A stretch of 64,000 nt of DNA, from the IMG/VR virus record IMGVR_UViG_3300049893_002454, positions 1 through 64,000 of that record. One strand, written 5' to 3'. Of this stretch, positions 1-64,000 are shown in pieces. Position 1 is the first letter of the stretch. Each line of letters begins with the position of its first letter. This stretch comes from a virus. Under the pieces are notes generated by a model. The model ran no database searches and was not told the origin of the DNA. It saw only the letters and a list, made by a program, of their open reading frames with translations. The position numbers and the translations under genes were made by a program.

Positions 1-2
1 AA

Positions 3-2144
3 TACTGGGTTGAAGGTAAGAGACATCGTACTGACGGACCTGTTATAGAGTATGCTAATGGAACTAAGGAATACTGGGTTGAAGATAAGAGACATCGTAC
101 TGATGGTCCTGCTATAGAACGTGCTGATGGAACTAAGGAATACTGGGCTGAAGGCAAATTACACCGTACTGATGGTCCTGCTATAGAACGTGCTGATGGA
201 ACTAAGGAATACTGGGCTGAAGGCAAGCTCCTACGTAGAGAATACCGGGTTGAAGGTAAGAGACACCGGACTGATGGTCCCGCTGTAGAGTATGCTGATG
301 GAACTAATGAATACTGGGTTAGAGGTAGGTTCCTACATAGAGAATACTGGGTTGAAGGTAAGAGACACCGGACTGATGGTCCCGCTGTAGAGTATGCTGA
401 TGGCTCTAAGGAATACTGGGTTGAAGATAAGTTCCTACGCAGAGAATACCGGGTTAAAGATAAATTACACCGTACTGATGGCCCTGCTATAGAACGTGCT
501 GATGGAACTAAGGAATACTGGGTTGAAGGTAAATTGCATCGTACTGATGGTCCTGCTGTAGAGCATGCTGATGGTAGAAAAGAATACTGGGCTGAAGGTA
601 AATTGCATCGTACTGGGGGTCCTGCTATAGAACGTGTTGATGGAACTAAAGAATACTGGATTGAAGGCAAGTTCCTACGTAGAGAATACCGGGTTAAAGA
701 TAAATTACACCGTACTGATGGACCTGCTATAGAGTATGCTGATGGAACTAAGGAATACTGTATTGAAGGTAAATTACACCGTACTGATGGTCCTGCCAGA
801 GAGTATGCTGATGGTACTAAGGAATACTGGGTTGAAGGTAGGAGACACCAGACTAATGGTCCCGCTGTAGAGCATGCCAATGGAACTAATGAGTACTGGG
901 TTGTAGGCAAGTTCCTACGTAGAGAATACTGGGTTGAAGGTAAGAGACATCGGACTAATGGTCCCGCTGTAGAGCATGCTGATGGTACTAAGGAATACTG
1001 GTTTGAAGATAAGTTCCTACGCAGAGAGTACTGGGTTGAAGGTAAGAGGCATCGTACCAATGGACCTGCTACAGAGTATGCTAATGGTAGAAAAGAATAC
1101 TGGGTTGAAGACAAATTACACCGTACTGATGGCCCTGCTATAGAACGTGCTGATGGAACTAAGGAATACTGGGTTGAAGGTAAAAGACATCGTACTGATA
1201 GTCCTGCTATAGAGTGGGTTGATGGAACTAAGGAATACTGGGTTGAAGGTAAGTTCCTACGTAGAGAATACTGTGTTGAAGGTAATAGACATCGTACTGG
1301 GGGTCCTGCTATAGAGTATGCTGATGGTTCTAAGGAATACTGGGTTGAAGGTAAATTGCATCGTACTGATGGACCTGCTATAGAGTATGTTAGTGGTTAT
1401 AAGGAATACCGGGTTGAAGGTAAAAGACATCGCACTGGGGGTCCTGCTATAGAGTATGCTGATGGTACTAAGGAATACTGGGTTGAAGGTAAATTACACC
1501 GTACTGATGGACCTGCTATAGAGTATGCTGCTGGCACTAAGGAATACTGGGTTGAAGGTAAGTTCCTATGCAGAGAATACTGGGTTGAAGGTAAAAGACA
1601 TAGTACTAATGGTCCCGCTATAGAGTATGCTGATGGTAGTAAGCAATACTGGGTTGAAGGTAAGAGGCATCGTACCAATGGACCTGCTACAGAGTGTGCT
1701 AATGGTAGAAAAGAATACTGGGTTGAAGGTGAGTTACACCGTACTGACGGACCTGCTATAGAGTGGGATAATGGTACTAAGGAATACTGGGTTGAAGATA
1801 AAAGACATCGTACTGATGGTCCTGCTATAGAGTGGACTAATGGTAGAAGAGAATACTGGGCTGAAGGTAAGAGGCATCGTACTAATGGTCCTGCTATAGA
1901 GTATGCTGATGGAACTAAGGAATACTGGTTTGAAGATAAATTGCATCGTACTGATGGTCCTGCTATAGAGTATGCTGATGGTGGTAAGGAATACTGGATT
2001 GAAGGTAGGCAACATCGTACTAATGGTCCTGCTATAGAGTATGCTGATGGTAGTAAGCAATACTGGGTTGAAGGTAAAAAACATCGTACTGACGGTCCTG
2101 CTATGGAGCGGGCTAATGGTTCTAAGGAATACTGGGTTGACGGC
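3..2144 (+). repeat. 27 tandem 69-bp coding repeats with 33-bp inserts
   Basis: Direct repeats of 69 bp, each coding for one 23-residue unit, run from the left edge to about 2144. Eight carry an extra 33 bp in-frame insert (for example near 226-258, 328-360 and 430-462). Copies differ at many positions, but several long blocks are identical, which fits repeated unequal crossing-over or gene conversion. The array also creates spurious open frames on the minus strand. Confidence 0.9.
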
Positions 2145-2405
2145 GTAATTACATCACATAATGACCTTCTACCTATAGGTTCAAATAAAGAGTTTGCTGA
2201 TCAACATGATGAACAAATTAGTGATATCAATATTTCCAGTCAAATCGATAAAGTACAAATACCAGATATGACAGATTATTGTAACATTGATGAATTAGGA
2301 TACGCCCCTGTCATCTTCGCATCAGCGGCCTGGGCAATCCTATCGTCATTTTCTAAAAATAAAACAGTGCAAAAATCATCTTATGATAAAAAGGTAGTTA
2401 GATGA
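3..2405 (+). CDS. Partial tandem-repeat protein, MORN-like 23-residue repeats, C-terminal membrane segment
   Basis: The frame is open from the left edge, so the true start lies outside the window; 800 residues are visible. It consists of 27 copies of a 23-residue unit built around HRTDGPAIEYADGTKEYWVE, in eight places followed by an 11-residue insert like FLRREYWVEGK. The Gly/Tyr/Trp-rich beta-hairpin-like pattern recalls MORN-variant (YwqK-type) repeats known in phages and giant viruses. The last ~85 residues are non-repetitive, with a hydrophobic stretch (YAPVIFASAAWAILSSF, about 2301-2352) and a basic tail, suggesting a tail-anchored protein. It overlaps the next gene by ATGA. Function unknown; surface or structural roles are guesses. 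Confidence 0.75.
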   Translation, partial: YWVEGKRHRTDGPVIEYANGTKEYWVEDKRHRTDGPAIERADGTKEYWAEGKLHRTDGPAIERADGTKEYWAEGKLLRREYRVEGKRHRTDGPAVEYADGTNEYWVRGRFLHREYWVEGKRHRTDGPAVEYADGSKEYWVEDKFLRREYRVKDKLHRTDGPAIERADGTKEYWVEGKLHRTDGPAVEHADGRKEYWAEGKLHRTGGPAIERVDGTKEYWIEGKFLRREYRVKDKLHRTDGPAIEYADGTKEYCIEGKLHRTDGPAREYADGTKEYWVEGRRHQTNGPAVEHANGTNEYWVVGKFLRREYWVEGKRHRTNGPAVEHADGTKEYWFEDKFLRREYWVEGKRHRTNGPATEYANGRKEYWVEDKLHRTDGPAIERADGTKEYWVEGKRHRTDSPAIEWVDGTKEYWVEGKFLRREYCVEGNRHRTGGPAIEYADGSKEYWVEGKLHRTDGPAIEYVSGYKEYRVEGKRHRTGGPAIEYADGTKEYWVEGKLHRTDGPAIEYAAGTKEYWVEGKFLCREYWVEGKRHSTNGPAIEYADGSKQYWVEGKRHRTNGPATECANGRKEYWVEGELHRTDGPAIEWDNGTKEYWVEDKRHRTDGPAIEWTNGRREYWAEGKRHRTNGPAIEYADGTKEYWFEDKLHRTDGPAIEYADGGKEYWIEGRQHRTNGPAIEYADGSKQYWVEGKKHRTDGPAMERANGSKEYWVDGVITSHNDLLPIGSNKEFADQHDEQISDINISSQIDKVQIPDMTDYCNIDELGYAPVIFASAAWAILSSFSKNKTVQKSSYDKKVVR

Positions 2406-3535
2406 AGATTAATTTAGTCGGAGCATTCTCAGATTCATCTGGATATGCACAGTTTGCAAGAAGCTGGGCAACAGCGATGCACAGAGCCAATTGGGATGTC
2501 TCCATTGAGCAGATAAGCTTTGAGCATACACATGCTGATCACGGAGCATATGGCGAGATATGCAAGTCTCTGCTATCAAAGCCATGTAAGACCCCGGACA
2601 TAAATATCATTAATATGATACCTAAGGTATATCAATCTTTTATAAAACCAAACTCTATGAATATAGGGTTTACGATGTTTGAGACGTCAAAAATACCGCC
2701 GATATGGGTTCAGCAATGTAACAGAATGGATGCTATCTTAGTCCCCTGTCAATGGAACAAAGAGGTATTTATATCATCAGGTGTAACTGTTCCGGTAGAA
2801 GTGGCCTCTCCAGGCATAGATCCAGCTCTATATCCAGCTAAAAGACAGAAAAATATAGATAATGCAGATTTTAAATTCTACTCTATTTTTCAATGGTCAG
2901 AGAGAAAGAACCCAGCGGCTCTAGTAAGAGCATTTACATCTGCATTTGCGGGGAACACTCATGTGTCACTTACACTAAAGACTTACCTAAAGGACTACTC
3001 TAAAGATGAATTTGAATTTCTGCATAAAGAGATCTTCTCAATAAGAAGCTCCATTGAAAGTAATCTATCTCATCCAAGAATTATTATAAAACATGAAAAG
3101 CTCACAGATCAGCAAATAATAAATATGCATATGACCAATGACTGCTTCGTCTTGCCTACAAGAGCTGAGGGATTTGGGCTGCCGTATATAGAGGCTATGA
3201 TGATTGGCAACCCTACAATAGGAACTAGATATTCAGGAAATCTAGAATTTATGAATGATGATAATTCTTATTTAATAGATTATCAGTTGGAGCCAGTATA
3301 TAACATGCGTCATCTTGGAGGATGGTATACTAGTGATATGCGCTGGGCGCAGCCAAATATAGATCAGCTTGCAGATAAAATGATTTATGTATATAATCAT
3401 CAGAAAGAAGCAAGAGCATTAGCCGCCTCGGCACGCTCGGATCTATTACATAGATTAAATTGGGCCAAACAGTTAGAATCCTTTAATACCACCCTGCAAT
3501 CATTGTACAAATCATGGTTAGAGAGGCGGAGATGA
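2402..3535 (+). CDS. Glycosyltransferase, GT4-like (GT-B fold)
   Basis: The 377-residue product looks like a retaining GT4-type transferase. The N-terminal half has a loop region FTMFETSKIPPIWVQQC followed by ILVPCQWNKEVFISSGV, the usual way such enzymes describe an acceptor-side Rossmann domain. The C-terminal donor domain carries FSIFQW-like and VLPTRAEGFGLPYIEAMMIG, the E-x7-E type sugar-nucleotide motif. The ATG overlaps the stop of the repeat gene (ATGA). It is the first gene of the sugar cassette. Donor and acceptor cannot be told from sequence. Confidence 0.85.
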   Translation: MKINLVGAFSDSSGYAQFARSWATAMHRANWDVSIEQISFEHTHADHGAYGEICKSLLSKPCKTPDINIINMIPKVYQSFIKPNSMNIGFTMFETSKIPPIWVQQCNRMDAILVPCQWNKEVFISSGVTVPVEVASPGIDPALYPAKRQKNIDNADFKFYSIFQWSERKNPAALVRAFTSAFAGNTHVSLTLKTYLKDYSKDEFEFLHKEIFSIRSSIESNLSHPRIIIKHEKLTDQQIINMHMTNDCFVLPTRAEGFGLPYIEAMMIGNPTIGTRYSGNLEFMNDDNSYLIDYQLEPVYNMRHLGGWYTSDMRWAQPNIDQLADKMIYVYNHQKEARALAASARSDLLHRLNWAKQLESFNTTLQSLYKSWLERRR

Positions 3536-4503
3536 AAAGAGCAATAGTGACTGGTGCGCTAGGACAAGATGCAAGCTTTCTTATAGAGTACCTCCTATCA
3601 TTAAACTATAGCGTTATAGGCGTATATAGAAGGGTGAGTTCTGGAAATGAATTCCAGAACTTAAAAGATGCATATGGTCATGAGAACTTGAATTTAATAG
3701 AAGGCGATATATGCGAAGCCGGGTTTATAAATTATCTTTTTAAAGAGACGAAGGCCCATGAGATTTATGGGTTGGCGGCACAATCGCATGTAGGCCACTC
3801 ATTTGCTATTCCAGCGACAACATTTCGCACAAATGCGGAAGCTGTCATCACTCAGCTGGAGGCGATCCGGCAATTTTCGCCGGAATCAAGATTCTATAAT
3901 GCAGCGACATCGGAGATGTTTGGCGGTATAGACTGTCCACATGAAGGATTTGATGAGAAAGCGCCATTAAATCCACGCAGCCCATATGCAATCGCTAAGG
4001 TAGCAGCATTCCATACTACAAAGAATTATAGAGAGTCGTACGGACTGCATGTAAGTAGCGGAATATTATTCAATCATTCATCTATACGCAGAGGCTATGA
4101 TTTCGCAACGCGTAAAATAACTCGCGGTATAGCAAACATAGTAGCTGGACATGAAACTAAAATATCCATGGGTCATCTGGGGGCATTTCGCGACGAAGGT
4201 CACAGTAAAGACTTCATAAAAGCCATGCATTTAATTGTACAACAGGATAGTCCTGACGACTATGTGGTAGCTACTGGCACAGGCGCGACCATCAAAGAAA
4301 TGCTGGAATATGTATGCTCCTTAGCAAATCTGGATATCAATTCAGTGTATCAGGCAGATGAACGATTTATGCGGCCCAGTGATGTACCTTTTTTAAAAGG
4401 AAATCCTGAGAAAATAAAGAGGTTGGGCTGGACTCCTAATTATACATGGAAAGATCTTTTACAAGAAATGTATGAATTTGATTTGGGTATAGCGAATTTA
4501 TGA
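3532..4503 (+). CDS. gmd: GDP-mannose 4,6-dehydratase
   Basis: A 323-residue extended SDR enzyme. It has the N-terminal NADP motif TGALGQDASFL (family form TGITGQDGSYL), the RRVSSGN loop, the catalytic region AATSEMFGG, YAIAKVAAFH (YxxxK) and LFNHSSIRRGYDFATRKITR, all characteristic of GDP-mannose dehydratases. It would convert GDP-mannose to GDP-4-keto-6-deoxymannose. The ATG at 3532 is chosen because it gives an ATGA overlap and has GAGGCGGAG just upstream; an upstream in-frame start would add six residues. It is the entry step for a 6-deoxyhexose donor, with SDR and epimerase genes later in the cassette. Confidence 0.92.
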   Translation: MKRAIVTGALGQDASFLIEYLLSLNYSVIGVYRRVSSGNEFQNLKDAYGHENLNLIEGDICEAGFINYLFKETKAHEIYGLAAQSHVGHSFAIPATTFRTNAEAVITQLEAIRQFSPESRFYNAATSEMFGGIDCPHEGFDEKAPLNPRSPYAIAKVAAFHTTKNYRESYGLHVSSGILFNHSSIRRGYDFATRKITRGIANIVAGHETKISMGHLGAFRDEGHSKDFIKAMHLIVQQDSPDDYVVATGTGATIKEMLEYVCSLANLDINSVYQADERFMRPSDVPFLKGNPEKIKRLGWTPNYTWKDLLQEMYEFDLGIANL

Positions 4504-4964
4504 TAAAGTTAAACTTAGGGTGCGGAGCCGAGATACTAGATGAATTCATCAATATAGACTTCATCCACACGGCCGGAGTGAATCTCTTACACGATTTAAA
4601 TAAGCCCCTGCCATTTAAAGATAACTATGCAGATTTCATATTGGCTAGTGACGTTTTAGAACATTTTCCCTCATCAAAGTATTCTAAGATTTTAGCTGAT
4701 TGGGTTAGAGTATTAAAACCAGGTGCGGAAATTCATATAAGAGTTCCTAATATTGAGTTGATTTGCGAAAAGATACACAAGCAACTTTTGCCAGCTAAAG
4801 CTTTAATCGAATTATTATATGGCGGACAAGACAGTCCTGGTAATTTTCATTATAATGGATTCACAAAGCCGCTCCTTATAGATGCAATAAAGTCGGCAGG
4901 ATGTAGAGAAATATGTAGAATATGGGATTCAGATCATAATACAAATGTGGTGGCAAAAAAATGA
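4500..4964 (+). CDS. SAM-dependent methyltransferase (class I)
   Basis: A short 154-residue class I methyltransferase. The SAM-binding motif I is LNLGCGAEILDEFINID at the N terminus, followed by PLPFKDNYADFILASDVLEHF, the Methyltransf_11 type motif with the acidic/HxE region, and WVRVLKPGAEIHIRVPN. The protein lacks the longer C-terminal part of many relatives. It lies between sugar genes with 4-base overlaps on both sides, so methylation of a sugar or glycan is a reasonable guess. Confidence 0.85.
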   Translation: MIKLNLGCGAEILDEFINIDFIHTAGVNLLHDLNKPLPFKDNYADFILASDVLEHFPSSKYSKILADWVRVLKPGAEIHIRVPNIELICEKIHKQLLPAKALIELLYGGQDSPGNFHYNGFTKPLLIDAIKSAGCREICRIWDSDHNTNVVAKK

Positions 4965-5641
4965 AAATAGCCATATCCCTAACTGCTTTCAAACGCCCAG
5001 AGTATCTTACACAAGTTCTTGACTCATTAAAAGTGAATGACATATCTGACTTTACATTATTTATAGGTGTAGAGCCAGTCTCTCCTGATGTAATTAAGAT
5101 TTGCAGATCAGTAGATTTTATAAACAAATCTGTTACAATTAATCATAAAATTCTTGGTGTAAAAGATAATCCATTTCAAACCATGCAGAGGGCATTTAAT
5201 TCTGGGTTTGATATAGTATGGCAGATGGAAGACGATGTTGTAGTATCACCCGATGCTGCCGATCTAGTTAGAGCTTATAGCTCATACGACAATAAGGATG
5301 ATTACCTCTGCCTTAATCTATATAATCCAAGTAGCTGGGATGATCAAGAAACTATATATGCATCAAAAGGCTTCAATGCTCTAAGTATGGCTATAACTAG
5401 AGCTCAGTGGGATAAATATTTCATACCCAATTATCATACAGACAAGCGCGGATGGGATTGGAGTATGATAGGACTGCTTCAGCGCACTCATTTAACTAAT
5501 CTTACGCCGGCACTATCTCGTAGTCATCATATAGGTAGGGAGGGAGGAACTCATTATAGAGCCGATCAGCACGATCATATGTACGTTGGAAATAAATGGA
5601 AACAATCATCGACAAAGAACGAGTTCGTATTTAAAGTATGA
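4961..5641 (+). CDS. Glycosyltransferase, GT-A fold (GT2/GT13-like)
   Basis: The 226-residue product begins MKIAISLTAFKRPEYLTQVL, the nucleotide-sugar-binding start of a GT-A enzyme. It carries a metal-binding acidic motif in QMEDDVVVSPDA and a later aromatic-rich segment GWDWSMIGLLQRT with HIGREGGTHY. The layout resembles GT2 or GnT-I-like transferases. Specificity is unknown. ATGA overlaps tie it to both neighbours. Confidence 0.75.
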   Translation: MKIAISLTAFKRPEYLTQVLDSLKVNDISDFTLFIGVEPVSPDVIKICRSVDFINKSVTINHKILGVKDNPFQTMQRAFNSGFDIVWQMEDDVVVSPDAADLVRAYSSYDNKDDYLCLNLYNPSSWDDQETIYASKGFNALSMAITRAQWDKYFIPNYHTDKRGWDWSMIGLLQRTHLTNLTPALSRSHHIGREGGTHYRADQHDHMYVGNKWKQSSTKNEFVFKV

Positions 5642-6474
5642 TAAGCTACATTATCCCACATAGAAACAGAGAGTCCTTATTAGAGGCAAATCTCTATACT
5701 CTTTTGTCTCAAACTATGAAAGACTTTGAGGTTATTATTATAGATAATAGCGATGAGCAGCACGTTAGGTCACTTCGTGCGCTTATTACAAAGTTCCGTG
5801 CTAAAAAAATGCAAATTAGGGTTATTCAAGTAGACCCATCAAAGCATGACTGCGCGCACAATAAACAAATATACGGAAATTCATTCAATCCAGCACTATC
5901 TCAGAATATAGGCGCACGCAAAGCCAGAGGTGATATTCTATGTCTCACTAGTCCTGAGGTAATAAATGCGGATACTAATGTAGAGATAGCTAGTACAATA
6001 TTTGCAGATGGTCACAGCAGGTTTATTCTAGGATGGATAGATGAAAGGTCCCTGTCACAAGTGGGCGATCTCAGTAACGGAATAACGTCTTCATCAATAA
6101 AAGCACTGTGTGTAATACCCGGACATGGCGCAATGTGTAGAGACGACAATCCGGCCAGGCCTTGGCTTCCAATTAATTATTTCCTCGGCTTTATCAGAAA
6201 AGATGATTTCAGCAGAATAGGCGGTATGGACGAGCAGTTTATGCGCTCGATAGCATGGGAAGATAATTTCTTTGCTCATTGTTGTGAACAAAACGGGCTC
6301 CGGGCGACGTTTGAACCATCAATAGCAGGCATTCATCTATCTCATTCAAGAGGCTATCAGATTAATCTTGAGAATGATAACAAGGCGCTATGGGAAAAGC
6401 TATGTATTAGTACTAATAGGGCAAATTCAGGACGTGACTGGGGCTCAGAAAAATACATAGTAGGAGAATTCTAA
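5638..6474 (+). CDS. Glycosyltransferase family 2
   Basis: A 278-residue GT2-like protein starting MISYIIPHRNRESLLEANL with VIIIDNSDEQ. NPALSQNIGARKARGDIL is the conserved N-x2-R-N-x-G-x3-A-x-G-type segment, although the DxD position is CLTSPEV rather than a clear DxD. GGMDEQFMRSIAWEDNFF is the usual acceptor-side ED motif region. The CLTSPEV loop is shared with the gene at 9060, so the two are paralogues. Donor unknown. Confidence 0.8.
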   Translation: MISYIIPHRNRESLLEANLYTLLSQTMKDFEVIIIDNSDEQHVRSLRALITKFRAKKMQIRVIQVDPSKHDCAHNKQIYGNSFNPALSQNIGARKARGDILCLTSPEVINADTNVEIASTIFADGHSRFILGWIDERSLSQVGDLSNGITSSSIKALCVIPGHGAMCRDDNPARPWLPINYFLGFIRKDDFSRIGGMDEQFMRSIAWEDNFFAHCCEQNGLRATFEPSIAGIHLSHSRGYQINLENDNKALWEKLCISTNRANSGRDWGSEKYIVGEF

Positions 6475-6476
6475 TC

Positions 6477-7550
6477 ATGAAGAGAATTCTTACATGCACT
6501 GGTATTAGACCTGATTTTATTAGGATGTCGGAAATTTTTAAAAAACTCGATACTGAGTTTGATCACATACTTGTACATACCGGACAGCACTACGACGCAA
6601 ATTTATCAGACGTATTCTTTGATGATTTAGATATACGAAAGCCAGATCATAACTTATCAATTGGAGCGCCTGGCAAATCTCATTATGAGCAAGTGGCAGA
6701 CCTATCAGTTAAACTTACCAAGTTATGTACTGAATTATCTCCTGATCTGGTAATTTTTCTCGGTGATTCAAATTCAGTGCTAGCATCCATCCCACTAAAA
6801 AAAGAGGGATTTGCAATCGCACATATTGAAGCTGGAATGAGATCTTACGATACACGTATGCTGGAGGAGATCAATCGCGTAGCATGCGATCATGTATCGG
6901 ATATGTTATTCGTATATCATGAAAATTATAAATACAAGGCGATAAAAGAGAATATCGCAGAAGAGAGCATACATGTTGTTGGAAATACGATAGTAGAGCC
7001 TTTAATGAAGATCGCTGATCTAAATTACAGGCCAACTCCCCAACATATAATACTAGATATACATAGGCCAGAGAATTTTCGATATCATGGTAGAATGCAT
7101 AATATTATTTATTCTGCAAATAAACTATCAGATGATTTTAATCTTCCTATCAAGATGTTAGCCTTTCCAAGAACTGTACAATCAATATCTAAATTTAATA
7201 TAGATCTTGGAAGTATACAAGTTGTACCTTTAAAGGGATATAGGGAGTATGTGAGGTTCCAGCAGGAGAGCCTCTTTGTTTACTCCGACTCCGGATCGGC
7301 TCAAGAGGAGCCTTCTCTATTAGGCAAGCCAGTTATCGTTCCACGCGATTATACAGAGCGTCCAGAGTCATACGAAGCTAACTGTAGCAAGAGAATCGAT
7401 GTCGATTCGGACTCCATGGATTTGGGCATAGAAGAGACGATTAATTGGCTGCGCACCCATGAGTCTGCATTTTGCGGAAATACATCATGGCTTGGAGATG
7501 GAAGTGCATCCCAGAAAATCATAGATATAATTAAAGAAGGTTTATTATGA
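6477..7550 (+). CDS. wecB: UDP-N-acetylglucosamine 2-epimerase (non-hydrolysing)
   Basis: The 357-residue product matches the WecB family over its length. Visible motifs are TCTGIRPDFIRMS (family GTRPE start), LVHTGQHYDANLSDVFF, FLGDSNSVLASIPLKK, HIEAGMRSYDTRMLEEINR and VGNTIVEPL. IDIHRPENF-like and SDSGSAQEEPSLLGKPV complete the active site. It would interconvert UDP-GlcNAc and UDP-ManNAc, feeding N-acetylmannosamine derivatives into the cassette. The ATG is 2 bases past the previous stop. The neighbouring UDP-sugar dehydrogenase could act on its product. Confidence 0.93.
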   Translation: MKRILTCTGIRPDFIRMSEIFKKLDTEFDHILVHTGQHYDANLSDVFFDDLDIRKPDHNLSIGAPGKSHYEQVADLSVKLTKLCTELSPDLVIFLGDSNSVLASIPLKKEGFAIAHIEAGMRSYDTRMLEEINRVACDHVSDMLFVYHENYKYKAIKENIAEESIHVVGNTIVEPLMKIADLNYRPTPQHIILDIHRPENFRYHGRMHNIIYSANKLSDDFNLPIKMLAFPRTVQSISKFNIDLGSIQVVPLKGYREYVRFQQESLFVYSDSGSAQEEPSLLGKPVIVPRDYTERPESYEANCSKRIDVDSDSMDLGIEETINWLRTHESAFCGNTSWLGDGSASQKIIDIIKEGLL

Positions 7551-8338
7551 AAATTGTAGGGTTTACTCAGCATAGAAATGAGCTTAGCAAAGGAAATCTG
7601 CATAACTGGCTACGTTGCATGGATATGTGCGAGAAAATATACATATACGATCAGGGTAGCGATGATGGTTCTTTAGAGATACTGCGGGCTCATCCAAAAT
7701 GTGTTCTTATAGAGTCACCGACAAATGATTTTGTGAATGAAAATCGATGTAAGAAAATTCTTTTAGAAAAGCTATTATCTGAACAGCCAGATACAGATTG
7801 GATTCTATGGATGGACTGCGACTACTTACTTAGTAATAACGTATTGAAGGACAATTTTTCAGGCTTCTTCAAACTTATCGAGGATGCAGAGTCAGGTGGT
7901 CACGGGGCCGTCGCATTCGGACACTATAATCTATGGCGATCAGATACATATTACAGAGTCGATGACAATTATCACATATCACATGCTAATGGTAGAATTT
8001 CATTATGGAAAAATAATGGAAATCTAAGGTTTGCTCCTACTGCTGGATTACACCAATCCCCGCAACCTCTAGGTTTAGGAAGTAACGTTAGAGTAAATTG
8101 TGATTTGATTCATAGAGGATTTGCAACAGATTATCAAATTACTACAAAGTATAATATATACAAGAGCTTCGGACAAAGCGGTTGGGATCTAGAAAGATTG
8201 CTTAGTGAAAGAACGTTATCGGTCGAACGATTACCAGATGGCACCTTACCATATTGGTTTGAGCTTACTGACGATATTAATCCCAAGACTAAAAAACCTA
8301 TGATACAGTCATATAAACAGCTGATGGGATTTAAATGA
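7547..8338 (+). CDS. Glycosyltransferase family 2-like
   Basis: A 263-residue GT-A protein. MKIVGFTQHRNELSKGNL is followed by YIYDQGSDDGSLEIL (D-x-S-x-D-G-type donor loop), and by WILWMDCDYLLSNN, which holds the DxD metal site. The later LHQSPQPLG and LIHRGFATDY segments resemble the glycosyl transferase 2_4/GT92-like group. It overlaps both neighbours by ATGA. Substrates unknown. Confidence 0.8.
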   Translation: MKIVGFTQHRNELSKGNLHNWLRCMDMCEKIYIYDQGSDDGSLEILRAHPKCVLIESPTNDFVNENRCKKILLEKLLSEQPDTDWILWMDCDYLLSNNVLKDNFSGFFKLIEDAESGGHGAVAFGHYNLWRSDTYYRVDDNYHISHANGRISLWKNNGNLRFAPTAGLHQSPQPLGLGSNVRVNCDLIHRGFATDYQITTKYNIYKSFGQSGWDLERLLSERTLSVERLPDGTLPYWFELTDDINPKTKKPMIQSYKQLMGFK

Positions 8339-9063
8339 AAACATTAGAAATAATAGCACTAATCTATCGAAGCACACAATATCTTGATTTCATATCAAAA
8401 CAGTTATTATCTGTAAAAAATAATTTATATGGTTTTGATATTAGTACAAGAATAGTTGCCAATAATCCAACCAGAGAAGTAATTGAAGCACTAAAGTCGT
8501 GCACTCATAACTATGACATATATTTAGATCCAATACCAGATGACTATTATATGAATAGAGTATATAGGTGCTGGAATTATGCTGGCAGTTCATCTAAGGC
8601 CGATATCATATGTTTTGTTAATTCCGATATGGCCTTTTCTAACAATTGGCTGGAAAATCTTTTAAAGCATCATGATGGGCAAAATATCGTATGCTCTCGG
8701 CTAATTGAGAGTGGGAAAATGCCTAGTGGCAGACATGGCGTTAGTATGAATTTCGGCAAGCATCCAAAATCATTCAAACCAGATGAATGGAATGAGTTTG
8801 CTGCTAAAATAGCTAAGGACGAACTTCATTCGGGCGGTCTCTATATGCCAGTATTATTCAACACTAGCAGATTCATAGAGTCAGGTATGTATCCGGAAGG
8901 AAATATATATGTAGGAGGAATTGGGGCATACACAACACCGTTTTTAAGATCTGGAGATGAATATTTCTTTAATGATATTCTTGGTAAAAAATACGGAATG
9001 AAGCACGTAACAGCATTCAACTCAGTAGTATATCATATCCAGGAAGGGGAGAAGGACGAGTGA
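8335..9063 (+). CDS. Glycosyltransferase-like GT-A protein
   Basis: The 242-residue product has a GT2-like core: MKTLEIIALIYRSTQYLDFI, then a metal-site region ADIICFVNSDMAFSNNWLE, and the block IVCSRLIESGKMPSGRHGVS. That last block aligns with IVNCKLIEPGTLPTLHTAIN in the gene at 11721, so the two are paralogues. HVTAFNSVVYHIQEGE near the end is matched by VVKAMDAVSYHCGG there. Acceptor and donor unknown. Confidence 0.7.
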   Translation: MKTLEIIALIYRSTQYLDFISKQLLSVKNNLYGFDISTRIVANNPTREVIEALKSCTHNYDIYLDPIPDDYYMNRVYRCWNYAGSSSKADIICFVNSDMAFSNNWLENLLKHHDGQNIVCSRLIESGKMPSGRHGVSMNFGKHPKSFKPDEWNEFAAKIAKDELHSGGLYMPVLFNTSRFIESGMYPEGNIYVGGIGAYTTPFLRSGDEYFFNDILGKKYGMKHVTAFNSVVYHIQEGEKDE

Positions 9064-9878
9064 GAGTCTCGATCTTACTACCGTATTACAATAGAAAAAG
9101 CTATCTTATATCGACATTAGATAGTTTTGTACATTTCTATAGAGATTTAGATCTAGAAATAATTATTATAGATGATGGCTCTGTCGAGTCGGAGCGACCA
9201 AATGATCTCTATGATAGATATGCCTCAAATGGTCTTGATATTAAGATTAAGAATATTACGAAGGCCTCTATGAACCCCAGTCGCCCATATAATATCGGAG
9301 CCAGACTAGCCACTGGAGATCTATTACTACTGACATCTCCAGAAACAATGCATACATCAAGTCTATACGATATTTGTGATATATCAAGATTTCAAGAGAA
9401 TGACTATTGGTGCCTATCAGTATTTTGCCCTACTGATATCACTATAAATAATATAATGGCTAGTAGTTTAAGCATCACAGATAAGCTATCGCAGATAAAT
9501 AAATATAGAAGCATGATACTAGAAGCACCAGGCGGTTACGGCAGAGCGAGCTTTGCAAATACTGTAGGATCATGGTATCTACATTCTCAATATAGAGATA
9601 CTCGTAGGAATTTTTGCACATTAATACATAAGTCAATGTATAGCAAGATACGTGGTTTCGATGAGCGGTTTGTTGGTTCAGGTTACGATGACGATGAGTT
9701 CCTTCAGAGGCTAGAAGATAAGGTTAGAATAACCTACTTCGATGAGTTCTTAGCTCTTCACGCTAACCATCCTCCGGTATATGGATCTGGAGATCCTATT
9801 TCAAATAGAGGTATATTTGATGCAATTCAGAACGGCTCTCTTCCAAGATGGAGTAATGAAGATTGGGGATTAATATGA
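9060..9878 (+). CDS. Glycosyltransferase family 2
   Basis: A 272-residue GT2 protein with a GTG start that overlaps the preceding TGA (GTGA). It has MRVSILLPYYNRKSYLIST, LEIIIIDDGSVESE (donor-binding DDGS), NPSRPYNIGARLATGDLLLL and RGFDERFVGSGYDDDEFLQRL (acceptor-side ED motif). LLLTSPETM replaces the usual DxD, as in its paralogue at 5638. Specificity unknown. Confidence 0.83.
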   Translation: MRVSILLPYYNRKSYLISTLDSFVHFYRDLDLEIIIIDDGSVESERPNDLYDRYASNGLDIKIKNITKASMNPSRPYNIGARLATGDLLLLTSPETMHTSSLYDICDISRFQENDYWCLSVFCPTDITINNIMASSLSITDKLSQINKYRSMILEAPGGYGRASFANTVGSWYLHSQYRDTRRNFCTLIHKSMYSKIRGFDERFVGSGYDDDEFLQRLEDKVRITYFDEFLALHANHPPVYGSGDPISNRGIFDAIQNGSLPRWSNEDWGLI

Positions 9879-10906
9879 AGTTTAGTCTAGGTATGCTATG
9901 CTCATTTGGTATGGGTGGCGCAGATAAGGTAAGCTTAAACTTATTGAGATGCCTTAGGGATAAAAATATTTCATTTAAAATATTCTATACCAATAGCAGC
10001 ATACCTCGTGCCGTTCAGGGATTTCATCCACCCGGCTGGAACCCGCCTTCAAGAGAAGAACAGTTTAAAGAACTAGGTGAGCTCATTTTTATCAATGATG
10101 CAGCGGAAATAAATAAACATGGTATCACAGTTCTCCATACTCACAGGAGCGGAGAGGATGTGAATTTACTTCCATCGTTACAGCATAGTACGAATAATTT
10201 TAAGATTTTAGAGACTAATTTTTTTGGGTCAACAATTACCCGAGCCGATCTTAGAGTTTTTGTCAGCGCCACTATTGCAAGAGGACGATCGCCAGTAATC
10301 CCAAATGCAATCGCAATATCAGAAACATCAGAGGATATGAGAGATGAGCTTGGTCTCGGTAATAAATTCGTATACGGTAAGCTCAGCAGACCGGATAACG
10401 ATATCTACTCTCCTATCAGCCTAGAAGCATACGCTAGAGTAGAAGATGAGAACACAGCATTCCTCTATATAGGTTCAAATCCCAAAGCTATTCAGCTAGC
10501 ACGAGAATTGGGACTTAAATCAGTTATCTTCATGGATCCAATTCTAGACACTAAATCCATTTCACGTGCATATAATACTATGGATTTGTTTTGTCATAGT
10601 AATGGATGTGGAGAGACTTTCGGCAATACTATTGCAGAAGCCTTTATACATAACAGAGCTGTTATATCACATCGCGGCGGTGCAGACCACTGGCCCCAGG
10701 CACATAAAGAATTATTTGGAGATAGAATTGATTTGTATATAGAAGATAGAAGTATAGATTCTTATGCTAATCTAATGAAGAAGATGCGACTTGAGAATGG
10801 CTTTAGGATATCAGCAGCGAAATATCTTAAAGACAGAGCAGAAAAGTTATATAATGCAAATGTAGTTACAGATCAATATATTTCACTATATGAGAGATTG
10901 TCATGA
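9875..10906 (+). CDS. Glycosyltransferase, GT4-like
   Basis: The 343-residue product starts MKFSLGMLCSFGMGGADKVS, the GT4 glycine-rich N-terminal loop, and has the donor-domain segment VIPNAIAISE and DLFCHSNGCGETFGNTIAEAFIHNRAVI with the E-x7-E motif. The ATG at 9875 overlaps the previous TGA; an in-frame TTG at 9863 would add four residues and is less likely. It probably adds one sugar in the cassette's glycan. Confidence 0.8.
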   Translation: MKFSLGMLCSFGMGGADKVSLNLLRCLRDKNISFKIFYTNSSIPRAVQGFHPPGWNPPSREEQFKELGELIFINDAAEINKHGITVLHTHRSGEDVNLLPSLQHSTNNFKILETNFFGSTITRADLRVFVSATIARGRSPVIPNAIAISETSEDMRDELGLGNKFVYGKLSRPDNDIYSPISLEAYARVEDENTAFLYIGSNPKAIQLARELGLKSVIFMDPILDTKSISRAYNTMDLFCHSNGCGETFGNTIAEAFIHNRAVISHRGGADHWPQAHKELFGDRIDLYIEDRSIDSYANLMKKMRLENGFRISAAKYLKDRAEKLYNANVVTDQYISLYERLS

Positions 10907-11712
10907 TAAATATTGATGCTTTTATAATGGGGACCTGTCAGCAGGACAGACTGGTGTGGCTGGATAAGAGCGTGGGCTTCCTAGACTCTCAGCATTTTCC
11001 TTTTACAAATAAGTATTTAATCTTAGATCAGTTTGATGGGCATGTGCTTAACCAGGACTTAGAAGAGAGATTTAAATTAGCCGGTTGGACAGTATTGAAG
11101 TATTCTATTGGCGGTGGTCGAGATGGAACTGGTCGCGCACAATGTATGATAAGAGCGCTAGAGCAAGTAGCAAGTGATGTGATTTTTTACAATGAAGATG
11201 ACATACTCGTGCGGATGCCTGACTTTAATGATATTCAGAAATTACTAACTACTACAATCAATACGCGCGAATGTGGCATGATCTCGTTAAATATTGGAGG
11301 TAGTGATCATGATTTTCCAAATAAAAAGTTCGGAGATCTAGACAATATAAAGGATAGAGTTGTGCTTAATAATAGCAAATATCTGTCATTTATACGCGAT
11401 GAGGCAAGAGCTAGCCGATGGTTTGTTGAATTTCCAGGCCTCTTTATACAAAAGTCATTACTATCAAATATTCTAAAACCAAGTTTTGGTAATGGCGGCA
11501 TTGAAATTCATCTTACAGAAGAATACTTTAGACAACAGATGCACGAGAGGTACTTCAAGTGCTCGGTATGTAAAACCAATATATATAGTGTTATCGATTT
11601 TTATAGGAATAACTTTAATCTAGAGATGTTTGAAACGGCTAAGCTAATAAGGTTGCTGGATAGTAATCAGGGCGATGTTAATTTTCTACTAGATAATATT
11701 CCAATGGTATAG
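10903..11712 (+). CDS. Probable glycosyltransferase-like protein
   Basis: A 269-residue protein with GT-A-like features: MINIDAFIMGTCQQDRLVWL, a glycine-rich loop SIGGGRDGTGRAQCMIRAL, and DVIFYNEDDILVRMPD, whose NEDD looks like a metal site. I do not recognise the family. Its place between glycosyltransferases with an ATGA overlap supports a sugar-transfer role, which remains an inference. Confidence 0.55.
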   Translation: MINIDAFIMGTCQQDRLVWLDKSVGFLDSQHFPFTNKYLILDQFDGHVLNQDLEERFKLAGWTVLKYSIGGGRDGTGRAQCMIRALEQVASDVIFYNEDDILVRMPDFNDIQKLLTTTINTRECGMISLNIGGSDHDFPNKKFGDLDNIKDRVVLNNSKYLSFIRDEARASRWFVEFPGLFIQKSLLSNILKPSFGNGGIEIHLTEEYFRQQMHERYFKCSVCKTNIYSVIDFYRNNFNLEMFETAKLIRLLDSNQGDVNFLLDNIPMV

Positions 11713-11720
11713 GTGATTTT

Positions 11721-12518
11721 ATGTTTAATAATGGTAAGTGGGAAAGTCCAAGTGTAGTGATGTATTGTCAGATAGGCAGATCACTGGATATGGCTGAATT
11801 TTCTATAAAGAGAGCAATTGAAAACTCCGGACTTAGAGATGATGAATTCGACATTGTGTTTATTTGCTGGAAAACGTCCCCAGAGGTTTATAACTGGTTA
11901 AATGCAAATAACTATAAGTATGTAGATATGGAATATGACGAAGGCAAGGGATTTCTATGGAATCTCTATAAGGGCTGGAATTTAGGATATGAAGTTGGAT
12001 TTCAATATGCTCCCTACGTTTGTCCAATTGCAACAGATCACTCATTTGCGCCAAATTGGTTAGCAAACATGCTAAAGCATGCTAAAGAAAACAGAATTGT
12101 AAATTGTAAACTTATAGAACCCGGAACTCTGCCGACATTGCATACAGCAATTAATTTTGGAGTCACATTAGATGGGCAATTTAACGAATCTGAATTCATG
12201 AAATTTGCGGCTGATCATTGTAATAAATATAATAATGTTTTAGAAACAAATGAGAGATCTTATGGTCATAGGTTTGATGCTATGCCGTTTATCTGTCCAA
12301 AAGATGTGTGGCAAAGATTTGGTCCTATGAGTCAGGTGCTAGTCAATGGCAGTCCAGACCCAGAGCATATATTTGTTAATTCAGTAACAGGCGATACTCA
12401 TTTCTTTAATTGTTGTAAGGCGGGTGGAGTACAAGTTGTAAAAGCCATGGATGCGGTTAGTTACCACTGTGGAGGCCTAGAGACCAGAAGGGGCGCTAGT
12501 GAAAATAGGTACACATAA
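11721..12518 (+). CDS. Glycosyltransferase-like protein, paralogue of the gene at 8335
   Basis: The 265-residue product shares the IVNCKLIEPGTLPT and NESEFMKFAADH blocks with the protein at 8335 (IVCSRLIESGKMPS, WNEFAAKIA), so both descend from one gene. A possible donor/metal region is YVCPIATDHSFAPNWL. ATG lies 8 bases past the previous stop, with GGTGATTTT as weak spacing. Function inferred from context. Confidence 0.65.
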   Translation: MFNNGKWESPSVVMYCQIGRSLDMAEFSIKRAIENSGLRDDEFDIVFICWKTSPEVYNWLNANNYKYVDMEYDEGKGFLWNLYKGWNLGYEVGFQYAPYVCPIATDHSFAPNWLANMLKHAKENRIVNCKLIEPGTLPTLHTAINFGVTLDGQFNESEFMKFAADHCNKYNNVLETNERSYGHRFDAMPFICPKDVWQRFGPMSQVLVNGSPDPEHIFVNSVTGDTHFFNCCKAGGVQVVKAMDAVSYHCGGLETRRGASENRYT

Positions 12519-13186
12519 TGCTTACATTTACAACAAATACATATAATAATGTAGAATATACAATAATCGTACCATCATGTCGCCCCCATTTTGTAAGTGA
12601 TATTAAGTCATCCTTACAGGGATTTAACATCAATCACTTCGATGGGACAGGATATCCATCATCAGCAAAGCTAACAAATGACGTAATAATTAACTGTCCC
12701 ACTGAAATAGTATTTATAAATCAGGATAAGTGTAGAGGAAGTGCAGAGCAAATATATATATGCCTGGATTATATCAATGCTGGCTACGGAATGGCATGGC
12801 TATGGCCATTTGGATTCGGATGTTTTAAAAAAGATGTAATAAGAAGAGTAGGGTTTTTTGAAGAGAGATGCGCGGGCGGTCAATGGGATGACAGTGATAT
12901 GATCAGGCGTTTAAAGGAAGCTGACATAGGAGCAGTCATGCTTCACTCGACACAGAGGATACAGTTAAATACCCTATGGCGCCCGCATGAATCAGAGGTA
13001 TTTTTTAAGAAAAAATGGATTGGACCTGGGGAGATGATTAGAAATCTTGGCGAGATGGATTATCATTATAATATAGGCGCTTACCAAGGTAGTCAATTTA
13101 GGCCATGGAAGGATTCAATTGTCGATGCGCATCCGCCATCCTCTGATGAGCAAAATTCAAAATACAGAAAAGCCCTTGGTTTATAA
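12518..13186 (+). CDS. Glycosyltransferase-like protein
   Basis: A 222-residue protein. TIIVPSCRPHFVSDI resembles a GT2 N terminus and GFFEERCAGGQWDDSDMIRRL resembles the GT2 acceptor-side motif (D-E-R-F...ED-x-D-x3-R). The central part is short and no DxD is obvious (FINQDKCRG may serve). Start ATG shares one base with the preceding stop. Probably a minimal GT-A enzyme. Confidence 0.6.
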   Translation: MLTFTTNTYNNVEYTIIVPSCRPHFVSDIKSSLQGFNINHFDGTGYPSSAKLTNDVIINCPTEIVFINQDKCRGSAEQIYICLDYINAGYGMAWLWPFGFGCFKKDVIRRVGFFEERCAGGQWDDSDMIRRLKEADIGAVMLHSTQRIQLNTLWRPHESEVFFKKKWIGPGEMIRNLGEMDYHYNIGAYQGSQFRPWKDSIVDAHPPSSDEQNSKYRKALGL

Positions 13187-13198
13187 CAAAGAGGCATT

Positions 13199-13996
13199 AT
13201 GATTATAGGGATTGTTGGGTTAGGAGTAGTGGGTAGTGCTATAAAGTACGGATTTGAAAAGCTTGGCCATACAGTACTAGGACATGACCTTAAGTTAGGT
13301 ACACATCTGTCAGAATTATTAACATCTGAAGTAATATATATATGTGTACCTACACCATCAAATAATACAGGGGCGTGTAATACAACAATAGTTGAATCTG
13401 TAGTAGATGAACTACATGCTCTTGACTATTCAGGTACAATAGCAATAAAATCAACTGTGTCCCCAGGAACAACACAGGCACTAATAAACAAATATAAGAA
13501 TAATAAAATATGCTTTATTCCAGAATTCTTACGCGAAAGGGCGGCCACCACAGACTTTACAGAAAATCATGACTTATGCGTTATTGGTACGTTAGAAGCT
13601 CAGCAATTTGAAGTAATTAGACAAAGTCATGGCTCATACCCTAAGAAGATAATGCAAACTTCTCCAACAGAGGCAGAACTAGTCAAATATTTCAATAATA
13701 TATATAATGCTACACTAATAACATTTGCAAATAGCTTTTATGAAGTATGCAAGTCATTAGATGTTAATTATAGTAATGTCAAGAATGCCATTGTAAATAG
13801 AGAGCATATTACAGACATATATCTTGATTGTAATGATAACTTTAGAGGCTTTGCTGGCGTATGCCTGCCGAAAGATCTGGCGGCCATAAGACATCTCTGT
13901 GAAGAGCGAGGTCTTGATGTTTCATTTTTTAAAAACATAGAAGATGAGAACAATAGATATAGCCCTACCGTTTTTGATGGCATGAGGTTGTGCTAA
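13199..13996 (+). CDS. UDP-glucose/GDP-mannose dehydrogenase family protein, short form
   Basis: The N-terminal Rossmann motif GIVGLGVVGSAIKYGFE, YICVPTPSNNTGACN, AIKSTVSPGTTQAL and FIPEFLRERAAT are typical of UDP-sugar 6-dehydrogenases. AELVKYFNNIYNAT and FAGVCLPKDLAAI include the catalytic cysteine loop (family GGxCFPKD). The protein is only 265 residues, against roughly 400-450 in the family, so the C-terminal UDP-binding domain is missing. It may have an altered substrate or need a partner. SD-like GAGGC precedes the ATG. Confidence 0.85.
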   Translation: MIIGIVGLGVVGSAIKYGFEKLGHTVLGHDLKLGTHLSELLTSEVIYICVPTPSNNTGACNTTIVESVVDELHALDYSGTIAIKSTVSPGTTQALINKYKNNKICFIPEFLRERAATTDFTENHDLCVIGTLEAQQFEVIRQSHGSYPKKIMQTSPTEAELVKYFNNIYNATLITFANSFYEVCKSLDVNYSNVKNAIVNREHITDIYLDCNDNFRGFAGVCLPKDLAAIRHLCEERGLDVSFFKNIEDENNRYSPTVFDGMRLC

Positions 13997-14434
13997 GTGC
14001 TTCTTATATCGCATAGAGGTAATATCGGTGGCATCGATAAGTCGGCAGAGAATAATCCAGAACGAATCAGCAAGTTAATTGGTGGCGGAATCTCTGTAGA
14101 GATTGATGTTTGGTATGTAGATAATAAATTTATGCTAGGTCACGACGCTCCAGAGTACCATATTACAGCAGATTTTATTAAAAGTAGCGGCTTATGGTGC
14201 CATGCTAAGAACATCATGGCGATGACTAAGTTAAAAGAGCTGAATGTAGAGCACTTCTTCTGGCATGAACAGGATGCAATTACATTAACATCTTGCGGTT
14301 TATTCTGGACATATCCCGGAATGGAGATAACTAAACATTCGATAATTGTGGCACTAAGTCCAGAAGATACACATCGCCTCATTAATTCTGATGTATACGG
14401 GGTATGTTCGGATTATATTGATAAATTTTGGTGA
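13997..14434 (+). CDS. Glycerophosphodiester phosphodiesterase-like protein
   Basis: The 145-residue product begins LLISHRGNIGG (HRG), then ENNPERI and GGISVEIDVWYVDNKFMLGHD, which correspond to the GDPD family HRG-x-ENT and E-x-D-x-H regions. The barrel is much shorter than in full enzymes. The GTG start directly follows the previous TAA. Relatives of this short type occur in sugar clusters; the reaction here is unknown. Confidence 0.6.
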   Translation: MLLISHRGNIGGIDKSAENNPERISKLIGGGISVEIDVWYVDNKFMLGHDAPEYHITADFIKSSGLWCHAKNIMAMTKLKELNVEHFFWHEQDAITLTSCGLFWTYPGMEITKHSIIVALSPEDTHRLINSDVYGVCSDYIDKFW

Positions 14435-14438
14435 GTTC

Positions 14439-15824
14439 ATGATTAAATTAGTAGCATTTGACCTTGATGGTGTATTAGTTGATGCAAAGGACATTCACTT
14501 CGAAGCATTAAATACGGCTCTGGCTGCAGTGGATCAAAAATTTCTTATTTCAGAAGAAGAACACTTGAGCATATTTGATGGACTACCTACAATCAAAAAA
14601 CTACAGATATTATCAGCACAAAGAGGATTACCTGTTAACCTCTATGAGCAAATCTCTTCGAATAAACAGGAAGAAACAATAAGAATAATGAGGAATAAAT
14701 TAACTATAAATAATAGATTAATAAATATTCTCAAGCAGCTTAAATCAGCAGGGATGCAGATATGCGTAGCATCCAATTCTATACGTAAGACAGTAGTAAC
14801 AGCACTAGTACATACTGGTCTTATAGAGCATATAGATTTCTTTCTTTCGAATCAAGATGTTATAAATGCAAAGCCGAGCCCAGAGATTTATCTAAAGTGC
14901 ATGATCGCTGCTGGTGTTGGCCCGGATGAGACTATTATTGTAGAAGATTCACCGGTAGGACAAAAGGCAGCAATCTCTTCAGGTGGACACCTATGTCCAG
15001 TAAAGAATTCAGACGACGTATCTTTAGATAAGATATCTAAGATATATCTTAATCTGAATAAAAATACTAAGAAAAAGTGGACGGACAGTGAGTTAAATAT
15101 TATTATTCCCATGGCCGGACAGGGCTCTAGGTTTGAAAAGGCTGGATATGCTTTTCCAAAACCATTAATAGATGTTATGGGCAAACCAATGATTCAAATG
15201 GTCGTGGAGAACTTAAATATAAATGCAAACTATATATATGTAGTTAGGAAAGAACATTATGATAAGTATAATCTTCAATATATGCTTAATCTGATTACAC
15301 CAAATTGCAAAATTGTGTTAGTGGATCAGATAACGGAAGGGGCGGCCTGTACTGTATTGCTAGCAAAAGATCATATAAATAACGACAACCCATTATTACT
15401 TGCAAATTCAGATCAATATGTTGAGTGGGATAGCTCAGAATTTCTATATTCAATGAATTCATCTTCAGTAGATGGCGGCATACTAACATTTACCGCAGTC
15501 AGCCCGAAGTGGTCTTTTGTTAAACTTGATGAACATGGATATGTATCAGAAGTAGCTGAAAAGAAGCCGATCAGTAATATAGCGACGTGCGGCATTTATT
15601 GGTTCAGAAAAGGCAGTGATTTCGTATCTGCGGCCGAAAATATGATGTATAAAAATATAAGAGTGAATAATGAATTTTATGTCTGCCCTGTATTTAATGA
15701 GATGATAGAGTGTGGTAAAAAAATTAAGACCAATCATATAAACAACATGTGGGGAACAGGAACGCCGGAAGACCTAAGCTCATTTATATCAAATTATGAT
15801 AAAATATTTCGAAACGCTACATAG
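14439..15824 (+). CDS. Fusion: HAD-type phosphatase plus sugar nucleotidyltransferase
   Basis: A 461-residue two-domain enzyme. Residues 1-~205 are a HAD hydrolase of the beta-phosphoglucomutase/GmhB-like type: FDLDGVLVD, VASNSIRK, KPSPEIY and IVEDSPVGQKAA give the four HAD motifs. Residues ~218-461 are a nucleotidyltransferase: IIIPMAGQGSRFEKAGYAFPKPLIDV, cut here to its key parts GxGSRF and PKPL, then LLANSDQYVEW. The pair could dephosphorylate and then activate a sugar to an NDP-sugar. Start ATG at 14439 is preferred over an upstream in-frame codon inside the previous gene. Confidence 0.85.
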   Translation: MIKLVAFDLDGVLVDAKDIHFEALNTALAAVDQKFLISEEEHLSIFDGLPTIKKLQILSAQRGLPVNLYEQISSNKQEETIRIMRNKLTINNRLINILKQLKSAGMQICVASNSIRKTVVTALVHTGLIEHIDFFLSNQDVINAKPSPEIYLKCMIAAGVGPDETIIVEDSPVGQKAAISSGGHLCPVKNSDDVSLDKISKIYLNLNKNTKKKWTDSELNIIIPMAGQGSRFEKAGYAFPKPLIDVMGKPMIQMVVENLNINANYIYVVRKEHYDKYNLQYMLNLITPNCKIVLVDQITEGAACTVLLAKDHINNDNPLLLANSDQYVEWDSSEFLYSMNSSSVDGGILTFTAVSPKWSFVKLDEHGYVSEVAEKKPISNIATCGIYWFRKGSDFVSAAENMMYKNIRVNNEFYVCPVFNEMIECGKKIKTNHINNMWGTGTPEDLSSFISNYDKIFRNAT

Positions 15825-16911
15825 AGAGCGCTGTGCTATTTGCAGTTCACTAGAACTAAATGATATTAGCGAAATCAGAAATGTTCCTATATATATGGGA
15901 GTGACGACAGGGTGCGATGATCTTACATCGGATCTTAGGTTTGCCAAGTGCTGCGTATGTAATACAATCCAGATATCTGGTTTGGTACCACCAGATATTT
16001 TATATAGTAAAAATCATAATGTAGACATAGTTGGCGCTAAGTGGAATAGACACTTTAAGGAATTAAGTAAATTAATATCTGAAGAGCTTGACACTTCTGA
16101 TATTCTTGAAGTTGGCGATCCATCGGCTAAAATCGCTTCTATATGTGATCATGACAAGTGGACTATAGTTGAGCCAAATCCAGACGAAGCAAAATGTTAT
16201 AATAATGTCGTCTTTATTAAAGATATAATAGAAAATGTCGAAGGCGGGAATTTTTCTGGTGTTGTACTAAGTCACGTGCTCGAACACGCAGTTGAACCAC
16301 TTCAACTATTGAAGCATATACGAACACTTATGAGATCAGAGGCGAAACTGTGTATCTCTATACCGAATATGAGCGAATTCGTAGTCAACCGACAACTTCC
16401 TCCACTAGGTATGCATTTTGAACATACGTTCTTTTTAGATATAGAAAGACTAACATACATGTTGGAGGCTTCTGGTTTTAAGATAAGGACTATGAGGCAA
16501 TTTGAAGAACATTCAATGTTTATAATTGCAGATAAATCAGAGGCAACAGACAATATGACGATATCATCAGACTTTTCTACAGAGCTGGTAAAGATAATAG
16601 ACGACTATCGGGCGTTAGTCAATAGTATAAATTATAAGATAAATAACAAGAAGCATATATTTTTGTACGGGGCACATATAATGGCGCAAATGTTGCTATC
16701 ACTAGGATTAAATGGGGATAATATTGAATGCATACTTGATAACTCTACTTCAAAGATAGGACATAGGCTATATGGTACCAATCTGCATGTAAACTCGCCG
16801 TCTATATTACAAGGAATACGTACCCCAGTTGTAATTTGTCATATGGGACCGTATACAGACGAAATAAAATCTCAAATTATGCAAATTAACAAAGAGGTTA
16901 ATTTCTTATGA
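15796..16911 (+). CDS. C-methyltransferase-like protein (zinc N-terminus, SAM domain, C-terminal domain)
   Basis: The 371-residue product has an N-terminal zinc-ligand set (RCAICSS and FAKCCVCNTIQ), as in Methyltransf_13, then a SAM-binding domain (ILEVGDPSAKIASIC, VVLSHVLEHAVEPLQLL) and a Rossmann-like C-terminal part (HIFLYGAHIMAQMLL, ILDNSTSKIGHRLYG) like Methyltransf_14. This three-part layout is known from deoxysugar C-methyltransferases such as NovU/TylCIII. It overlaps the previous gene by 29 bases. Likely methylates a keto-deoxysugar nucleotide. Confidence 0.8.
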   Translation: MIKYFETLHRERCAICSSLELNDISEIRNVPIYMGVTTGCDDLTSDLRFAKCCVCNTIQISGLVPPDILYSKNHNVDIVGAKWNRHFKELSKLISEELDTSDILEVGDPSAKIASICDHDKWTIVEPNPDEAKCYNNVVFIKDIIENVEGGNFSGVVLSHVLEHAVEPLQLLKHIRTLMRSEAKLCISIPNMSEFVVNRQLPPLGMHFEHTFFLDIERLTYMLEASGFKIRTMRQFEEHSMFIIADKSEATDNMTISSDFSTELVKIIDDYRALVNSINYKINNKKHIFLYGAHIMAQMLLSLGLNGDNIECILDNSTSKIGHRLYGTNLHVNSPSILQGIRTPVVICHMGPYTDEIKSQIMQINKEVNFL

Positions 16912-17624
16912 GATTAGCCTGCATCATAAGCATGTATGACGAGCATCAATTAGTGCTCTCTACATTGAATAGCATTTTAAAACACTTTATAAATCCAGAG
17001 ATAATAATAGTGCACTCAGACAATGGCACAATATTATCTACTAGTGCTGCGGTCACATATATTAAATTACCTAATATAGCAACAACTGTTACGGCATCGA
17101 GATTGCCATCATATTCAATTACAAGAAACTTTAGTACAGGATTTTCTAATTTATATGAAAAAGGTAAAGAGTATGATATGATTGTAGCCATGACTGGCGA
17201 TACGTTAGTTACAGATGCGAGTTCATTTAATCGCAGATATGCTGATCTTGCAGCTGGAAAATTTTATGCTGCAGTATCACAAGCTGTGGGTCAGCGCTTT
17301 CATGCCAGCACAGACGATCCTGATGCCGGTCGGACATGCGGAAGGATTCAGCATAATAATACGACAGACTTCGCATGCTGTTTATTCCTAGTAGATGGGG
17401 AATTTGCCAATAAAACTAAGGTATTTTCATCGATTAAGGTAACAAATGAGTTCTCCTCAGAACAGTGCCTAGGAGATGAGCTTATGTCGGCAATGGGGGT
17501 CTCTAGCAATGAAGAGTTTCACACACGTGTGTATAGATTGAATAACAGCACGCCTCATATAGCTTACTCATACAATGACGGGGTAGTATATCATGCGCGC
17601 ACAGGCGGACGTCCAGGGAGATAA
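16908..17624 (+). CDS. Uncharacterised GT-A-like protein
   Basis: A 238-residue protein starting MRLACIISMYDEHQLVLSTL, with DMIVAMTGDTLVTDASSF as a possible donor-site loop and GDELMSAMG near an acceptor helix. The fold hint is GT-A, but no family is recognised with confidence. It is embedded in the sugar cassette with an ATGA overlap to the previous gene. Confidence 0.5.
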   Translation: MRLACIISMYDEHQLVLSTLNSILKHFINPEIIIVHSDNGTILSTSAAVTYIKLPNIATTVTASRLPSYSITRNFSTGFSNLYEKGKEYDMIVAMTGDTLVTDASSFNRRYADLAAGKFYAAVSQAVGQRFHASTDDPDAGRTCGRIQHNNTTDFACCLFLVDGEFANKTKVFSSIKVTNEFSSEQCLGDELMSAMGVSSNEEFHTRVYRLNNSTPHIAYSYNDGVVYHARTGGRPGR

Positions 17625-17625
17625 T

Positions 17626-18648
17626 ATGAAGGTTATAGTTACTGGCTCTCAGGGTTTTATAGGCAGTTATATATGTAATGAGTTATTAAATACTGGATAT
17701 AATGTTATAGGTATTGATAACTATAGCAAATATGGGCAAATCGTACGCTCACATGATGTACATCCAAATTTTAAGTTATACCACTCTGATGTAAGACATA
17801 TACATGAAAATATACGATCAGAACTATATAATGATATTCTAGACTCAGATTTTATAATTGCCGGAGCAGCACTCATAGGCGGCATCTCATATTTTCACGA
17901 GAAGGCATTTGATTTACTGGCAACAAACGAAGAGATATTAGCATCGACATTTAGAGCGGCCATAGATCTACATAAGTATCATAATCTTAAAAGGATAGTG
18001 GTCATATCGAGCAGTATGGTATTTGAGCAAACCTCCAAATACCCTACTCCAGAAAGCGAAGTGCTTACCTGCCCACCGCCGCTATCAACGTATGGTTTTC
18101 AAAAGCTATCCTCAGAATACTTCTGCAAAGGTGCCTGGGAGCAATATAAGTTGCCATATACGATTGTAAGACCGTTTAATTGCATTGGACTTGGCGAGAC
18201 GAGAGCGTTAGGGGCGCATGAAATCTCGCATGGCAATACAACCCTAATGCTCAGCCACGTGCTCCCAGACTTAATTAATAAGGCACTTAAGCTCTCTCCT
18301 TCAGACTCGCTTCCAATCCTCGGCTCTGGCAATCAAGTCAGGCACTACACTCATGGAAGGGATATCGCTAGAGGAATCCGGATTGCCATGGAATCAGGAG
18401 CGGCTGAGAACAATGATTTTAATATCTCACACAGCAGACCAATGACAGTATTGGAGCTTGCCGAGATAGTGTGGAAGAGAGTGCATGGCACTGAATTGAA
18501 GGTAAGCCATCAGCCGGCATATGAGTATGATGTGCAGATCCGCAGCCCAGACGTTACTAAGGCGAGGGATATTCTGGGTTTTTCTGCAGAAATAGATGTT
18601 GAAGATAGCATAGATGAAATTATCGACTGGATGAGGAAGAACCTGTGA
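17626..18648 (+). CDS. NAD-dependent epimerase/dehydratase (extended SDR)
   Basis: The 340-residue product has VTGSQGFIGSYICNEL (TGxxGxxG), GIDNYSKYG, AGAALIGGISYFHEKA, VVISSSMVFEQ (SSS catalytic Ser region) and YGFQKLSSEYF (YxxxK). VRPFNCIGLGE and HYTHGRDIARGI are usual for UDP- or GDP-sugar epimerases. It probably epimerises or dehydrates a nucleotide sugar. The ATG at 17626 follows the previous stop by one base and has a GGGAG site, so it is preferred over an in-gene upstream start. Confidence 0.88.
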   Translation: MKVIVTGSQGFIGSYICNELLNTGYNVIGIDNYSKYGQIVRSHDVHPNFKLYHSDVRHIHENIRSELYNDILDSDFIIAGAALIGGISYFHEKAFDLLATNEEILASTFRAAIDLHKYHNLKRIVVISSSMVFEQTSKYPTPESEVLTCPPPLSTYGFQKLSSEYFCKGAWEQYKLPYTIVRPFNCIGLGETRALGAHEISHGNTTLMLSHVLPDLINKALKLSPSDSLPILGSGNQVRHYTHGRDIARGIRIAMESGAAENNDFNISHSRPMTVLELAEIVWKRVHGTELKVSHQPAYEYDVQIRSPDVTKARDILGFSAEIDVEDSIDEIIDWMRKNL

Positions 18649-18998
18649 AAATATCAGAATTAATTGATAACCATATTCTTGAAGCAATAGATAAATTTGA
18701 CGGCGACTACTCGCTAAACAATCCATTTGAGGAGCTGATTAGCTTCGGAGAATTAGTCGACAGACTTTCAGTTGTGAATTTTAAATTATTTAAACTAAAA
18801 GACGAAGTGATGATGAGGCCTGATGATCAGGACTTCCGTGGTTGGGCTTCAATTGAAGATGTTAAGTTATGTAAGGAACGCTCGCGTCTGAAGCGATGCA
18901 TAGATGAGAAGTTAGCATCCATGATGGTTAGAGTTCGTGATGGAGACCCGTCAGCAGGACATAATTCCGAAACGAAATTATATGGGAGAGAAGTATGA
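18645..18998 (+). CDS. Small uncharacterised protein of the sugar cassette
   Basis: 117 residues, GTG start overlapping the previous TGA. It is alpha-helical by appearance, with FGELVDRLSVVNFKLFKLKD in the middle, a block that recalls short proteins (DUF6165/DUF4254-type) found beside glycosyltransferases. That resemblance is from memory and weak. No catalytic motif seen. Confidence 0.6.
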   Translation: MKISELIDNHILEAIDKFDGDYSLNNPFEELISFGELVDRLSVVNFKLFKLKDEVMMRPDDQDFRGWASIEDVKLCKERSRLKRCIDEKLASMMVRVRDGDPSAGHNSETKLYGREV

Positions 18999-19951
18999 AC
19001 ATATCAGTGCCTACAAGAATTTTAATAGTTGGAGGCCTAGGATATATAGGCGGATATTTAACAGATTATCTTATAGAGCATGGATATGACATTACGGTCT
19101 ATGATAATATGTTATTTGAAGACAGGTATTTGAAAAATACTAAATTCATATATGGAGATATAAGAGATAGCGGTAAATTAGCTGCTGTCATTAATAACTT
19201 CGATGTGGTAGTTTGGCTTGCGGCTATTGTCGGTGATGGTGCGTGTGCCGTTGATGTTAAACTAACTAAGGAAATCAATACCGATACGGTAAAATGGTTA
19301 ACTGATAATTATTCTGGTAAGATTATTTGGGCAAGCACATGCTCAGTATATGGTCGAAATGACGAACTATTAACAGAGGAATCTCCGCTCGCTCCGCTCT
19401 CGGCATACGCAGAGTCGAAGCTAGAGGCAGAAAAATACCTGCTGTCCAAACGCCAGGATGCTCTAGTATTCAGGCTGGGAACATTATTCGGAGTAGGAGA
19501 TGAACATAGTCGTCTCAGACTTGATTTGGTAGCAAATATACTTTCTATGAAAGCATCAAGAGGAGAGGAGCTTAGTGTATTTGGCGGAGAGCAGTGGAGG
19601 CCACTACTGCATGTTCGCGATGTAAGCACAGCTATTGCTCATTGTCTAAAGAATAGTATATCGGGATTATACAATTTATCATATGGTAACTTTAAACTTT
19701 CAGAGATCGCAGAGCAGATTGTAGCGATGATCCCAGGAGCTACATTGAAATACTCAGATCTTCCATTTGAGGATCAAAGAAACTATCGGGTTACAAATGA
19801 TAAGATACTAGCCACAGGATGGAAGCCTACGTATAATTTAGAATTTGGCGTAAAGCAGATACAAAGTGTAATACAAGATAACCGCATTAAGAATACCTCT
19901 GATCCGATTTATTCGAATGCGGCATATATAAAGCAGATTGGGTCATTTTAA
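18995..19951 (+). CDS. NAD-dependent epimerase/dehydratase (GalE-like SDR)
   Basis: A 318-residue extended SDR with ILIVGGLGYIGGYLTDYL, VYDNMLFEDRY, WLAAIVGDGAC, WASTCSVYG (catalytic Ser/Thr) and YAESKLEAEKYL (YxxxK). FRLGTLFGVGDEHSRLRLD and PLLHVRDVSTAI complete the family pattern. Likely a 4-epimerase or reductase on a nucleotide sugar. ATGA overlap at the start. Confidence 0.87.
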   Translation: MNISVPTRILIVGGLGYIGGYLTDYLIEHGYDITVYDNMLFEDRYLKNTKFIYGDIRDSGKLAAVINNFDVVVWLAAIVGDGACAVDVKLTKEINTDTVKWLTDNYSGKIIWASTCSVYGRNDELLTEESPLAPLSAYAESKLEAEKYLLSKRQDALVFRLGTLFGVGDEHSRLRLDLVANILSMKASRGEELSVFGGEQWRPLLHVRDVSTAIAHCLKNSISGLYNLSYGNFKLSEIAEQIVAMIPGATLKYSDLPFEDQRNYRVTNDKILATGWKPTYNLEFGVKQIQSVIQDNRIKNTSDPIYSNAAYIKQIGSF

Positions 19952-19969
19952 CCTATAAATAGGTGGTGT

Positions 19970-20431
19970 ATGAATATTCTAGATGGCAAGATACATGTTG
20001 ATAATCGCGGCTCTCTTCGCGTAGTTCCTGATTTTAATCCAAGCACCTTGAATATTAAAAGAATGTACCAGGTTGAGAATAATCCGTTGTGTGAAATACG
20101 TGCATGGCACGGCCACCTAGAAGAGGAAAAGTATGTATATTGCGCGCGGGGTTCGGCAATCATTGCCGCCATACATATGGGGACCGATGATGTCTTTATG
20201 CCATCTATCAGTCAATCAAGAGGTGCATCGGCACCACAGACGCTGGTGCTATCAGCATTACAGCCAAGAGTAATACATATTCCAGCAGGAATGGCAAATG
20301 GGTTTAGGATGCTCGAACCAGGGACGATATTGCTATTCTACTCCACTTCAACTCTAGAGGAAAGCAAGGGCGACGACTATAGATTTCCTCTAGATGATCA
20401 TGATGAAACATTTAAAATAGAGGTTAGATGA
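19970..20431 (+). CDS. dTDP-4-dehydrorhamnose 3,5-epimerase-like cupin (RmlC-like)
   Basis: The 153-residue product has the RmlC-type start DNRGSLRVVPDFNP, IKRMYQVENNPLCEIRAWHGH (the catalytic His region), EEEKYVYCARGSAIIAA and VIHIPAGMANGF. It is a small cupin that probably epimerises a 4-keto-6-deoxy sugar nucleotide, a good partner for the GMD product and the reductase that follows. A TAGGTGGTG site precedes the ATG. Confidence 0.83.
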   Translation: MNILDGKIHVDNRGSLRVVPDFNPSTLNIKRMYQVENNPLCEIRAWHGHLEEEKYVYCARGSAIIAAIHMGTDDVFMPSISQSRGASAPQTLVLSALQPRVIHIPAGMANGFRMLEPGTILLFYSTSTLEESKGDDYRFPLDDHDETFKIEVR

Positions 20432-21282
20432 TGAAAACGGTTTTAATCTTAGGTGGCACCGGCATGCTTGGTAATGCTGTAGGAAAATATTTTCAGGCAC
20501 ATCAAGACAAATACGACACCTATCTAACTACAAGAGATATGTCATTGATTTATAGCAAGTCAAATAACTGGATTAAGTTCGACCCCACAGGAAAGATACT
20601 TGACGCATCACACGCATTACGCGATGTATTTGAATATATGCCAAGAAACCCTGATATTATAATTAATTGCATAGGTGTCATAAAGCCATTCATGGCTAAG
20701 AACAAACGTGAGAGCATTCTAATCAACGCACTTCTGCCACACTTGTGGGCAGAAGACTCATTAGCTCTAAATATTAAATTTCTACATATAACCTCAGATT
20801 GCGTATTTAGTGGTGCAAAGGGTAACTATGTAGAGAGTTCACTGCACGATGCGCTTGATGATTACGGCAAGAGTAAGAGTTTAGGAGAGCCGGTAGACAA
20901 TGCTATGGTTATACGCACGTCAATTATAGGTCCAGAGATACATAAGCAGGCGTCATTAGTTGCATGGGCACAAAGCCAAGCAGGGAAAGAGGTATCTGGA
21001 TTTACTAATCATTTATGGAATGGAATTACCTGCAAGCAGTATGCGATAGTATGTAGCAAGATTATCGACAATGATCTGTATGAACAAGGATTATTTCATG
21101 TACATTCTGATATAGTAAACAAAGCAGAGCTCTTGCAGATGATAGATTATCGATACAATCTAGGACTAAAGATCATCCATGTACCTGCACAAACACATAT
21201 AGATAGGACGATGGCAACAGAAAAGTCATTGCTACACAAGTTACACATTCCTATGTTAAAAGATCAAATTCAATCACTGTGA
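20428..21282 (+). CDS. dTDP-4-dehydrorhamnose reductase-like SDR (RmlD-like)
   Basis: A 284-residue SDR: VLILGGTGMLGNAVGKYF, IINCIGVIKPF, INALLPHLWAE, HITSDCVFSGAKGNYVE and YGKSKSLGEP (YxxxK), then VIRTSIIGPE. These match the RmlD family, which reduces a 4-keto sugar nucleotide. It is the last gene of the cassette and overlaps the RmlC-like gene by 4 bases. Specific substrate unknown. Confidence 0.85.
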   Translation: MMKTVLILGGTGMLGNAVGKYFQAHQDKYDTYLTTRDMSLIYSKSNNWIKFDPTGKILDASHALRDVFEYMPRNPDIIINCIGVIKPFMAKNKRESILINALLPHLWAEDSLALNIKFLHITSDCVFSGAKGNYVESSLHDALDDYGKSKSLGEPVDNAMVIRTSIIGPEIHKQASLVAWAQSQAGKEVSGFTNHLWNGITCKQYAIVCSKIIDNDLYEQGLFHVHSDIVNKAELLQMIDYRYNLGLKIIHVPAQTHIDRTMATEKSLLHKLHIPMLKDQIQSL

Positions 21283-21486
21283 TGTATTTGATATATATAT
21301 CAATGATTAATTTTCATATTCTGCTATCAGATATACCTTATATTATTTCATCTTCTCTGTGTCACAGAATCAGCAAAGTATTGCTTATATTTAATAATAT
21401 GTTAGGTTAGATAACCTAGGAGTTCTGTGGTCTCTAAGCTATCTAGTACTATGGATCATAGTATCTATCACATCTATATAGCAAAA
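21283..21486. other. Non-coding spacer with a palindrome
   Basis: No convincing gene is visible between the cassette end and the mini-ORF array. A perfect 7-bp inverted repeat TAGGTTA/TAACCTA (21403-21418, 2-base centre) lies in it, without a following T-run, so it does not look like a terminator. AT-rich stretches could hold a promoter but none is assignable. Confidence 0.5.
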
Positions 21487-21494
21487 GGTGGCAA

Positions 21495-21692
21495 ATGATG
21501 TCTCATGCGGTAGTTTATTGGTATGGTGGGGTTTCTAGGGCTTATAGGGTTTCTAGGGCTTCTGGTGCTTATGGGACTTCTAGGGCTTCTGGTGCTTATG
21601 GGGCTTCTAGGGTTTCTGGGGTTTCTGGGGATTCTGTGGATTCTGTGGCCTCTGGGGCTTCTAGGGCTTCTAGGGCAAGAGGTGGTAGATGA
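21495..21692 (+). CDS. Mini-ORF 1 of a tandem leader array
   Basis: A 65-codon frame starting MMSHAVVYWYGG after AGGTGG, followed by tripeptide-periodic Ser/Arg/Ala/Gly sequence ending SRARGGR. It overlaps the next mini-ORF by ATGA. The 9-bp repeat beneath it keeps several frames open, so translation is only inferred from the ribosome site and the repeated start signal. No function recognised. Confidence 0.45.
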   Translation: MMSHAVVYWYGGVSRAYRVSRASGAYGTSRASGAYGASRVSGVSGDSVDSVASGASRASRARGGR

Positions 21693-22125
21693 TGTCTCAT
21701 GCGGTAGTTTATTGGTATGGTGGGGCTTCTAGGACTTATAGGGTTTCTTGGGTTTATGGTGATTCTGGGGGCTTCTGGGGGGCTGCTAGGGCTTCTGGTG
21801 CTTATGGGGCTTCTAGGGTTTCTGGGGCTTCTATGGCTTCTGTGGATTCTGTGGCCTCTGGGGCTTCTAGGGCTTCTAGGGCTTCTAGGGCTTCTAGGGC
21901 AAGAGGTGGTAGATGATAGCTCATGCGGTAGTTTATTTTTACTCTTTGTCTTATGGGGACTCTGTGGCTTCTATGGTTTCTGGGTCTTCTAGGACTTCTA
22001 GGGTTTCTGTAGTTTCTAGGGTTTCTAGGAATTCCGAGGCTTCTTGGGCTTCTGGGGCTTCTAGGATTTCTAGGATTTCTGTGGTTTCTAGGGTTTCTGT
22101 GGTTTCTGTGACTTCTTGGGCTTCT
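21520..22125 (+). repeat. 9-bp tandem repeats inside ~200-bp modules
   Basis: The interval is made mostly of a 9-bp unit GGGCTTCTA and variants (GGGTTTCTA, GTGGATTCT). It is organised in three modules of about 195-225 bp, each opened by GTGGTAGATGATGTCTCATG or a variant, and a fourth short module. The modules are near-identical at their borders and variable in repeat number, as expected of an expanding array. One strand is strongly G/T-rich. Confidence 0.85.
21689..21916 (+). CDS. Mini-ORF 2 of a tandem leader array
   Basis: A 75-codon frame with the same N terminus as mini-ORF 1 (MMSHAVVYWYGG) and the same ending (SRARGGR). The start lies in GAGGTGGTAGATGATG, a strong ribosome site that also contains the previous stop. 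It overlaps mini-ORF 3 by 4 bases. Confidence 0.45.
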   Translation: MMSHAVVYWYGGASRTYRVSWVYGDSGGFWGAARASGAYGASRVSGASMASVDSVASGASRASRASRASRARGGR

Positions 22126-22146
22126 GTAGTAAGGGGCGGCAGATAA
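21913..22146 (+). CDS. Mini-ORF 3 of a tandem leader array
   Basis: A 77-codon frame starting MIAHAVVYFY, a diverged form of the MMSHAVVYWY start, then Ser/Val/Arg-rich tripeptide repeats ending VVRGGR. Behind it a fourth, shorter decayed copy (ISHAVAFLV then stop, about 22147-22176) can be read without a start codon. Confidence 0.42.
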   Translation: MIAHAVVYFYSLSYGDSVASMVSGSSRTSRVSVVSRVSRNSEASWASGASRISRISVVSRVSVVSVTSWASVVRGGR

Positions 22147-22230
22147 TATCTCATGCTGTAGCTTTTTTGGTATAGTAGTATTCTTCGGTTTCTTGGGCTA
22201 TATAGGCATTATACTTAGCAGTGGTGACAG

Positions 22231-23343
22231 ATGATGTGCAATCATGTGGTTGTAGAATGTGGTCCAGTAATAATTGGAGCTGGGGCGATAGGCCTTGCCA
22301 TCGCGGCTGAATTATCTAAAAGACATACAGATATCGTGGTCCTAGAAGCTGAAGTCGGACCCGGACATCATACAAGCAGCAGAAACAGTGAAGTAATCCA
22401 TTCAGGAATATATTATCCTCACCACAGTCTAAAATCAATGCTGTGCTTGTCAGGGAAACATTTACTATATTCCTATCTAGCAGATAGAAATATTCCGTAT
22501 ATTAAATGTGGAAAACTTATTGTTGCTCAAGACTCATCTGCCGAGATTGACTCGTTAGAGAATCTAAGGCAAAATGCTAATTTAGTCGGAGTACAATATC
22601 AGCTAGTTACACACAAAAGTGCTGGGATTAAAGATCTACCACTTAAGCCATGTGAAGCTCTTCTTGTACCCGACACCGGACATATGGACGCTCATACGCT
22701 GATGCGTTCACTGGAACAAGATATTGTTAATAATAATGGCACTGTAGCATATAACTCAATGGTTACAGAGATTGAGCAGTCCGGTAGTGGTTGGTTAATT
22801 TCAGTTAGTAGCAGCACTCCCTTTAAGATAAGGACTGAGTGCATTATAAATTCAGCCGGACTATTTGCCGATAAAATTGCTGGCATGGTTGGCATAGATA
22901 AGTATAAAATATATTTTTATAAAGGCGAATATTATCGCACCAATAAGATGCGGGCATTAAAACATCTAGTCTATGCCGTTCCTCCAGCAGATCAAATGTC
23001 GCTCGGAATACATACAAGACACTATATGGATAACTCTATAGGATTTGGCCCAAATGCCTATCCGGTAGACAATATAGATTATAATATTGACGAGTCACAT
23101 AAGCATGAGTTTATTAATGACATAAATAAATATTTTACTGTCGACATCAGCTCGTCAGAGATATATCCTGACTATGCTGGCATTAGACCAAAGATCAATG
23201 GAGGAGGCATCAAGTCCGACTTTATTATTGAAAAAGAACAGTGTGACGGAGATAGAACAATGATTTCTTTAATTGGCATAGAAAGTCCTGGATTAACGTG
23301 CTCGATGTCTATAGCGCAATACGTAGCAGATATGTTAGCATAA
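22231..23343 (+). CDS. lhgO: L-2-hydroxyglutarate oxidase/dehydrogenase-like FAD enzyme
   Basis: The 370-residue product is a DAO-family flavoenzyme. GPVIIGAGAIGLAIAAEL is the FAD-binding GxGxxG, followed by IVVLEAE. Further family blocks are SSRNSEVIHSGIYYPHHSLK, CGKLIVA, VPDTGHMDAHTLM, FYKGEYYRTN, GFGPNAYPVDNIDY, DYAGIRPKI and GIESPGLTCSMSIA, which fit the bacterial L-2-hydroxyglutarate group. It would oxidise L-2-hydroxyglutarate to 2-oxoglutarate. The first ~11 residues (MMCNHVVVECG) resemble the mini-ORF starts upstream. Confidence 0.85.
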   Translation: MMCNHVVVECGPVIIGAGAIGLAIAAELSKRHTDIVVLEAEVGPGHHTSSRNSEVIHSGIYYPHHSLKSMLCLSGKHLLYSYLADRNIPYIKCGKLIVAQDSSAEIDSLENLRQNANLVGVQYQLVTHKSAGIKDLPLKPCEALLVPDTGHMDAHTLMRSLEQDIVNNNGTVAYNSMVTEIEQSGSGWLISVSSSTPFKIRTECIINSAGLFADKIAGMVGIDKYKIYFYKGEYYRTNKMRALKHLVYAVPPADQMSLGIHTRHYMDNSIGFGPNAYPVDNIDYNIDESHKHEFINDINKYFTVDISSSEIYPDYAGIRPKINGGGIKSDFIIEKEQCDGDRTMISLIGIESPGLTCSMSIAQYVADMLA

Positions 23344-23357
23344 ATATACAATATATT

Positions 23358-23540
23358 ATGAGATGCGATATTTGTGATGAAAAGCTAGATGAGCGTGACA
23401 TTATAGACAGTCAGCTACTGCACTGTTGGAAGTGCGGCTTCAAACGTCAGTTATCCGACGCAGAAATTTCCATATATATCACTCCAACATTTGGATACAC
23501 TGAGTGGGAGCCTGATATATCATATATGTATGAGATATAA
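23358..23540 (+). CDS. Small zinc-ribbon protein
   Basis: A 60-residue protein with two CxxC pairs, CDICDEKLDERD and LLHCWKCGFKRQL, the pattern of a rubredoxin-like or zinc-ribbon knuckle. The ATG at 23358 is chosen because the reading frame upstream lies inside the previous gene. It immediately precedes the Fe-S carrier genes; a role there is only suggested by position. Confidence 0.65.
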   Translation: MRCDICDEKLDERDIIDSQLLHCWKCGFKRQLSDAEISIYITPTFGYTEWEPDISYMYEI

Positions 23541-23541
23541 C

Positions 23542-23895
23542 ATGACATTTCCTCTTAACATTACTAAAGTAGCTATTAATAAGTTAATCGCAGCCAAAGA
23601 GGGCGATGGTTTGAATGATAGCTTCTTTATACGCATATCAGTTAAGGGCGGCGGTTGCTCTGGTTTGCTGAATGAATTGGCCTTTGATAGTGAATTAGAT
23701 CAAGATGATGATATAGCTGAGCGGTTCTCGGCAGACGATAAAAGTATAAAGGTTGCGATAGACTCATTTTCTGCAATGTATATGAGTAACGTTACCCTAG
23801 ATTATGTCATTGAGGATATGCAAGAAGGGTTTAAGTTTTCTGGCGGGGGCGCTACGCGAAGGCACTGTGCATGCGGCTCTTCGTTCAAAGAATAG
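23542..23895 (+). CDS. A-type Fe-S cluster carrier (IscA/ErpA/SufA family), copy 1
   Basis: The 117-residue product shows the family's three-cysteine pattern: VKGGGCSGLLNELAFD and the C-terminal CACGSSF (CxC). FSADDKSIKVAIDSFSAMYM corresponds to the central strand and helix. A-type carriers hold and transfer [2Fe-2S]/[4Fe-4S] clusters to target proteins. The ATG at 23542 follows the stop of the zinc-ribbon gene by one base. Confidence 0.88.
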   Translation: MTFPLNITKVAINKLIAAKEGDGLNDSFFIRISVKGGGCSGLLNELAFDSELDQDDDIAERFSADDKSIKVAIDSFSAMYMSNVTLDYVIEDMQEGFKFSGGGATRRHCACGSSFKE

Positions 23896-23944
23896 CTTGC
23901 GCCATATCTAGACAAGTAACTTCAAATAGAAGATGAGGCATAAT

Positions 23945-24271
23945 ATGTCATTTACGTTAACAGAAAGCGCAATAGCTAAGATAAATTCTCTTTTAAATGA
24001 GCGTAATGATGTTCCAAATAATGTGCGCATAGGTCTGCGAAGCGGCGGATGTAAGGGAATTGAGCAGATTATAGAGATCGGGGTGCCGGAAGTGAAAGAG
24101 GATCATTTATATGACTGCAATGACTTCCGTGTGTACGTCGATAAGAAGAGTCAAATATTACTAACTGGAGTAAAGATAGAATGGAGAGCAACGCTATCAG
24201 AAAGTAGATTTGTTTTCCATTTTCCAGACAATAAAACTTCGTGTTCCTGCGGCAAGAGCTTTTCATTATGA
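23945..24271 (+). CDS. A-type Fe-S cluster carrier (IscA family), copy 2
   Basis: The 108-residue product resembles copy 1: MSFTLTESAIAKINSLL, LRSGGCKGIEQIIEIG and CSCGKSFSL keep the three cysteines. The start at 23945 has GAGGCA 5 bases upstream and matches the family N terminus; ATG 23933 would add four residues. Two carriers of one family side by side suggest different client sets or a heterodimer. Confidence 0.85.
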   Translation: MSFTLTESAIAKINSLLNERNDVPNNVRIGLRSGGCKGIEQIIEIGVPEVKEDHLYDCNDFRVYVDKKSQILLTGVKIEWRATLSESRFVFHFPDNKTSCSCGKSFSL

Positions 24272-24783
24272 TATTGGCCGATGATGAGTTGCCACTAATA
24301 CCATCAGAGTTAGTGTCGCACGATGAGGTTGAAGATCTGATCAATAAGCTAGAAAGCGAACTATTATCTAGCTCGGTACCGGGAATAGGACTAGCGGCAT
24401 GTCAAATAGGAATATTTAAGCAAGCGTTTATCATACGCATTTCAGAGTTACATAGCTATAACTTTATAAATCCAAAAATCATATCGCTATCAGATCCCGT
24501 GATCTACAAATCAGAAGGTTGCCTATCATATCCAGGAGTAACTATACGCTCTTTGAGATATTATAATGTTACTATAAGTGATGATTTAAATCCAACTAAT
24601 GTCTCATTAAGTGGGTTGCCAGCTATTGCGGCTCAGCACGAGTATCAGCACATTTTAGGTCACAACATGTTTAAAAATTCGCTGACTAATATCACAGACT
24701 CGCAAGTATGCTTATGCGAGTCGGGATTGACGTTTGCGAAATGTTGCAAAATAAAGATACGTAAAAACATACGTATAATATGA
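24268..24783 (+). CDS. def: Peptide deformylase with C-terminal SEC-C zinc motif
   Basis: The 171-residue product has the three deformylase motifs: PGIGLAACQIG (GxGLAAxQ), SEGCLSYPG (EGCLS) and AAQHEYQHILGH (HExxH). The usual HEYDH or HELDH has Gln at the fourth position (HEYQH), which keeps both metal histidines. It ends with QVCLCESGLTFAKCC, a SEC-C-type motif known to bind zinc and nucleic acid/protein partners, not usual in phage deformylases. It removes N-formyl groups from nascent proteins at the ribosome exit. The ATG at 24268 overlaps the carrier gene stop. Confidence 0.9.
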   Translation: MILADDELPLIPSELVSHDEVEDLINKLESELLSSSVPGIGLAACQIGIFKQAFIIRISELHSYNFINPKIISLSDPVIYKSEGCLSYPGVTIRSLRYYNVTISDDLNPTNVSLSGLPAIAAQHEYQHILGHNMFKNSLTNITDSQVCLCESGLTFAKCCKIKIRKNIRII

Positions 24784-24816
24784 CAATCATACAAACCTTT
24801 AAAGCTAGAGTAAGAA

Positions 24817-25248
24817 ATGAAAGTAATGGTTCTAAATAAACTATTGTCATCTGAGCGTGTTTTTGGCATACGGTTTCCATATCCACCAATATCACTGCCG
24901 ACGAACGTTTCCAATGTCATATGTCATCCAGAATTAGCCACTAGATTACACTATACTACTATAGTGCTATTGTCTGATAGGGACAATGAGCCTGCTATAT
25001 TTGAATTTTCTCAAGAAATCTTCGACGGCCTAGCAGCATACGGACAGAGACATCATGGGTTGCAGTCAATAGAAGTTCTTATATCAAGAGATGATATTAG
25101 CAATAAACTACGTATAAAGGTCGGGGCCTCCTCTACAGCTACAGAGGTAGAGGAGATGCAGTTATCGGCAAGCAAATATCAATACATATATGATGGATTG
25201 TACAATAAGTATTTGTCTAAAATCGGCAAAAAGCTTTACGATATATAA
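24817..25248 (+). CDS. Unknown protein directly upstream of GroEL
   Basis: A 143-residue protein, MKVMVLNKLLSSERVFGIRF. It seems mainly beta in its first half (IRFPYPPISLPTN, HYTTIVLLSD), with a short helical C terminus. It carries no GroES mobile-loop motif I can recognise, although co-chaperonin genes usually sit in this position. The intergenic distance to groEL is 13 bases, so the two are likely co-translated. Confidence 0.6.
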   Translation: MKVMVLNKLLSSERVFGIRFPYPPISLPTNVSNVICHPELATRLHYTTIVLLSDRDNEPAIFEFSQEIFDGLAAYGQRHHGLQSIEVLISRDDISNKLRIKVGASSTATEVEEMQLSASKYQYIYDGLYNKYLSKIGKKLYDI

Positions 25249-25261
25249 TTAGGAGAGTAAT

Positions 25262-26893
25262 ATGAGTTCAAAGATGATTGAGTTTGGTGAAACTTCGAGA
25301 GATTTAATTGCTAGTGGGGTGCGCACTTTAGCTAGGGCAGTGGCATGTACACTAGGTCCGCGAGGTAGGAATGTAGTTTTGCAAAGACCGGGGATGCCTC
25401 CACATGTTACCAAAGATGGAGTGAGCGTTGCACGAGAGATTTCCTTAAAAGATCCATTTGCTAATATGGGTGCACAAATGGTAAAAGAGGTGGCATCTCG
25501 TACGGCAGATCTTGCTGGAGATGGCACTACCACTGCAACAGTACTGGCAGATGCTATTGTTACAGAAGGACTTCGTCTAATTGTTGCCGGACATGATCCA
25601 ATGCCAATTAAGCGCGGGATTGATAAGGCTACAGATGCAATCGTGGAAGAGTTAAAGAAGCTCAGTAAGCCAGTAGATGATCTTAAAGAGATTGAGCAAG
25701 TTGCTACTATTTCAGCAAATGGAGATGCATCTATCGGCAAGATGATTGCTTCAGCTATGGATGTAGTTGGTAAAGATGGTGTCATTACGCTAGAAGAAGG
25801 AAAGGGATTCGAATCCACAGTTCGCTCAGCCGAAGGGTTTGAGTTCGATCGTGGCTTTTTATCAGCCCACTTCTGTAATGATAAGGAGAGGCAGCGCGTA
25901 GTTTTCGAAAAGCCGGTGCTATGGTTGATCAATAGCAAGCTAACCAGTTCAGTAGATATGGAAGAGATGCTTCCATTATTCCAACACTGTAGTCGCAATA
26001 AGCAACCACTAGTTATTATAGCGGACTCTGTAGAGGGAGAGGTGCTCGGTACCATGGTAGTGAACTCATTACGCAATTCTCTTGTATGTGCTGCAGTAAG
26101 AGCTCCTGGTTTCGGAGATGCTAAGAAGGAGATGATGGAAGATCTGGCGATTCTTACTGGCGCTCAAATTAAAGAAATTGGTCTAGAATCGAGACTGATG
26201 GATACACAGTTTACGGATCTTGGAACAGCAGAGCGAATTATTATTACTAGAGAAAAGACAGTTATTGTCGGTAAAAGTGGTACTGAGGACGCCATACAGC
26301 AGCGCGCTTCGCAAATTCGTCAAGAACTTGCACGGACAACTGACTTCCATGCTCGAGATGTGCTAAATAAGCGCCTGGCGAAGCTTATTGGCGGAATCGC
26401 GGTGATCGAGGTTGGTGCAGCAACAGACATCGAGATGAAGGAGCGCAAGGACCGCTTTGAGGATGCTCTTGCTGCCACAAGAGCCGCTATTCAAGAAGGG
26501 ATAGTTCCCGGTGGAGGGGTGGCTCTCGTACGCGCTTCCACTACCTTAGGTGCGTTTTCAACAGGAAATGCGGAAGAGGATATTGGAGTAAAGATCGTAC
26601 TGAAGGCATGCGCTGCCCCACTTATGCAGATAGTCTCAAATGCTGGAAAATCACCGGAGGTTGTGCTGGATAGAGTCAAGTCTGAATCATCTAGCGCATA
26701 TGGTTATGATGCCGCTACTCATGAATATCGCGATATGTTACAAGCAGGTATTATAGACCCGGCACAGGTTACTAGAGTCGCTATACAAAATGCTGCTAGT
26801 ATTAGCTCATTGATTTTAACCACCGAAGCCGTGGTAGCGTTTGAAGAAAGTGATAACAATAAATCTACATCACTCAATTCAATGATGCAATGA
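25262..26893 (+). CDS. groEL: Chaperonin GroEL (Hsp60)
   Basis: A full-length 543-residue group I chaperonin. ARAVACTLGPRGRNVVL, TKDGVSVAREI, DLAGDGTTTATVLADAI (ATP site), KDRFEDALAATRAAI with the hydrolytic Asp, and EGIVPGGGVALVRA are present, and equatorial, intermediate and apical regions are in order. The C terminus ends SLNSMMQ and lacks the usual GGM repeat tail. A strong AGGAGAG site precedes the ATG. No recognisable GroES is in the window, so it may use a host, a distant, or a novel co-chaperonin. Confidence 0.97.
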   Translation: MSSKMIEFGETSRDLIASGVRTLARAVACTLGPRGRNVVLQRPGMPPHVTKDGVSVAREISLKDPFANMGAQMVKEVASRTADLAGDGTTTATVLADAIVTEGLRLIVAGHDPMPIKRGIDKATDAIVEELKKLSKPVDDLKEIEQVATISANGDASIGKMIASAMDVVGKDGVITLEEGKGFESTVRSAEGFEFDRGFLSAHFCNDKERQRVVFEKPVLWLINSKLTSSVDMEEMLPLFQHCSRNKQPLVIIADSVEGEVLGTMVVNSLRNSLVCAAVRAPGFGDAKKEMMEDLAILTGAQIKEIGLESRLMDTQFTDLGTAERIIITREKTVIVGKSGTEDAIQQRASQIRQELARTTDFHARDVLNKRLAKLIGGIAVIEVGAATDIEMKERKDRFEDALAATRAAIQEGIVPGGGVALVRASTTLGAFSTGNAEEDIGVKIVLKACAAPLMQIVSNAGKSPEVVLDRVKSESSSAYGYDAATHEYRDMLQAGIIDPAQVTRVAIQNAASISSLILTTEAVVAFEESDNNKSTSLNSMMQ

Positions 26894-27993
26894 TCTATCT
26901 TGATCATAATTCGGCCACCTATATCCTGCCTCATATATATAATGAATTGTCAGATAGTAAATTTATCGGTAATTCAAGTTCGTTACATGAGGCAGGGGCT
27001 TTATCTAAGAGCATAATAGACGATAGTAGCAAATCGATTGCTTCATTGATCGGCGTAAGCCACCATAATATACTATATACTAGTGGTGCCACTGAATCTA
27101 ATGCTATTGCACTGGAGTCATATAGGAAGGCAGGGTGCAGGATATTAGCTTCAGCGCTAGAGCATAAATCAGTCTCAGCATACGCACATGGTACTATACA
27201 AGTTACTGGCGATGGACACATAGACTTAGATCATGCTGAGTATATGATAGCTAAGCACAAAGAACATAGTGTAATACTAGCCTGTATGTATGCTAATAAT
27301 GAAACCGGTGTGATTTTAGATCATGACAGCAATCTCTTACATTTATGCATTAAACATGGAGCAAGGCTACATATCGATGCTTCACAATGCTACCCAAAAG
27401 GAGGACAGATCTCTAAGGAGCAAAGTGCTTATGCAAGTACCATTGTTCTATCTGGACATAAAATGCATGCTATGAAGGGAGTTGGATTGCTGGCCTTCAG
27501 TAACGACGCATTTGACTTACTAGAGCCTATTATGCTGGGGGGCGCCCATCAATGGGGATTGCGTCCAGGTACCATGAATACTGAAGCAATATATAGTCTT
27601 GGAGCTGCTGCCAGGTATGCACAATCAGATTTAAAACATACATATGATCAAATGCACGAGAAAATTAGCTATATAGAGGATAATTTATCAGATATATCTA
27701 CAGTCAATGGTGATATCAAGAATAGGTTATATAATACAACTAACCTATTTTTTCCAAAAGTGTGCGATTTGCAGATTTTTCTAGATAATTTATCTAAATC
27801 AAAGGTAATGATCTCTGGAATGAGTGCATGCGACTCAGGGCTATTAATCGGAAGTCCGTCATTATCGGCCATGTTTGGTTCAGGGTCAGAGCGTCTTAGT
27901 GGATCAATTAGAATTTCAGTAAGTGCAATGACAACATGGCAAGAGATTGAAGAAGCGACAGATATTATCAGAAAGATCGTCACAGAAATTTAA
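26890..27993 (+). CDS. Cysteine desulfurase, NifS/IscS-like
   Basis: A 367-residue PLP enzyme. IYLDHNSATY, YTSGATESNAIALESY, LASALEHKSV, YANNETGVI, HIDASQCYPK and VLSGHKMHAMKGVG (PLP lysine in SGHK) are all present. MSACDSGLLIGSPSL contains the catalytic cysteine loop, equivalent to SGSACTS in IscS. It would extract sulfur from cysteine for Fe-S clusters or tRNA thiolation. The ATG overlaps the groEL stop. Confidence 0.93.
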   Translation: MIYLDHNSATYILPHIYNELSDSKFIGNSSSLHEAGALSKSIIDDSSKSIASLIGVSHHNILYTSGATESNAIALESYRKAGCRILASALEHKSVSAYAHGTIQVTGDGHIDLDHAEYMIAKHKEHSVILACMYANNETGVILDHDSNLLHLCIKHGARLHIDASQCYPKGGQISKEQSAYASTIVLSGHKMHAMKGVGLLAFSNDAFDLLEPIMLGGAHQWGLRPGTMNTEAIYSLGAAARYAQSDLKHTYDQMHEKISYIEDNLSDISTVNGDIKNRLYNTTNLFFPKVCDLQIFLDNLSKSKVMISGMSACDSGLLIGSPSLSAMFGSGSERLSGSIRISVSAMTTWQEIEEATDIIRKIVTEI

Positions 27994-28046
27994 AAATACC
28001 GCGTCTACCTACACGAGGCACGCGACTACAATAAGCGAGGGTACAA

Positions 28047-28397
28047 ATGGCAAAGAAGATTAAAAGAGTAGATGATAGTATACAAGAAGAGGTTGCAAGT
28101 CAAGAAGAGGCTAAGGCAGGTAAGGTCGAGCACAGAGAGATGCGGGAGATTAAGTTCGATCCAACTAAGCATTTCATTTCCCCTAAAGACTCTGACACTG
28201 CTGATATAATTGATCCATTACTTAGTATGTTAAAGGATGAGGCAGCGTCATTTCTCACTAAGCTTGTCAGTGATAAGAAAATTTCGGAATTCAGAATTGC
28301 CCCTATTGGCGCATCCACCACTGATGATTTTAAACCAGGAAGAGTATCAGCACTAGTTGATGCTACCGGCAAGATCGTATCAGCCAGCTTTGGTTGA
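28047..28397 (+). CDS. Peptidase inhibitor I78-like small protein
   Basis: 116 residues. The N-terminal ~75 residues are charged and probably disordered or helical. The C-terminal ~40, FRIAPIGASTTDDFKPGRVS and LVDATGKIVSASFG, have the I78 inhibitor pattern (IRxxxPGxxxTxDxxPxRLNVxxDxxGxITxxxCG), although the final Cys is Phe-Gly here. It could protect phage products from a protease; the match is partial. Confidence 0.5.
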   Translation: MAKKIKRVDDSIQEEVASQEEAKAGKVEHREMREIKFDPTKHFISPKDSDTADIIDPLLSMLKDEAASFLTKLVSDKKISEFRIAPIGASTTDDFKPGRVSALVDATGKIVSASFG

Positions 28398-28408
28398 ACA
28401 ACTGATAT

Positions 28409-29449
28409 ATGCATCGTATATTACCACATACAGCCCTGACATTTAATGATGTGCATCTAGTACCTCAGCTATCATCTATAGAGTCAAGAAGAACTGGCGT
28501 AGATATCTCTGTGAGACTAAGAAGGACAAATATAAAACTACCAACACCCTTTATCGCGTCTCCAATGGATAAGGTTTCCGGTTTAGAACTATGCACAGCG
28601 ATGCATACTCTGAATGGCGGTATGGGTATACTCCATAGATTTAATACCATAGAAGATCAGGTGGCTATACTTAAAAGCGCTTTGATATCTGCTCCAGAAG
28701 CTATTATAGGAGCAGCAGTTGGTGTTAACGGAGATTATGTTGAACGTGCTCAAGCGGTATTAGAAGCAGGAGCATCACTTATATGTATAGATGTAGCACA
28801 TGGGCATCATACTCTAATGCGAAGAGCTCTATTGCATCTGCGAGAGCGACATCCAGACACTCATATTATGGCAGGTAATGTAGCCACACTTGCTGGCTTC
28901 AATGATTTGAGCGATTGGGGCGCTGATAGCGTAAGAGTGGGTATAGGCAGCGGGTCTATTTGCTCAACTAGAATGAATACCGGATATGGTTATCCGATGT
29001 TACAAAGCATACTAGATATCTCTGCAACAACACGTCCTGCTCAAATTATTTCCGATGGAGGAATTAGAGAATATGGAGATATTGTGAAGGCAATAGCTGC
29101 CGGAGCAGACTTTGTTATGATGGGTTCTATGTTTGCAGGCACTAAAGAAGCTCCAGGAGACTTAATCGAGACGGATCGTGGACCGATGAAGTTATATAGA
29201 GGACAGGCCTCCAAGGAGGCTCAGATAGACTGGCGAGGATTCTATTCTTCAAATGAAGGTATATCGACAATGGTGCCCTATAAAGGTGATCTTGAAAATG
29301 TATTGGCTGATATGAAAAATGGACTGACTACCGGATGTTCGTATAATGGTGCTGCAAATTTAGCTGAATTAAGAGAAAAGGCGGTATTTGTTAAAGTATC
29401 CAATTCATCGGCTGTAGAAGCTGGTACGCACATACTGCAAAGGAACTAG
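28409..29449 (+). CDS. IMP dehydrogenase/GMP reductase family protein
   Basis: A 346-residue TIM-barrel enzyme. It has [68 protein letters not shown] (the catalytic Cys loop), [20 protein letters not shown] and [15 protein letters not shown]. There is no CBS pair, so it is nearer GMP reductase or a CBS-less IMPDH. Which of the two reactions it performs cannot be settled by eye. It would act in purine nucleotide balance. Confidence 0.9.
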
Positions 29450-29456
29450 GCTATAA

Positions 29457-29771
29457 ATGAAGGGAGATAATACAAGGGACCGCAAGCCTAACTTGCCATC
29501 CAAAAAAAGCATAGAAGATGCGTTGAGTGTGCTAGATGAGTTTCGCGCCGTATGTCGACACCAACTCGATCATGGTTACTGGGCTACAGTGGATTTTCCA
29601 TCAAAGCATCATATAAATAGGCTGCTTCAACTGCAATATATGAATAAAGATGATCTCGCATCAACATATGGGCCAGGGCTAACAAAGCGTATTAATGGTA
29701 CGATATCTATATGCAAGGCATATGTGGCCTTTTTAAGGGAAGAATATGATAAGATGGAGAACAATAAGTAA
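29457..29771 (+). CDS. Uncharacterised 104-residue protein
   Basis: MKGDNTRDRKPNLPSKKSIE, then a mainly helical product rich in His and Tyr. No family recognised. It sits between the IMPDH/GMPR-like gene and the NUDIX gene and overlaps the latter by 26 bases. Confidence 0.6.
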   Translation: MKGDNTRDRKPNLPSKKSIEDALSVLDEFRAVCRHQLDHGYWATVDFPSKHHINRLLQLQYMNKDDLASTYGPGLTKRINGTISICKAYVAFLREEYDKMENNK

Positions 29772-30345
29772 GGAAGTAGTACTAGACACTTCTCATATAA
29801 AGATCGTGAAAGCAGAAGTAGAATTGCCTAATGGTCGAGTTTCTGAATATTATCATGCAGATAGTCCAGGAACAGTAATCGTGGTTCCAATCAAGTTAGG
29901 AGATGCTGCAGATAACCATACCTATATTATGGTCAGACAATATAGGTATCCAGTTGGGACATATGACTTGGAATTTCCGGCGGGGCGCCGTGAGCCAGGA
30001 GAGTCAATGTTAGATGCCGCTCGCAGGGAGCTCAAGCAAGAAACTGGGTACTTAGCAAGTGAGTTAAAACTAATTTATAATATGTGCTCAAATTCTGGAG
30101 GTAGCAATGGGATTACTGCCATTTATTTGGCTATAATAGACGATACTAGTGATCCTATACAGGAATTAGATCCAGAAGAAGAACTTTGCGGACTTAAAGT
30201 TGAGGAAATAACAGCAAAAAACCTGCATAAAAAGATACTATCTATGGACATTACGGATAGTCATACGCTAGCCGCTATAGCTGCATTTGTAATGAATGCT
30301 AAATCAGCCACCCAATATCTAGGTGGTTCATCGGAGATAGAATGA
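29746..30345 (+). CDS. NUDIX hydrolase, ADP-ribose pyrophosphatase-like
   Basis: A 199-residue NUDIX enzyme: PAGRREPGESMLDAARREL and QETGY form the Nudix box (G-x5-E-x7-REU-x-EE-x-GU, with Gln at the first Glu of the EE pair). VRQYRYPVGTYDLEFPAG precedes it as in ADP-ribose pyrophosphatases, and ITAIYLA follows. It would hydrolyse ADP-ribose or a related nucleotide derivative, giving a nucleotide-recycling role. Confidence 0.85.
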   Translation: MIRWRTISKEVVLDTSHIKIVKAEVELPNGRVSEYYHADSPGTVIVVPIKLGDAADNHTYIMVRQYRYPVGTYDLEFPAGRREPGESMLDAARRELKQETGYLASELKLIYNMCSNSGGSNGITAIYLAIIDDTSDPIQELDPEEELCGLKVEEITAKNLHKKILSMDITDSHTLAAIAAFVMNAKSATQYLGGSSEIE

Positions 30346-30746
30346 AGAAGTTTAATAATTGGAATTCCAACCGTTCACAACACAACCGTAGACAACAGTC
30401 CTATCATCGACCATCAGGAAAATTCGATCCTCGTACGGATACATCGTACGAATTGCTGGACTCCTTTACTTTTAGGACTGTAAAGGCAGAGCCAGGAGAG
30501 GATGCTGATAGATTAATACGCAGATTCAAGCGCGTAGTAGAAGCATCAGGAGTATTGTCTGAGATAAAGAAGCGTGAACATTTTAAGAGTAATGGACAAA
30601 AGAAACGCGAGCGACAAATGAAGTCTATAAAGAATGCTAGAAAGCGAAAGGCAAAATTAGATAAGATGGATTTTGATTCTAAGAAGATTAATACCCGTCC
30701 AAATCCTCAGCGCAGACCAGCGCAATCAGAAAGTCAGACGCAATAA
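30342..30746 (+). CDS. rpsU: Ribosomal protein bS21-like
   Basis: 134 residues. The core (about residues 46-110) matches bS21: EDADRLIRRFKRVVEASGVL, SEIKKREHF, then a lysine/arginine-rich helix KKRERQMKSIKNARKRK. bS21 sits near the 3' end of 16S rRNA on the small subunit and takes part in initiation; phage versions are known and can bias host ribosomes to phage messages. Unusual here are an Asn/Gln/Arg-rich N-terminal extension and a Pro/Gln-rich tail. The ATG overlaps the NUDIX stop. Confidence 0.85.
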   Translation: MKKFNNWNSNRSQHNRRQQSYHRPSGKFDPRTDTSYELLDSFTFRTVKAEPGEDADRLIRRFKRVVEASGVLSEIKKREHFKSNGQKKRERQMKSIKNARKRKAKLDKMDFDSKKINTRPNPQRRPAQSESQTQ

Positions 30747-30782
30747 TCGATATTATTAGTAAGGTGCTTGTATTCATAGAGG

Positions 30783-30823
30783 GCGCAGCAAGATTTGCCC
30801 ATGGAAGTAGTAGACATGGGAGA
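30783..30823 (+). promoter_or_regulatory. Hairpin that overlaps the clpP ribosome site
   Basis: CCCATG (30798-30803) and CATGGG (30815-30820) form a perfect 6-bp stem with an 11-base loop; the 3' arm includes part of the GGGAGA ribosome site of the ATG at 30831. It could repress clpP translation until unfolded. Only seen by eye. Confidence 0.3.
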
Positions 30824-30830
30824 ATAACGC

Positions 30831-31418
30831 ATGGCAGTGGAAGAGGTATATCAGGATAATATAGAAGTTACATGTATTGAAGACCAGAGGACTATAATGC
30901 TCACTGGAGAGATAGATGAGGCCAAGGCACAACAGTTTATCGCTCATCTACTGATGCTAGCAAAGCAAAACCCATTAGAACCAATCACTATATTTATATC
31001 TACGTATGGCGGCGATGTGCATGAGATGAATGCAATATATGCCGCTATGCGGTTTATTAAATGCCCCATTCATACTATCGGTATAGGTAAGGTGATGAGC
31101 GCGGGCGTCTTAATACTAGCCTCTGGTGACAAGCGCTCTCTTGCAGAAAATACGGTAGTGATGATGCATCAGGTTAATGCCGAATTATACGGAACAGTAT
31201 CTGATTTATCGAATGAGGTACGTATCTCCAAAGCTATGCAGGATAATATGTATAAGCTATACTCCAAGCATACTGGCATGTCAGTGAAGCAGCTCGAAGT
31301 AGATCTTAAATCAGATAAATATCTTACTGCGCAGGAAGCCGTAGAATATGGCGTTGCAGATGAGATTTTAAATCATTACCCTGCTGCCACAAAAATCAAG
31401 AAGAGAAGACGTAAATGA
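30831..31418 (+). CDS. clpP: ClpP-like serine protease
   Basis: A 195-residue ClpP family protein. IFISTYGGDVHEMNAIYAAM, IGIGKVMSAGVLILASG (catalytic Ser in MSAG), VVMMHQVNAELYGTV (catalytic His) and LKSDKYLTAQEAVEYGVAD (catalytic Asp region) are in order. The C terminus is basic (KIKKRRRK). It would need an AAA+ partner, none of which is in the window, so it may use a host ClpA/ClpX or act alone. Roles in head maturation, protein turnover or host takeover are possible. Confidence 0.9.
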   Translation: MAVEEVYQDNIEVTCIEDQRTIMLTGEIDEAKAQQFIAHLLMLAKQNPLEPITIFISTYGGDVHEMNAIYAAMRFIKCPIHTIGIGKVMSAGVLILASGDKRSLAENTVVMMHQVNAELYGTVSDLSNEVRISKAMQDNMYKLYSKHTGMSVKQLEVDLKSDKYLTAQEAVEYGVADEILNHYPAATKIKKRRRK

Positions 31419-31894
31419 TTAGTCGGATAGCTGCCTTTATTATTACAGCACTATTTTCACTGCAGCCGAAAGCGCAAGTTCAAATAGACTGTAAGTTTAT
31501 GAATCGCGTTCAATCGGAAATAGACATACGTATATGTTCATCTCAACAATTAAGCAATCAAGAATTACTATATATTATACACACAGTAGAACGCACTCCT
31601 TCTGCATATGCTGAATTTAGAGGTAATGTACGTCCATTTATACCATTGATAGTTAATATTGCCATAGTAGATATGGGTGACGTTGCTTTTAGCGAATCTG
31701 TAGATAATAATGTGATGGGATTATACTATCCTGGAGATAATAGACTGTATATCACTAGAGAATCACTTAAGGAAGAGGGGAATGTTGTTGCTCATGAATT
31801 AGTGCATCTGATTAACTACCACCTCGGTATATCAGACGTTAATCTAGATGAGAGATTGGCGTATGAATTTGAGGTCTTTTTCAATACTAGATAG
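31415..31894 (+). CDS. Secreted zinc metallopeptidase-like protein
   Basis: The 159-residue product starts with a hydrophobic signal-like segment MISRIAAFIITALFSLQP followed by KAQV. It has a zinc-binding motif NVVAHELVHLINYHLG (HExxH) with NLDERLAYEFE after it, where a Glu could serve as the third ligand. This suggests a periplasmic or envelope metallopeptidase. It overlaps clpP by ATGA. A role in lysis or envelope processing is inference. Confidence 0.7.
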   Translation: MISRIAAFIITALFSLQPKAQVQIDCKFMNRVQSEIDIRICSSQQLSNQELLYIIHTVERTPSAYAEFRGNVRPFIPLIVNIAIVDMGDVAFSESVDNNVMGLYYPGDNRLYITRESLKEEGNVVAHELVHLINYHLGISDVNLDERLAYEFEVFFNTR

Positions 31895-31903
31895 GAGATC
31901 CAG

Positions 31904-32221
31904 ATGTATGGTGGGCTCATGCTCGGATGCCATGGCTGTAGAAAGTTCGGATTTTCTATATGTAAAGGTACTAAAAATAAAATACTAGATTTGTCACAAT
32001 TGCAGAGCAAAAATCCAGAAGCACTTACGCATTTTGATAATCACTATAAGGTATTCGAACAAGTTCTACAGGATAATAATGCTATTTCGAGTTTGCTGGA
32101 ATATATTATAAGAAATGATTTAGTGCAAGATCATATAAAGAAGCTGTTGTATGACTATAGAAGCATGCATAAGCCGTGCGGATTATATGTTTATATAGAG
32201 ACGGATATGGAGTTTATGTGA
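31904..32221 (+). CDS. Uncharacterised 105-residue protein
   Basis: MYGGLMLGCHGCRKFGFSIC has a CxxC, and the rest is helical with no recognised domain. It is tightly linked to the next gene by a GTGA overlap. Confidence 0.55.
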   Translation: MYGGLMLGCHGCRKFGFSICKGTKNKILDLSQLQSKNPEALTHFDNHYKVFEQVLQDNNAISSLLEYIIRNDLVQDHIKKLLYDYRSMHKPCGLYVYIETDMEFM

Positions 32222-33015
32222 ATTCTTCAGATGAATCTGATATACTAGATGAATTTTTTGATATATATGGCAAGTACCTAGAGTTACAACGTGCAATAGA
32301 AGTATGTAGGCCATACTTCTATGCTGCTGGCGGAGCAAAAACAGTCGATGACTTAATATTCATAGCAAGAGAGTACGCTACTGTAATCAATTCTCTGACA
32401 GCTAGACACAGAGAATTGCTTACCTCGCCGCATATAATGGAATGGATGGGTGGTCAGATAGGTTCGATAGCGGAATTTTCATCAAATCTATTTTGGCCGA
32501 AACCAGACAATCAAGATGACCAATTATTGTATGCCGATTTCTCAAACTATGTACTAAATGCACTCACATCAGATAATAACACTAAGCCTAATTTATTTCA
32601 TGGACGTGAGTGGCATATAGTAAAGCATGATGAGAGCTTGAGTCGGGTTACCTTAGTTTGCCGCAACAAAGATACTCTAGAGTGGAATGGAGCATATGCG
32701 CGATGGGATGAAGGGCGATTATGTCAAGTTGGATTCTATGAAAATGACGTACCGATATTCATAATTCACATATATAATGAGGGCGCATGCGAAGTAGTAT
32801 GTCGCCCACCGCCCCAAGAGCTTATGCTGACAACGCAAAACATTGATCAAGTAGATAGTGATAATGGTGATGCTGATGATGAGTCCAACTACGAGTGGGG
32901 TACAACATTAGCTGCTGCTTTAGGGGGCCTGGTATTAACATCAATAATAAAGCAAAGCAAGTCTGATAAGAAACAGATTAAAAACCGCAAAGTTATGCAG
33001 AAGCAGATAGTGTAA
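32218..33015 (+). CDS. Unknown protein with C-terminal membrane segment
   Basis: 265 residues with a GTG start (32218) overlapping the previous TGA and a GGAG site 5 bases upstream. A globular part of about 220 residues (FHGREWHIVKHDES, ARWDEGRLCQVGFYEND) is followed by an acidic linker (DSDNGDADDESNYEW), a hydrophobic stretch TLAAALGGLVLTSII and a basic tail. This order, globular part, single C-terminal segment and lysine-rich tail, is shared with the repeat protein at the left edge. Function unknown. Confidence 0.6.
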   Translation: MNSSDESDILDEFFDIYGKYLELQRAIEVCRPYFYAAGGAKTVDDLIFIAREYATVINSLTARHRELLTSPHIMEWMGGQIGSIAEFSSNLFWPKPDNQDDQLLYADFSNYVLNALTSDNNTKPNLFHGREWHIVKHDESLSRVTLVCRNKDTLEWNGAYARWDEGRLCQVGFYENDVPIFIIHIYNEGACEVVCRPPPQELMLTTQNIDQVDSDNGDADDESNYEWGTTLAAALGGLVLTSIIKQSKSDKKQIKNRKVMQKQIV

Positions 33016-33016
33016 T

Positions 33017-33580
33017 ATGTCATTAAAGAAAGATAAGACGAGTGCAAGTAAAATAGCGAAGTCAGCCAAGGTATTATGCAAGACTAAATGTGGGCGCAAG
33101 GGTGCTGTGGCAGACGGCTGGTGCTCAATATGCTTTGCTAAATATCAAAAAGGCAGGTTTACTTCTTCAGGAGAAATACATCCGGATGTAATACGCAAAC
33201 AGCGTATGATTGAAGAGAAGAAGAAAAAGCTAGAAGTCAAGCGCGCAAAGCGAAAACTTAGCATCATCAAAGAAGAACTGTCTAGCAAGCTAACATCATC
33301 AAAGCTAAAGATCCTAACAGAAAATTATCCAGATATGAATAAACCTAAATACTGTAAGTCTCTAGAATTCTGGACTTCAGATACAGTATGCTATTCTCGC
33401 TTATTTGTGACAAATAACAAGAAATGTGTAAAATGTAAGGTACATGATTCATCATTGGAGAATTTATTACAATTAACGGAGTGTGACTATGACGAAACCG
33501 CCGCGACTACCGCCACCAAAGATCAACACACAGCAAGCGACGCAATCAACACAGACAAATCCAGTACAGCCACCCTCTAA
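33017..33580 (+). CDS. Zinc-binding basic protein
   Basis: 187 residues. The N-terminal part has CKTKCGRKGAVADGWCSICF, a C-x3-C-x11-C-x2-C type zinc motif like those at the start of phage DNA-binding or HNH-related proteins, then a Lys/Arg-rich coiled region. CVKCK lies later. No catalytic motif found. The last 92 bases overlap the next gene in another frame. Confidence 0.6.
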   Translation: MSLKKDKTSASKIAKSAKVLCKTKCGRKGAVADGWCSICFAKYQKGRFTSSGEIHPDVIRKQRMIEEKKKKLEVKRAKRKLSIIKEELSSKLTSSKLKILTENYPDMNKPKYCKSLEFWTSDTVCYSRLFVTNNKKCVKCKVHDSSLENLLQLTECDYDETAATTATKDQHTASDAINTDKSSTATL

Positions 33581-33911
33581 TGAGGCCGAGGTAAAGGAGA
33601 AGCTGGAGAAGGCAAGAGTGGCTCTTCAGCATGCTATATTAGCATACAAGGATTTGTTACAGAAGACCCAGCTATCCGCAAATAGATCTACTGAAGATAC
33701 TCGTCTAAGAAATAAGGTGATTGTTGATATACATGATTTGTCTGGTCAGCTGGATTTCTTAAATGCAGGAGAGGGTTTGATGACAATGTGCATTACCGCA
33801 CTACACTCTAGCTTACTATTAAAGGATGAAATCAACGATCTGAAGTTTCAAAATGCTATTTTAAATAAGAAGATTAAATCTATAGCTAGTGATAAAGAGG
33901 TTTCTGGGTGA
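33489..33911 (+). CDS. Uncharacterised coiled-coil protein
   Basis: 140 residues. A Pro/Gln/Thr-rich N terminus (PPRLPPPKINTQQ) precedes a long heptad-like helix. ATG 33489 is preferred over the GTG two codons earlier. The first 92 bases are shared with the zinc protein's C-terminal tail. Confidence 0.55.
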   Translation: MTKPPRLPPPKINTQQATQSTQTNPVQPPSNEAEVKEKLEKARVALQHAILAYKDLLQKTQLSANRSTEDTRLRNKVIVDIHDLSGQLDFLNAGEGLMTMCITALHSSLLLKDEINDLKFQNAILNKKIKSIASDKEVSG

Positions 33912-34483
33912 ATGGATGGCTCTCTGAAGATGAGAATAAAGCTATACGCAGCCAATTAGCTCAATCATTGTCGTTTGAGTCTGTTGCACATAGATACTCT
34001 AGTCATGTAGAATCAGTTAATTCAGTTTCATGGACACATAAATGCACATGCCCTTTCCACAAAGGTGGCAGTGAACGGACCCCCTCGCTTAATTTCTCAG
34101 ATACAGAAAAGACATTTTTTTGCTATGGCTGCTCTGCTAGGGGCGATATATTTGATTTTATAGGAATGATTCGCGGTTCACCGGGAAGCGCAGTAGCAGA
34201 TAGATACCGTGAATCAAAAAACATTTCAATAGACTTATCCGCTACTAAAGTTACGAAGCCAAGAATAAATATCCACGAGTTCAATATTCAATTAAGTGTA
34301 GCATTTAGAGATTACCTTTCTTCATTGAGTGACTATTTGACATTATGCGCTGAGATCGAATGGGCAGAGAGTGTATTTAAACGCATAGACGAGCGATTTT
34401 CCAAGTTGACTGATGAGGATGTCGACCAAGTTAGAAATTTTTCATCACAGATACTAGTTGAGCTTGAACGGAGAAGGATATGA
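33908..34483 (+). CDS. Primase zinc-binding (CHC2) domain as a separate protein
   Basis: The 191-residue product has a CHC2-type zinc ribbon: CTCPFHKGGSERTPSLNFSD and TFFCYGCSARGDIFDFIGMI. This is the DnaG N-terminal domain, which recognises template priming sites. The rest (about 90 residues) is helical, with no TOPRIM. The TOPRIM half lies 24 kb downstream at 58966. GTG start overlapping the previous stop. Confidence 0.85.
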   Translation: MNGWLSEDENKAIRSQLAQSLSFESVAHRYSSHVESVNSVSWTHKCTCPFHKGGSERTPSLNFSDTEKTFFCYGCSARGDIFDFIGMIRGSPGSAVADRYRESKNISIDLSATKVTKPRINIHEFNIQLSVAFRDYLSSLSDYLTLCAEIEWAESVFKRIDERFSKLTDEDVDQVRNFSSQILVELERRRI

Positions 34484-35703
34484 GTGTAAAGTTAGGCGTG
34501 ATAGGAGATGTTCATTTAGGTGCCAATCAGTGGGCCGGTAGACAACATCCTTCTTTAAATGTCAATACTAGATTAATAGACTATGCCGAGACACTCGATA
34601 TTACGATAGATGAGATGGTAGTCTCAGGTGTCACAGAAATTATATTTACTGGCGATATCTTTGAGCACAGGTTCCCATCAATTGTTCAACAAAAGATATT
34701 CTCACAAAGCCTACATCGTGCACTTTCAAATGGTATTGAGCGCATTCATATTGTAATTGGAAATCATGACCAGCAGCGAATTCATGACACCACAACGTTG
34801 TCCTACCTTAAAGAATTAAACTTACCAAATATACGCGTATATGATGAGATGTCACTGCAAACTATAAAGTGGTTCGACAAACCCATTGCTAATCTAATAC
34901 TTATGCCATATCGAGATAGATTATGGTTAGAGCAGGATACGCATGCCGGGGCTATAGAAGTGCTTCAGTCGAACCTAAATGCCATCATGTCCATAAGAAA
35001 CAATATACTCCCTACTATTCTCATTGGTCATATGACTATTGAAGGCACGTTCGTAGATGAAGGCTATAAGGATATGTATGGGGAAAATCAGCTAACATTG
35101 CCAAAAAGTATGTTTGATGGCATAAACGTTACAATTATGGGTCACATACACAAACCAGATATTATTAGCGATTCCCCGTATATCGCTTATATTGGCTCAA
35201 TGGAAAAGCGCGGCGGTTTTGAAGATCATGATAAATTATATGCAATCATAGACTTAGAAACCGCCAATGTGGAATATCGAAGGGAGCCATGTAGAAATAT
35301 GTGGGACATGTCTCTAGACTACACATCTCTTATTGTCGGCGAGCAGTTGATGGACAGAGTGCGTTCTGACATAGCCCATTATGCACAGCATCATGAATTG
35401 GCCCACAGTATAGTGCGTCCAGTTATTAGAATCTGTGCAGAAGATGAGCAGTTTCTCGATTCACGCTCTGTCATTTCCCATTTAAAGGATATGTATCATG
35501 TACACTTCTGCACAGAAATTAAGCCGGAAATAATGACATCACGCCAATCAAGAGATGATAGAATTACAGAAGATATCTCTCATGTGCATGCATTGCGTAT
35601 GCATCTAGAAAATTCTATCGAAGATGCCGACATGCGTCGGCTACTCATAGATGCTGGGGCAGAGATAATACGTGCAACAGGAGATGGAAATGCTCCCCAT
35701 TAG
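34480..35703 (+). CDS. SbcD/Mre11-like nuclease subunit (T4 gp47-like)
   Basis: A 407-residue metallophosphoesterase. VIGDVHLG (DxH), FTGDIFEHR (GD), IGNHDQQ (GNHD), LIGHMTIEG and IMGHIHKPD (GH, GHxH) give the full set of metal ligands. It forms the nuclease half of a Rad50-Mre11-like complex with the next gene and resects or degrades DNA ends. It overlaps the ATPase gene by 14 bases. Confidence 0.9.
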   Translation: MSVKLGVIGDVHLGANQWAGRQHPSLNVNTRLIDYAETLDITIDEMVVSGVTEIIFTGDIFEHRFPSIVQQKIFSQSLHRALSNGIERIHIVIGNHDQQRIHDTTTLSYLKELNLPNIRVYDEMSLQTIKWFDKPIANLILMPYRDRLWLEQDTHAGAIEVLQSNLNAIMSIRNNILPTILIGHMTIEGTFVDEGYKDMYGENQLTLPKSMFDGINVTIMGHIHKPDIISDSPYIAYIGSMEKRGGFEDHDKLYAIIDLETANVEYRREPCRNMWDMSLDYTSLIVGEQLMDRVRSDIAHYAQHHELAHSIVRPVIRICAEDEQFLDSRSVISHLKDMYHVHFCTEIKPEIMTSRQSRDDRITEDISHVHALRMHLENSIEDADMRRLLIDAGAEIIRATGDGNAPH

Positions 35704-37795
35704 ACTAGAATTACGTAATTTCAAAAGCCACACGCATTCAGTCATAGACTTTAATTTCTCATCTGCTCTAGTTATCGGAGAGAAGTCAGGAGATCCAAGA
35801 AGGTCTAACGGTAGCGGCAAATCATCGCTACTAGAGTCACTATCATTTGCTTTATATGGGGAGTCTGGCGATAAAAGTGCAGATGATGTAGTTAAGAAGG
35901 GGCAAATTACTTGCGAGGTGATATTAGATTTCACTCATGATGGTCAAACGTACCAGATAAAAAGAACACGCAATGCAAAATATTCAAAAATGATTACTGA
36001 ATTTTGGCGTGTTGTCGATGATGGCCGGCGGGAAAAATTACATGGGGACACTAATTCAAATACCAATGCAATTATATGTGATACTATTAAATGTACCTAT
36101 AATGTTTTTTTAAATTCTGTCTATTTTAGACAGGGTTCATTTTTTGACTTTACACAAGGAACATTCTCTACTAGGCAGGCCTTATTAAGTTCATTGTTAA
36201 ATTTAGAAGATTGGGCCAAATATCAGAAGGTTGCTAAGGCAAAATTCGATAGATTAGATGGTGAGATAGAGGCAACTAGGAATAGCCTGCTTCGCTCTGA
36301 GTCGGCAGAGGCTTCATTACGCGCATCGCAAGATGCGTTAATAGATGTCACTACGCAGATAGATGTAATAAATTCAGAAAATGCAGATCTTGAAGGGCAG
36401 ATACTTGCTTTAGAGGAAGCCATCATCTCTGACTCGGATAGGGGTCGTCAAGCCTCAAAAATAAAAGAATTAGAAATTGAACATGCAAGATTAAATAAAG
36501 AACTCAAACGTCTTATTGACATGCGTCATGCCTACGACTCTACGTTAGTCGAATTAAATAGCTCGCTGACCTCACAAAAGAATTCTATAGCAGACAAGGA
36601 AGCCAAGATTGCTACATTAACAAGTGAATTAGCTGATGCAAATATTGATTTGCGTAAAAGCGATATTGTTCGGATGGAATCATCATTAGTTGACGGGAAG
36701 GCGAAGACTAGACAAATACATACTCAAATAGAAACTTTAACTAGCGGAGATCAATGCATCACTTGTGGGCACGAATGGACAGATTTAGGGTCAAAGCAAG
36801 CAGAATTAACATTGAGACAGTCAGACCTTGATTCATTATTGGCAAAAATACAGCGTGCTGAAGGCAAACTAGCTGCGGCAAGGTCAGATCTGGAGAAGAT
36901 ATTAAGGAAATCAGCTGATTTAAAGATGCTACAATTACAGCTACCAGCCCTCAATGATGGTATGAATACCTTGCTGCTAAGGATAGCTTCCACCAGTGGA
37001 CAGCGCTCTGCAATGCTGGAAGACATACTTATTGTCGAGAAAAGACTAGAGGAGACTAGTTCTGCGTTAGGTTCAATTTCAGATTTAGAATTATTAGATT
37101 CATATGCAGAAAAGCTACAGCAGCTTACTGGCAATAAAGATAGGCTTAAGGAAAATGTTGAGCGCGCGCGTGCATTGTTTATGAGGAGCGGTCAGTTAAC
37201 TGCCCAAATTGAGGCATTGCAGTCAGTTCTTGAGTCTAGAAATAGAGAGATTAGTCATCTTGATGACTGCATCAAGCAGGCTACAGTATACGGTCAGTTA
37301 ACTAAGGCTTTCGGTAAGGATGGGGTTCAGGCGATTATCATTGACAATGTCGTTGATGAGCTTACTAGAGCTGCAAATGCATGGCTATCTGAATTCTCAA
37401 GTGAACCAATGCACCTATCATTCGTCACACAAAAGCAGGGAACCAAGGGAGAATGGAAGGAGACATTTGATATTGAGATTAATACGCGAAATGGACCACA
37501 GGCGTGGCACTCGCTAAGTGGCGGGGAGAAATTTATAGTCTCATTTGCGATACGGTTGGCTATAGGCTCGATTCAGGCCCGTAGAATGGGTGGTGCCACA
37601 CAACTGCTTTTATTAGACGAAGTTAGCTCTAGCCTAGATCCATATAATATAGACGTATTTGTTACAATTATTCGTAAACTAGAAAAACATATGAAGATCA
37701 TGGTTATTACTCATGATCCTGCACTGAAGGATGAGTTTGAAACTATAATTACAGTCAAAAGGACGCATTCTGGCAGTGAGGTGGAGATATCATAA
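35690..37795 (+). CDS. SbcC/Rad50-like ATPase subunit (T4 gp46-like)
   Basis: The 701-residue product begins with RLELRNFKSHTHSVIDF and a Walker A region SNGSGKSSLLE that follows an inserted loop (GEKSGDPRR), as in other phage Rad50-type proteins. Long coiled coils frame a zinc hook CITCGHEW. The C-terminal part has WHSLSGGEKFIVSFAIRLA (signature), LLLLDEVSSSLDP (Walker B) and VITHDP (switch). ATG 35690 is chosen for its AGGAG spacing of about 7 bases; upstream in-frame starts would lie closer to or on the site. Confidence 0.92.
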   Translation: MLPIRLELRNFKSHTHSVIDFNFSSALVIGEKSGDPRRSNGSGKSSLLESLSFALYGESGDKSADDVVKKGQITCEVILDFTHDGQTYQIKRTRNAKYSKMITEFWRVVDDGRREKLHGDTNSNTNAIICDTIKCTYNVFLNSVYFRQGSFFDFTQGTFSTRQALLSSLLNLEDWAKYQKVAKAKFDRLDGEIEATRNSLLRSESAEASLRASQDALIDVTTQIDVINSENADLEGQILALEEAIISDSDRGRQASKIKELEIEHARLNKELKRLIDMRHAYDSTLVELNSSLTSQKNSIADKEAKIATLTSELADANIDLRKSDIVRMESSLVDGKAKTRQIHTQIETLTSGDQCITCGHEWTDLGSKQAELTLRQSDLDSLLAKIQRAEGKLAAARSDLEKILRKSADLKMLQLQLPALNDGMNTLLLRIASTSGQRSAMLEDILIVEKRLEETSSALGSISDLELLDSYAEKLQQLTGNKDRLKENVERARALFMRSGQLTAQIEALQSVLESRNREISHLDDCIKQATVYGQLTKAFGKDGVQAIIIDNVVDELTRAANAWLSEFSSEPMHLSFVTQKQGTKGEWKETFDIEINTRNGPQAWHSLSGGEKFIVSFAIRLAIGSIQARRMGGATQLLLLDEVSSSLDPYNIDVFVTIIRKLEKHMKIMVITHDPALKDEFETIITVKRTHSGSEVEIS

Positions 37796-37946
37796 TCTAC
37801 GCATGAAATACAATAACCTTAGCAAATAGACTGTTAGGCCGGGCCAAGTATAAAGCAGGGTAGTTCCAGTTTTAGATTCTGGAATAGGTTACCTTTAATG
37901 GATGTTTTAAAAATGATTAAAGCAGGATATTTATACAGGTTCGACT

Positions 37947-38282
37947 ATGATACTAAATACAAATTACAAAATATCAGATATAACACTGAATCAATTTTGT
38001 GCTACCATTTCAAAATTGGGATTTGAAGTGGCATTTGACATTTCACTAGAACGCGCCATAAGAGATATTAGAGAGAATCCAAATAGTATTATAATTACCG
38101 AATCACTATCTTGGAGTTATCATCTTAGCCGGCAGGCAGCAGATTCCACTAATCTAGAGTCTAAACGTAAATATGCAGATGCGGCTATATTTTTTAGAAA
38201 ATTAGCGCATCACGTATATTGGGTGGCCGAGAGAGAGCATCTTGTGTGTAGAAATCCAATATTTATACAGGCAGTTAAATGA
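37947..38282 (+). CDS. Uncharacterised 111-residue protein
   Basis: Mainly helical (SLERAIRDIRENPNSI, KYADAAIFFRKLAHHVYW). No family recognised. The 150-base gap before it shows only a small hairpin (37864-37884) and no gene. Confidence 0.55.
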   Translation: MILNTNYKISDITLNQFCATISKLGFEVAFDISLERAIRDIRENPNSIIITESLSWSYHLSRQAADSTNLESKRKYADAAIFFRKLAHHVYWVAEREHLVCRNPIFIQAVK

Positions 38283-39169
38283 TCATTATATCTCTGTTGC
38301 CATCAGATACAGAAATAATCTCAGGTATACCACAACAGGTTGAGATTTCAACAAATATTCCATCAACCATATATTATACACTAGACGGAACTCTGCCTAC
38401 GCCATTATCTAGTGTATATACCGAAGCAGTTAAGCTACCTACCTCTGTAGGTATGGTGACTGTGAGCGCTATAGCATATTATTTCGATGGCTATGCTACT
38501 GTCCCAAGCGCCGTGCTGACGCAAACGTACGGCACAGATAACACCGATCTTCAGCGGACAAGATATGTATTTTTCGAAGGTATAGTTTACTCATATCCTG
38601 GTGGAGCTGATATTCCATTGTATTATGATTTTGCTGGCGATCCTGTATTTTACATAGATATCCCTCTAAGTGAATTAGATATGATACAACCGGAAACATT
38701 GCCCGACGGTACGATTGTAGGCACTGATAACCAGATTCAACAATTATCACAGGAGTATACTGGATCGATTATCGATGATTCAGTGATCATGCATTCATCG
38801 GCAAACAATCAAACATCAGTCAGAACCGATGCAATGTACTTTCTGATAGATGGCCGCAGTTCTGCTGAAAATAGCCTATCTGTCAATATAATGAATGGAC
38901 CGCATATGTCACTGCGAGATTCTAGAACATTATGGGGAGGGATTGACTATATTTCATTGGGAACATCGGCTTATATTAGCGGATCAGCAACGAGATATCA
39001 TTATAATAGAGATAAAAATGTTATTGTCTTTTCCTACTTCGACTCATCTAGTGGTAGATGGGTGAAGTCAATTCAGGACTTACCGCCCGCACAAACCAAT
39101 TTGCCGCGCCCCCACTTTAGTAACCCGCATGTGTTTAAATGGTTTCAGTACGGCAGACATCAAAGCTAA
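38279..39169 (+). CDS. Protein with chitobiase/beta-hexosaminidase C-terminal-like domain
   Basis: 296 residues. The N-terminal ~90 residues contain IYYTLDGTLPTPLSSVYTEA, the Y-T-x-D-G-x-x-P-T pattern of the CHB_HEX_C beta-sandwich domain, often found on phage or surface proteins. The rest is beta-rich with no recognised domain. A virion or adhesin role is plausible but unproven. ATGA overlaps the previous gene. Confidence 0.6.
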   Translation: MIIISLLPSDTEIISGIPQQVEISTNIPSTIYYTLDGTLPTPLSSVYTEAVKLPTSVGMVTVSAIAYYFDGYATVPSAVLTQTYGTDNTDLQRTRYVFFEGIVYSYPGGADIPLYYDFAGDPVFYIDIPLSELDMIQPETLPDGTIVGTDNQIQQLSQEYTGSIIDDSVIMHSSANNQTSVRTDAMYFLIDGRSSAENSLSVNIMNGPHMSLRDSRTLWGGIDYISLGTSAYISGSATRYHYNRDKNVIVFSYFDSSSGRWVKSIQDLPPAQTNLPRPHFSNPHVFKWFQYGRHQS

Positions 39170-39176
39170 GGTAGGT

Positions 39177-40826
39177 ATGCTAGTTAAAAGTGATAAACTA
39201 AAGATTTCAGCATCTGCAATTAAGACGTATACGCAGTGCCCCAGAAAATATTATTATACATATATAGAGCGACTTCCAAAAAAGAAGTGGCCCCACATTG
39301 ATTTGGGTAATTTCGTTCATGCTGTATTAGAAGCATTTCATAATTTACTTAGAGATAATCCGCGTGGAGAAGAGGAGTGGGGCAATGTCCTAAAGGATAT
39401 TTGTCGTAATACTTTAAAGAAGCATCCTTTAACCAAAGAGCAGAGAAAGCAAGCAACTGCCATGCTGGACACATATCTATCTAAATTGCGCTCTGATGGA
39501 TTACCCAAAGTAATATGTAATGAGAAATCATTTACCATAGAACTTGCTGGTGATATAGTATTGCGTGGATTTATAGATAGAGTGGATCAGATTGATGGTG
39601 GCGTAGAAATTGTTGATTATAAGGGGCTTGCTATTGATACTGCGATTCCTACTCCATCAGGATGGGCTACTATGGGAAGTCTATCTGTTGGTGATATGGT
39701 ACTAGGAAGCGATGGAAGCCCAACGCAAGTGATGGCAAAGTCGCAGGTACATAATAGACCGTGCTATAGGCTAGAATTTTCCGATAATTACAGTATAGTG
39801 TGCGATAATGTTCATCTATGGAAGGTAATTTTTAGAGACACAGATAATGGCAATGAGGTCTCTGATATCATTGACGCAGAAGCGCTATGCCACATCTATG
39901 AGAACAATAAGCACATTCTTATAGATATATCTAACCATAGAGGCATTGATTTGCCAGAATCAGAACTACCATTCAGTCCTCGTATGCTAGGAGAGTATAT
40001 TGGTAGGACTTGTGATGATTTACATGCATCTAATCTGACAAATATTAAATTGAGTGAAATGCTTATAGAAAGTGATGGCGCTATACCATTAAAATATCTT
40101 AGAGGTTCTCGCAGTCAGCGTATTGAATTACTAACCGGATTGATGGATCACGGTGGATCATGGGATAAGGCTACAAAGCGAGTCTCATTCACTACATCAA
40201 ATCCAGCTCTGCTAGATTCTGTAAGTGAGCTACTGCATACCTTTGGGATTACATTATATGGCGATGACGAAATTAATACTATTAGCTTCACGCCGACTAC
40301 ATTTAATCCGTTCAATATATCATCTTATACACATATGGTAGACGGGTTTCTAAAAACAAGAGATTGGCACGTACCAACAGTCGATCGACGCACCCTGACA
40401 AATATCACTAAGATTGACAGCGTACCAACGCAATGTATTTCAGTTGCCTCAGCAGATTCACTATACTTATGTGGTGATTCATTTATATTAACGCATAATA
40501 CTGGAAAGTCTAAGTATCTTGACGAATTTCAATTACTCGTATATGCTTTGGCAATATGGCATGAAGATCCTAATATGGAGCGTATAAAAGGTTCTTATAT
40601 AGTATTAGGAGAGGGTTCTAAGCCTATTCATTACACTATTTCTAAGACGGATGCGGACAGATGTGTTGGGGAAATTATTAAAGTAGCAAATCAAATTCGC
40701 TCCGACTTAAGTTGGGAGACGCGCCCCACTAGGCTATGTTCGTATTGTGACTTCCAAGCAGCATGTCCTGCTACCAAACAGGCTGATTTTAGTAGCTGGG
40801 GAAATGCCATTACGGAGATAGAATGA
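39177..40826 (+). CDS. PD-(D/E)XK (Cas4/RecB-like) Fe-S nuclease, interrupted by an intein
   Basis: The 549-codon frame encodes a ~257-residue nuclease once a 292-residue intein is removed. The extein starts ISASAIKTYTQCPRKYYYTYI, with the first Fe-S cysteine, and has FIDRVDQIDGGVEIVDYK. TGKSKYLDEFQLLVYALA completes the catalytic D-x-K motif across the junction (DYK|TGK). It ends RLCSYCDFQAACP, the CxxCx5C Fe-S cluster pattern of Cas4/AddB-type nucleases. It would process DNA ends with the gp46/47-like complex. Start chosen at 39177 after the previous stop. Confidence 0.88.
   Translation: MLVKSDKLKISASAIKTYTQCPRKYYYTYIERLPKKKWPHIDLGNFVHAVLEAFHNLLRDNPRGEEEWGNVLKDICRNTLKKHPLTKEQRKQATAMLDTYLSKLRSDGLPKVICNEKSFTIELAGDIVLRGFIDRVDQIDGGVEIVDYKGLAIDTAIPTPSGWATMGSLSVGDMVLGSDGSPTQVMAKSQVHNRPCYRLEFSDNYSIVCDNVHLWKVIFRDTDNGNEVSDIIDAEALCHIYENNKHILIDISNHRGIDLPESELPFSPRMLGEYIGRTCDDLHASNLTNIKLSEMLIESDGAIPLKYLRGSRSQRIELLTGLMDHGGSWDKATKRVSFTTSNPALLDSVSELLHTFGITLYGDDEINTISFTPTTFNPFNISSYTHMVDGFLKTRDWHVPTVDRRTLTNITKIDSVPTQCISVASADSLYLCGDSFILTHNTGKSKYLDEFQLLVYALAIWHEDPNMERIKGSYIVLGEGSKPIHYTISKTDADRCVGEIIKVANQIRSDLSWETRPTRLCSYCDFQAACPATKQADFSSWGNAITEIE
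39624..40499 (+). other. Class 3 intein with decayed endonuclease
   Basis: A 292-residue intein begins GLAIDTAIPTPSGWATMGSL with Gly at position 1 instead of Cys, Ser or Ala, and ends THN before a Thr. The class 3 triad is visible: Trp in VHLWKV two residues after the block B His (39819-39821), Cys in block F TQCISV (40434-40436) and Thr in block G THN (40491-40493). A LAGLIDADG-like part (MLGEYIGRTCDD, LLTGLMDHGGSW) lacks the second catalytic acid, so the endonuclease is probably inactive. Confidence 0.88.
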
Positions 40827-41644
40827 ATCAGTATGAAGTTACATATGGCATAGATTCTGGTCGCAAATGGATTTCTGGTCATATACCGATGAAGAGCGGT
40901 ATAGTACTTTTTATCGATACACGTACCGGGGTTGGCATAGATCAGATATATAAGTACATATCTGATTTTATACGCTACCAAGCAAGACAGATGACTATAC
41001 CATCGTATAGTACAGAAGATTTGATTCAGGAGCTGACCGTAATCGCACTGGCGGCCATTCCAGACTATTCAATTGAAAAATCTGCAAATATGCTTACTTT
41101 TCTACAGAACCATATAAAAAATAGAATGGTTAATATATACAAGCATGCAACTGAGAAATGTCGGACAGCAACACATGGTACATATAGATTTTGTAAGACA
41201 AAGTGTCCATATTGCGAACATACTTTTATCTTTGATGACAATGTTGGTATGCCATCCTGTTGTGTACGCTGCAATGCAGATACGTCGATCGGTAGGTGGA
41301 AGGCTTACCCTATTCCAGTCCCTGTGTTGTCAGCCGATGAGGAGATTCATCTGCAAGATGGAGGGAGAACCACTATTAGCGAATGTGCTTCACCAGAAGA
41401 TGTATCAATACTGGGATTTAGAGCGGTGGATCCAGAAGTAGATGTAGTTAATAACCTATCAATAAATAGCATAATTGATGGGCTTGAGCCCTCTACACAG
41501 CATATAATTAATCTTTTTTTGGAGGGCAGGACTTTATTTGAGATCTCTGCAGCAGTTAGATTATCCACATCTGCTATCAAAGCCAGGCTGCAGTCGCTGT
41601 CCAAAAATAAAGAACTGCTAGAATCCTTAGGTAAGGATGAATGA
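40823..41644 (+). CDS. Sigma-like RNA polymerase factor with zinc insertion
   Basis: 273 residues. ISDFIRYQARQMTIPSYSTE, DLIQELTVIALAAI and LTFLQNHIKNRMVNIYKHA resemble a sigma-70 region 2, and LEPSTQHIINLFLEGRTLFE and ISAAVRLSTSAIKARLQSL resemble a region 4 HTH. Between them lies a CPYCEHTFIF...CCVRC zinc cluster, unusual for sigma factors. It could direct phage transcription, perhaps late genes. Family assignment is by pattern only. The ATG overlaps the nuclease stop. Confidence 0.65.
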   Translation: MNQYEVTYGIDSGRKWISGHIPMKSGIVLFIDTRTGVGIDQIYKYISDFIRYQARQMTIPSYSTEDLIQELTVIALAAIPDYSIEKSANMLTFLQNHIKNRMVNIYKHATEKCRTATHGTYRFCKTKCPYCEHTFIFDDNVGMPSCCVRCNADTSIGRWKAYPIPVPVLSADEEIHLQDGGRTTISECASPEDVSILGFRAVDPEVDVVNNLSINSIIDGLEPSTQHIINLFLEGRTLFEISAAVRLSTSAIKARLQSLSKNKELLESLGKDE

Positions 41645-44600
41645 CCATCTGGCAATTAATATCACAAAAAAACATAGATAAATTTAGAATATCAGGTAAT
41701 ATTGTCTATGCGCTTAAAGCCATTGCGGCAAAAGCTAGAATACCATCGCGTCCTAAATTTTCCATAGCGCCCACTACTGTAGAAGACTTCTTTGCTATCC
41801 TTGATAGCATTTCTATGTCTGGAGGTTCTATGGGGGACCCTATGCAACAGTTGCTTAATAAGCAGGTTGCCAGGTTTCTATTGGCTTATTTGAAGCATTT
41901 GCCGCCAGAAACGCAAGTGCTTCGCAGTCAACTTCCCAGCAATCACTTGACCGGATTTATTGCTGCGGTCCTGCCATTTGATAAGAGCAGCTTGCAGGCT
42001 CTAAGTGCACATCTATCAGAAGCAACATATCCAACAGAAGAAATTTCCTCTATGGTAAAGGAACTTGTTGCTGATAATAATTCACTAAAAAATATTCTAT
42101 CATTTACTCTGGGCACTGCATTTATTGACGTAATAAAACACCAGATTATCAATAATCCTATATTAACAGTTTTACCTAATAATATAGTAAAGGTAGCGGC
42201 GAAGAAGCCATTCCAGTCTAATGGTCCGAGACTAAATGATTTAATAGAGGCTTTGCGCATCACTCATGGAAGGTATCTAATAGAGTATAATCAGTTAGCA
42301 CTTGCTGACTTTATGCGCGGGTCATCTGATTTTGATAATATGTTTCCTGGTGGCTTTACAGCAGAACACAAGAAGACATTGAGTACATTGCCAGCAAAAA
42401 TGATGATAATGTCGTCAGCATATATCCGCCACTACACTGAGTTGCAACGAGCATTGCACGATTATTGCTGGAGTAATATTACCGACGTAAATACGAAAGT
42501 AATATCACATTCAGGTGAGGTGCTTACACCAAATATATATATAAACCCAGGCATTTCTGATATAAAAGGAGTTAAATCTATTGCCAATCTCTTATCTAAA
42601 GAGCAGAAGCTAGCAAATTTAGATTTAAAAATGACTACATGGAATGGCCAAAGCTATAATGTAAATGCTACGCACTTAAGCATGGAAGACATACGCAAAC
42701 ATTTCATCAGTTCACGAACATATTCTGATATTTCTTCTGAAATTATTGATGGTTCTGCTGAAGCAATAGAAAGTGCTAGAATGCATATGCGTGCTCAAGA
42801 TATGCCGAGATTTATTAAGGGTATCGCAGGATTAATGACAAGTCCCAGCACCTCTGCTGCTACAGATTTAATAGAAGAGTTTATAACCTTAGCTAAAGAA
42901 GCTGTTTCAAAATCAATTGCGTCTAGAGGAAATGTGTTTATTGATGCGTCTACTGATGCTAAGAAAACTTATGGTAAGACTTCAACTGGCACGTCTCTAT
43001 TAGGAACTGCGTTTAAGACCAAAGATCTAGATAATATATTGATTATAAATGAGGATATGTTATTTTCATTTGAAGTGGCATATACAAAGATATCAAATAA
43101 GTATAGTCAATTATTTAAGGAACAAAGTCAAGTAAGACAGATTCTGGTAAATATCTTCAAATCATATGCCATACCTCTGTTGCCCATGACTATGCGGTAT
43201 TTGTACAATGCTCCATCTGCAGCTAAAATAGTAGACATCTCATCTGCACCAAACTTATCAGAGCAAACAAAGACTAGTGCAGCAGAGGCAATAAGAGCTG
43301 TGACTGATGATTTTCTTCCACAGCTATCAGAAACACTTTCTTCGGTGCCATTTCAAGAACGCTATGCCGCTAATGCAACAGAATATAATGAGACTGTAGT
43401 ACATACAGATAAAATTTCCACGCTTCGTAATGAAAGTCTTGGAACAGATATAAACCCGTCAATCCTACAACCTATACTAAAGCATCTAGGAATAGATGAT
43501 GCGGGTATAAAATCAAAGCAAGCAGATATAGCTCTAGCTTATAGTAGCATGGGCCGTGATTCGGGTAGGCGCACTGGCGAGATGATTAATAAGATTATAG
43601 CCGACGTCATGAGGCGGTATCATGAACTTAGTCTGCAGGGAGGAGCAGGAGGTGTAACATGGGAGCATGTCTCTGTGTATATCGGAAATAAAGTTCTTCC
43701 CGGTATAATAGAAGAGTATATAACATCAGTCTTGTCTAAAAAAATGTCAGCAGATACTTCTGAGCGCAGAGAGGAAATTGAGAATTTCATTAATACCTCA
43801 TTTATGTCTTTAAAGAGTGGTAGGAGCCAGGGGACAATATCATCTAACACTATATATGGCAAGCTAAGCCAACTATATGAAGCTTACGCTATAAAGCAAA
43901 ATAAGGGTGAGGACGCAAGCAAGCTGATCAATAATGCACTTGGCGCACTCATTACTGGCGCCGATTACGGATATCGGGCAGAGCGTGCAGCCCCTGCTGT
44001 ACATGCTGTTAAATCACTACTTAAAAGAAACAAGGAAGATAAATCAGTAACAGATGAAAATTGGTCAGATCCAGCAAACCCACGACCACGATCAATGGAA
44101 GAGCTGGCGCACATAACTAAAGCATTTGCAGATCCCATCCCTGACATTACCTCTAGAGCACCTGGCATTGTGCGGAAGAAGCGATTAAATATACAGCCTG
44201 GTAATAGATTTTCGCGCGCACAGGTAGAGAAGATGAATCAGGAACGTAAGGTTGAGGGTAAAGGTAAAATCGTAGAACCCACTGTGCACCATTCGCTATT
44301 GAATGCTATACGCAGACTTGGCAATAACCTAATATCAGATCCTATATCAGTTATACGCACATCATTTCTTGAACGCAAGGAGGAGATCTTATCTGTATCT
44401 CCTGCCTATGCTAGTGACATCATTCCGTATACAAAAGGCGGCCCGATACAGTTAAGGGAAAGCCCCTTTATTGCTGCCGAATATATTCCGCCACAAGTCG
44501 AAGTAGATTTTTCTACAATACATCTAGACGCCGATCGAAGTCGGGTAGTGATTGATAAGTCCGATGAGTCACCGGTTATAAAGAAGAGCATAGAGGATCT

Positions 44601-45525
44601 TGCAAAAACAGGAATTACCTCTGGCGTGCTTCAGAAAATCGAAGTAGAATTGCGCAAATTGCCATCGCACTATCTCACTGAAAAAAGCATCGCTACTACA
44701 ATTGAGATACTTCTAGGTAAATTTGCACCCACTACAATCAGACCTAGAGTTGAACGCACACCCGCTCCAGCGGCAACATCTCCTACAGTCAAATCTGATG
44801 GTGGCGAAAAGTTCATTGAATCACTAACTAAGACAATTTTTAATGGTAATGTGCTTGCTATTAGATTGCAACCTACAGCGCAAGATTCAGTAGAACAATT
44901 AAACAGCAAAGCCGAAGAACTAATGAAATATCTTCATTTATTAACTCAGGCGCAAGCATCTCTTACTAAAGAGATTGCATCAGCAGCAAAAGATCCGACA
45001 CTACTAAGTCGACTGCGCGATTATCTTGCAACAGCAAAGGCATATCGCTCGCACTTACTAAAAGCAATTAATAAGGCCAAGGACCTAGCTGAGCGCGCAT
45101 CGGAAAGTGCCGATATAGAAGAGTACGATTACATTAAAGAAACCTTATCTCAATCAAAAGCTAAACTACAAGACTTTATTAGTCGCATGTCTAAACTGCC
45201 CCAGTATAAGGATAAGGAGAGTATCGTGCGTAAAGTGTCCACTGCACTAGGTAGTCTTGTTAATGTCTCAGATATGGCTGATGCAATAAACCCTCAGCAC
45301 ATTCAGCTACTACTGATGGACTTAAACAATAAATTATCAAAAGGTGATAACTTTGATAATATTATGCTTGATATTGATAAGTATCGGGTACGTAATACCG
45401 TGCCGTCACATGAACGAGAAGTTAAAGAGGATGTTGCTGCTGTCGAGTCAGTATTCAATGAGCAGTCTGAACGGTGGGAGTCTGCCATTAAGCACGAACA
45501 ATCACAATCTTTAAAGGACCACTGA
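41641..45525 (+). CDS. Giant 1294-residue protein of unknown function
   Basis: Mostly helical with long polar, Ser/Thr/Lys/Ala-rich stretches and predicted coiled coils near the C terminus (SKAEELMKYLHLLTQAQAS, KAINKAKDLAERASESAD). No known domain recognised. Size and position before a trigger factor suggest a large structural or injected virion protein, but this is inference. It starts by ATGA overlap with the sigma-like gene. Confidence 0.75.
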   Translation: MTIWQLISQKNIDKFRISGNIVYALKAIAAKARIPSRPKFSIAPTTVEDFFAILDSISMSGGSMGDPMQQLLNKQVARFLLAYLKHLPPETQVLRSQLPSNHLTGFIAAVLPFDKSSLQALSAHLSEATYPTEEISSMVKELVADNNSLKNILSFTLGTAFIDVIKHQIINNPILTVLPNNIVKVAAKKPFQSNGPRLNDLIEALRITHGRYLIEYNQLALADFMRGSSDFDNMFPGGFTAEHKKTLSTLPAKMMIMSSAYIRHYTELQRALHDYCWSNITDVNTKVISHSGEVLTPNIYINPGISDIKGVKSIANLLSKEQKLANLDLKMTTWNGQSYNVNATHLSMEDIRKHFISSRTYSDISSEIIDGSAEAIESARMHMRAQDMPRFIKGIAGLMTSPSTSAATDLIEEFITLAKEAVSKSIASRGNVFIDASTDAKKTYGKTSTGTSLLGTAFKTKDLDNILIINEDMLFSFEVAYTKISNKYSQLFKEQSQVRQILVNIFKSYAIPLLPMTMRYLYNAPSAAKIVDISSAPNLSEQTKTSAAEAIRAVTDDFLPQLSETLSSVPFQERYAANATEYNETVVHTDKISTLRNESLGTDINPSILQPILKHLGIDDAGIKSKQADIALAYSSMGRDSGRRTGEMINKIIADVMRRYHELSLQGGAGGVTWEHVSVYIGNKVLPGIIEEYITSVLSKKMSADTSERREEIENFINTSFMSLKSGRSQGTISSNTIYGKLSQLYEAYAIKQNKGEDASKLINNALGALITGADYGYRAERAAPAVHAVKSLLKRNKEDKSVTDENWSDPANPRPRSMEELAHITKAFADPIPDITSRAPGIVRKKRLNIQPGNRFSRAQVEKMNQERKVEGKGKIVEPTVHHSLLNAIRRLGNNLISDPISVIRTSFLERKEEILSVSPAYASDIIPYTKGGPIQLRESPFIAAEYIPPQVEVDFSTIHLDADRSRVVIDKSDESPVIKKSIEDLAKTGITSGVLQKIEVELRKLPSHYLTEKSIATTIEILLGKFAPTTIRPRVERTPAPAATSPTVKSDGGEKFIESLTKTIFNGNVLAIRLQPTAQDSVEQLNSKAEELMKYLHLLTQAQASLTKEIASAAKDPTLLSRLRDYLATAKAYRSHLLKAINKAKDLAERASESADIEEYDYIKETLSQSKAKLQDFISRMSKLPQYKDKESIVRKVSTALGSLVNVSDMADAINPQHIQLLLMDLNNKLSKGDNFDNIMLDIDKYRVRNTVPSHEREVKEDVAAVESVFNEQSERWESAIKHEQSQSLKDH

Positions 45526-45547
45526 TAGGTTAGGAGATAGTAGAATT

Positions 45548-46762
45548 ATGTTAGTAAATATAGAAGATATCAACAATATAGAAAAGCAGCTCCTTTTTTC
45601 TGTTGAGCCGCTGCGAGTAGAACATACTATAAGCTCTTTTATTAAAGAAATTGCACCCAGAGTTGATGCCAAAGGATTTAGAAAGGGAATGGTCCCAGAT
45701 AATGTTATTAGGCATCAGTATAAAGATGCCATTTTAGCGGAATGTTCAGCTAGAATGGTTCAAGAGGAAGTAATCACCTCTATTCGGGATAGGCAATTAA
45801 AGGTAGTCGGATCTCCTGTCTTAATTGAGAAGGATAGGATGTCCAATCGCAAAAGCCATGTTGGCGAATTTATGTTAGATGGTTCATTTAGTTTTTCGGT
45901 CATGGCAGATTTCGAACCTGAGCTTAAGGTTATAGTGCCTGATGACTTACATATCTCAGAAGCCATGCCTTCATTAGATAGCTTAGTTGATGACGATCTT
46001 CGTAAGGCACAGGCAGCGCTCGCACAGTTGGATTTCGTGGAGCGCCCGGCAAATAAGGATGATCAAGTAGCTGTAGAATTCCTTGATGGAAGCAATAACC
46101 ATGCATCAATTATGATATCTGATAAACCAGATATATTTGCTTCTCACGAAGACTTTATCGGCAAGTCAGCAAATGATGAGCTAGAAGTTCCGCTAGCTGA
46201 TGGAAGTGCGGTATCAGTGCGGATTACCGCAGTATTTGCGGTAACTATGCCACAGATTGATAATGAGTTCGCACGATCATCAATGTTTGAATCACTTGAT
46301 GATATGAAGAAGTCACTTGCTGCTAAGAGATCTCACGATTATTCTACTCCACTTAGAGCTAAGATATACTCTGAGATACTAGCACAACTAGTTGCAGCAA
46401 ATCCAGTAGAGATACCTGGACGCTGGGTTGATGCTGAGGTAACAACAATATGTCGCAGACTAAATATTGAAGCTCAGCCAGGCGAGCTACTCGTTTCATT
46501 TAAAGAATTGGCACGTAGGAATATTTTATCAAATCTATTTCTAGATTCCATCTATCGTGATCATGAAAATATTCATATGTCTGCTGATGAGGTCTTCGGT
46601 ATAATAGAGAGTGAGGCGCAGAAGATTGGACGAACTCCTGACGAGGTACTTACACACTTGAGGAACTCCGGCCAATATGAGCTTCTAATGTCCTCCTACG
46701 AGAGAAACAGAGCCATAGATTATCTTATTTCACAAGCACAGGTCAAACAGGAGCAAGTATGA
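45548..46762 (+). CDS. tig: Trigger factor (ribosome-bound chaperone)
   Basis: 404 residues. The ribosome-binding signature is GFRKGMVPDNVIRHQYKD (family GFRxGxxP). The middle region (RPANKDDQVAVEFLDG, VRITAVFAVTMPQIDNEFAR) corresponds to the PPIase-like part, and the helical C-terminal part holds the long arm (FESLDDMKKSLAAKRSHDY). It is slightly shorter than the usual ~430. It docks at the ribosome exit on L23 and shields nascent chains. A 22-base gap separates it from the giant gene, with GGAG before the ATG. Confidence 0.88.
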   Translation: MLVNIEDINNIEKQLLFSVEPLRVEHTISSFIKEIAPRVDAKGFRKGMVPDNVIRHQYKDAILAECSARMVQEEVITSIRDRQLKVVGSPVLIEKDRMSNRKSHVGEFMLDGSFSFSVMADFEPELKVIVPDDLHISEAMPSLDSLVDDDLRKAQAALAQLDFVERPANKDDQVAVEFLDGSNNHASIMISDKPDIFASHEDFIGKSANDELEVPLADGSAVSVRITAVFAVTMPQIDNEFARSSMFESLDDMKKSLAAKRSHDYSTPLRAKIYSEILAQLVAANPVEIPGRWVDAEVTTICRRLNIEAQPGELLVSFKELARRNILSNLFLDSIYRDHENIHMSADEVFGIIESEAQKIGRTPDEVLTHLRNSGQYELLMSSYERNRAIDYLISQAQVKQEQV

Positions 46763-46986
46763 CAACAGCACAACAAACAATAGGTTCAATTTCAGGTTTT
46801 ATCGTTAAGACAATTACAGTTATTCCCGGCAAGGGAGAAGAAGACGTAGGTAAGGTACGTGTGGTACTTGAGGCTAGCAAAGAGGATTTGCGCGCGGCCG
46901 ATCGCGACCTTACGGCAATTCTTGGTGCAATGACCATGCATCAATCGACAAATGAGTCGGTAGCAGTACAAGCGCGATTCGCCTGA
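46759..46986 (+). CDS. Small uncharacterised protein downstream of trigger factor
   Basis: 75 residues (MTTAQQTIGSISGFIVKTIT), beta/alpha by appearance, no family recognised. It overlaps tig by ATGA and is the last gene before a terminator. Confidence 0.6.
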   Translation: MTTAQQTIGSISGFIVKTITVIPGKGEEDVGKVRVVLEASKEDLRAADRDLTAILGAMTMHQSTNESVAVQARFA

Positions 46987-47011
46987 TTAGTATAACAATC
47001 TAAATAAACTA

Positions 47012-47039
47012 TAGGGGAGACGGCTAATCCCCTATTTTT
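47012..47039 (+). terminator. Rho-independent terminator
   Basis: A 7-bp stem TAGGGGA (47012-47018) / TCCCCTA (47028-47034) with a 9-base loop is followed by TTTTT. It would end the transcript carrying the giant gene, tig and the small gene, just before the DnaE block. Confidence 0.85.
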
Positions 47040-47048
47040 ATATTTTAT

Positions 47049-47378
47049 ATGACAAATAACTTCTATGATCTAGTACAAGTAAGACAGCTGAGAGGCTGTA
47101 AGACTTGTAGAACAGTACAATACACATTTCCACAACCAATAGGAAAGAGCATAGAAGATTATCTGTTGCCTTTCGGCAAGCTAGCTTACGATCTTGATAT
47201 ATACTCTATAATCAAGATTGATAATGATGCAATATTATTGCAATCAAAACTTGGCACGGTAGATATGCATGTCAAGTTCAAAGACAAAGAGGATTTGAGG
47301 ATTGTCAGTTTATTCGAGGTGCAGTTAGCTGCCTACCTTCAGAGTGAACTAAGTATCCCAATCTCAGGAGTTTATTAA
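47049..47378 (+). CDS. Uncharacterised 109-residue protein
   Basis: It has RGCKTCRTVQYTFPQ (CxxC) and beta-rich sequence. No family recognised. It overlaps dnaE by one base, so both are probably co-expressed. Confidence 0.6.
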   Translation: MTNNFYDLVQVRQLRGCKTCRTVQYTFPQPIGKSIEDYLLPFGKLAYDLDIYSIIKIDNDAILLQSKLGTVDMHVKFKDKEDLRIVSLFEVQLAAYLQSELSIPISGVY

Positions 47379-50300
47379 TGGATAATTTCGTAAATCTTCA
47401 TTCACATACATACCACTCTCATATGGATGCGATTATCCGCATCTCAGATTTATTTAAACGAGTAGCAGAGCTAGGGCAGCCAGGGATAGCAATTACCGAT
47501 CACGGTGTATTAGCCGGCATACATGAGGGGTACAAGGAATATAAGAAGTATAAGGATCAGGGCCAGCATATCAAATTTATCCCTGGCAGTGAGATATACT
47601 ACTGTGAAGATTTAAATGATCCTAAGTCTAAACGCAGACACTTAGTGGTCTTAGCTCAGAATGAGGAGGGATACCGAAATCTATTGCAGATCAATGCTGC
47701 TGGATTTAATAACTCAGTTACGGTAATGGGAAGGCAATTTCCGCGAGTTGATCTGAATATTCTTAAAAAGCATTCAGCAGGACTATTTGTAAACTCGGCA
47801 TGTGGAGGATCTCCTTTCGCATCGGCAATTTTTGAAAAAAATATCAAACGAGCAAAGGATTTAGCCTCTACCTTTAGAGATATCTTTGGTGATAAATTCT
47901 ATATTGAGCTACAGCCTCACGAGCTGCAAAGAGGAGATTTTAATCAGGCGTTCTTAAATGAGCAATTGAAGTTTCTGGCTGATGAGCTAAAAATAAATAT
48001 GATTGCCACATGCGACTCTCATTATCTCACAAGCAAGCATGAGAAGTACCATGATATGGTTCTGGCCATTGGAGCAAAGAAGGCATTAGAGGATCCTAAA
48101 CGGCATCGATATGCAACATATCAGGCATGCCTTATCTGTGCGGGTACAGGAGAGTACCCTTCTGATTCCAAGAAGGAATGTTACCAGTGCGGAGGATCAA
48201 AATACAGCTCTATCAAACCCTGTCCAGAGTTTTATTTGAAGGAGAGTAGTCAATTAAATAAGTATTTTGCACAGAAGTTCGATAGTGGAACAGCTGATGC
48301 ACTAATTGCAAATACAGTAAAGATTGCTAACGAATGTGAGTATCCTGATTATATGGCTCCCAAGGGGCATAGATTGCCAGCCTTTCCATGGAAAGATGAG
48401 CCTGATGCAAAAGAGTTTGAATCATGGGTGACAGATAAACCATCATTATCATCATTGCCAAAAGATGCATCGTATCTAAGATTTCGTATCAAAAAGGCTT
48501 TTGATAAGTATACAGCAGATTTTTCTAAAGAAAAGAAGCAGGAGTATTGGGAGCGTGTAAAAAAAGAACTTGATATTCTAGAGATGCGCAACTTCAGTTC
48601 GTACATGCTAATCGTAGCAGACTATATTCAGTGGGCTAAGAATAATGGTGTAACTGTCGGGCCAGGTCGTGGATGTTTAACTGGCGACACTAAAGTACTT
48701 ACAGCAAACAGAGGTTTTACTGACCTTGCTGACATTAAAATTGGAGATAAGGTATTCTCCCATACGGGGGAAATACGAAATGTCTCTGACACTATGCGTT
48801 ATGATGTTGCTGATGAAGAATTATTATCTATAAAGACGGAACATTCTTGTGGCAATATAGTCTTAACAAAAGATCATCGGGTCTACGGATCAAAGTCCGA
48901 TCCGGCTCATAGAAAGTTGATAAAGTGGATAGCAGCGGAGAACCTATCGGTAGGCGACTATATATTCATGCCATACCCAAAAAGAGAGTCCATTGCAGTC
49001 TCGGATATCATTTTACATGAACGCGACTCTAATGGTAATAGCATACAGCGACAAATTGAGATTGATTCTAAATTTGCATATTTTATAGGGCAGTGGGTGG
49101 GTGCTGGATATTATTTAGTTGACGATAACCGCCAGCGTATAGGCATAAGGTTGGATATACGAAATATAGAGGAGGCGAGTAAAGTACATACGTATCTTAA
49201 ATCTATGGGATTCAATTCTCGACTGTCGGAAGATAGCGTCACGCATTCACATGTTATAGTAGACAGCCAACCACTGTCCAGAATGTTGTCAGACCTATTT
49301 CCCAAATATAATAATACTGATGACTCCAGATACATCGGACAATTCACTAACCTTCCTGATAATCTGCTTACTGAATTGATCCTAGGACTAGCATCAGCTA
49401 TTGAGAGCACGGAAATTAATAATCAAATTGATATAATATCAGTTAATACACGTAGTAAAACTTTGGCTCTGGAGCTTAAAGAGTGCTCATTATACTTGAT
49501 GGTCCCAACATCAATACTGGTCAATTCTATAGATGATACGTATAAGATTGATTTTAGACTGCTTTATGACGATACAATCGATAATACCGGTTATCTATGT
49601 AAGATCTTAGACATAACGACATCAAAAGCAGATTATGTATATGATATTACTGTAGATGAGGATCATTCCTATGTAACATCAAATTATGCAGTGCATAATA
49701 GCGTAGGAGGATCATTAGTGGCTTACTTGCTAAATATCCATATGGCAGACTCAATTAAATACGGGCTATTATTTGAGCGGTTCCAAAATAGGGAAAAGAA
49801 GTCACTCCCCGATATAGATTGTGACTTTGCTCCAAGTGGTCGAGAAAAGGTCATACAATATTGCAGAGATAAGTATGGTGAGGATAAGGTCGCCTTCATA
49901 TCTAATATTCTGCGCTTAACTCCAAAATTAGTCATTAAGGACGTGGCTCGCTCATTGGTTATAGGTGGCGATAAAAGTACTGCATTTAAGATAGCTAATG
50001 ATGTTACAGCCAGCATTCCAGACCTGATAATAGAGGGTAGTAAGAGAATTAAGGTTGATACGATGGCCAAGGCAATGCAGGCCTCCGAGAAGTTGACCAA
50101 GTTTATACAAGAGTACCCTATTGTGCTAGAATATGCCAATGAGTTAATTGGGGTGCCTCGAAGTTTTGCCACTCATGCTGCCGGCATAGTTATATCAGAC
50201 ACTCCGCTACCAGAATGTGCTCCGCTTAGGCGAGACGGTGATGGAATTATATCGGTTCAGTATGACAAGGACCAATGTGAGGAGATCGGATTAGTTAAAA

Positions 50301-52033
50301 TGGATATTCTCGGTCTTGATACACTAGACGTATTGGATGAGACTAGAGAGATAGCTAATTCATTAGGCATTAACCTACCAGATCTTGGTGATCTAGAGGA
50401 CGGAGATCCTAAAGCATATAAGCTCATACATCTGGGACATACTACTGGAATGTTCCAATTAAATAACAGTATGACTCCGCTATGCAAAGCAATGCTGCCT
50501 AAGACCATATCTGATATAGCAGCTATCAGTGCTATAGGTAGACCCTCGGTAAGTAAGCAGGATAGGATAGAATTCATAAACCGTCGTTTTGGGCGCAGTC
50601 CAATAACATATGTTAATAAGTGTTTAGAGCCAGTATTTAAGCATACCTATGGCATTCCAGTGTATGAAGAGGATTTGCTTAAACTCGCTAAGATAGTTGC
50701 CGGATGGGATCTATCAGAAGCAGATGGCCTGAGAAAATTGACTAAATTAAAGGAAAAGGGGGCACATCTAGCAGCGGAGCTAGAAAAGAAATTTATTGTA
50801 GATGCAATGAGAACCTCTGACTTATCAGAAAAAGAGGCAACAGAAATCTGGACTTCAGTCGTAGCACCATTCGCCTCGTATGCATTTAACTTATCACATG
50901 CAATTATGTATAGTATGATTTCATATCAAACTGCATATTATAAAGCGCATGCAGTTGGTCCTTTTATATGTGCAAACCTTAATAATCAGACTAAGGGAAA
51001 TAAGAAGGACCGGGCTGAGATTATTGATGCATTAAAGAAGGATGCTAAGTTATTTAAAATCAATATTCAGGCATGTGATATAAATATCTCTAAAGAATAT
51101 TATACTATGAAGGATAAGAATACTATTGTTACCGGACTTGGAGCTGTGAAAGGTGTTGGCAAAGGAGGGGCCCTTAGAGCTATCATTGCCGGGCAACCAT
51201 ATGCCTCATTCCAAGACTTCTTACATCGGACGCCAGGTAATTTAGTTAATAAATCAGTAATAGCATCACTAGCTTTGGCTGGTGCCTTCGATAGCCTGGG
51301 GATATCAAGAAAATATATCTTTGAAAACTTTTTAGAAATTCGCAAGGAATTACAGGCTTATGCTAAAAAGCATGGTGAGGTGGTGACTGTTGAAATAGAA
51401 GAGGAGGTTGAGGTCCCAGATGTAGCTGACGATAACAATTTGACAGCTACTGATAGTGCATCTGATGATAGTTACGATGGCGACTTTGAGGAGCGGTCAG
51501 TTAAGACAAAAGTAGTGATCGAGAAAAAGATTAAGAGATCATTCAGATTAACCCCCGAGCTTCTTGCCGCATTCGTGCCATCTACTCATGAAAAAGCAAA
51601 TATAGAGTTTACCATAAGAGAAAAGCTCGAAGGAGAAAAGAGTACTCTTGGAGAATATCTCTCTGGTGACATATCTACCTTATATCCAGGATTTTTTATT
51701 GAAGGTAGGTATGCCCAGTCATATACTAGCTTACAAACAATGGTTAATAATATTAACTTTCCTACTGAAGGAATTATTACTTCAATAAGTGAAATTCAAA
51801 TAAAGAAAGAAGGAAAGAATAAGGGTCGATTTATGGGTAAATTGACAGTAGAAAATTTGCGCGGAGAAAGTGTAGAAGTTACTATATGGGCAGATCAATA
51901 TGAAAAATTAAAGAAGATACTTCGAGTAGGGTTGCCGATAAGAGGCATGTTTAAGGTCAACGATTACGCTGGTACTAAAACCCTCGTTTTAATAAATTTA
52001 GAATCATACTATAAAAGTTCAGGTGAGCAATGA
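47378..52033 (+). CDS. dnaE: DNA polymerase III alpha subunit (DnaE), interrupted by an intein
   Basis: 1551 codons; about 1209 residues after intein removal. N-terminal PHP: NLHSHTYHSHMDAIIRISD, AITDHGVLAG. A zinc-ribbon insertion with C251-C254 and C268-C271 lies in the PHP-to-palm region. Core: GPGRG|SVGGSLVAYLL (interrupted by the intein), SLPDIDCDFAPSG (catalytic aspartates, about 811-817), SFATHAAGIVIS, VKMDILGLDTLD. A helix-hairpin-helix region and C-terminal OB-like part follow. It is the probable replicative polymerase. CAGGAG precedes the ATG. Confidence 0.95.
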   Translation: MDNFVNLHSHTYHSHMDAIIRISDLFKRVAELGQPGIAITDHGVLAGIHEGYKEYKKYKDQGQHIKFIPGSEIYYCEDLNDPKSKRRHLVVLAQNEEGYRNLLQINAAGFNNSVTVMGRQFPRVDLNILKKHSAGLFVNSACGGSPFASAIFEKNIKRAKDLASTFRDIFGDKFYIELQPHELQRGDFNQAFLNEQLKFLADELKINMIATCDSHYLTSKHEKYHDMVLAIGAKKALEDPKRHRYATYQACLICAGTGEYPSDSKKECYQCGGSKYSSIKPCPEFYLKESSQLNKYFAQKFDSGTADALIANTVKIANECEYPDYMAPKGHRLPAFPWKDEPDAKEFESWVTDKPSLSSLPKDASYLRFRIKKAFDKYTADFSKEKKQEYWERVKKELDILEMRNFSSYMLIVADYIQWAKNNGVTVGPGRGCLTGDTKVLTANRGFTDLADIKIGDKVFSHTGEIRNVSDTMRYDVADEELLSIKTEHSCGNIVLTKDHRVYGSKSDPAHRKLIKWIAAENLSVGDYIFMPYPKRESIAVSDIILHERDSNGNSIQRQIEIDSKFAYFIGQWVGAGYYLVDDNRQRIGIRLDIRNIEEASKVHTYLKSMGFNSRLSEDSVTHSHVIVDSQPLSRMLSDLFPKYNNTDDSRYIGQFTNLPDNLLTELILGLASAIESTEINNQIDIISVNTRSKTLALELKECSLYLMVPTSILVNSIDDTYKIDFRLLYDDTIDNTGYLCKILDITTSKADYVYDITVDEDHSYVTSNYAVHNSVGGSLVAYLLNIHMADSIKYGLLFERFQNREKKSLPDIDCDFAPSGREKVIQYCRDKYGEDKVAFISNILRLTPKLVIKDVARSLVIGGDKSTAFKIANDVTASIPDLIIEGSKRIKVDTMAKAMQASEKLTKFIQEYPIVLEYANELIGVPRSFATHAAGIVISDTPLPECAPLRRDGDGIISVQYDKDQCEEIGLVKMDILGLDTLDVLDETREIANSLGINLPDLGDLEDGDPKAYKLIHLGHTTGMFQLNNSMTPLCKAMLPKTISDIAAISAIGRPSVSKQDRIEFINRRFGRSPITYVNKCLEPVFKHTYGIPVYEEDLLKLAKIVAGWDLSEADGLRKLTKLKEKGAHLAAELEKKFIVDAMRTSDLSEKEATEIWTSVVAPFASYAFNLSHAIMYSMISYQTAYYKAHAVGPFICANLNNQTKGNKKDRAEIIDALKKDAKLFKINIQACDINISKEYYTMKDKNTIVTGLGAVKGVGKGGALRAIIAGQPYASFQDFLHRTPGNLVNKSVIASLALAGAFDSLGISRKYIFENFLEIRKELQAYAKKHGEVVTVEIEEEVEVPDVADDNNLTATDSASDDSYDGDFEERSVKTKVVIEKKIKRSFRLTPELLAAFVPSTHEKANIEFTIREKLEGEKSTLGEYLSGDISTLYPGFFIEGRYAQSYTSLQTMVNNINFPTEGIITSISEIQIKKEGKNKGRFMGKLTVENLRGESVEVTIWADQYEKLKKILRVGLPIRGMFKVNDYAGTKTLVLINLESYYKSSGEQ
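48674..49699 (+). other. Class 1 intein in DnaE, decayed LAGLIDADG endonuclease
   Basis: A 342-residue intein begins CLTGDTKVLTANRGFTDL (Cys1), has block B VLTKDHRVYG (TxxH), block F DYVYDITVDEDHSYV, and ends AVHN before Ser. The endonuclease parts are FAYFIGQWVGAGYY and LLTELILGLASAIES, where catalytic acids are missing, so homing activity is probably lost. It sits in the conserved GPGRG|S motif of DnaE. Confidence 0.93.
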
Positions 52034-52650
52034 AATGCAATAATTGTCAAACGGCCATACCCCCTTCATTTACTAAAGCATTACAGGATAATGCTTGCCC
52101 TGCGTGCGGCAAAGCGATTATGTCCTCAGCTTTAAATGCTGAATTCTCCTCAATTAAAGAAAAGCTTGCAGATGCAGATGTAGATGAGCAAACATTAGTT
52201 AAAGTTGCGGCTATTATTGCTGGCAAATATGATCTTGTACCTAGAGGGCGGGGCCAGGTCCAAACGACACAGCTAAGCAATCGCGCCACTGCAAAGACTC
52301 GTATGCAGCTGCAAGACGAAGAGATAGAGCGAGAGCTGATGCTTGAGTATCCACAGCTCCAAAATATGCCAGAAAACGAACGAAAGCAAGAAATTTTACT
52401 ATTACGTGCTGAGGCTGAGCGAGAATTTGGATTATCAAAAGGAGATGTTGCGGCAGCTAAAGCAGCCAAAGGATCTGCTGATATTACTCAGTTAAACGAC
52501 ATTGTTCAAAATTTATTGCCTCCAGAGCTACCTAGTGGCCTTGATTTAGATAGTAACGCGACCGATGCAATGACCGCACAAAGAATGGCTAAGCTAGCTG
52601 CTCTAAGAGAAAATCCCAATGTTAATCGATTCAGACGGAGTGATGGATAA
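52030..52650 (+). CDS. Zinc-ribbon protein with helical body
   Basis: 206 residues: MKCNNCQTAIPPSFTKALQD, NACPACGKAI (two CxxC), then an Arg/Glu/Leu-rich helical region and an Asp-containing C-terminal part. It overlaps dnaE by ATGA. A DNA- or replisome-binding role is a guess. Confidence 0.6.
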   Translation: MKCNNCQTAIPPSFTKALQDNACPACGKAIMSSALNAEFSSIKEKLADADVDEQTLVKVAAIIAGKYDLVPRGRGQVQTTQLSNRATAKTRMQLQDEEIERELMLEYPQLQNMPENERKQEILLLRAEAEREFGLSKGDVAAAKAAKGSADITQLNDIVQNLLPPELPSGLDLDSNATDAMTAQRMAKLAALRENPNVNRFRRSDG

Positions 52651-52704
52651 TACTAGCACGTCTACGAGCACTTGCATTAATATATAACTTACTACGGAGA
52701 GTGT

Positions 52705-53253
52705 ATGACAGACGATAGGGCCACCGAAGTTTCTGGTTTGAATTCTAAGGCAGAGTTGATAGAGATGTCGATTAGACACGACCACTCGCTGCCTGATGGT
52801 GGAGATATGTTGATAACGCGTATATTTGCAATTTCGCGAGAGGTGCCTCAAAATATCCATGATCTTGATGCCCCATATGCAGAGTACTTGGCAGGCGCAA
52901 TGCTTAAAGGAATGGCAATGTGCGGGGAGCTATACTCTCTTTCTATAAGCTACGAGCTACGCTGCGAGGCTGCCAAGAAGGCTGCGTTTAGTAGAGCAAT
53001 GATGGTAAAGGCATCGGAGGCTGGATTTAAATCAGCTAAAGATCGTGAACAATATGCCTTTGCAGACCTAGAGTTTATTGAAGCACAGCATAAATGCATT
53101 GAAGCAAAGATGTTTAAGACTATGATAGAAGAGAAAAAACAACTTTTTCTTAAGGCTCACCACCTTATGAAAGATGTCGTATCGAAAGATACTGACTTAC
53201 CAGAGAAAAGCCCCCATGTTCGCAAGGATGAATGGGGCAGAAGAATAGTTTAA
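52705..53253 (+). CDS. Uncharacterised helical protein upstream of SSB, possible recombination mediator
   Basis: 182 residues. The C-terminal two thirds are long amphipathic helices (AAFSRAMMVKASEAGF, FIEAQHKCIEAKMFKTMIEE), similar in size and layout to UvsY-type mediators. No sequence signature was found, so the idea rests on position next to SSB and UvsX. Confidence 0.55.
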   Translation: MTDDRATEVSGLNSKAELIEMSIRHDHSLPDGGDMLITRIFAISREVPQNIHDLDAPYAEYLAGAMLKGMAMCGELYSLSISYELRCEAAKKAAFSRAMMVKASEAGFKSAKDREQYAFADLEFIEAQHKCIEAKMFKTMIEEKKQLFLKAHHLMKDVVSKDTDLPEKSPHVRKDEWGRRIV

Positions 53254-53258
53254 TAATT

Positions 53259-53282
53259 AAAACTTACACATAAAACTTACAC
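53259..53282 (+). repeat. Direct repeat before the ssb start
   Basis: AAAACTTACAC occurs at 53259-53269 and again at 53272-53282, between the previous stop and the TATGGAG ribosome site of ssb. Possibly an autoregulatory operator, as known for T4 gp32, but no evidence beyond the repeat. Confidence 0.4.
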
Positions 53283-53297
53283 TATGGAGAAAACATT

Positions 53298-53984
53298 ATG
53301 ACACAACCAGCATTCGGCAAACTAAATTCTTGGCTACCAGATGGAGGGGATTCTTCCGGAGCCCCATTTGATAAGGATGACTTCCTTAATATGAAAGAGG
53401 ATGGTAGATATCTTCTTCGTATAGTTCAGGATGCACCGTGTATATTTGCAATACATTGGGCTACTGATGTTCAAGGTCGTCCACGTAGAGTGAACTGCGC
53501 ACTTAATGATTGCCCTCTCTGTCTTGAAGGCAATAAGGCTCAGCCCAAGTTTATCATTGCAGCAATCAATCGAGAGCGCGGCCGAGTGCAATTAGTGGAA
53601 TTTGGCAAGCAAGTATATAGCCAAATTGTAAATCTACGACAAGATAAGGACTGGGGCGATCCACGCAATTATGATATTAAGATAGACAAGGATCGTGGTC
53701 GCGGCATATCACACACTTATATTGTCACTGCAGTTCCTCGTAATATTGGCCCGATCAATCAGGAAGAGAGCCTGATGGCTAAGGATTTCCTGGGACGAGT
53801 TAATGCAGAGAAATTCGCGCAGCCATCTAAAGTTGCTGAGATATTGCGTAAATTAGGCCGTTCAGAAGCTGATGCTCCTAATCCTGCGGCAGCATTTACA
53901 AGCGTAGGTGGTAGTGGCAGCGGCTCTCTTGCGGCCAAAACTGCTGCTAACATTGCAGAGGATGATGATTTTGACTTTCAATGA
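53298..53984 (+). CDS. Single-stranded DNA-binding protein with acidic tail (gp32-like)
   Basis: 228 residues. N-terminal FGKLNSWLPDGGD and KEDGRYLLRIVQD start the OB fold; a zinc cluster VNCALNDCPLCLEG lies inside it, as in gp32-like phage SSBs. A flexible Ala/Gly/Ser linker leads to the acidic tail EDDDFDFQ, which binds replication partners. A strong terminator follows. Confidence 0.8.
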   Translation: MTQPAFGKLNSWLPDGGDSSGAPFDKDDFLNMKEDGRYLLRIVQDAPCIFAIHWATDVQGRPRRVNCALNDCPLCLEGNKAQPKFIIAAINRERGRVQLVEFGKQVYSQIVNLRQDKDWGDPRNYDIKIDKDRGRGISHTYIVTAVPRNIGPINQEESLMAKDFLGRVNAEKFAQPSKVAEILRKLGRSEADAPNPAAAFTSVGGSGSGSLAAKTAANIAEDDDFDFQ

Positions 53985-54000
53985 ATAAATAATTGATATT

Positions 54001-54033
54001 ACATAGGGGCCTGAATTATGGCCCCTATGTTTG
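54001..54033 (+). terminator. Strong Rho-independent terminator after ssb
   Basis: A perfect 11-bp stem ACATAGGGGCC (54001-54011) / GGCCCCTATGT (54020-54030) with an 8-base loop, then TTTG. It separates the ssb transcript from the next genes. Confidence 0.85.
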
Positions 54034-54049
54034 TATTCACGGAGGTACA

Positions 54050-54805
54050 TTGTCATTATCTATCCGCAATACTATATTGAATCTGAAAAATAGATGGAAT
54101 TTCTTTATAGCAGATAAGTATCTTAGAACATTAGGCTTCACTGATCTTTCTGCCGATTTGCATGATAAAAGCATACTATTTACATTTGACCAAGATCGTG
54201 TAGCCATACTTAATATGGATTATGATATGCTGGGCTATAGTATAGAAGCTACTGTTGTTTTACCGGCGCACATTCTTAGCCTAAAGACCATGTCAGATCT
54301 CTGTAATATAATTTTCACATACTGTTGTGCGGGCTCAGGGATAAGGCCTGCTGGAGATGACAGTATCCGCCTAAATGTCTCATATCATATAGGAGAGACG
54401 CTAAGTCTAGGTGGTATAAAACTAGGTATACAATATCTGTGTAAATGTCTAGCTACACTAGAGTTATATCTAGTCCAGCGCAATAAGAATATAGATAAGG
54501 AGATTTATGATCTATCTATGTTCGAGCACATTGATCTGACCGGATTCAATCCCCAAGATATGGGAGAGCAGAAAGAATTTATTTTTGGCTCATGGGAAGC
54601 GTACTCAAAGTCAGTACGTACAGAGTATGATGACTTCCCGAATCATCCATATGCGGTTGATGTATTATCTAAAATTAGTGCTTGTCAAATTTTTGAAGAA
54701 AAGAATGGGATACCAATATCTGAAATAGGCACTTGGTTAGTAGACGATATTATCCTTTATCGGCAAATGATAGAGACTTCTAAAACATCATTTGGGATAA
54801 ATTAA
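54050..54805 (+). CDS. Uncharacterised 251-residue protein
   Basis: TTG start at 54050 with GGAGGT just upstream; earlier in-frame codons lie inside the terminator. LSLSIRNTILNLKNRWNFFI starts a beta/alpha protein with cysteines. No family recognised. The TTG start and short spacing (4 bases) suggest low translation. Confidence 0.5.
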   Translation: MSLSIRNTILNLKNRWNFFIADKYLRTLGFTDLSADLHDKSILFTFDQDRVAILNMDYDMLGYSIEATVVLPAHILSLKTMSDLCNIIFTYCCAGSGIRPAGDDSIRLNVSYHIGETLSLGGIKLGIQYLCKCLATLELYLVQRNKNIDKEIYDLSMFEHIDLTGFNPQDMGEQKEFIFGSWEAYSKSVRTEYDDFPNHPYAVDVLSKISACQIFEEKNGIPISEIGTWLVDDIILYRQMIETSKTSFGIN

Positions 54806-54815
54806 CGACGATAGG

Positions 54816-55490
54816 ATGTATATATTTGCCATGACTACAGTTCTGGCACTAGATATATCTTCCGCCTCTACAGGTATTTGTGTATATAAAGACGGCGATA
54901 TATTATACAATGAGGCAGTGCGCTTAAAGCAAAAGTCTCATGCTGAGCGCCTATTGATATTTGAGGTCGCACTTAAAGCAATTATCTCAACATATAATCC
55001 AGATATAATTGCTATAGAGGATTGCTGGCAGGGTTCAAACAGAAAGACATTTAAAGTACTCGCGCTCTACCATGGAGTAGCATACAAAATATGCTATGAG
55101 ACTACTCGCAAAGAGCCGTTTGTCATAATGCCATCTGAGGTGCGTAAATGTATAGGTCACTATGCAAAAGTAGAGCTAATCTCCTCTAAGAAGAGAGGTC
55201 TGCGTAGAGGTGATGGCTCAGATAGTAAGAAGCTTACATATGATTTCATTGTAAAGCTTTTTTCATTAAAAGAATATACATTTGAAAACAACAATGATCA
55301 AACAGATGCTATAGCAGTTGCGCTAGCATATAGCTTGGTGAGTGGAAATGAACAGACAAGAAGCATATTCGATACTGGGGCTGAAACCGGGAGCAGCGGA
55401 AGAGGACGTAAAAAAGGCGTACCGAAATCTAGCATTTCAGCATCACCCGGACCGAAACCCCGGAAACAAAGAGTCAGAAGAAAAGTTTAA
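54816..55490 (+). CDS. RuvC-like Holliday junction resolvase
   Basis: 224 residues. [15 protein letters not shown] (first catalytic Asp), [12 protein letters not shown] (Glu) and [13 protein letters not shown] (two Asp) fit the RuvC/RNase H-like core. The last ~48 residues are a basic Ser/Gly/Arg/Lys tail ([13 protein letters not shown]) encoded over the J-domain of the next gene in another frame. It would resolve recombination junctions for packaging. ATG 54831 is a possible alternative start. Confidence 0.83.
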
Positions 55491-56352
55491 GAAGATATCA
55501 GCAGCATACCAGGAGATTACAAACCCTGATACTGTCAACTATGAACATCACCATGGTCAACAGTCAGGGAGCTCATTTATAAATGATCTCTTTAATAGCG
55601 ATTTCTTTGGCAATATATTTGGGAGACAAGGAAATCGTAATCAACATAGCAGCAATAGTCCTGGAGAAGATCATACTATCGTACTAAATCTCTCTTTCAA
55701 AGAAGCTTGTTTGGGCGGAGATAAGCAGATCGAGTTCACTGCTCCAGAAGTATGCAATGAGTGTAATGGAGCAGGCGGTGCAGCAGAAGATCGAATAACC
55801 TGCAGTGACTGTAATGGTCTGGGAGTAATAGACCGTGGTTCAAATGGACATGTTGTATTTAGAGTTACCTGTACGAAGTGCGCCGGGCGTGGTGCGAGCT
55901 TTAATAAGCTTTGTGCGAAGTGCCACGGGCAAGGAAAAATGCGGGTCGATAAATCATGCAATGTTCACATACCTCCGGGCATACAGGCAGGCATGACACT
56001 GCGTCTAGCTGGAATGGGCGGAAAGTCCCTGTCTGGCGGCAGGAGTGGTAATTTATTTATCAAAATTAACGTGGAGCCACATCCAACAATGTGGAGAGAG
56101 GGCAATGATATTTTATCTATCGCCTCAATTAGTCTAAAGTCAGCGCTACTGGGTTGCGAATTAGAGGTTGAAACCCTACACGGCGTATATTCAATGAAAA
56201 TACCTCCATGTACCAAGCCAGGGCAAAAGCTAGCCATAAGAGACAAGGGCATACATGGTAATACTATTGGCAGTCACATAGCAGTATGCAATGTCGAATT
56301 TCCAGAATCATTAACACAAGAACAACAAGAGCAGCTTAAAAATATTCTATAG
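55348..56352 (+). CDS. dnaJ: DnaJ (Hsp40) co-chaperone
   Basis: 334 residues: an N-terminal J-domain ([23 protein letters not shown] with HPD), a Gly/Asn-rich linker, four zinc CxxCxGxG repeats ([32 protein letters not shown]) and a C-terminal client-binding region. It would stimulate a DnaK, which is not in the window, so it may recruit the host's. ATG 55348 is chosen; GTG two codons earlier is possible. It overlaps the RuvC gene by 143 bases. Confidence 0.94.
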
Positions 56353-56363
56353 GAGCAATCTAT

Positions 56364-57515
56364 ATGGCGAAACCTACTAAGACAGAGACACCAGCAGCAG
56401 ACACTAACTTTGATGATATTTGGAAAGAATTAAACAAAAGTCATGGGGGCCATGCATTCTTTGATGGGGACGATGAGGACAGATTTGACTGGGAAGTTAT
56501 AGATTATCCGTGTGTGTCTTTGGGCGACGCAACGCATCATTGGGGGCTTCCTCTCGGCAGAGTAACTCAATTCCATGGTATAGAAAATTCTGGTAAAACG
56601 TTTATGGCCATGATTATGGTTAGGGAGACACTGAAGAAGTATCCTAATGCTTGGGTAGTGTGGGTAGATGCGGAAAGTTCATTTGATCGTGAGTGGGCCG
56701 CAAATCTAGGTATAGACTTGACAAGAGTGAAGATTATTGAGGATAATGAAGGCGCAGAAATCTTCAACCGACTATGCGGCAAATTCACTTCTACTGGAAA
56801 GAAGATTCCCGGTATCTTAGACATGGCTGTTGATAAGAAGATAGACATCAAATTAATTGTACTGGACAGCATCGCCGCTCTAGTAGCTCCGGCCGAAGAG
56901 GGTAGAAACTTTAATGAAATGGAAATGGGGGCCCTCCCTAAATTCCTAAAGAGGGCCTTTACACGATTGCGTCCAATGCTTAAAAGAGCAGAAACTGCAT
57001 TTATTGCTATTAATCAAGCACGCGAAATACTCACCTTTGGAGCGCAGGGTATTTCATATCCGGGCGGAAAGACTTGGAGGCATTCTATGGACTTTGCCAT
57101 CAAGATGCATCCCAGCAGTGCTGCTGACGGCAAATTAGAAGATGATCATGGCAAGATCGGACATAAGATAATTGCTACTGTAGAGAAGTGTCGGGGCGGA
57201 GTGAACTTATATCAGGCGGAGTTCTGGTTTGATTTTCGCAAGGGTGTTGTAAGGCAGGGTGAGGAGCTCGGAACATTGGCTGCTGCATATGGGGTAGTTG
57301 AAAGGCCGAATCTTGTAACCTGGGCATATAACGGACAATCCTTTAAAGGAAAGGAGGCATTCTTTGGATTTCTAGAGGAGCATCCTGCCGTGTATACCGA
57401 AATTATGGACAAGATTAAAATTGCAAAGCGTAATCACATTCGCCGGTCACTAACTCTTTCCGATGAAGGCGAGACCGTCGCCGCTGCAACCGATAATTTT
57501 TTTGCTAAGGATTGA
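56364..57515 (+). CDS. uvsX: UvsX/RecA-like recombinase
   Basis: 383 residues. Walker A GIENSGKTF (72-80), WVDAESSFDREWAANLG, IKLIVLDSIAALVAP (Walker B), FIAINQAREILT and YPGGKTWRHSMDFAIKM place it in the RecA/UvsX family. It makes the strand-exchange filament with SSB and the mediator. Its last codons (ATDNFFAKD) are copied into the next gene by a tandem duplication. Confidence 0.9.
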   Translation: MAKPTKTETPAADTNFDDIWKELNKSHGGHAFFDGDDEDRFDWEVIDYPCVSLGDATHHWGLPLGRVTQFHGIENSGKTFMAMIMVRETLKKYPNAWVVWVDAESSFDREWAANLGIDLTRVKIIEDNEGAEIFNRLCGKFTSTGKKIPGILDMAVDKKIDIKLIVLDSIAALVAPAEEGRNFNEMEMGALPKFLKRAFTRLRPMLKRAETAFIAINQAREILTFGAQGISYPGGKTWRHSMDFAIKMHPSSAADGKLEDDHGKIGHKIIATVEKCRGGVNLYQAEFWFDFRKGVVRQGEELGTLAAAYGVVERPNLVTWAYNGQSFKGKEAFFGFLEEHPAVYTEIMDKIKIAKRNHIRRSLTLSDEGETVAAATDNFFAKD

Positions 57516-58012
57516 GGAGAGCTAGTATATGACTTTTGAAATCATGAAGGGCTGGAGCCCAAAATTTTCATCTATAGAATTTGCTGGCCGCAGTGTATCG
57601 GAAATAGACCGTGTAATTTCACGACGCGTACGTGGGCGCCTTGTGGGTATTAAAATATGTCAATCATATGAAGATATCATCCGTACATTGCCTAAATTTC
57701 TTGAAAAGGTGGCCTCCAAATTAGGCTGCAGCACATCAGATATAAGCGCGGAGAGTTTATCTTTTGCCACATCAACTTTATATATAAAGCTGAATTTAAA
57801 GGCATGGAAATCAGCTCTCCGTTCTGATGCTACTAAGGCTTGGGAAGTAGCTCGAAAGAGAGAGCTTGCAGTGATTAAGAAACAGAAGCTCCTTAAGACT
57901 AGGATGGTTACCATGAGAAAGCTCAAATACGCTCGTTCACGTGCAACCGATAATTTTTTTGCTAAGGATTGAGGAGAGCTAGTATATGACTTTTGAAATC
58001 ATGAAGGGCTGG
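57486..58012 (+). repeat. Tandem duplication, 457-bp offset
   Basis: GCAACCGATAATTTTTTTGC and the following ~70 bases, covering the UvsX tail, stop, ribosome site and start of the paralogue, occur at 57486 and again at 57943 with near-perfect identity. The unit runs from inside the uvsX end to inside the copied gene. Confidence 0.9.
57529..57972 (+). CDS. Truncated tandem paralogue with a UvsX-derived tail
   Basis: 147 residues, starting MTFEIMKGWSPKFSSIEFAG. It is paralogous to the next gene over ~130 residues (SEIDRVISRRVRGRLVGIK). A small deletion then shifts the frame (AAATACGCTCGTTCACGTGC shared), and the protein ends in RATDNFFAKD, copied from the end of UvsX. No known domain. Confidence 0.75.
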   Translation: MTFEIMKGWSPKFSSIEFAGRSVSEIDRVISRRVRGRLVGIKICQSYEDIIRTLPKFLEKVASKLGCSTSDISAESLSFATSTLYIKLNLKAWKSALRSDATKAWEVARKRELAVIKKQKLLKTRMVTMRKLKYARSRATDNFFAKD

Positions 58013-58585
58013 CGCCCCAGATTTTCATCTCGGGACTTTTTTGGCCGCAGTGTATCGGAAATAGACCGTGTAATTTCACGATGCGTACGTGGGCGACTGG
58101 TGGGCATTAAACTACATGACCCATATGAAGGCGATAGTCGCATGTTATCAAAGCTTCTCGAAAAGATAGCTTCTCAACTAGGCTGTAGTCCATCAGACGT
58201 AAGTGCGCATAGCCTATACTTTACTAAATCAATATTATATATATCGCTGAGTTTAGAGGCATATAAAACACTTTGCCGCTCTGATGCTACTAAGGCTTGG
58301 GAAATATCTCACAGGAGAGTAATTGCAGAGACTGAGAGAAAGAAACTTCTTAATGATAGGGAGCATGCCATGAAAAAGCTCGATCCTCGCGAAAATACGC
58401 TCGTTCACGTGCGCCTGAACTATAAAGGAAACATGGAAGCTCATGTTATAGGTGATTTTCCAAACCACACTCTAATAAAGTTGCCGAAAAAGTTTTATAT
58501 TAGTGGCGCATATTATACATCAGAGTGGATATTAGATAAGAACACGTACTGGCTTCCAAAAGGCAAACTTACTAGAGTAGCCTAA
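57986..58585 (+). CDS. Full-length paralogue of the tandem pair
   Basis: 199 residues, MTFEIMKGWRPRFSSRDFFG. Shares the first ~130 residues with the previous gene, then continues with a beta-rich domain (TLVHVRLNYKGNMEAHVIGD, KKFYISGAYYTSE). Unknown function. Its start region is a copy of that of the first paralogue. Confidence 0.7.
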   Translation: MTFEIMKGWRPRFSSRDFFGRSVSEIDRVISRCVRGRLVGIKLHDPYEGDSRMLSKLLEKIASQLGCSPSDVSAHSLYFTKSILYISLSLEAYKTLCRSDATKAWEISHRRVIAETERKKLLNDREHAMKKLDPRENTLVHVRLNYKGNMEAHVIGDFPNHTLIKLPKKFYISGAYYTSEWILDKNTYWLPKGKLTRVA

Positions 58586-58607
58586 AATATATGTATTAGG
58601 AGAATCA

Positions 58608-58973
58608 ATGTTAATTCAATGTACCCATAAGGGATGTTATGCACAGGATCACCATCTATTAGATATAGGTTCTGATGAGGTTACCTGCAATAACTGCGGA
58701 AACGCAATCAATTTACCACCAACCACTAAGAAGGCGCTGGTTACCATGAATCAGATACGTAAGACCCCGAAATCCGGACTTACGTTCAAGTGCAAGAGCT
58801 GCGGTCATAATAGCAAGCCGTTATTGAAGACCCTTTCAGGCGGCGTAACAATCGCTACTTGCCGCAAATGTGACAAGCAGATAGATATGCATCCATCATT
58901 TATCTTAGCTATGCGCGAAATGGGGGCAGATTATTTATCCAATGCGCCAGACGCAGAGGAAGGTGATGGTTGA
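58608..58973 (+). CDS. Double zinc-ribbon protein
   Basis: 121 residues with cysteine pairs in IQCTHKGCY, VTCNNCGNAIN, FKCKSCGHN and ATCRKCDKQ. It may be a small DNA/RNA-binding or protein-contact zinc ribbon. It overlaps the primase half that follows. Not assigned to a known family. Confidence 0.65.
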   Translation: MLIQCTHKGCYAQDHHLLDIGSDEVTCNNCGNAINLPPTTKKALVTMNQIRKTPKSGLTFKCKSCGHNSKPLLKTLSGGVTIATCRKCDKQIDMHPSFILAMREMGADYLSNAPDAEEGDG

Positions 58974-59721
58974 TTTAGAGAAATCAATGGCACTAGACTT
59001 CATTATTAATGAGTGCCAAAATGCATTGCATACTGATGATGAAGTCTATAATTATCTGTCACGTACTAGATTGTTGACAGATGATATTATACGTAAATTT
59101 CGTTTGGGAGCATTTCCAAGAAATTTAAAGTATATAGTTAATAATGTAGATGCAGAGATACTTAAGCAATTAAAGATTGCTTGGGTTTCACAATACGACG
59201 GTAGTGGTATATGCAAATTTCGCGATCACTACCGCTTCGTTGCTCCTATATATGATGCATATGGTAGAGCGATAGGTCTGATGGGCAGGTATTTAGGTAC
59301 CGAAGCTGAACGCGAAGCATTAGGTATACATAAATATGACAATAGTGATTACCCGAAGCATACCACTCTATACGGTCTCCATTTAGCTAAAGAGCATATT
59401 CGTTTAAAAAATAAAGCCCTTGTTGTTGAGGGAATTCTTGATGTGATCAAATGTCACCAGCACGGCATAGATACTGCCGTAGCTACCGCAGGTGCATTTA
59501 TTAAGCTAGAGCATTTGGCACAGTTAGCACGATATACATCCGATATATATTTGGGGTTTGACAATGATGAAGCTGGCTCTAAAGCTATACAAAGAGCTAT
59601 GGATCTTAAGCGGCCTGGTATCAATCTAATTGAAAAGCGAGTGCCCAAGAAATACAAAGATATTGATGAGTATTTGACTGAAAAATACAATAAACTACAT
59701 ACTTCTAAAATGGATATTTAA
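58966..59721 (+). CDS. Primase TOPRIM core as a separate protein (DnaG-like)
   Basis: 251 residues. YRFVAPIYDAYGRAIGLMGR and TTLYGLHLAKEHIRL match the DnaG N-terminal core, then ALVVEGILDVIKCHQHG (TOPRIM Glu) and DIYLGFDNDEAGSKAIQRA (TOPRIM DxD). It lacks the zinc domain, found at 33908, and the C-terminal helicase-binding part. ATG 58966 follows GAGGAAGG and overlaps the zinc-ribbon stop. Confidence 0.87.
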   Translation: MVDLEKSMALDFIINECQNALHTDDEVYNYLSRTRLLTDDIIRKFRLGAFPRNLKYIVNNVDAEILKQLKIAWVSQYDGSGICKFRDHYRFVAPIYDAYGRAIGLMGRYLGTEAEREALGIHKYDNSDYPKHTTLYGLHLAKEHIRLKNKALVVEGILDVIKCHQHGIDTAVATAGAFIKLEHLAQLARYTSDIYLGFDNDEAGSKAIQRAMDLKRPGINLIEKRVPKKYKDIDEYLTEKYNKLHTSKMDI

Positions 59722-59724
59722 TAA

Positions 59725-60228
59725 ATGAGAACCATACGTCAGAGATTCGCTGCAGACTTGGCTGTCCGTGCTCAGATAGAGAGGATAGAGTTATTTAAGG
59801 CGGGCATGCATATATGCACAAAGTACAAAGAGCTCGTTGATGAAATTATCGTTACCCCCCATCACGCAGATGCGATTTTACAAAGAGAAGAAAGTCTTTA
59901 CATAATTTGGCAATACTTCTCTACAATTATAGCAGCAGATACTGCAGGCATATATGGTGACCGTGGAGAGAGCTTAAATTTTATCAACACCCTGTGCCCG
60001 CAGACGATATATATCTATCTTATAGATGCTTATCAAGTCATGCGTACGGTCGCCAAGCACATAATGACATCGAGAGATCATCTATATAAAATAGCGCCCA
60101 TTACTAAGAATACCGTGCACATATATGTTTCTATATTACCAGACATCATGTATAAGTTTACATTTTACAAACTATCTGATGTGGAGTTTGAAAATGGTTC
60201 TGACCGAGCATATAGTTTCAAAATATAA
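59725..60228 (+). CDS. Unknown paralogue family, member 1
   Basis: 167 residues. YKELVDEIIVTPHHADAILQ, ESLYIIWQYFSTIIAADTAG and NTVHIYVSILPDIMYKFTFY match the other three genes downstream in order and spacing. No known domain. Four-gene tandem family of divergent copies. Confidence 0.65.
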   Translation: MRTIRQRFAADLAVRAQIERIELFKAGMHICTKYKELVDEIIVTPHHADAILQREESLYIIWQYFSTIIAADTAGIYGDRGESLNFINTLCPQTIYIYLIDAYQVMRTVAKHIMTSRDHLYKIAPITKNTVHIYVSILPDIMYKFTFYKLSDVEFENGSDRAYSFKI

Positions 60229-60601
60229 GAGCCTTGAGTATGTTTCCCTCTATAACGCTGATGAATGTATTTATGAACTAAAGAGAGAGTCCGATGTTGA
60301 AGTTATATGGGAATACATATATCTATTGATGGCTCTTGATCGTGATAATATTCGAACGACAACTCAACCACTCAACGGAAATTATTGGGAGGTAGCCGGC
60401 TATATACTGGATAGCGGCTGCGCTAAATCTTCCTTTAAAAAGAAGAGTGCATTTAAAATAAAGACAAAATCAAACCTTCATATTTCCCAAATGCCTGAAC
60501 CAGATGAGATATACAAAGTTACGTTTGACTGGATCAATACCATATCTATAGTATCCCACATAGCCTATGAATACTATAGTGTATTTGAATTTACTATTTA
60601 A
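60194..60601 (+). CDS. Unknown paralogue family, member 2
   Basis: 135 residues, MVLTEHIVSKYKSLEYVSLY; shows the family pattern DVEVIWEYIYLLMALDRDNI and ends with a beta segment. It overlaps member 1 by 35 bases. The upstream in-frame codons lie inside member 1 and are not used here. Confidence 0.6.
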   Translation: MVLTEHIVSKYKSLEYVSLYNADECIYELKRESDVEVIWEYIYLLMALDRDNIRTTTQPLNGNYWEVAGYILDSGCAKSSFKKKSAFKIKTKSNLHISQMPEPDEIYKVTFDWINTISIVSHIAYEYYSVFEFTI

Positions 60602-60621
60602 ATAAATAAGAGTAGAATAAT

Positions 60622-61041
60622 ATGACTCCATATTTAGATGCAGATTACAGAAGTATTATAGACACTTTAATTACTAATCCTAACGAGTCATTCTTTATAC
60701 TGTATGCACCAGATAATGTTAAAGTTTTTTGGAGAAATTTTGCAAGACTTATCTCTTCAGATATTTGTCAAGCAGATAGTATATATGGAAATTATAGTGT
60801 GTTTAAAGACACTTTTGCGAGCGATAGATGTCCAGAATCATTAATCACTAACTTAGTTAGCTCGAATGTGCTCGGCCACATGGATCGTTATAGTCTTACA
60901 CTTCAGCCTGATTATAAGCACAAATATAGAATTACAGTAACGTCACCCAGCACAATGGATGTCGTCGTACACCTATATGGCCTTACCTATTATAAATTCA
61001 GTTTTAAGCAAAAAATCATCACAAATGGTGAGTGGCTATAA
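60622..61041 (+). CDS. Unknown paralogue family, member 3
   Basis: 139 residues. YRSIIDTLITNPNESFFILY, VKVFWRNFARLISSDIC and RCPESLITNL fit the family, ending TMDVVVHLYGLTYYKFSFK. Function unknown. Confidence 0.62.
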   Translation: MTPYLDADYRSIIDTLITNPNESFFILYAPDNVKVFWRNFARLISSDICQADSIYGNYSVFKDTFASDRCPESLITNLVSSNVLGHMDRYSLTLQPDYKHKYRITVTSPSTMDVVVHLYGLTYYKFSFKQKIITNGEWL

Positions 61042-61052
61042 AGGTATAATTT

Positions 61053-61448
61053 ATGAGCAACTATATCGTCAAAGAATATCAGAGAATTGTCAAACGTATC
61101 ATTAATGAGCCCGCTAGAGTATATAATATTCTCTCTTTTGACTATAATATCTACTCATTATGGCGATACACTGTTATGTTAGTGACCTTAGATCAGACTA
61201 ATGAGCGATATGATTATGGCAACTATTTGCGCTGGCCAGGCAATCTTCGAGAAAATAGATGTGCGGAGTCTTCGTGCAATATGCCAACTAGTATTCGCAT
61301 AATAACATCCGATCAAGTATACGATTCCATGATCTTGCCTTTACCTGAGCACCAATACATGATTACGACTAAAGCTGATGGAAGAGTGGATGTCGTGCTT
61401 AGATTGAATAATAATGTTTGGTGTAAATTCGTGGTTGAGGCTAGGTGA
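61053..61448 (+). CDS. Unknown paralogue family, member 4
   Basis: 131 residues. YQRIVKRIINEPARVYNILS, IYSLWRYTVMLVTLDQTNE and RCAESSCNMP fit the family, ending with a short beta segment RVDVVLRLNNNVWCKFVVE. Function unknown. Confidence 0.62.
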   Translation: MSNYIVKEYQRIVKRIINEPARVYNILSFDYNIYSLWRYTVMLVTLDQTNERYDYGNYLRWPGNLRENRCAESSCNMPTSIRIITSDQVYDSMILPLPEHQYMITTKADGRVDVVLRLNNNVWCKFVVEAR

Positions 61449-61559
61449 ATTTTGTATGGTGTCTAATTCAGCGAAATATAGTCATATTGATTATATCTAG
61501 CTATATCGGGACGTATAGTGTAAGTACAGTAGGGTTCAAATGAAGTTGGCGAGGTATAG

Positions 61560-62594
61560 ATGGCGAACAACGATGCTACTGAGCAAAATCGTCTTAGAGG
61601 CGAATTATATAATAGATATAATCGAGGTATCAATAATATAAAGCAAGATATCTCTGACGGGTATCATGATCATAGATTCATATCTAGATTTATAGGCAAG
61701 TACCACACATATAGCGATAGAGGACTCTGTTTCTCAGAGGGTTTGGGCCGTATGACATGGGGTCATGTGATCGGCTTCTTTGCAAATAAAACTCAATATG
61801 CTTGGTCTAGAGAGATGGAGGGGAGCAGAAGCAAGTACGAATCTAGGGTTGGCAATATTTTAGCAAATAATATTAAAGCCTTGAAAAGCGCTGATATAAC
61901 TGATATATTTGAGTTATTCTTGTATCTATATGCTCATAACGATACTAATCTTTTGTCATTTGCGCAAACACATATAGCTTTGAGTAGAAATTTAGAGGAG
62001 TGTTACGGCGTCAGTCATAATATAGTGGCGCCTGACGGAACCAGCATTATACCAGAGGAGGGTTATTCTGCTGATGAGATAGCAACTATATGCAAGGCGC
62101 TTCGTTCTGACGCTAGAGGGCGTTATAAAAATATTTATAGCGCCACTGTATTATCGCCAACAGACGGGACGGGGACTTTTCCAATTCCCGCAGTTGGTTA
62201 TTCTATAGTTCCACTCATTGGTGTTGATGGATCTGCGATATTCTTACCCTGGAAAAAAGATAGATGTATACTATTAGAGTGTCATAAGGATAGCCTGCCC
62301 GAAGATCACAAGCCGCATATATACCGAAGGCCTATAGATCCAAAAGACCTGTTTCCATATATATTATCTGATGAATGTAATATCTACAATCCAGATGATT
62401 ACGATTTTGTGCGCACCACATTGTATTATCGTACTGAAGAAAATTGCATAATGTGTTGGTTCTCCAGTAAAGCATTATTAGACATTAGTAAGCAGTGTTT
62501 TACCCGACGTATAATCAATTGGTGGAAGTACCAGAAATTTAAATTCCGAGCAAGAATTAATAGATGTAGGCTTGCACGCATAGGTCTTGAGTGA
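61560..62594 (+). CDS. Uncharacterised 344-residue protein
   Basis: MANNDATEQNRLRGELYNRY, then a mixed alpha/beta protein with Trp-rich and Cys-rich parts (ENCIMCWFSS). No family recognised. It follows a 111-base gap with no clear gene. Confidence 0.6.
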   Translation: MANNDATEQNRLRGELYNRYNRGINNIKQDISDGYHDHRFISRFIGKYHTYSDRGLCFSEGLGRMTWGHVIGFFANKTQYAWSREMEGSRSKYESRVGNILANNIKALKSADITDIFELFLYLYAHNDTNLLSFAQTHIALSRNLEECYGVSHNIVAPDGTSIIPEEGYSADEIATICKALRSDARGRYKNIYSATVLSPTDGTGTFPIPAVGYSIVPLIGVDGSAIFLPWKKDRCILLECHKDSLPEDHKPHIYRRPIDPKDLFPYILSDECNIYNPDDYDFVRTTLYYRTEENCIMCWFSSKALLDISKQCFTRRIINWWKYQKFKFRARINRCRLARIGLE

Positions 62595-62777
62595 ACTTTA
62601 CTACAATAGCTACGGAGCGTACCAATAAGATTACAGCGCTACACCTTAATATACTACATGGCAAGCTGAGCTATCTAATCCCACTATCTCCATATACTGT
62701 ATATAAATAATATACGGATTTTTCTATATCCGGAAGCAATAGCCATTGCCCTGGTAGTAGAATATATGGAGATTTGT

Positions 62778-63206
62778 ATGGCATCTAAAAGTGACCCGAT
62801 ACAGTTTAAATATCGCGAAATGAGCCTCGAGCCATCGCTATTGGGCAATTTCTGCGAATCTGATGGGCTTTACAGTACTGACTATCAAAAAACCGATGAA
62901 TTATTAGATCTTGTGGATGAGTTGAATGAACGGATCCGCGAGATTATAACCGTTCGTCTAACTGACCGGCAGCGGGAAGTAATGGAGCTGCTATATTATC
63001 ATGGACTCACACAGACCGAAGTCGCACTTAGACTTGGGTTGTGTCAGCCTACCATACACAAGACCACATCTGGCAACCTTGACTATAAAAATGGTGGTAA
63101 GAGATATGGCGGGGCACTGAAGAAGATTAAAAAAATCTGTGATGAGGATGAACGTATTAGCTTTATTATGAAACGTATAACCGAAATTAAGACAGGAAGT
63201 ATATGA
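62778..63206 (+). CDS. Sigma region 4-like HTH regulator
   Basis: 142 residues. LTDRQREVMELLYYHGLTQT and EVALRLGLCQPTIHKTTSGN are a sigma-70 region 4/LuxR-like HTH. The N-terminal half is helical with no other sigma region. The ATG at 62778 has GGAGAT upstream; ATG 62766 would add four residues. It could be a small sigma-type or anti-repressor factor. Confidence 0.7.
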   Translation: MASKSDPIQFKYREMSLEPSLLGNFCESDGLYSTDYQKTDELLDLVDELNERIREIITVRLTDRQREVMELLYYHGLTQTEVALRLGLCQPTIHKTTSGNLDYKNGGKRYGGALKKIKKICDEDERISFIMKRITEIKTGSI

Positions 63207-63346
63207 AGAAGACTGGGATTACTGTTAAGGTATATGAGCGCACCAAGCAAGTTGCAGAGGATGGTTTTAGTCAGGCTAGAGTAGTATTGTGTTGTCAGGG
63301 TAAGGCTCATACCCATGGCGGTTTAGGATGGAAGTATTTGACCTAA
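63203..63346 (+). CDS. Small ORF between the HTH regulator and the next gene
   Basis: 47 residues (MKKTGITVKVYERTKQVAED), with CC and HTHGG near the end. It overlaps the regulator stop by ATGA and its end carries TAAGGAG, the ribosome site of the following gene. No family recognised. Confidence 0.5.
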   Translation: MKKTGITVKVYERTKQVAEDGFSQARVVLCCQGKAHTHGGLGWKYLT

Positions 63347-63356
63347 GGAGTATTGT

Positions 63357-63947
63357 ATGAAATATACAGAAGAAAGCATTAGTTTAGAACTAGAGAAACT
63401 AAATAAAGAAATGCATTCACTTAATAGTGAAATTGAAAAAATGCGATACACAAGTCTACCATCCGAGGTTGAGCCTGGTACTTGGTATAAAATAAAGTTA
63501 CCAGAAGGGGAGTTTCTACGAAGAGCTGGGGAACATTTGCAACAATATGCTGAGCTAAAGCGCGACAGGAGAGCCCTAGAGTATATGCTCAGAGAGTTGC
63601 GTGATGAGGAGAAGAGGCGTAAAAATATAGTCCCCAAGGAAAAGAATTCAGATGACTATAGCTTTAATCTAGATTTCGAATCACTCGCATCCCGCAGAGC
63701 TGCCCGTTTGTTAAAAATTGCCGCTTGTGCGTGTGATGAAATGGGCGCTGAAGATCACGAAGATGAAGATTATATGTCTCATCAGAACGCGACCGCTATA
63801 CTAGAGCAAGCGATTTTTATTGCAAAAACAATATCTGAACATACCGGAGAGGGCCATAAGTTGGATGACTGGTTGGAAGATAAGATTTCCAAGGTGGCCG
63901 ACGACATGGATGAAATTTTTAAGTACTTAAAGCATGGTAAAGATTAA
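63357..63947 (+). CDS. Uncharacterised coiled-coil protein
   Basis: 196 residues. A long N-terminal coiled coil (ISLELEKLNKEMHSLNSEIE) and a C-terminal segment HKLDDWLEDKISKVADDMDE that resembles the W-x-x-S/D-K-I-x-K-A-D-D pattern of phage small proteins. TAAGGAG site upstream of the ATG. Function unknown. Confidence 0.65.
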   Translation: MKYTEESISLELEKLNKEMHSLNSEIEKMRYTSLPSEVEPGTWYKIKLPEGEFLRRAGEHLQQYAELKRDRRALEYMLRELRDEEKRRKNIVPKEKNSDDYSFNLDFESLASRRAARLLKIAACACDEMGAEDHEDEDYMSHQNATAILEQAIFIAKTISEHTGEGHKLDDWLEDKISKVADDMDEIFKYLKHGKD

Positions 63948-63967
63948 TTGTACGAACTGATAATATT

Positions 63968-63997
63968 AAGTATCTATCAATAACCAACTAGATACTT
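63968..63997. other. 9-bp inverted repeat near the right edge
   Basis: AAGTATCTA (63968-63976) and TAGATACTT (63989-63997) form a perfect A/T-rich stem with a 12-base loop just past the last gene. It may be a weak terminator or a regulatory site. Confidence 0.45.
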
Positions 63998-64000
63998 TGA

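Follow-up and report, generated by a model that had tools for sequence, protein, structure and literature searches.

The window, a stretch of 64,000 nucleotides, lies in a 125.5-kb IMG/VR virus record and carries a nuclease gene interrupted by an intein. The same kind of gene, with an intein at the same site, is found in two other records, IMGVR_UViG_3300043177_000268 (L012 below) and IMGVR_UViG_3300013132_000072 (L058). The features of the locus are listed here; in motifs, a slash marks a splice junction or the insertion point.

39177-40826, + strand: gene for a Cas4/RecB-type PD-(D/E)XK nuclease with an intein; open frame of 549 aa, coding 39177-40823
39177..39623, + strand: N-extein, 149 aa (PF12705 E 1.3e-34, PF01930, TIGR00372; 79% identity to the L012 N-extein)
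39624..40499, + strand: class 3 intein, 292 aa, Gly1 to Asn292 (held-out class 3 HMM; alignment with 6bs8 and 6rix; junctions of DxK/T homologues)
39624..39827, + strand: N-terminal splicing half, blocks A-B, with D61, H64 (B:10) and W66 (B:12) (alignments)
39828..40394, + strand: linker and degenerate LAGLIDADG endonuclease (PF14528 24.7 bits; alignments; pN about 0.45)
40395..40499, + strand: C-terminal splicing half, blocks F-G, with Cys271 (F:4), Thr290 (G:5), His291 and Asn292 (alignments)
40500..40823, + strand: C-extein, 108 aa (translation; 70% identity in L012)
40824-40826, + strand: stop codon of the nuclease gene

The likely start of the nuclease is at 39177, the longest open frame beginning at 39129. 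The PDDEXK_1 profile (PF12705) gives the strongest match to the host protein; matches to Cas4 models are weaker, with PF01930 above its cut-off and TIGR00372 (cas4, E 4e-11) at 43.1 bits, under its cut-off of 65. The profile match and the motifs GFIDRVD, VDYK and QLLVYALA (of QxxxY type) identify the host, by sequence, as a Cas4/RecB-like PD-(D/E)XK nuclease. The N-extein holds the acidic GFIDRVD motif, VEIVDYK and a putative Fe-S cysteine, Cys21 (TQCPRKYYY); the C-extein holds TGKSKY, the QLLVYALA motif and a putative Fe-S Cx2Cx5C (LCSYCDFQAACP). All four putative Fe-S cysteines are kept in L012, and the intein separates the first from the other three. A search of the PDB with the joined exteins returned no relative at E <= 0.01. 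Neither the sub-threshold TIGR00372 score nor the gene context supports CRISPR Cas4 in the strict sense: none of the neighbours tested matched a cas gene, the neighbours being phage replication and repair genes and sigma-factor genes. An SbcD- and SbcC-like pair lies 5′ of the nuclease gene (34480-37795), in the same order as in L012. Immediately 3′, a sigma-70-like factor (40823-41644), whose start codon overlaps the nuclease stop, carries a Cys4 zinc-ribbon-like stretch with a weak YacG match; this gene order is also kept in L012.

The intein comprises residues 150-441 of the open frame (GLAIDTAI...FILTHN), beginning Gly1-LAIDTAIPTPSGWATMG, and is inserted directly after the motif lysine (VEIVDYK/TGKSKY). 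The lysine-glycine junction was assigned by alignment and matches the junctions of DxK/T homologues; homologues lacking an intein are uninterrupted at this point (TDYKTGKW, RDYKTGNQ, IDYKTGKY). The boundaries and the position behind the DYK lysine coincide exactly with those proposed in an initial sequence-only reading of the window. Block B reads CDNVHLWKV, block F VPTQCISV and the end ILTHN, followed by Thr+1. As expected of class 3, position 1 is Gly and not a Cys, Ser or Thr nucleophile. The class is defined by Trp at B:12, Cys at F:4 and Thr at G:5 (the WCT set, as quoted in PMC3196547); in an alignment with 22 other class 3 inteins, W66, C271 and T290 occupy the positions of this set, which never vary there, and H64, H291 and N292 are likewise invariant. 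The B:10 His, penultimate His, terminal Asn and nucleophilic +1 residue are accordingly all present, as H64, H291, N292 and Thr+1. An HMM built from 21 phage class 3 inteins, with the window and L012 left out, scored the intein at 228.6 bits, whereas none of 1,000 shuffled copies exceeded 4.8 bits and the class 1 intein in the window's DnaE reached 19.1 bits. The best PDB matches are solved structures of class 3 DnaB inteins (6bs8/6own, 6rix, 6riy), with whose WCT residues W66, C271 and T290 also align; gp41-1 entries, which are of class 1 and include an engineered WCT variant, have far lower scores. The Pfam Intein_splicing model made no call on the intein alone, and an AlphaFold model from a two-sequence alignment (pLDDT 49) speaks neither for nor against a HINT fold. 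Judged by its sequence, the element is a class 3 intein in both class and site, in line with the Gly start and WCT set first read from it.

The initial reading also held this host gene to be unusual for a class 3 intein. That view does not stand. Kelley 2016 (PMC5050341) described 40 class 3 inteins at a single PD-(D/E)XK-motif site of a Cas4 RecB-like exonuclease in C1 mycobacteriophages, an exonuclease that ranks second by size among the mycobacteriophage groups with inteins. One of these phages, Catera, has the intein in gp206, near-identical homologues such as Bxz1 gp204 being intein-less (PMC3029335), and efficient splicing of the gp206 intein from a model precursor has been reported (PMC3196547); the assignment of gp206 to the same C1 gene family and to class 3 draws on these three papers. 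In alignments with phage proteins, the window shares the site with Dexes and Traft412 (both VVDYK/G..N/TG), Sauce (PVEMK/S..N/T), ScoobyDoobyDoo (VVEFK/A..N/T), Frankenweenie (LVDWK/G..N/T), Rollin (VFDLK/G..N/TG) and a human-gut phage contig (VDHK/G..N/T). Inteins thus occupy DxK/T in Mycobacterium, Streptomyces, Pseudomonas and gut phages. An IMG/VR search matched at least 600 stretches, at least 589 of them encoding relatives, and a [DE]x[KR]/.../T junction occurs in 27 of the 80 best loci (a count of the junction motif, host genes not being checked one by one). Because of the C1 group, the site shared by many unrelated phages and the intein-less homologues, we conclude that the Cas4-like nuclease is a common host gene for class 3 inteins. 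DxK/T of these nucleases is a widespread phage site, well beyond mycobacteriophages, and a known class 3 insertion site is now extended to an uncultivated phage; the general understanding of such inteins is unchanged by the window intein.

Comparison with known systems shows where the window intein departs from them. It shares with the C1 (Bixzunavirus) inteins, such as that of Catera gp206, the class 3 WCT set, the Cas4/RecB-like host and, as seen on phage Sauce, insertion into PD-(D/E)XK right after the (D/E)xK lysine with Thr at +1. It is nonetheless distant from them (about 28% identity to Sauce), and whereas they measure about 330 aa with LGDG and DSDG endonuclease motifs, it is 292 aa long and has lost both acidic residues. 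The best match among phage records, Streptomyces phage Frankenweenie gp79 (OQ921725; 34% identity, E 2e-50), is annotated as a Cas4 exonuclease and has its intein at the DWK/T site, but that intein is 331 aa long with intact LGDG and DTDG. The mycobacterial DnaB inteins (6bs8, 6rix) belong, by sequence, to the same splicing-domain family and have the WCT triad; they differ in host (DnaB) and in that the crystallised sequences, of 139-146 aa, are without endonuclease.

The decayed endonuclease, whose loss of both catalytic acidic residues had escaped the first reading, is the only notable trait of the window intein. Relatives at the site have LGxWLGDG as motif C and LLxGLMDTDG as motif E; the window has LGEYIGRT, with the Asp lost, and LLTGLMDHGG, with Asp changed to Gly, so that neither LAGLIDADG motif keeps its acidic residue. 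About 70 aa are also missing between the motifs, around and after motif C. The two relatives line up with the window in a graded series. Motifs are intact in L058 (LGDG and DTDG; 392 aa), half altered in L012 (LGDG and DSNG; 372 aa) and replaced in the window (IGRT and DHGG), and PF14528 scores fall from 44.7 through 31.2 to 24.7 bits, against a cut-off of 22.5. With L058 as outgroup, the middle region has 36 changes unique to the window and 8 unique to L012 (p 2.5e-5); the splicing parts have 7 and 3 (p 0.34). Between the window and L012, pN is 0.15 and 0.18 in the exteins, 0.14 (at 75% aa identity) and 0.24 in the N- and C-terminal splicing halves and about 0.45 in the middle, omega values being rough since synonymous sites are saturated (pS about 0.8-1). 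By these sequence comparisons the homing endonuclease of the window has decayed and the splicing parts are as constrained as the exteins; the motif residues suggest that DNA cleavage has been lost. The three inteins allow endonuclease decay to be compared in three steps with splicing residues kept, which makes them useful for the model of the intein homing cycle. A Cys-rich, zinc-finger-like insert lies between the LAGLIDADG motifs of the L012 (L012:4448-5563) and L058 inteins; the window and the other aligned class 3 inteins lack it.

The PF14528 match, being still above cut-off, and the LGDG and DTDG of close relatives at the site would fit an intein that remains mobile by means of an active homing endonuclease. 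Replacement of both acidic residues, the missing segment after motif C and the faster change of the endonuclease region on the window branch make this very improbable. The same decay could be taken to mean that the whole element is a splicing-dead pseudogene that has left the phage without the nuclease, the more so as inactive class 3 inteins are known in remnants (PMC3196547; compare the reported Arthrobacter Arth_1007). Against this, D61, H64, W66, C271, T290, H291, N292 and Thr+1 are all intact, the reading frame is open, and splicing halves and exteins have matching low pN; we give this explanation little credence. The window intein is probably splicing-competent, as far as its residues tell.

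The established class 3 pathway begins with an attack of Cys F:4 on the N-terminal junction, continues with transfer of the N-extein to the +1 residue and ends with cyclisation of Asn (PMC7664689, PMC3196547). Applied to the window, the nuclease would be translated as an interrupted precursor in which Cys271, positioned by His64, Trp66 and Thr290, attacks the Lys149-Gly1 bond; transfer of the N-extein to Thr+1 and cyclisation of Asn292 would then ligate the exteins as ...VDYK-TGK... Since ligation would rejoin the catalytic lysine loop with the Q-motif 3′ of it and the four putative Fe-S cysteines, the nuclease is expected to be active solely after splicing. We infer this dependence, which the initial reading also proposed, because the insertion lies right behind the catalytic lysine and divides the Fe-S ligands.

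Retention of a mobility-dead intein with intact splicing residues might alternatively reflect its co-option as a splicing switch that would hold the Fe-S nuclease inactive until a timing or redox signal acts, for example through Cys F:4. Were this true, selection would retain the intein after loss of homing. For mycobacterial DnaB inteins, conditional splicing has been published (PMC6195587, PMC7360933). Purifying selection is expected in any case, however, since the host protein needs splicing, and most relatives at the site retain endonuclease motifs. Such a switch therefore seems a slim prospect. The explanation that we hold with high confidence is that of a class 3 intein at the conserved site after DxK of a Cas4/RecB nuclease which most likely only splices, homing having been lost. 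LAGLIDADG homing would probably have brought the element into a common ancestor of the window and L012; later, in the window lineage, the endonuclease would have decayed, with constraint on the splicing parts remaining at the level seen in the exteins.

L012, found by scanning viral contigs with the N-extein (scans with the intein alone and with SbcC found nothing), is the nearest relative, the inteins being 48% identical; an intein tree joins the two at full support. In the same tree the Bixzunavirus and Myrnavirus Cas4 inteins group with the TerL intein of LittleE (100/97), consistent with the RecB-TerL1-d cluster in Kelley 2016 (PMC5050341), and other Cas4-site inteins fall elsewhere. These inteins form at least two separate clades, so that more than one entry into the DxK/T site is probable; at least two host changes are needed on the starred branches, the deeper forks being weak.

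The window's second intein (48674-49696, 341 aa) interrupts a DnaE open frame (47378-52033) at GPGRG/S and is of class 1 (Cys1...HN/Ser). It has no Pfam endonuclease match; its FIGQWVGAGY and LILGLASAIES resemble degenerate LAGLIDADG motifs. The corresponding site is empty in the related record that holds L012 (GPGRGSVGGSL). The virus also encodes a Cpn60-type chaperonin (25262-26893; PF00118 E 1e-66) and a trigger-factor-like protein (45548-46762; PF05697, PF05698).
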